DNA from: a virus
Reading direction: 5' to 3' (one strand)
Virus record (IMG/VR): IMGVR_UViG_3300046005_001702
Span: 1-21,174 of that record
DNA: 21,174 nucleotides
Position 1 is the first letter of the stretch. Every line of letters begins with the position of its first letter. The notes under the pieces were generated by a model, which searched no databases, was not told the origin of the DNA, and saw only the letters and a program-made list of their open reading frames with translations. Below, one piece after another: positions 1-21,174 of the stretch. The position numbers and the translations under genes are program-made.

Positions 1-53
1 GTGGGGGCGCAGGAGGCGAGGAGGAGGATGATGATGGCGGCGAGGGCTTTCAT
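1..53 (-). CDS. Lipoprotein, N-terminal fragment (possible outer spanin or other lysis/envelope lipoprotein)
   Basis: Only the first 17 codons are in the window; the gene runs off the left edge. The visible peptide is MKALAAIIILLLASCAP. It has one Lys, a run of hydrophobic residues and a lipobox L-A-S-C with the cysteine at residue 15, the layout of a signal-peptidase II lipoprotein signal. The ATG overlaps the stop codon of the preceding membrane-protein gene in an ATGA tetramer, so the two are probably translationally coupled. In phages, a membrane protein followed by an overlapping small lipoprotein at the end of the tail genes often belongs to a lysis cassette (i-spanin/o-spanin). That role is inference from layout, because the mature protein is not visible. 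Confidence 0.6.
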   Translation of the reverse strand, partial: MKALAAIIILLLASCAP

Positions 54-433
54 TTGGGTTTTCTGAGTTCCTCGCGCACCCATTCGCGCATCTTTGCTTC
101 GGCGATGGCGTCGCGGTCGGCGGAGTGCAGGATGTAGGCCTCGATCTTGGCGCGGCTGGTGGCGAGTTCGACCGCGTGTTGGCCGAGGATGGTGGCGGTG
201 TTGTTGAGGGAGTTGGCGGCAAAGCCGAGGCACAGCAGCACGATGCTTTGCACCACGCCGACCACCCAGCACATGACCGAGATCCCCCCAGCCATTTTAT
301 CCCGCCACGCCAGCAGCGAGGAGACGACTTTGCGCAGCTCGTCAAACAGCTCCTCTACGGTGTGTAGGCGGCGGCCTAGTTCGTGGGTGTCGGGTGTTTC
401 GGACATGGTCAGATCAAGGGTGGTGGTGGTCAT
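50..433 (-). CDS. Small membrane protein with coiled-coil flanks (holin-, XhlA- or i-spanin-like)
   Basis: A 127-residue protein starting MTTTTLDLTMSETPD. Residues about 11-45 form a charged amphipathic helix. One strongly hydrophobic segment follows at about 48-70 (around ISVMCWVVGVVQSIVLLCLG), then a charged helical tail ending EELRKPK. A longer reading from upstream exists, but this ATG overlaps the stop of the LamG-like tail gene (ATGA at 430-433), which is the usual coupling here. Another ATG (MSETPD) lies ten codons inside. A helix followed by a single membrane span resembles XhlA-like phage membrane proteins. The overlapping lipoprotein downstream also makes an inner-membrane spanin plausible. 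The membrane location is well supported; the lysis role is inferred from position. Confidence 0.6.
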   Translation of the reverse strand: MTTTTLDLTMSETPDTHELGRRLHTVEELFDELRKVVSSLLAWRDKMAGGISVMCWVVGVVQSIVLLCLGFAANSLNNTATILGQHAVELATSRAKIEAYILHSADRDAIAEAKMREWVREELRKPK

Positions 434-1251
434 GGGAGAGACAGGCCGGTGCAGGTTTCCCAGAGGGTTTTGAGGTTGAGGGTGAATGCGTCCGTGTTGG
501 GTTGCGTCATCGCGAGGCCTGCCATCCATGCTCCGTAGCGAGCGTTAGAGAAGCTTCCCCTCGTGCCATTAACAACACCCGCCATCGCGTTAATAGCGGT
601 CGTTGGCACATTCCCGGTGGCCGGGCAGGTGAGCGACGCTAGCGCGCTCGCCCCAGAATTTTTCCGAGTCCTTAGATTTAAAACTCCGGCTGACTTGGTG
701 CCATGCAAGATGCCCACTTGCTCCGAGCCGCTCAAAAATCCGGTTACCTCACCATTGGTCGTGTTGTAGGCCATTGAGACATATTTCAAGTTCGCGTTGC
801 CCGGTGCCGCGAGGCCGTAATAATTTGGATACGACGTGCTGACTCCCATGTGGACCGTCGTCGCGGTCCCCACGTTAGCCTGCGTAATCAGGACGCATGC
901 ACTGGAGTTTCCGGCTGACAACCCCAGGGAGGACGGATCAGTCCCGAAATTGAAATACCCCGTTGATCCATCGCCCTGCACAAATCCCGCGCCGTGGGTG
1001 ACGGTCCCACCAAAAGTGCCGCTGGTGAGGCTCTTGATGCAGATGGCGTTGGCGGCGGCGTTGGCCCAAATCGGCAGATAGAGGCGTTTGTGGGATGTCC
1101 AGCGTGCCGCTGCTTGCTCTGCAAGGACGAACGCGTTGAGCGCGGCCTTCTGGGTGGAGGTGATGGATGACCCGAGTGCGATTTCCACGGCGGAGATGTA
1201 AGCGCCTGCTGCGCTCACTCCGGCAAACATCATGTTTCGTGCGGCGAACAT
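430..1251 (-). CDS. Tail appendage protein with LamG/jelly-roll-like domain (putative receptor-binding protein)
   Basis: A 273-residue protein from the ATG at 1251 (MFAARNMMFAGV). A TTG at 1275 would add eight residues but overlaps the upstream gene; neither start has an SD. An N-terminal helical part (about 1-50) is followed by a beta-rich region with LYLPIWANAAANAICIKSL, GFVQGDGSTGYFNFG and a C-terminal stretch near SNARYGAWMAGLAM and FTLNLKTLWETCTGLSLP. This arrangement is common in phage tail proteins with a concanavalin/LamG-like fold, where a GDGSTGYFNFG-like turn precedes the sandwich and the chain ends in a short helix. It lies downstream of the tail fibre, so a surface-binding role is reasonable. 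No catalytic motif is visible. The family call comes from pattern recognition only. Confidence 0.55.
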   Translation of the reverse strand: MFAARNMMFAGVSAAGAYISAVEIALGSSITSTQKAALNAFVLAEQAAARWTSHKRLYLPIWANAAANAICIKSLTSGTFGGTVTHGAGFVQGDGSTGYFNFGTDPSSLGLSAGNSSACVLITQANVGTATTVHMGVSTSYPNYYGLAAPGNANLKYVSMAYNTTNGEVTGFLSGSEQVGILHGTKSAGVLNLRTRKNSGASALASLTCPATGNVPTTAINAMAGVVNGTRGSFSNARYGAWMAGLAMTQPNTDAFTLNLKTLWETCTGLSLP

Positions 1252-1256
1252 AGCGG

Positions 1257-1637
1257 TTAGATTGCGCGGCCCCAAGCGTCGAAGCCTTCGGCGGGGGCGG
1301 CTAGGGTTCCGGTGCCATCCTCGGCAATGATGATTGCGCGGCGTGGCACCCAGTTTTCGATGGGCAGAAAGTCGACAACGGTTTTTCCGACAAGCGCGGC
1401 GAGGGTGCCGATGTGATCGACGTTTTCGCCAGCGGCGGCGAGGAGCACTCCCGCGTTGGCACCCATGGCGGCAATGATCGCGTCGGGCGTTTCGGATGAG
1501 TCCCAGAACGCGGCGTATCCGACGCGGTGGTCATGCACGCGCTCGGCAAGAGTCGCGTTGAGGCGTGCCAGCATGTGCTCCGCGATTTGTTCTGCAGCGG
1601 GTTTAACTGGTGCGGTGGGTAGGTCGATCAGGTTCAT
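1257..1637 (-). CDS. Hypothetical protein in tail-fibre cluster
   Basis: A 126-residue protein beginning MNLIDLPTAPVKPAAEQIAEHMLARLNATLAERV. The N-terminal half is helical. The second half has alternating hydrophobic segments (IIAAMGANAGVLLAAAGENV, LAALVGKTVVDFLPIENWVP, RAIIIAEDGTGTL). It ends GFDAWGRAI. I do not recognise the family. Its ATG overlaps the stop of the tail fibre gene (ATGA at 1634-1637), and the next gene starts five bases after its stop. It is therefore probably co-translated with the fibre and the LamG-like protein, perhaps as a fibre accessory protein or chaperone. No signal peptide or membrane span is evident, and no SD precedes the start. Confidence 0.6.
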   Translation of the reverse strand: MNLIDLPTAPVKPAAEQIAEHMLARLNATLAERVHDHRVGYAAFWDSSETPDAIIAAMGANAGVLLAAAGENVDHIGTLAALVGKTVVDFLPIENWVPRRAIIIAEDGTGTLAAPAEGFDAWGRAI

Positions 1638-3094
1638 GGCGTGTAATTTTGGATTGCGGAACCATACCAGTTAGTCCCATCGGCGACGAATGAGAGGATG
1701 TCCATGCGGCTTGCGGTGGCGGTGATCGTGGGGGCGGTGCCGCCCGCCCATTTGACGCCGGTGAATGTTCCGGTTAGACTTCCCGCGCCCGTGTTGAGGT
1801 AGAGCACAAACGATTTGCCTGCGGTGGCGGTCGGCATTGTGAATGTGCAGTTGCCGGTGAGCGTGCAGGTTTGGACCGTGCCAGCGGTGAGCGCGATGGT
1901 CTGCGAGGTGCTGCTGTTGCCAATCGCCACCACACCCTCGACGTAGCTGTTGATCACCGGGTTGGTCAGCGTTTTGTTGGTGAGGGCATCGGTCCCCGCG
2001 AGGGTGGCAAAATCCCCGTCTGTAAGCGCGGTGTTGAATTGCGCCACGGTGCCCGTGATCCCGGCGATGGTGGTTTGGTCGCCCGTGTTGGTCCCGCTGT
2101 TGGTGCCGGTGATGTCGCTGGTTAGCGCGATGGTGCCGTCTTTGTCGGGAAATCGCTGCACACGGTCTGCCGTGAGCGTATCGACCGCCGATACCATCAG
2201 CGTATACGCCCCCCGCCACCAACCGAGCGCTCCTAGCAGGCGGGCGACGAATGATCTGTCATCGCCGGAATTTCCAAACGTCGCGTGGTAGTTAGCACCG
2301 TTGCCTGACGCCACCGCAGATAGTGCGTTGCCGTTACTGCTGGAGGCCCTAACACCGTTGCCGTTGGTTGAGGCCCCCGAGATACCAAATGTATTGGTGC
2401 CGGCAAAAGTAATACCCCCTCCCTCCCCTCCAAATTTAACTAATTTGCCAGAGTCGGTTGCGCCATTGCCCCCCGTGCTGGCATCCGTTACGTCCGCACT
2501 AACATGCGTGTGGCTGGATGCGGCGTAAACCCCGCTGTGCGTGTGATTGCCAGCGGCTACCTGCGTCGATCCAGTGCCGATAGATAGGCTGATTTGCTGA
2601 CCCGTGAGGGCGATGCCGTTGCCTGTCACGGTGGCAGCGGCATGCAGCGCGGCTTTTTGGGCGTCCGTGACATAGTTGTCGTCGGCTCCAAGGGCGGATG
2701 CGTAGGCGGTGCTCGCGGTGTAGGCCGCCGTGCCGAGGTTGCCGATATTGGTTTTCTCAGCGTCGGTGACGTAGTTGTCGTCCGCTCCTTTTGCCGGTTC
2801 CGCGTCCGTGATGCCGTAGCCTACGAGCGTCGTCGGCTTCCCGGTCACGCTGCCCCATGCGATTTGCAGGCCGGAGAGCACCCATGTTTTGATCGCCGAG
2901 TAGGTGATCTTCCCGAGGACCCCGCCACTCAGCGCGGGCGCGATCTCGTCGCCGGTGATCGGCGTGATGGTGGCGGCTTCTGGAATACCTAGATCGTCTT
3001 TATCGGCTTTCAATGCCAACGCGGCGGTCACAGCCGCGTCAATCGCCGGGATTAACGCGCCTGCAATGCTTCGGATTCTGTTTCTGATAGCCAT
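1634..3094 (-). CDS. Tail fibre protein
   Basis: A 486-residue protein rich in Gly, Thr, Asn and Ala with several fibre signatures. An N-terminal helix (about 1-35) probably attaches to the tail. GKPTTLVGYGITDA lies at about 86-98. GADDNYVTDA occurs twice (103-112 and 136-145), 33 residues apart. The HTH triplets at 184-186 and 195-197 match the His-x-His motifs that bind metal ions in T4 gp37-type long tail fibres. A segment with RFPDKDGTIALTSDITG, widespread in phage fibres, follows at about 316. The C-terminal part (GKSFVLYLNTGAGS, DGTNWYGSAIQNYTP) looks like a small beta domain at the tip. No chaperone-type autocleavage motif is visible. It lies after the two repeat proteins and is coupled to the next gene by an ATGA overlap. 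Confidence 0.85.
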   Translation of the reverse strand: MAIRNRIRSIAGALIPAIDAAVTAALALKADKDDLGIPEAATITPITGDEIAPALSGGVLGKITYSAIKTWVLSGLQIAWGSVTGKPTTLVGYGITDAEPAKGADDNYVTDAEKTNIGNLGTAAYTASTAYASALGADDNYVTDAQKAALHAAATVTGNGIALTGQQISLSIGTGSTQVAAGNHTHSGVYAASSHTHVSADVTDASTGGNGATDSGKLVKFGGEGGGITFAGTNTFGISGASTNGNGVRASSSNGNALSAVASGNGANYHATFGNSGDDRSFVARLLGALGWWRGAYTLMVSAVDTLTADRVQRFPDKDGTIALTSDITGTNSGTNTGDQTTIAGITGTVAQFNTALTDGDFATLAGTDALTNKTLTNPVINSYVEGVVAIGNSSTSQTIALTAGTVQTCTLTGNCTFTMPTATAGKSFVLYLNTGAGSLTGTFTGVKWAGGTAPTITATASRMDILSFVADGTNWYGSAIQNYTP

Positions 3095-3100
3095 GATGAA

Positions 3101-3760
3101 TTAGCAGGATGAGGCCGCAGGGACGCGGCCAAGGATGGGGATTGAAAACGTAACCTTGCAGGCGATGTTGGCGAGCTGCTTGGACTCACCCGTCTTGCTG
3201 GACGTGCCGTTGTTGCGCGTGGTTCCGACGGATTTCGAGCTTCCGTTCTTCTCGGACGTGCCGTTGCTGGTGGAATTCTTCGTGTTGGTGGAGCTTCCGT
3301 TTTTCTCGGACGTGCCGTTGCTGGTGGACTCCTTCGTATTGGTGGAGGTGCCTTTCTTCTCGGACGTGCCGTTGCTGGTGGACTCCTTCGTATTGGTGGA
3401 GGTGCCGTTCTTGGTCGAAGTCCCGTTTGAGAACGATTTCTTATCGCTCGTGGAGTTCCCGTCCTTCGTGGAAGTCCCGTTTGAGAACGATTTCTTATCG
3501 CTCGTGGAGCTCCCGTTCTTCGTGGAAGTCCCGTTTGAGAACGATTTCTTGTCGCTTGTGGAGTTCCCGTTCTTCGTGGAAGTCCCGTTTGAGAACGATT
3601 TCTTGTCGCTTGTGGAGTTCCCGTCCTTGGTGGAAGTCCCGTTTGAGAACGATTTCTTGTCGCTTGTGGAGTAACCGTTGTTGGTCCGCGTTGAATTCTC
3701 CGACGAATCGGTTGATGACTTGCCTAACGTCGTGCTGGTGGTGTCGAGGGTGTTGGCCAT
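3101..3760 (-). CDS. Ser/Thr/Asn/Lys repeat protein, nine 18-residue repeats
   Basis: A 219-residue protein of unknown function. After a 30-residue Ser/Thr-rich start come nine consecutive 18-residue repeats (residues 31-192). Type A (five copies, 31-120) reads STSDKKSFSNGTSTKNG. Type B (three copies, 121-174) reads STNTKESTSNGTSEKNG. The last copy (175-192) is degenerate. A hydrophobic C-terminal cap of 27 residues follows (ACKVTFSIPILGRVPAASSC). Ser, Thr, Asn, Gly and Lys dominate the repeats and no hydrophobic heptad is present, so an extended beta-type or fibrous structure is more likely than a coiled coil. It lies directly downstream of a second protein with 18-residue repeats and upstream of the tail fibre. 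A linker or shaft of the tail appendage is the best guess. Confidence 0.65.
   Translation of the reverse strand: MANTLDTTSTTLGKSSTDSSENSTRTNNGYSTSDKKSFSNGTSTKDGNSTSDKKSFSNGTSTKNGNSTSDKKSFSNGTSTKNGSSTSDKKSFSNGTSTKDGNSTSDKKSFSNGTSTKNGTSTNTKESTSNGTSEKKGTSTNTKESTSNGTSEKNGSSTNTKNSTSNGTSEKNGSSKSVGTTRNNGTSSKTGESKQLANIACKVTFSIPILGRVPAASSC
3185..3670 (-). repeat. Nine tandem 54-bp coding repeats
   Basis: These in-frame 54-bp units encode the 18-residue repeats of the gene at 3101-3760. Units in the 3400-3670 part are nearly identical at the DNA level, with single changes such as Asp/Asn and synonymous ttatcgctc/ttgtcgctt. That implies recent duplication. The units nearer 3185 have diverged. Confidence 0.9.
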
Positions 3761-3768
3761 GGTGGATT

Positions 3769-4437
3769 TTAGGAAGTGCTAGAGGAGGCTGATGCTGAGG
3801 ATGTGAAATTCTCCGTGCTCTGCGTGGCATCGTGGATGGCGGTGCTGTTTCCCCTGTCGGTAACGTCGCCCCTTTCCGTTGTTTTGTTGTTGTCGGTAGA
3901 ATCGTTGGTGTCGCTCGACGTGCTGAAATCCGTTGTTTTGTTGTTGTCGGTAGAATCGTTGGTGTCGCTCGACGTGCTGAAGTCCGTTGTTTTATTGTTG
4001 TCGGTGGAGTCGTTGGTGTCGCTCGACGTGCTGAAATCCGTGCCGTTGCTTGTATCCGACGAGATGTTCGTGTCGGTGGACGTGCTCGCGTCGGTGCCGT
4101 TGCTTGTATCCGACGAGATGTTCGTGTCGGTGGACGTGCTTGTGTCGGTGCCGTTGCTCGTATCCGACGACGTGTTCGTGTCGGTGGACGTGCTCGTGTC
4201 GTCCGAATGCCGCTCCTCCGTGACCGTGGTCCCGTCGATTCCGCTGTTCACGTCGGTAGAAACCAACACGAGGTCGGATGACTGCCACGTTTGAACCAGC
4301 GTCACCTCGAATCCGACTTCTTTTGGAAGTTCCGCCATGATGCCTTGCTCACGCGCAAGCGCCACGCCTTTGGAGATGTTGGCGACGGTGTTCGCAATGA
4401 ACGCAGGGAGATCGGCGATAGGGATGATGTTTTCCAT
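3769..4437 (-). CDS. Ser/Thr/Asp repeat protein with globular N-terminal domain
   Basis: A 222-residue protein. Residues 1-65 look globular: a helix with LPAFIANTVANISKGVALAR, then LPKEVGFEVTLVQTWQSSDLV, a strand-rich segment. Residues 83-190 are six 18-residue repeats. The first three read like TSTDTNISSDTSNGTDAS and the last three like TSSDTNDSTDNNKTTDFS. The tail (191-222) is Ser-rich and irregular. The repeats are acidic (Asp), whereas those of the next gene are basic (Lys), so the neighbouring proteins could associate by charge; that is speculation. The N-terminal helix followed by a strand with an F-E-V-T pattern faintly recalls the trypco2 domain, but I would not assign it. The gene follows the second adaptor-like gene, so a tail or neck location is likely. 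Confidence 0.6.
   Translation of the reverse strand: MENIIPIADLPAFIANTVANISKGVALAREQGIMAELPKEVGFEVTLVQTWQSSDLVLVSTDVNSGIDGTTVTEERHSDDTSTSTDTNTSSDTSNGTDTSTSTDTNISSDTSNGTDASTSTDTNISSDTSNGTDFSTSSDTNDSTDNNKTTDFSTSSDTNDSTDNNKTTDFSTSSDTNDSTDNNKTTERGDVTDRGNSTAIHDATQSTENFTSSASASSSTS
3868..4191 (-). repeat. Six tandem 54-bp coding repeats
   Basis: These in-frame units encode the 18-residue Asp/Ser/Thr repeats at residues 83-190 of the gene at 3769-4437. There are two sub-families of three units each. Units of the second sub-family are almost identical in DNA (repeated aatccgttgttttgttgttg on the plus strand), showing recent duplication. Confidence 0.9.
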
Positions 4438-4440
4438 GAA

Positions 4441-5295
4441 TTAGAATCCGGGTTTGGTTCTGCAAAGGTTGCGCGGAGTAGCGAGGGTGCGAGGGACGCG
4501 GGTTGCGAAGTCCGACTCCGCCTTTTCCGCGCTCTTCATGACGATGCTGCGGGTGTCCGCGTTCTTCCACATTTCCGAGGTGGCCAGCAGGCCGCGACAA
4601 ATGGGGAGCAGGTAAATTTCGATGTATTCCGTGCGGATTGGCAGGTTACTCCCGGCTGTGAGCAGGTCCGCAAATGCCACACGCGAAGGAGCGAGGGTGA
4701 ATTTAGCTTCGAGCCGATAGGCTCGGCTGGGCAAGGAATCCAAACGGATCACGGCAGGAACCGGAGGCGTTTGGTTGCGGGCGTTTGGCTCAACAATGAA
4801 TGACCGAGGCTCGCCGGTTCTGCGGGATGACTGCCCCACGACGCGGTTTTCAATCTCGCGCAAAGTTTCCAAAATCCGGATGTTTCCGACAACCTCGTCA
4901 TAAGGTTCTGGAACCGTCATGGCGTCGCTGTAAATGATCGCCGAAACGGTGCCAGTGGCCCCGGAATACGGGTGCAGGAGTTCGCCAGCCGCGATGACCT
5001 GGTTGTCGATGTCGTCGCCGTCAACGCGGATGGTCCGGTAAAGTTGATCGTCCGTGAACGCGGTGCCAGTCGTCCCGGTGCTGCCAGTCGTCACGCCGAT
5101 GGACACGGTGGCCGGGGCGGCGAGCGAGAAGCCAACGGTGGTGGTGCGGGACTCATGCGAGGCGAGGGCGTCGAGGCGTTGGATGCCGCCATTGATGGCG
5201 TCCAGTATTTCCTGCCGATCTCTTGAAGACACGTCCGCGAAACTCTCAGCATTGAGGTCTCGGCAAAGTCGGTTGGCGAAGGCGAATGCGTTCAT
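4441..5295 (-). CDS. Probable head-tail connector or tail tubular protein
   Basis: A 284-residue protein. The N-terminal helix contains SSRDRQEILDAINGGIQRLDAL, a pattern common at the start of phage adaptor and stopper proteins. A beta-rich middle follows. The C-terminal half has YRLEAKFTLAPSRV and LPIRTEYIEIYLLPICRGLL, where an I-R-x-E/Y helix near the end resembles tail tubular A and gp4-like connector proteins. It is coupled by ATGA (5292-5295) to the upstream adaptor-like gene. The paired order after the head genes supports a role in the neck between portal and tail. The family assignment is tentative because no diagnostic motif is conclusive. Confidence 0.5.
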   Translation of the reverse strand: MNAFAFANRLCRDLNAESFADVSSRDRQEILDAINGGIQRLDALASHESRTTTVGFSLAAPATVSIGVTTGSTGTTGTAFTDDQLYRTIRVDGDDIDNQVIAAGELLHPYSGATGTVSAIIYSDAMTVPEPYDEVVGNIRILETLREIENRVVGQSSRRTGEPRSFIVEPNARNQTPPVPAVIRLDSLPSRAYRLEAKFTLAPSRVAFADLLTAGSNLPIRTEYIEIYLLPICRGLLATSEMWKNADTRSIVMKSAEKAESDFATRVPRTLATPRNLCRTKPGF

Positions 5296-6113
5296 GCTTC
5301 TTTACTGGAGGATGGGGATTCCTTCACCGGGTTTGGATCGACAAGCCCGAGCTGCTGGCGGGCTTGCTGGTATTCGCGGTCGATGGTTTCCTTCTGCTTG
5401 GGGTCAAGTGCCTCAAACAGATAGTAGGACGAGGCGTGGTAGCGGATGATCGGGATGAGGAGGGTTTCCGCGTAGCGGTGAGGGATTGGCACCGCTGGGC
5501 AGGAGACGAGATCCGCAGTGGTGTAGCGGGGTGCTTCTTTCACCACGTCGAGCAGGAATGCTACGCTGGTGCCGGAAACTGCCGGAGTGATCCGGAAGAC
5601 GGTTTTCGCCGGATCTTCGCCCGCCTGCTTCATGGATTCGATATGGTAGGCCACCGGGCCGGAGGCGGCGTCGCCGTCCAAGTAGAGGTCCACGAATGAT
5701 TCAAACTCGCTGATCGAACCGATCGCCGCGAGCGGTTGCTTGGTGTCGTCGCGGCGGCACGGGCCTTTGACGTTCTGGATCGTGTCCGGCAGGTCATAGG
5801 AATCCTCCGTATCTGCCAGAGTGATCGTCAGCGTCTCGTTCGTCCAGTAGTCGTTGCCGTCGGCATTGCTCCAGACGAGCTGCAACGCGGTGTTGAGATC
5901 GGTGAGAGCGCGGGACTTGGCGAAGTCCGGCGCGGTTTTCGCGCAGAGGAACCCCCACAACGAAAGCGACTCTTGGATGAGACTGCACACCGAGCGCGTG
6001 CGGATGTCGCTCGCGCCGGTGACAACTGCGATGGCGGTAGCCGACTGTAACGCCTCCGCTTGGAGCGCGGCGTTAAAACCTGATACAACTGCGATGGCGG
6101 TAGTGATAGTCAT
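5292..6113 (-). CDS. Probable phage adaptor/stopper protein (head-tail joining)
   Basis: A 273-residue protein. The N-terminus carries a 21-residue duplication (TAIAVVSGFNAALQ and TAIAVVTGASD). Then come a helix with ALTDLNTALQLVWSNADG and YWTNETLTITLADTEDSYDLPDTIQNVKG. This strand-turn pattern, in which Y-x-L-P precedes a comment-type loop, is frequent in phage adaptor proteins (DUF6682/gp4-like). The C-terminal part has IPHRYAETLLIPIIRYHASS and YQQARQQLGLVDPNP, a helix typical of the last segment of these proteins. It precedes another adaptor-like gene, so the two probably form successive rings under the portal. The start ATG follows the upstream stop closely. No SD is present. Confidence 0.55.
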   Translation of the reverse strand: MTITTAIAVVSGFNAALQAEALQSATAIAVVTGASDIRTRSVCSLIQESLSLWGFLCAKTAPDFAKSRALTDLNTALQLVWSNADGNDYWTNETLTITLADTEDSYDLPDTIQNVKGPCRRDDTKQPLAAIGSISEFESFVDLYLDGDAASGPVAYHIESMKQAGEDPAKTVFRITPAVSGTSVAFLLDVVKEAPRYTTADLVSCPAVPIPHRYAETLLIPIIRYHASSYYLFEALDPKQKETIDREYQQARQQLGLVDPNPVKESPSSSKEA

Positions 6114-6116
6114 GGC

Positions 6117-6812
6117 TTAAACGTAACTATTGAAGCCGCTAATTTCGGCCTTGGCGCGAGAGAGTGTCCTTGGTTTTGCTTCTATGAATCGATCTCTCGT
6201 TACCTTGATTGGAGCCGATGCCGTGGCTGAAGTTGAAGCAGTCGCTCGAAAGAATACAAAGAGGCCGCCCGCTATTGCCGTGGCCGCTGCGGTGTTGATG
6301 CAGTGGAAAGCAAACGGAGAGCTGTGGCCGGACAAGAAAGACTTCGCGGATACGGCTTCAAGGCCAATAAAACCGAGATCAACACGGCGTCCCCAATTGG
6401 TTGTCGCCGTGGCCGCTGCGGTGTTGATGCAGTGGAAAGCAAACGGGGAGTTTCCGCCGCTCGTTGTCGCCGTGGCTTTGACTCCATCTAAAAACGACGA
6501 TTCCAACATCACGGCCGCGCCAGAAATCAGAATCCCTGCCACGGCGGCAGAAACCGCTATCGCCTCAGCATACACGATTGCTGCCCCTCCCGCTTTGGGT
6601 TCGTAAAGCGTAAACGTGTATTTGTATGCCTCTTCAGACGCAACGGGAGTGACCGTGAAAGAAAGGCCCGCCACGCCTTCAATGTCTGTTACCGTCGCTC
6701 CTGATGGGAACACCACGCACGGAGCAATCTTCATGCCCGTGGCCAACCCCGAATACGCGGTGGTATTCGAGATTGTCCCAGAAGCATCAGCACATGTCCC
6801 AACAAGAGTCAT
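6117..6812 (-). CDS. Hypothetical structural protein with duplicated segment
   Basis: A 231-residue protein, unusually rich in Ala, Ser, Thr and Gly. Residues about 4-60 (SGTISNTTAYSGLATGMKI, FPSGATVTDIEG, SFTVTPVA) resemble the domain inserted into the Gp80-like protein encoded just upstream, so the two genes share a small beta module. A hydrophobic stretch of small residues at about 80-105 could be a buried strand or a membrane segment. SPFAFHCINTAAATA occurs twice, at 122 and 165, encoded by a 41-bp exact repeat. The ATG directly abuts the upstream stop codon. A virion surface or decoration role is inferred from position only. Confidence 0.5.
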   Translation of the reverse strand: MTLVGTCADASGTISNTTAYSGLATGMKIAPCVVFPSGATVTDIEGVAGLSFTVTPVASEEAYKYTFTLYEPKAGGAAIVYAEAIAVSAAVAGILISGAAVMLESSFLDGVKATATTSGGNSPFAFHCINTAAATATTNWGRRVDLGFIGLEAVSAKSFLSGHSSPFAFHCINTAAATAIAGGLFVFFRATASTSATASAPIKVTRDRFIEAKPRTLSRAKAEISGFNSYV

Positions 6813-7796
6813 TTATTGAAGCGTGCAGCTGATTGAACCGATGGCGAATTTACAACTGTCACCAACCGGAATGGTTCGTGCGGAAGATAGCGGGCCGCTC
6901 AAAAGGGCGTTTCCTACGGTGGCGCTATCAAGAAGCTGGAATTGGGTAAGCGGGCCTATGGAGGAAACCACCGCCCCGCTCATCGTGATTACTCCAGAGT
7001 TGGAAGAAACCCCTCCGCTTGGAGCCCCAAACGTGACGGCTTGGCGGGTGTAGCTGGAATCTGTCCACTCGGTAAAACCAGCAGTAGTCAGTCCGGTGGC
7101 AACTGCCGCATAAACCGTTGTGGGAGGGGTGAAGGCGTAAGCGCCGAACACCAGATCGAGCAACTTGGATTTTGCGTAGTCGGTCAGGCCGATTCCCGTC
7201 AAGGATCCAAAGCTGACGCTCATCGCGCCAGCCGCGATTTTCGGGGTGTCGCCAGTCGCAACATAGCGCGGAGACAAGAGAGCCCCGTGCACGAGCATCT
7301 GCTCCCCAGCGATGGATACGGTGCCCGAGGCGGTAGCGACCAAGCTCATGGTCACGGATGTATTTAGCACGATCGAAACCACGGTAGCGCCAGCGGCGAT
7401 TCCGGTTCCAGAAAGCGCCATGCCCACTTTGATTGCGCTAGTGTCGGCAACGGACGCAATGGTGGCGTTTCCGCTGGTGGTAGTGCCAGTGAACGATGTT
7501 GGGGTTTCATAAACAGCCCAAAACTTCGGGGTTCCCCAAGCGGCGGTGGCTTCCGGGAACACGATGTCGATGGCGTTGCTTTTCCCTGCAATGTTAGAAG
7601 CAAGTCCGAAGCTGGTCGAATTATTGGTAACGGCTACGCGGGCATAGCTTCCGCCTGAAACCTCGCCGGATACCCCGCTTTCGCCGGGGTCGGTGAGGAA
7701 GAGGCCAAAGTGAAGCGCGGTTGCGGGAGTGTATGCAGTGGCTCGGAGCAGATGGTTCAGCAACGAGGTTTCGAGGGCGTCTGATAGTGCGGACAT
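6813..7796 (-). CDS. Gp80-like phage tail fibre/head protein, two tandem domains
   Basis: A 327-residue protein with two copies of the domain usually annotated as phage tail fibre protein/Gp80. Copy 1 begins LSDALETSLLNHLL and contains ALHFGLFLTDPGESG, EVSGGSYARVAV and FWAVYE. It is interrupted at about 101-162 by a small beta module (GTTTSGNATIASVADTS, VGMALSGTGIAAGATVV) and resumes at MLVHGALLSPRYVATGDTPKIAAG. Copy 2 (203-327) is uninterrupted: LTDYAKSKLLDLVFG, TTVYAAVATG, SYTRQAVTFGAPSGG, then FQLLDS and NALLSGPLSSARTIPVGD. Single-domain homologues are about 120-150 residues, so this is a fused duplicate. It follows the capsid region. Despite the database name, its true virion site is uncertain. 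Confidence 0.65.
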   Translation of the reverse strand: MSALSDALETSLLNHLLRATAYTPATALHFGLFLTDPGESGVSGEVSGGSYARVAVTNNSTSFGLASNIAGKSNAIDIVFPEATAAWGTPKFWAVYETPTSFTGTTTSGNATIASVADTSAIKVGMALSGTGIAAGATVVSIVLNTSVTMSLVATASGTVSIAGEQMLVHGALLSPRYVATGDTPKIAAGAMSVSFGSLTGIGLTDYAKSKLLDLVFGAYAFTPPTTVYAAVATGLTTAGFTEWTDSSYTRQAVTFGAPSGGVSSNSGVITMSGAVVSSIGPLTQFQLLDSATVGNALLSGPLSSARTIPVGDSCKFAIGSISCTLQ

Positions 7797-7802
7797 GGTG
7801 GT

Positions 7803-8300
7803 TTAGATGGTTGGTTGAGATTTCAGCCATGCTTCGAGCTCCGGGCGGAGGTCGGCGTGTTCGGCTGCGACACGCAAATGTTGCTTGTCTCCTTCACCGA
7901 AAAGACCGGCTACGCGGTCAGCTCCGAGGAAGATGGCCTTGCCTTCCATGCGGAAGGGGGATTCGGAAACGACCGGAGCGGATTCCTCGACCGGAGCGAT
8001 TTCCTCGACCAGTTCCGGTTCCGGTTCGGAAACCTCGACAACCGGCGCGATAACGACCGGCTTAGCGGTCAGCTTCGCCTCGTCGGCAGGAGTGAGAATG
8101 TAGGCGGAAATGACAGCGCCACGGCGCGGGAAGCGCGGGTCGTCAATCAGGGCCAAGGTGGCGTTGAACTCCGCAGGATCGGTGATGATCTTCTGTTGGA
8201 AGCAAAGCCCAAGATGCTCGATTCCGGGAATCGGCAGGAAATCCCGAGGGATTGGAGCACCAGCGCGGAGGCGGTTGGAAACGCGGAAAACGGCTTTCAT
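7803..8300 (-). CDS. Hypothetical head-region protein with acidic linker
   Basis: A 165-residue protein starting MKAVFRVSNRLRAGAPIPRD. A longer reading would begin inside the terminator hairpin after the capsid gene, so the ATG at 8300 is preferred. Residues 1-75 look folded (FLPIPGIEHLGLCF, RRGAVISAYILTPADE). Residues about 80-115 are a Glu/Pro/Val linker (VEVSEPEPELVEEIAPVEES). The last 45 residues (FRMEGKAIFLGADRVAGLFG, HADLRPELEAWLKSQ) form a small second domain. I do not recognise the family. It is the first gene after the terminator and overlaps nothing, so its expression may depend on read-through or on its own promoter. Confidence 0.55.
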   Translation of the reverse strand: MKAVFRVSNRLRAGAPIPRDFLPIPGIEHLGLCFQQKIITDPAEFNATLALIDDPRFPRRGAVISAYILTPADEAKLTAKPVVIAPVVEVSEPEPELVEEIAPVEESAPVVSESPFRMEGKAIFLGADRVAGLFGEGDKQHLRVAAEHADLRPELEAWLKSQPTI

Positions 8301-8304
8301 AGTA

Positions 8305-8346
8305 GAGAAAAGGGAAAAGGAGGGGGCGAATTGCTCCGCCCCCTCC
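8305..8346 (-). terminator. Intrinsic terminator after major capsid gene
   Basis: On the minus strand a perfect 10-bp GC stem (GGAGGGGGCG pairing with CGCCCCCTCC, 8319-8328 with 8337-8346) encloses an 8-base loop. It is followed by the pyrimidine tract TTTTCCCTTTTCTC. It begins eight bases after the capsid stop codon, the classic place for a terminator that limits expression of downstream structural genes. The tract has C interruptions, so read-through is likely. Confidence 0.8.
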
Positions 8347-8354
8347 AAGTTGGG

Positions 8355-9845
8355 TTAGGCAATCGTTGGCAGGTTGATGCCGGGGCGGTTGAGGGCGTGG
8401 GTCAGCAAGGCGACAGCAGGCACGCGGTTCTTGCGGTCGCGGCGAAGGGCCTGACCGAAGATGCTCATGATGAACACGCGCTTGATGAAGTTGCCGTTGT
8501 CCATCTCGATGTCGCGCTTGGCGCGCTCGGAGCCGTAGCCACGAACGATGCCGGCACGTCCCATTGCGATGGTGTGGCCGAATGGAACACCCTTGGCGTT
8601 AGCAGGGATGATGAGAGCGCCGGACGCCCACACTTCGGTGTTGATGGCGGCGTTCCAAGTGACCGAACCAACGGTGCCCTTGCGGTAAGTTCCGTCGGCT
8701 TGGCCAGTGAGGAACTCGGTGACATCAATGCTGTTGCCGTCGTTGCCAGTGGTGTATTTCACGAAACCCCACTTGCCAGCGTTTGCGCCGCTGGTGTTGT
8801 AGATGATCGCGTAATACGGGCCAGCAACGTCGCCGATGGCGGAGGCGCTCACGTCGAGCACGCCGGTGTCCACGAATTGGAAGTCGTGGCCGCCGAAATA
8901 CTTGAACCAGAGAGGCTTGCCGGTGCCTGTCAGTGCGTCGTCGGCGTTGTCAGAACCACCGCCCGAGAGCGTGCGGGCTGTGTCGGCGTAGCCAGCGATG
9001 GCAAGACCGAGGAACGCTTCGGGAGCGAGGAACGAACCGACCGCGCCTTTGCCAGCGTGGTTGAGTGCGTTGTGAGGGATGATGGTGTGACCGTCAATGG
9101 CGGGGTATCCGCCTTTGAACAGGGTGTTGCCACGTCCGCGCACGTCGCCGGAACTAAGCACAGTCTTGTAATCCGGATCGAGACGGAGGCTGAGGGCAGC
9201 CGTTTCGGAAGGGATGAAGTTCTGCGACCAGATAGGATTGCTGCCGTTCGCCGCCACGTTGGCTGGAAGGCCGCCGAGGGGTTTCATGGCGGCACCGGTG
9301 ATGACGACATCATCCCAGCTCAACACGTCGGCAGAACCGAGAGTTGCGAGGGTTTTGCCGCCAGCATAGATGCGGTTATCCTGCGGCAAGGTCAGGGTGC
9401 AAAGACCCATGATGTTGTCGCGTTTGACGCGGCCAAGCCATTTGCCGAGCTTGACAGGAACCATGGACTTGAGTTCGTCCATGAGGCCCATGATCTCGTC
9501 GGCGCGCTTGGAGCGGGAAGCGGCATTGCGGATGTAATCCACCTTCAGCTCGAAAGAGTCGATGTCGTCCTTCTCGTAGTCGTCCGGGCCTTCAAAGAGT
9601 CCTTCGCCGTATTGACCCTCTCCGTAGTAACCGGAGGTGGTGGTGAAGGTCATTTTGGCACCGTCTCCTTTGGAGAGGTCTTTCTGCACCCAGATGGGAG
9701 CACGTTCGTTGCCCTCGAATTGTTGGAAGAAATCTTCCTCTTCTTCGGCGAGTAGAGCACCCTTGTGCCATTTCTGGCGGAGGGAGGCGGCGTCCTGACT
9801 GAGCAGGTTGGTTCCAGTCGTGGCTGGTGTGATGTCGATGGCCAT
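8355..9845 (-). CDS. Major capsid protein (DUF4043 / N4-like)
   Basis: A 496-residue protein forming the icosahedral shell. The N-terminus (SLRQKWHKGALLAEEEEDFF) is followed by GAKMTFTTTSGYYGEGQYG at about 62-80, then SFELKVDYIRNAASRSKRAD and KLGKWLGRVKRDNIMG at about 98-146. This order, a strand with K-M/V-T-F, then an acidic loop, a helix with R and a helix with R-D-N, fits DUF4043/N4-type capsid proteins. Near the C-terminus are VPFGHTIAMGRAGIVRGYGSE and IEMDNGNFIKRVFIMSIFGQAL, also typical of the family. The usual length is about 350-500, so it is full size. The leader is AC-rich and has no SD. It lies just after the probable scaffold and is followed by a strong terminator. Confidence 0.8.
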   Translation of the reverse strand: MAIDITPATTGTNLLSQDAASLRQKWHKGALLAEEEEDFFQQFEGNERAPIWVQKDLSKGDGAKMTFTTTSGYYGEGQYGEGLFEGPDDYEKDDIDSFELKVDYIRNAASRSKRADEIMGLMDELKSMVPVKLGKWLGRVKRDNIMGLCTLTLPQDNRIYAGGKTLATLGSADVLSWDDVVITGAAMKPLGGLPANVAANGSNPIWSQNFIPSETAALSLRLDPDYKTVLSSGDVRGRGNTLFKGGYPAIDGHTIIPHNALNHAGKGAVGSFLAPEAFLGLAIAGYADTARTLSGGGSDNADDALTGTGKPLWFKYFGGHDFQFVDTGVLDVSASAIGDVAGPYYAIIYNTSGANAGKWGFVKYTTGNDGNSIDVTEFLTGQADGTYRKGTVGSVTWNAAINTEVWASGALIIPANAKGVPFGHTIAMGRAGIVRGYGSERAKRDIEMDNGNFIKRVFIMSIFGQALRRDRKNRVPAVALLTHALNRPGINLPTIA

Positions 9846-9941
9846 GGTAGTGGTTTAGTTGGTTGGTTTCAGGAGACGTTCCGTTGCCGGAACAGGAGAA
9901 ACCCCGCATCTAACTACCGATGGGAAAACGAGAGACCGAAA
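9846..9941 (-). promoter_or_regulatory. Capsid gene leader (possible promoter or mRNA structure)
   Basis: This is the longest non-coding stretch of the minus-strand operon (96 bp). It contains a perfect 6-bp inverted repeat with a four-base loop (GTTCCG/CGGAAC, 9878-9893). It ends in an unstructured AC-rich run (CCAACCAACTAAACCAC) just before the ATG. No convincing -35/-10 pair and no SD are seen. It could hold a promoter or a stabilising 5' hairpin for capsid mRNA. Confidence 0.3.
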
Positions 9942-10931
9942 CTACATTGCTCCGATGAGTGCTTCAAAAGCATCCAAAGAGTTAATGCCTTCCAACTCCT
10001 CATTAGCCCGTTTGGTAGGGTTAGTGGGGGCTGTGCGAGCGTTGCCGCTTGCGGGTTGGACGGGACTCTTGGAAGGTCTTGGGGTTTCCTTGCTGACGGG
10101 GCGCTTCATCGGTTTTCCGAGTTCTGCGGCGGCCATCTTGGCAAGGATGAACAACTTGTCTGGAGAGTGGAAAATCGGATCGCCGTTTTGTTGCATCCAA
10201 TCATTGATCTCGATCATGCGCTGGCTGATATCGGAATCCGGCTTGTCAGTGTCAGGATAAAAAGCAACGGCTTGGCGCTTGCTCTCCTCCCACTTGGCGT
10301 CGAATTCTTGTGATCTAGCCACTTCGGCGCGGGATTGCTCCTGCACTTCGGCGATGCGGCTGTCCACCTGCCTGTCGCGCAACTCCTCAATCTGGTCGGA
10401 AATTTCCGCTGCGGTTTCAAATTCAAGCGCGCCAGTGGCTTCCTTGAGTTTTACCCGTAGTTCCTTGATTTGCTGAGTGATCGACGTGCTGGTTTCGGAC
10501 GTGCTGGTTTCGGCCTGCGTGTGATCTTGACTCTCCGTGGCGGTTGTTTGGTTAGGCGACGTGTTGCCGTCGATGATCTTGGCTGCTTCGATTAGGGAAA
10601 TCCCTTTGGCTTTCGCCAGTGAAGCAACCGCGATGTCGAGCGGGTCTTTGAGCCTTGGGCGCATTTGTTCACGCGCCTGCGTCTCTTCGTCGTCTTCCTG
10701 CCCGGAAGATTCTTCGTGCGTTTCGCTGGCTTCTTCCTCTGCGGCAGGTTCCTCAGCAGGCGTATCGCCTTGCTCGGGTTGCGCGTCGGTGAGTTCAAGA
10801 GAGTAAATCTCCTGTTCGTAACTGGCGAGTTCGCTGGTCCCATTGTCTAGGGAGTTCCTCGTATCCAATGGATCGAGGACCGTTGAGTCGTCTTCCGGCA
10901 AGTCGGCTTGCGCCTGATCTGTGTCTGACAT
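9942..10931 (-). CDS. Probable capsid scaffolding protein
   Basis: A 329-residue, highly charged and probably mostly helical or disordered protein, placed directly before the major capsid gene where scaffolds are normally encoded. Residues 1-90 are very acidic (EEPAAEEEASETHEESSGQE). DPLDIAVASLAKAKG at about 96-110 may be a short helical domain. Residues 152-187 (QQIKELRVKLKEATGALEFE and the following AAEISDQIEELRD) form a coiled coil closely resembling a UvrB/UvrC UVR motif. A second helix lies at about 190-270 (DSRIAEVQEQSR, ISQRMIEINDWMQQNG). A Pro/Lys-rich linker leads to a C-terminal helix, EELEGINSLDAFEALIGAM, suited to binding capsid protein. No protease motif is seen. The start follows an AT-rich divergent region. 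Confidence 0.6.
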   Translation of the reverse strand: MSDTDQAQADLPEDDSTVLDPLDTRNSLDNGTSELASYEQEIYSLELTDAQPEQGDTPAEEPAAEEEASETHEESSGQEDDEETQAREQMRPRLKDPLDIAVASLAKAKGISLIEAAKIIDGNTSPNQTTATESQDHTQAETSTSETSTSITQQIKELRVKLKEATGALEFETAAEISDQIEELRDRQVDSRIAEVQEQSRAEVARSQEFDAKWEESKRQAVAFYPDTDKPDSDISQRMIEINDWMQQNGDPIFHSPDKLFILAKMAAAELGKPMKRPVSKETPRPSKSPVQPASGNARTAPTNPTKRANEELEGINSLDAFEALIGAM

Positions 10932-11009
10932 GGAAACGATGGGCCCCAGTCTTTACGTTTCGTCAAGAATAGAATTGCAATTTTTGTGCATTTGTATCTT
11001 TTTTGCGTT
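10932..11009. promoter_or_regulatory. AT-rich divergent intergenic region, likely two promoters
   Basis: This region separates the minus-strand scaffold gene from the inverted plus-strand pair. It is much more AT-rich than the rest of the window. It holds the perfect palindrome AATTGCAATT (10973-10982), a plus-strand TTTGTATCTTTT tract shortly before the ATG at 11010 and a minus-strand TTGACG. No standard sigma70 pair with good spacing stands out. It also carries a copy of the ACGAAACGTAAAGAC motif that recurs before two other minus-strand genes. Confidence 0.45.
10949..10963 (-). repeat. Third copy of the ACGAAAC(A/G)T(A/C)AAGAC motif
   Basis: The minus strand reads ACGAAACGTAAAGAC, one mismatch from the core at 15522-15536 (ACGAAACATAAAGAC). 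It lies 17 bases before the scaffold ATG, in the same orientation relative to its gene. It is part of the divergent intergenic region. Confidence 0.6.
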
Positions 11010-11651
11010 ATGGACCACTCACGATCCGACATCGCCCGCTTGGAATCGAAAGTCTCCGGACTGCTCCGCGACTTAGACGGCGTGCAATCCAGGCTGCGGG
11101 GCGTGGGAACTGAAATCGTCGTGGTGCCAACCGGCATCGAAGGATGGGGGAATCAAATCCGCGTGCTAGGGAGCATCCTTGGGCGGGTGACGTTGGAGTC
11201 CTCGGTTAATCACATGTGGAAGGTGACGCAAAGCGGCGAGACTGACGGGGTGCCGAAATTCAGCGCGCTGGGAGGAATTGCCGTCATCCAGGGAACACGG
11301 GTCAAGGTGGCGGATGTCGTTGAAGTGCCGCTAGGCGACGATACCACGACGACGAAAGGCGGCGGGTTTGTTGTGCTCAAAGTCACAAGAGACAACGCGA
11401 GCCGGGTATATGACTCTGAACATCCGCCCGTCATCGAATTTCACGCCGCGCAGCCAACCAGCACGGACGAGGAGGAATACACCGTGCTCGCGGAAGTCAC
11501 TGCGACGAGCGGCGACGTCCCTCCTGATATCACCCAGTGCCGCCGTGATGAGATTTGCAGCTATGAGCTGTTAATTGTCGCCAACGGCGAGTTCGCCTTG
11601 CTGCCGGTGCAGGCTAACAGCCGCAACAGCTACGCACCGCCATTGCCATGA
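11010..11651 (+). CDS. Unknown protein, first gene of inverted pair
   Basis: A 213-residue protein from ATG 11010 (MDHSRSDIARLESKVSG); a GTG 24 bases upstream is less likely. Residues 5-35 form a short coiled coil (RLESKVSGLLRDLDGVQSRL). The rest is beta-rich (TEIVVVPTGIEGWGNQIRVL, VIQGTRVKVADVVEVPL, GFVVLKVTRD, EEYTVLAEVTATSG). The end is YELLIVANGEFALLPVQ and a Pro-rich tail. I do not recognise the family. A coiled coil joined to beta structure would suit a trimeric virion appendage, but that is a guess. It is on the opposite strand to every other structural gene and is coupled by ATGA to the next plus-strand gene. No SD precedes it. Confidence 0.6.
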   Translation: MDHSRSDIARLESKVSGLLRDLDGVQSRLRGVGTEIVVVPTGIEGWGNQIRVLGSILGRVTLESSVNHMWKVTQSGETDGVPKFSALGGIAVIQGTRVKVADVVEVPLGDDTTTTKGGGFVVLKVTRDNASRVYDSEHPPVIEFHAAQPTSTDEEEYTVLAEVTATSGDVPPDITQCRRDEICSYELLIVANGEFALLPVQANSRNSYAPPLP

Positions 11652-12505
11652 GCGCCGGGGTTTTCACTGCCGACCTGAGATTTACCTTTGTCGATAAAAC
11701 GGCAGGCGAGGTAGGCGACGGCACTGCCTATCCGATGGAGGTGACGTGGGACCAGATCGCGGAGATATTCTACCGCGTCAAAGACGCTCAGTTTACGGGC
11801 GGCACCGCGGAGTGGAAAGTGACTGGATCGACGGTGTCGATCAGCGCCCCTACGACCGCTCCAACAAACAGGCGGCTTGATGTCAGCGCGTCAACCTATC
11901 AGCAGCGCGGTTATTGCAAGCTCGGCGGCGACGATTACAACGGAGCGACATACAACTCCGGCACCGGCAGCTATTACAGTGACATTGCGGCAAGTGAGTA
12001 TGGCATTTGGCGCAGCGCGTGGAAGACTCCCCACATCGACGCCTTTTCTTTCGGGCAGGATGACTTTAACGGCACCCAGTCTAGCAATTCGCAATGGTGG
12101 GGGACGCCTTCCGTTGGCATTGGGGTAAAAGCGAAAGTGCGGCGCGGGGACCGGGTCGCTGTCGTCAAGCTCGACCCGGCGGACGGGCTCTTTGCTCCAA
12201 CTAACAAGTTCTATCTGGAGATTGAGATGCTTTGGGAGGACTACTACCCACTGCCGTTTTTCGGCGGAACCAATATCTATGACGACGGCTACGGCTATGA
12301 TTGGAGCGCATACGCGGAACCGATTTGCCAATACATCCTGCGGCTCGAAAGCGGCGACGCGACTTGCCAAGTCTATTTCGCCGCCGACGCATGGTCCGAG
12401 GAATCCGGAACCCATTTCATCCATGAGGCTACCGAATGGTGGCCCTACGCCAAGGACGCGCCCCCCGTCGCCGTGTGGGATGCGGACACCGGGGCCAAGC
12501 TCTAG
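11648..12505 (+). CDS. Unknown aromatic-rich protein, second gene of inverted pair
   Basis: A 285-residue protein (MSAGVFTADLRFTFVDKTAG). It is strikingly rich in Trp, Tyr and Asp, as in YQQRGYCKLGGDDYNGATYN, SYYSDIAASEYGIWRSAW, LWEDYYPLPFFGGTNIYDDG and YGYDWSAYAEP. A probably folded N-terminal part includes YPMEVTWDQIAEIFYRVKDA. No signal peptide or membrane span is visible. The ATG overlaps the preceding stop (ATGA at 11648-11651). The stop codon shares a CTAG tetramer with the stop of the converging minus-strand gene. Aromatic-rich beta proteins like this can be carbohydrate-binding virion surface proteins, but I do not recognise a family and leave the function open. Confidence 0.6.
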   Translation: MSAGVFTADLRFTFVDKTAGEVGDGTAYPMEVTWDQIAEIFYRVKDAQFTGGTAEWKVTGSTVSISAPTTAPTNRRLDVSASTYQQRGYCKLGGDDYNGATYNSGTGSYYSDIAASEYGIWRSAWKTPHIDAFSFGQDDFNGTQSSNSQWWGTPSVGIGVKAKVRRGDRVAVVKLDPADGLFAPTNKFYLEIEMLWEDYYPLPFFGGTNIYDDGYGYDWSAYAEPICQYILRLESGDATCQVYFAADAWSEESGTHFIHEATEWWPYAKDAPPVAVWDADTGAKL

Positions 12506-12768
12506 CTCTGATTCAAGAGCCTCATGCAAGACCGCTTGGTGTCTGATGGCCAGCGCAAGACTTCCATGATTCCCATGCGGAACTGCCGCTTGGCTTCGCG
12601 CTCTTCCGCCGTCATGTCGGCGTGAAGGATTTCTTCCGCCAATCCATCGGCTCGGGATTTGAAGGAATCCATGAATCGGGTGAACTCCTCGCGGGTGGCA
12701 AGGTAATCAATATCCGCGACCATGGAGTTCGCGGCACGCATCATTTCGGTTTTCGGGTCTGCTCTCAT
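12502..12768 (-). CDS. Small helical protein next to portal
   Basis: An 88-residue, highly charged, probably all-helical protein (TREEFTRFMDSFKSRADGLA, then LHADMTAEEREAKRQFRMGI). The ATG overlaps the portal stop codon (ATGA at 12765-12768), so it is translated with the portal. Small helical proteins of this type often sit next to portal genes in podovirus-like phages, and their function is generally unknown. Its 3' end meets the inverted pair at CTAG (12502-12505). Confidence 0.6.
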   Translation of the reverse strand: MRADPKTEMMRAANSMVADIDYLATREEFTRFMDSFKSRADGLAEEILHADMTAEEREAKRQFRMGIMEVLRWPSDTKRSCMRLLNQS

Positions 12769-14957
12769 AGGTTTGGTGTGGATTGACGTGGTTTCGGAGC
12801 AACGGCGGCGGCAGCACCGGGCGCGACGGGGGCGGTCGGCATGGCCTGCAATTGGATCGGCTCGATCACGCGGTCGGCGTTCGGGATCTGGAGTGCCTTG
12901 AGAATATCAATCGCCATGTTCTGCGTGCGCATCTGCACGTCGATGGATGGTTGGGCGTAATACTTCTCAACGATCTCCCAAGCGCGGATGCTGCTCTCAA
13001 GGATTTGTTCCCCGCGATAACGGGTGAGCAGGATCCGAGTATCCAGCTCGATGTTTGAAATGTCCCCCGCGTTGATCTCGCGGAACTCGCCCGAGCCTTC
13101 GCCGCCTTCGCCATCCTCGAAATAGCGGTGGGTTTCCGTGGGGTCTAGGCGACTCATCATCAGCTTGACCATTTTCCCAAGGGTTTCGCTCACGCCGGGT
13201 TCCAAGTGTCCGAGGTGGAGGGAAAACAACTCTTGGCCGGACTTCTCGATGTTTCTGATGCCAGTGGCGAGCTTGCCGGATTCCAAGCCTGCAAGTTCGG
13301 CGTCGTTGGAATTCGATACGCCGCTTTCGTTGGTCATGAGCTGCATGAAGAACTCTGACAACTCTTGCACCTGATCGCCTGTCTGGTTTTCCAGATAGAC
13401 GCTCTCAAGGCAATCCTTGGCGGTTTTCCCCGGTGCCGGGGTGTAGGTGCCGCCCCAGTTCAATTCAAGGTTCTGGTTCGCCCGCCCTTCAATCGTGTTG
13501 TGAGGATTCCAGAAATCCACGCGGGCGGACTTCGAGTTGCTGAAACTCCATCGGTTGACAAGGAGGTCAACAATCCGCTGCGAGGTGTCGAACATCTCCA
13601 TCGCGCCAATGCCATACCAACGCCCAGGGACTTCATTCACGCGGACCACCACGAACGGGCGGAGGCCGTCGGCGGTGATGTTCGCCTCGTAGTCGTAGAA
13701 GATCGGCGCGCGGCTGCGGCGGTCCACCAGCAGCATGACATCCTCCAAGATGCCGTCGCCGTCGCAATCGTAGCGAAGGTGGAACTCGGCAATCTCGATG
13801 ATCGGTTGTGACTGCTCGTCGGCGCGCCCGTATTCGGTGGCGCTGTCCACGTTCCCGGAATTCTGGTTGCTCTTCGATTGCGACGATGAGGCGGCCAGCG
13901 TACGGAGCAGGTCCACCGCCTTGCGGGTGGCGTCGGCCTTTTCCTCCGCGCTCGCGCCTGCTTCGATGGATTTCTTCCATTCATCGGCCAGGTCCATCAG
14001 CGGGCGGTCGTAGAGGTGGACCACGCAATCCGCCTGCTGGAGGCTCTCCGCTTCGAGCGGACAGAGGAAGTCCATGAAATTGACCACCTTCGCCTCCGGG
14101 CCTTTGTAGTGGGTGATGCGGCGGGTAATGAGTTTTTGAACAAACTGCATCGTCGGCGGTTGCGGCGTCACGCCGTCGCGCTTGAGAACGATCATTCCGG
14201 AAGGAATCATTTCACCAGTGGCTGGGTCAGGGGCGGCCTCGGCAATCCACGGATCATCCTCAAGGATGTAATCCCCATCAGCACCAAGGATGTCCGCGCC
14301 CATTTCATCCACCAGCACGGCGGCGCGGGTCTTGTAAATCTGCGCCCGGTTCGCCCACGAGGTTTTCATCACCGCCTCGCCAATGATGAACGCCCGCTCG
14401 ATGCCTTGCTCTTGGCTGCGCTTGAGCTTCGCCTGATCCATCTTCCAGCGGATGTAGCGGTCCGCCTTGTCGGCGCGGTCGCGGTCGAGCGCGCCGACCG
14501 GGTAAATGGCGAACCACGGATCGGTGCCAAAGAAGTAATTCACGGCGCGGGCGATCATCTGGCGGCAGATCCGTCGCGCGGCCGGCACGACGAGATTGGA
14601 TTCCGCGAAGATCCCGCCCATCAGGTAACGCCGCCATCCGACTTCGTTCTTGTAGGTGAGGTCATAGAGGTGGCGCTTGCCCATCCACGTTTGCTGGCGG
14701 CTGCCCTTGCCCTCGAAGTCTTGGCTGTCCACGCCTTGCGCGTCCTGCCCCCACCACTCGCCAGAGCACACGTCGCGCCCGGTTTCCTTCTCCAACTGCT
14801 CCAAGCGGGTCATGGCGTGATTCACCAGCTCCTCTTCTTGGTCGCGGGTGAGTTCATAGGAAGTCGGAAATGGCATTACGCGAGAAACCCCGTCGTCATG
14901 AATAGGCTCCTCGCCCTCCTGCGGGGTTAGGATACGTTCGATTTGGTCTTGGATCAT
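12765..14957 (-). CDS. Portal protein (P22-like)
   Basis: A 730-residue protein forming the dodecameric ring at the capsid vertex through which DNA is packaged and ejected. The length fits P22-type portals (about 700-750). Diagnostic parts are ARRICRQMIARAVNYFFG at about 127-144, WKMDQAKLKRSQEQGIERAF at about 171-190 and an EF-hand-like loop DCDGDGILED at about 397-406, which is common in this family and probably binds Ca2+. GRWYGIGAMEMFDTSQRIVD at about 445-464 and LLVNRWSFSN form the conserved stem/clip helix region. The C-terminal end is Ala/Pro-rich and disordered. It is preceded by one copy of the 25-bp repeat and followed by an overlapping small gene. Starts further inside are less likely because the N-terminal acidic segment is coherent. 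Confidence 0.85.
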   Translation of the reverse strand: MIQDQIERILTPQEGEEPIHDDGVSRVMPFPTSYELTRDQEEELVNHAMTRLEQLEKETGRDVCSGEWWGQDAQGVDSQDFEGKGSRQQTWMGKRHLYDLTYKNEVGWRRYLMGGIFAESNLVVPAARRICRQMIARAVNYFFGTDPWFAIYPVGALDRDRADKADRYIRWKMDQAKLKRSQEQGIERAFIIGEAVMKTSWANRAQIYKTRAAVLVDEMGADILGADGDYILEDDPWIAEAAPDPATGEMIPSGMIVLKRDGVTPQPPTMQFVQKLITRRITHYKGPEAKVVNFMDFLCPLEAESLQQADCVVHLYDRPLMDLADEWKKSIEAGASAEEKADATRKAVDLLRTLAASSSQSKSNQNSGNVDSATEYGRADEQSQPIIEIAEFHLRYDCDGDGILEDVMLLVDRRSRAPIFYDYEANITADGLRPFVVVRVNEVPGRWYGIGAMEMFDTSQRIVDLLVNRWSFSNSKSARVDFWNPHNTIEGRANQNLELNWGGTYTPAPGKTAKDCLESVYLENQTGDQVQELSEFFMQLMTNESGVSNSNDAELAGLESGKLATGIRNIEKSGQELFSLHLGHLEPGVSETLGKMVKLMMSRLDPTETHRYFEDGEGGEGSGEFREINAGDISNIELDTRILLTRYRGEQILESSIRAWEIVEKYYAQPSIDVQMRTQNMAIDILKALQIPNADRVIEPIQLQAMPTAPVAPGAAAAVAPKPRQSTPNL

Positions 14958-14965
14958 GGTGATGG

Positions 14966-14990
14966 GGTCTTGATGTTTCGTTGGGATTAT
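14966..14990 (-). repeat. 25-bp direct repeat, copy 1
   Basis: The minus strand reads ATAATCCCAACGAAACATCA followed by AGACC. It overlaps the TAA stop of the hendecad-repeat gene and ends eight bases before the portal ATG. It differs at one of 25 positions from copy 2 at 15521-15545. Confidence 0.9.
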
Positions 14991-15520
14991 TTGCTTTTGC
15001 TTCTGCTTGAACGGCGGAGTGCTTCAATCCGGATGATGGCGGCGGCGATGGCCAAGAGGGTGTTGGCCGCCTGACGGGTGAACCAGTTGGAGTCATCGGT
15101 TCTTTTAATCATGAATGAGCGAACGTCGCTTGACTGTGTCGTCGCAAAGTCCGTGACATCCCCGGACCTCCGCGTCTGGAATTCCGTGGTGTTCTCGGAC
15201 TTATCCGTTTCAAATTCTGCGGAATCCTCGGATTTCGCCGCTTCAAAGTCCGTGACATCCCCGGACCTCCGCGTCTGGTATTCCGTGGTGTTCTCGGATT
15301 TGTCCGTTTCAAATTCTGCGGAATCATCGGATTTCGCCGTTTCAAAGTCCGTGACATCCCCGGATCTCCGCGTCTGGAATTCCGTGGTGTTCTCGGACTT
15401 ATCCGTTTCGAATTCCGTGGTGTTCTTCTCCAGAGCCGCCGCGAACTTCGCCGCGTTTTCGGCCAGCTTGGCGGCAAACTCTGCTGCGTTTCTTGCTTTT
15501 ACCTCGTCAAATGTTTCCAT
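14987..15520 (-). CDS. Hendecad-repeat protein with C-terminal hydrophobic helix
   Basis: A 177-residue protein of unknown function with an exact 11-residue period. Phe (Tyr once) occurs at residues 4, 15, 26, 37, 48, 59, 70, 81, 92, 103, 114, 125, 136 and 147. The first units are Ala/Leu-rich (AAKLAENAAKF). From 38 to 136 there are three 33-residue super-repeats (units such as ETDKSENTTEF, QTRRSGDVTDF and ETAKSDDSAEF). An 11-residue period suits a long right-handed or straight coiled coil. The C-terminus (NTLLAIAAAIIRIEALRR then SSRSKSK) is a hydrophobic helix with a basic end and could insert into a membrane or bind the portal or polyvalent protein. It lies between the ejection-type polyvalent gene and the portal gene, flanked by direct repeats. 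A neck whisker, internal core or ejection role is speculation. Confidence 0.7.
   Translation of the reverse strand: METFDEVKARNAAEFAAKLAENAAKFAAALEKNTTEFETDKSENTTEFQTRRSGDVTDFETAKSDDSAEFETDKSENTTEYQTRRSGDVTDFEAAKSEDSAEFETDKSENTTEFQTRRSGDVTDFATTQSSDVRSFMIKRTDDSNWFTRQAANTLLAIAAAIIRIEALRRSSRSKSK
15113..15409 (-). repeat. Three tandem 99-bp coding repeats
   Basis: Each 99-bp unit encodes three hendecads of the gene at 14987-15520. Units one and two are almost identical in DNA. The third diverges toward its end. The near-identity suggests recent in-frame duplication, which would lengthen the coiled coil by 33 residues per step. Confidence 0.9.
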
Positions 15521-15545
15521 GGTCTTTATGTTTCGTTGGGATTAT
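15521..15545 (-). repeat. 25-bp direct repeat, copy 2
   Basis: The minus strand reads ATAATCCCAACGAAACATAA followed by AGACC and abuts the ATG of the hendecad gene. It overlaps the TAA stop of the polyvalent gene. The distance to copy 1 (555 bp) spans the whole hendecad gene. Confidence 0.9.
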
Positions 15546-18500
15546 CGTGAATATTTGAATGCAACCAGTTTTTTCGCCTCGGACCTTGCGTCGGTGTGCG
15601 CTTCCTTGATTTTCTTCAGGTCGAGTTCGGTTGGATTCTGCATGTTGATTCCTGCACGCTTCAGCATGGCGGTGACGCGCTTTCCGGCGATGTCGCGGAA
15701 CTCGGTGAGTTGCGCTTGATTCATCTCCACCACGGCACCCGTGCGAGCGTGCTTGAATTCGCCCTTCATGATCGGCGATGGGAACCACGCCTTGTCAGGA
15801 TGCTTGTCACTCCACTTCAGAAGAACGCGGTCGAAGGTGTTCACGCTGTCAGAACCGATGTCCGTCGGGTCGATCGGGCGGAGCGGGGCAACGCCGGGTT
15901 TCGTGAGTTTCTTGCCGTATGGATCGACCTTCGCGGGCTTCTGGCCGATGGGGGCGACTTCATACATGAGAGACTGCATGAATCCGTCGGCGCGGTCGCG
16001 GAACTGCGTGTCTGATTCGCGGAGCGGCTGCTTGATGAAGTTTGGAACCACCATCGCGGCGCGGCTGGCAAGGAACTGAAGCGCCTTGCGATTCTCGCGC
16101 AAGTCCGGCTCGGTCATGACGGACGATGAGAGCTTGATGAAGTCTCCGATGCCCTTCATGAAACTCTTGTCTTGCGCTTGGCTGATGAGGCCGCCCATGG
16201 CTGCCATGCCTGCGTCGTAGGTGTCCTTGCCGGATCGGTCGGCGCGCTTGAACGACTTCATCATGTCGATGGTCGCGGCGAGGATAGTTGCCACTGGCTC
16301 GATGCGGCCGTAGGAGAATCCAAGGCGTTCGCTGCCGTCCTTGTTCATCCATGACATGCGGAATGGTCCGATGCCGGAACGCATCCGGGCGTCACGCTCG
16401 GCCATGCCAGTTGGAAGGAATGGAGACGATCCGGTGATGATGAATTTTTGATCTTGGTCGTCGTCGTCGCCTTCGCCCCATGCCAGAGCGTAGAGCGCGG
16501 TCATGAGAACGGCACCTTGCAACTGTTGGCCCATGCGCTCGATCAACTCGGCGCGGTGGAGGTGGCGGTTCATCGCCTCCTGCCCGTCGCCTTCGATCGC
16601 CCACTGCCACTTGCCATCGACGCGGGTGTTTCTCACAACTCCCATTGCGATGTCGGCGAGCGAGAACGGATTGAGCGTGTGGCGAACACCCTTGCGGATG
16701 ATGTTGAACGGCGTGCGTTGGAACGGGAAGAACGCCACGCGGAGAGCGGCGGAGAGTGCCTTGATGAAGATGTTGTCGTGCTCCCCGGTCACGGCATCAG
16801 TGAGGCGGGCGGCCATGTATCCCACGAAGTCGCCCATGTCATGCCGGGGAACTTCCTTGCCTGTGTGCGGGTCTTTTTGTCCGGGCAGCGGATTCGAGTA
16901 GATCGCCTTGGATGCTTTCTGGCTGGCCATTTGATAGGAGAGGCTTCCAGCGGTGTTGACCTCTTGGCGGATGAAGGTGTCCATCTCGGCGCTGCCGTCT
17001 TTCAATCCTTTCATCTTCGCCATGCGATAGGCGAACGTCCCGACCTCAGCCACGGCAATGAGCGTGCGGTTGAAATCGTCCGTTGCTGTCAGCAGGCGCA
17101 TTGGCAGGCGGATCAAATCCCCCTTGCGTCCGGCGATGCTGCCAACCATCCGGTGACTTCCGCCACCGAGGATTTTATCCCAATCGACTTCCATTGCATT
17201 CACGTCCCGGTCGAACATCGGGTGTTGCGCGGCCATGGAGGCTTGAGCGTTTGACCAAGCCCGTGAAATTGCGGTCCCGAGTGCGCGGACGATGTATTTC
17301 CCTTCGCCGTATTGCTCGGCCATCGGGTCTTTGACGAAATGGTTGATCGCCATGTTCACGCCACGTCCCACGGTGGATTCCCACGCTGCGGGAACAATCG
17401 CCGTGGCGTTCACCATCATTGTCTGCAAGCCGGAGAGCATGGAGAAGTAGAGATATTCACTCGCCTTGTCCACGAAGTCGGCATCCAGCGAATTGATCGT
17501 GCGGGCAACGAGAGCGACATGCGCCACGTCGTTGATGTCGAAGCGGTAGTCCTCGATTCCCTTAGTTCCCTCGAAGATCCCCTTGGCGTCGGTGTTGTAT
17601 TTGGCGAGGGTTTTGTTGATGTCGTCGAGGGCGGCTTCAGCCTTTGTGCGTTTCTCGCCGGTCAAGCTGTCGATCTTGCCCAACGCGCCGGCCAATCCGC
17701 GAATGATCTCCACGCGCTCCATGATTCCGTGGCGGTCCTTCAAATCGAACACCACGGTTTTCATGTGGTCGGAGAACTCCGGGCGGGACCAGTTGGCGGC
17801 GAGCGGGTGCGCTTCGATCTCGGTGACGGGTTTCTTCGGGCGAGCGGTGGGGAGCGGGCGGCTTTTCGACCACGCTTCAGCGTCAGGGATTCCCATCTGT
17901 TCCTTGCGGATTTTCATGGCAAGCGCGCGCATGGCGGCTTCGTTCATCCCGGCAGCGGCACCCGCGAGCGGAGCGGCCTTCAGCGTGTCTCTTTGGGAAG
18001 CGAGGATGTCTTCCATCGTCATGCCAGCGGCGAGCATCTTATACAGCTTCTCGTCCATTTCGGCGGCGGCTTTCTCGATGATCCCCTTCGCCTGCTCTGC
18101 GCCTAATTTTCCAAACCGCTTTCTAACGTCCACAGGGGACGCGCCCTTCTGGACAAACCGAATGATGTCTTGTTCCAGCGTGTTGCGGAGACTCAAGACT
18201 TCTTTTTCAAGGCGGGAGTTGACGAGTTGCAAGTCGCGGTTCTTGCCTTGAATCTGCTGGATAGACAGGTCGCGTTTTGCGAGTGCCTTTTCAACCTCGG
18301 CGATGCGCTTCTTGCCTTCGTCGGCGAGAAACGCTTTGCGCTCGGCGGGTTTCATCACTTCGGCGCGAGCGGCGATCTTCTTGCTCGGCGTGAAGATGGC
18401 GTCGGCAATAGCGGCGTGTGCGCGTTCTGCGGGCGTCAGGAACTTGTCCATGCGTTGACGGAATGCCCGTGCTTGTTCACGGCCAAGAATGACATTCGCG

Positions 18501-21174
18501 GTGGCGAGCATGTAGAGCTGCTCATAGTCTGCCGTGGTGCTCGCTGCTTCCGCCTTGCGGTTGAGAAGCAGATTGATCGCGTGCTGGCGGTAATCGTTGG
18601 TGAATTCCGGATTGTCGCCGTATCCAGATTCCAAGAGAAGTCTTTCAACCTCTTCCGGGTATTTCTCAAGAAACTCCCGACCCTGCGCGTGAGTGTCGCG
18701 GTCTTTTTTGATCTCGCGCTGATTGCTGTCGATCATCCGGGCGATGTCGAACGCATCACGGGCTTTCGGGCTTGCGCCGGGATTGGCGAATTTAGGATCT
18801 GCGCCTGCGGTGCCGCTGCCAAGCGCCTTCACTTGCTCTTGCGCGTTCTCGAATTTCTCGCGGTTTGCGTTGAATGCGTCGCGGGCTTTTTTGGCGGGGG
18901 TGGAGGGGAGAGGGGCGGTTTGAAGAATGCTCGGGCTGGAAGAGTTGAACCGCTCGCTGAGAGGGACTCCGGTGAATGGGTCGGCGGATTTGATTTGGGA
19001 GGGATTCTGAACGACCAACTCCGAGGTCATTCCTTTTCGTCCGGTTAACCCTCTTACTGAGTCAAAAGGAATACGGGAATCCGCAATCAGATCAGCCACA
19101 GTTTTTGACCACGAAGTTTGCTCGAACGGCATACGCAAGACCCTCTTCGCGTCTTGTAGAGCAGAGTCGTACGCAAGCTGGGCGATGATGAATTTCCCTG
19201 TCTCGGGAGAGTAGTTACCCCCATTGGCGCTCACCAAGGGGTTCTCGGCTTTCACATAGACACTATCACGCCTAAATTCCACTTTACTTGGGTCAACTCC
19301 GAGTCTTTCAAATTCGCCCTCGTTTCCGGTCGGACGAACACTAACTTTATCTGAAGTCATATCCGACAATACCGCATCTTCCGCGACGTAATACCCCGGA
19401 CCAAAATTCAATTCTGTGCTACGCGCAGGAGGTAAAGGAACGCCGTCAACGTAGAACCCAAACCGGACCCCTTTCCGGTTATACCCCGCAGCCTTCGCCG
19501 CCGCATCCACCAACGCCTGCGCCTCGGCAAGCTCCCCGGGCGTCAAACTGTCCTTGCGGGCTTCGAGTTCGGCGTGGCGGGCTTGTGCTGGCAGCTCGGC
19601 GGCGCGGAGGGTGGTGCCGGTGTCGGACTTTACGCTTGAAAACGTCTCTCCCATCTCAGTAACAATTTGAAACACCAGACGGATAACTCCAGTGCCGTAT
19701 GTGGCTCTCATCTCATTTCCGACCTGAGTGAATTCGCTGCCAATCGAATTTCGGTTGAGGGTCGGATGTCTCCAGATATTTCCTCCGTTAGAGCGAGACG
19801 CTGGAACACTGAGCGTGACGAGATTACCGCCTTTCGTCCATTTGATCGAACCGTCTTCATTGGTAACTTGAACGCCTAAATCAAGCATCTCCAATAGCTT
19901 CTCAGCCGTTCCAACTTGGACGCGCGCCTTGATGGCGGCCCGCTTCGTGAGAAACGACTTCGGAAGCAGGATGCCCATTTTATCAACCCCGGTGTCCGTG
20001 GTGTAGGTGATGACCTTTCCTGATCCTCCAAGAGCTTTCATCGCGGCCATGAGGTTGCCAGTGGCGATGGCGCTTTCTCCACCAACGTCTGTGGTGTCAG
20101 TCCATTCTTTCGCCGACTCGTAAGGGCTTGGCGTGAACGCTTCGTTCAGTTGAGTCACTGGCACGCGGAGCGTCTCGCGGCTGTCATTCACACGAATCAC
20201 CGCGATTTGCTTGCTGGGAGTCAAGAGGTGTTCGTTGTCCATCTTGATCTCTTCAATTACTCCAAGTCCCGAATTCCCGTCATTGCGCTTCACGCTTCCG
20301 AAGCGGCCAATAAGGGAGATTGAAGACGCGATGACGTTTCGTTGGGCGCGTTGGTTTGAAAGGAACTCTGCGCGTTTTTCATCATCCCATTTCTTCACCG
20401 CTCGCTTGGCTTTTTGGTCGGCGTGCTGATTCGCCATGGCGTCCGCATCAGAGAGATACTTCTGGAGAATCCGCTTTGATTGCGCCTTGGCGTCGCGTGC
20501 AAGCTCAACGGCGGCGTCGCCAGTCAACGGTTCTTTTCCAACTTTAGTTTCCACCGTTTCGATGTATGACGGATCAGAAAACGCTGAATCGCCTTCAGCT
20601 TGCTCCGTGAAGACTTCGCTGGAAATCGTCTTGGCCTGAAGGTCGAGAGCTTTCGCTTCCAGTGCATTCGCTCCGATCTGGTCGAGATAGGAGATGTATG
20701 CCTGATAGTCGGCAATGGTCTTTTCCCAGAAAATCTCCTGCTCTTCCACGGGCAGGATTGCGAGATAGCCCGTAATCGTCCGGGCGATGTATCCGGCGGG
20801 CTGGTCTTCAACCGCTCCTTGTGCGTCTTGAAACGAGAGCGCGTTGCCTGTCAGTTTGTCGAAGAACTTCGCCAGCGAAGATCCCAGCGGGCGGAGTTGA
20901 CGCTGTAGGTCCGGGTCGCGCTCGAACACCCGGTAGGCGACTTCATCACCATACTGGTTGAAAATATCGACAGCGGTGTTGCCCTCGCTCACGTCCGTCT
21001 TGGCGTTGGACGTGGTGTTGGCATTGAGCATGGACATTTTCTTGCCCAAGATCGCGGCGGGCCGCTTCTCCGCAGGGAGCGCGGTTTGCAGAAGGATGAA
21101 CTCCGGTTTCACTACCTGCCCGGAGCGGTGAATCCGTCCGAGCGTCTGCATGAACTCGTTGATGTCGAGATCTC
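15542..21174 (-). CDS. Giant polyvalent protein: Strawberry-notch-type helicase C-terminus, ART-like domain, LPD38-like region (partial)
   Basis: The frame is open through the right edge; about 1876 codons are visible and the N-terminus is missing. Numbering from the Met at 21151: helicase motif VI FMQTLGRIHRSGQV is at the start, followed by PAEKRPAAILGKKMSMLNAN, the Strawberry-notch (Helicase_C_4) pattern of phage polyvalent proteins. NLMAAMKALGG and DKMGILLPKSF, about 366-400, belong to the same extended region. At 545-730 is an ART-PolyVal-like domain (LVDAAAKAAGYN, FGPGYYVAEDA, VYVKAENPL, SELVVQNPSQIKSAD). Long helices follow, with a coiled coil at about 945-1000. The C-terminal third (YFSMLSGLQTMMVNATA, TATDDFNRTLIAVAEV, FFPFQRTPFNII, GRIEPVATILAATIDM) looks like LPD38. 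Such proteins are packaged and injected with DNA and may protect it from host defences. Cleavage sites are not evident. Confidence 0.8.
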   Translation of the reverse strand, partial: DLDINEFMQTLGRIHRSGQVVKPEFILLQTALPAEKRPAAILGKKMSMLNANTTSNAKTDVSEGNTAVDIFNQYGDEVAYRVFERDPDLQRQLRPLGSSLAKFFDKLTGNALSFQDAQGAVEDQPAGYIARTITGYLAILPVEEQEIFWEKTIADYQAYISYLDQIGANALEAKALDLQAKTISSEVFTEQAEGDSAFSDPSYIETVETKVGKEPLTGDAAVELARDAKAQSKRILQKYLSDADAMANQHADQKAKRAVKKWDDEKRAEFLSNQRAQRNVIASSISLIGRFGSVKRNDGNSGLGVIEEIKMDNEHLLTPSKQIAVIRVNDSRETLRVPVTQLNEAFTPSPYESAKEWTDTTDVGGESAIATGNLMAAMKALGGSGKVITYTTDTGVDKMGILLPKSFLTKRAAIKARVQVGTAEKLLEMLDLGVQVTNEDGSIKWTKGGNLVTLSVPASRSNGGNIWRHPTLNRNSIGSEFTQVGNEMRATYGTGVIRLVFQIVTEMGETFSSVKSDTGTTLRAAELPAQARHAELEARKDSLTPGELAEAQALVDAAAKAAGYNRKGVRFGFYVDGVPLPPARSTELNFGPGYYVAEDAVLSDMTSDKVSVRPTGNEGEFERLGVDPSKVEFRRDSVYVKAENPLVSANGGNYSPETGKFIIAQLAYDSALQDAKRVLRMPFEQTSWSKTVADLIADSRIPFDSVRGLTGRKGMTSELVVQNPSQIKSADPFTGVPLSERFNSSSPSILQTAPLPSTPAKKARDAFNANREKFENAQEQVKALGSGTAGADPKFANPGASPKARDAFDIARMIDSNQREIKKDRDTHAQGREFLEKYPEEVERLLLESGYGDNPEFTNDYRQHAINLLLNRKAEAASTTADYEQLYMLATANVILGREQARAFRQRMDKFLTPAERAHAAIADAIFTPSKKIAARAEVMKPAERKAFLADEGKKRIAEVEKALAKRDLSIQQIQGKNRDLQLVNSRLEKEVLSLRNTLEQDIIRFVQKGASPVDVRKRFGKLGAEQAKGIIEKAAAEMDEKLYKMLAAGMTMEDILASQRDTLKAAPLAGAAAGMNEAAMRALAMKIRKEQMGIPDAEAWSKSRPLPTARPKKPVTEIEAHPLAANWSRPEFSDHMKTVVFDLKDRHGIMERVEIIRGLAGALGKIDSLTGEKRTKAEAALDDINKTLAKYNTDAKGIFEGTKGIEDYRFDINDVAHVALVARTINSLDADFVDKASEYLYFSMLSGLQTMMVNATAIVPAAWESTVGRGVNMAINHFVKDPMAEQYGEGKYIVRALGTAISRAWSNAQASMAAQHPMFDRDVNAMEVDWDKILGGGSHRMVGSIAGRKGDLIRLPMRLLTATDDFNRTLIAVAEVGTFAYRMAKMKGLKDGSAEMDTFIRQEVNTAGSLSYQMASQKASKAIYSNPLPGQKDPHTGKEVPRHDMGDFVGYMAARLTDAVTGEHDNIFIKALSAALRVAFFPFQRTPFNIIRKGVRHTLNPFSLADIAMGVVRNTRVDGKWQWAIEGDGQEAMNRHLHRAELIERMGQQLQGAVLMTALYALAWGEGDDDDQDQKFIITGSSPFLPTGMAERDARMRSGIGPFRMSWMNKDGSERLGFSYGRIEPVATILAATIDMMKSFKRADRSGKDTYDAGMAAMGGLISQAQDKSFMKGIGDFIKLSSSVMTEPDLRENRKALQFLASRAAMVVPNFIKQPLRESDTQFRDRADGFMQSLMYEVAPIGQKPAKVDPYGKKLTKPGVAPLRPIDPTDIGSDSVNTFDRVLLKWSDKHPDKAWFPSPIMKGEFKHARTGAVVEMNQAQLTEFRDIAGKRVTAMLKRAGINMQNPTELDLKKIKEAHTDARSEAKKLVAFKYSR

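Follow-up and report, generated by a model that had tools for sequence, protein, structure and literature searches.

The window, meaning the whole stretch of DNA analysed here (21,174 nucleotides, positions 1 to 21,174 of IMG/VR virus record IMGVR_UViG_3300046005_001702), carries a small accessory gene between a giant gene and a portal gene. The product of this gene is built on an 11-residue repeat marked by an aromatic residue. The features on which the analysis draws are these:

12765..14957, minus strand: SU10-type portal protein, 730 aa (PF23899, E=3e-24; phrog_1216, 1.4e-19).
14966..14990, minus strand: second copy of the leader, ...CATCAAGACC, ahead of the portal gene and overlapping the stop codon of the accessory gene.
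14987..15520, minus strand: accessory gene, an ORF with ATG start whose translation of 177 aa comprises 14 aromatic 11-residue units, a C-terminal helix and a basic tail.
14990..15079, minus strand: short hydrophobic helix (L155, I158, I162, I165) and basic tail, residues 148-177, from 19-residue Kyte-Doolittle (KD-19) means and charge.
15080..15511, minus strand: aromatic array, residues 4-147 of the translation, with F/Y every 11 residues.
15145..15166, minus strand: 22-bp homology at the 198-bp (6-unit) deletion or insertion that separates the window allele from a 20-unit allele, a single indel explaining the whole difference.
15145..15415, minus strand: super-repeat of 99 bp (33 aa, three units) in 2.7 copies, from Tandem Repeats Finder (94% matches).
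15521..15545, minus strand: leader of 25 bp ahead of the accessory gene, ATAATCCCAACGAAACATAAAGACC.
15542..21151, minus strand: C-terminal part of a giant polyvalent protein (strawberry-notch helicase C domain, PF13871, 1.8e-9).

The accessory gene stands directly behind the giant gene and ahead of the portal gene, tightly spaced, in the same operon and on the same strand as the portal, scaffold, capsid and tail genes. Judged from its genes, the virus is short-tailed and of podophage type; the product of 6813-7796 matches the podophage GP4 fibre-I protein (PF23140, 1.9e-52; PDB 8jou), and its best relative in phage records belongs to a genome labelled Podoviridae. In the giant protein (15542-21151, minus strand) the helicase C domain is joined to an internal-virion-protein-like C-terminal part, the last 720 residues of which match phrog_6651, internal virion protein (1.4e-6; best member 3.8e-12). 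This part is also similar to internal virion protein D of Roseobacter phage CRP-804 (23%, 5e-8), and its AlphaFold2 model, at pLDDT 38, was uninformative. A comparable giant DarB-like protein is present in virions of the Bcep22-like podophage JC1 (PMC9144972). Given the internal-virion-protein matches, the accessory gene would adjoin the gene for a probable ejected protein, the giant neighbour being probably a co-ejected internal virion protein. A bacterium of the Verrucomicrobiota is the probable host, the one hint to it being a single related phage or prophage (NZ_JAENIJ010000025.1, portal 61%) that lies in a genome of Luteolibacter pohnpeiensis.

Other parts of these genomes have peculiarities of their own. 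Two plus-strand genes (10986-12505) lie inside the minus-strand virion operon, between a small post-portal gene and the scaffold gene, and L239, L252 and the Luteolibacter element also have an oppositely oriented gene pair at this place. The adjacent genes at 3101-3760 and 3769-4437 (both minus strand) contain S/T/N-rich 18-aa (54-bp) repeats with F in several units; in sibling contigs their lengths are whole units apart (222 vs 240 aa and 219 vs 201 aa), and relatives, in which the linker is short, conserve their non-repeat ends (MENIIPIADLPAF... and ...SIPILGRVPA). At the very end of the contig of one relative (G005; L239:14012-14894) an ORF has a tape-measure-like N-terminus (phrog_1538, 5e-11), which may reflect recombination or a chimeric contig end; it was rejected as the tape measure of that relative, since in G004, whose overlapping sequence extends beyond that point, fibre and other genes occupy the place.

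Comparison of the junction between giant gene and portal gene shows how the accessory gene is distributed. L008 and L009 (portal 83%) have the portal gene directly after the giant gene, with one leader copy (AACCCCAACGAAACGTAAAGGCC), and a search of the whole records found no copy of the gene elsewhere in these contigs. Two leader copies in the window against one at this empty site indicate that gene and leader have been gained or lost there together; 14987-15520 is thus an accessory cassette with its own leader copy. L252 and the Luteolibacter element likewise have no gene at the junction, and L253 has an unrelated gene of 87 aa (L253:768-1031) with a signal-peptide-like start, MKRRNFFQSIAGLFALPFVPKAEA. 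G006, whose contig stops inside the portal gene, was left out of this comparison. RNA structure prediction for the leader at 15521..15545 gave none.

In an IMG/VR scan the gene was found in only three further contigs; L007 has a fragment of it at a contig end. No homologue was found in phage records, in GTDB genome contigs or in 260 genomes from the family to which Luteolibacter pohnpeiensis belongs, the last searched without a positive control. Pfam, PHROGs and PDB yielded no accepted match for the 177-aa protein, and hits to PF16058 (Mucin-like; 1.8e-4, below its cut-off) and virginiamycin B lyase (0.0055) were attributed to composition or chance.

The original prediction was of F or Y at every eleventh residue from 4 to 147 without a gap, and the translation agrees: residues 4+11k for k=0..13 (4, 15, 26 ... 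147) comprise 13 F and Y81, no F or Y lies off this register inside the array, and the only other aromatic is W146. The longest F/Y run at a spacing of 11 in 20,000 residue shuffles was 5, compared with the 14 observed, and the DNA pattern TWY-N30 x11 was found four times against 0.00 expected. This regularity is in part trivial, because units 4-11 are duplication copies. The 14 units fall into groups with fewer than 5/10 non-aromatic residues in common, and the aromatic is present in 8/8 such groups (chance ~3e-8 once one unit has fixed the phase). Three alleles, of 14, 17 and 20 units, together contain 22 distinct units, 22/22 of which have F or Y at position 0; a second conserved position lies at +7 from the aromatic, occupied by N or D in 20/22. 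Units 1-3 are Ala-rich and units 4-12 rich in S/T/N/D/G, and the protein overall is a long polar chain, net acidic. Other frames through the repeat are also open, since its length is a multiple of three. A frame error as the origin of the ORF was set aside, as the gene has its own ATG behind a conserved leader and its dN of 0.052 lies below its dS of 0.116 against L004, measured over the few sites of the alignable ends.

Differences in length between alleles comprise whole units. L005 and L006, which share 99.9-100% identity with the window across 16.6 kb and 100% in the portal, have 20 units (243 aa), and within the gene one clean 198-bp indel accounts for the difference from the 14-unit allele. 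A sister phage, L004 (portal 98%), has 17 units (210 aa), among them its own expanded unit type, with every aromatic kept; the three-unit super-repeat of the window reads FETDKSENTTE-FQTRRSGDVTD-FETAKSDDSAE. Whole units (33 bp and multiples) have therefore been gained or lost with the aromatic retained. The idea that length changes by duplication holds in the form of duplication or deletion of whole units. Assembly collapse is unlikely to lie behind the 14/20 difference, because the longest exact repeats (44 bp for the allele of the window and 84 bp for the one with 20 units) are shorter than typical final k-mers or reads, and because a single indel suffices.

Evidence for helical structure is uneven along the protein. 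Units 1-3 have a good amphipathic helix pattern (hydrophobic moment at 100 degrees of 0.31 for residues 4-37), whereas units 4-12 are without a helical hydrophobic period: for residues 37-136 the moment at 100 degrees is 0.10 and the hydrophobic maximum lies near 130 degrees (moment 0.33), compared with a helical 98-100 degrees. In hendecad numbering with F at h, positions +4, +7, +8 and +11 become a, d, e and h; the first three units, with their Ala and Leu, suit this scheme well, the central S/T/N/D/G-rich units less so. An AlphaFold2 monomer model made with the three alleles as input has two long helices, at 4-99 and 111-174 (mean pLDDT 60, pTM 0.24), with pLDDT of 77-82 in the first 30 residues, 44-60 in the repeats and ~70 in the C-terminal helix. 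Foldseek with the 177-aa model matched no solved structure. The helical state is therefore a low-confidence prediction, and the centre, given its unhelical composition, its ~131-degree peak and its pLDDT of 44-60, may be disordered. As to the C-terminus, which had been described as a hydrophobic helix with a basic tail, the basic tail is confirmed (net charge +6 from residue 136), but the hydrophobicity is too weak for a confident transmembrane segment: the best 19-residue Kyte-Doolittle mean is 1.38, below the usual threshold, and the stretch of ~11 residues is interrupted by R164 and E166. As L155, I158, I162 and I165 follow a heptad, this helix would be as likely to have an oligomerising role as to act as a membrane anchor.

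The explanation tentatively put foremost is an accessory chain, polar and with aromatic contacts at even intervals, that would be co-expressed with the virion genes and probably associates with internal (ejection) proteins; we infer a virion association, a helical state and a binding role. A virion-side reading is favoured because of the operon context, the GP4 fibre-I gene, the internal-virion-protein neighbour and the similar arrays in two other virion-type proteins (L198 and L163, below). Also in favour of this explanation are the array itself, kept in alleles of 14, 17 and 20 units, the empty site that marks the gene as accessory, and a length that drifts while its surroundings stay constant. 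Against it are the relatives that have no such gene, the S/T/N/D/G-rich centre, the low pLDDT, the unconvincing membrane helix and the empty Foldseek result. On this explanation the chain would be made late, together with the virion genes, and its aromatics would form one stripe of regular contact points, 11 residues being three helical turns, by which it might bind either to other molecules of the same protein or to a partner among the internal virion proteins. The protein would travel in or beside the internal (ejection) proteins, with the C-terminal helix anchoring or oligomerising, and its unit number would set reach or valency. That number is proposed to drift, by unequal exchange between near-identical 33-bp/99-bp repeats, because it matches no fixed virion dimension, and selection would preserve the aromatic of each unit. 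That the protein is an optional stand-alone aromatic ladder of variable valency, packaged with internal virion proteins and with its rungs changed by recombination, seems rather improbable; if it were so, rung number would tune an interaction (with the giant protein, DNA or the host envelope) untied to virion geometry.

Two close rivals to the polar contact chain place it elsewhere or deny it much structure. One, possible though doubtful, is a non-virion accessory gene (a moron) acting in the infected cell, with a cytoplasmic or membrane-attached product that might serve, for example, in superinfection exclusion or host take-over with the C-terminus as its anchor. Such a gene could well have its own leader copy, be optional at a junction that elsewhere holds nothing or another small gene (the 87 aa of L253) and encode a C-terminus both hydrophobic and basic; it would be less expected on the same strand, tightly spaced, inside a late virion operon, the C-terminal segment is weak as a transmembrane helix (KD-19 1.38), and no defence or counter-defence family was matched in Pfam or PHROGs. 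The other, about as plausible as the moron, is a largely disordered, length-neutral, low-complexity spacer with aromatic stickers, expanded by slippage, in which mutation and mild selection would account for the regularity. The low AlphaFold2 confidence in the repeats, the preponderance of poor helix formers with no helical hydrophobic period in units 4-12, and the whole-unit variation of two other genes of this phage, with S/T-rich 18-aa repeats (222/240 and 219/201 aa), are consistent with such a spacer. It fits less well with units outside the duplicated core, and a diverged allele, that retain the aromatic and mostly N/D at +7, with the helical appearance of the first three and last two units, or with AlphaFold2 drawing helix rather than coil everywhere but at 100-110.

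The original prediction had offered a length-setting rod in the neck or ejection apparatus as a possibility, here considered as a ruler or miniature tape measure in neck or tail. Although 11-residue aromatic markers are characteristic of some tape-measure proteins (PMC3271669, PMC5099701), and duplication does alter the length of the protein, this was rejected as the principal interpretation on two grounds, the 14/20-unit pair and the relatives that lack the gene: either 14 or 20 units occur with an identical portal, nearly identical virion genes and more than 16 kb at 99.9-100% identity, so that length is not matched to the neck, and the closest relatives, with the same gene order, manage without the gene. 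Moreover, it lies before the portal gene and not in the tail module, in a podophage-type context that implies no long tail, all of which makes a rod of this sort very improbable. Equally remote is an ejection channel protein like T7 gp14 (a core small ejection protein) or phiX174 H. The 177-243 aa of the alleles overlap the 181-240 aa of gp14-like proteins (PMC8954989), the gene is beside that of an internal virion protein, and the phiX174 H tube, a hendecad/heptad structure, makes use of hendecads (PMC7354561). However, proteins of the gp14 kind carry several membrane helices (T7-type homologues are predicted to have four or five; PMC8954989) where at most one weak segment is seen here, no sequence match was found, and relatives would not be expected to lack a channel protein that is indispensable.

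The locus provides a clean natural length series for an aromatic 11-residue repeat that is not part of a tape-measure protein: alleles of 14, 17 and 20 units and genomes lacking the gene, the 14/20 pair coming from phages otherwise nearly identical. Such a series separates ideas that are usually confounded, namely aromatic spacing as a ruler and aromatics as contact points of freely varying number.

An aromatic at every 11 (or 11-11-18) residues is found in ~5% of tape-measure proteins, where it has been seen as tape marks (PMC3271669, PMC5099701), and the accessory protein resembles such proteins (PMC3271669; TP901-1, PMC5099701) both in having one marker per 11 residues over many units and in a length that evolves via unit duplication and loss. 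With seven consecutive F from F4 to F70, it contains the published Pattern 1 ([FW] at spacing 11 in >=7 consecutive units; Belcaid et al. 2011, PMC3271669). Unlike tape-measure proteins, it is not long (177-243 aa), the alternative marker of its array is Y and never W, and it is the product of a dispensable accessory gene before the portal gene of a podophage-type genome, varying in length while other virion genes are constant. A search for a tape-measure profile gave no TMP family in Pfam and chance-level matches only to PHROGs tail families (E 0.33 or worse). On the features compared, the accessory protein does not class as a tape-measure protein. The phiX174 DNA pilot protein H (PMC7354561) likewise combines a polar sequence with 11-residue repeats, helical in H and predicted at low confidence to be so here, and has a link to DNA delivery, which here is suggested by context; its hendecads, however, feature Q/N/M and no aromatic marker, its tube of ~120 residues is essential, and no sequence similarity to it was found. 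Proteins of the T7 gp14 / P22 gp7 type are similar in size and also have a large internal virion protein adjacent, but differ from the accessory protein with its one weak hydrophobic segment, lack of sequence match and lack of conservation in relatives.

Closer parallels came from IMG/VR scans for codons 33 bp apart, either ten for F or fourteen for F/Y; each scan returned at least 120 contigs. Most of the matches listed, classed by eye, were BspA-type, pentapeptide-like or W-rich tape measures, but also among those listed were polar F/Y arrays in unrelated virion-type proteins (L198, L163, L103, L027, L077, L020 and L130). For L198 the match is to phrog_598 (DNA ejection), for L163 to phrog_6121 (virion structural protein); the surroundings of L103 and L027 are similar to theirs, and several of these array genes appear, from sequence, to stand behind nozzle-type genes. 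Aromatic 11-residue arrays therefore recur in podophage virion or ejection proteins, apparently as a little-described device, and no discussion of them in such proteins was found in the literature searched. The suggestion that the protein belongs to no recognised family consequently survives in part: no homologue was found outside its own phage group, but aromatic 11-residue spacing has been published for tape-measure proteins and recurs in unrelated phage virion proteins. L198, L163, L103, L027 and L077 share with the accessory protein the F/Y at every 11 residues, the otherwise polar sequence and a position near nozzle or ejection genes, but in them the array, with units such as FNAEQANRASE, is only part of a protein of 580-820 aa with other domains, whereas in the 177-aa protein it is nearly the whole. 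The aromatic 11-residue array is thus a known and recurrent device, and what is new is its occurrence as a stand-alone, optional protein.
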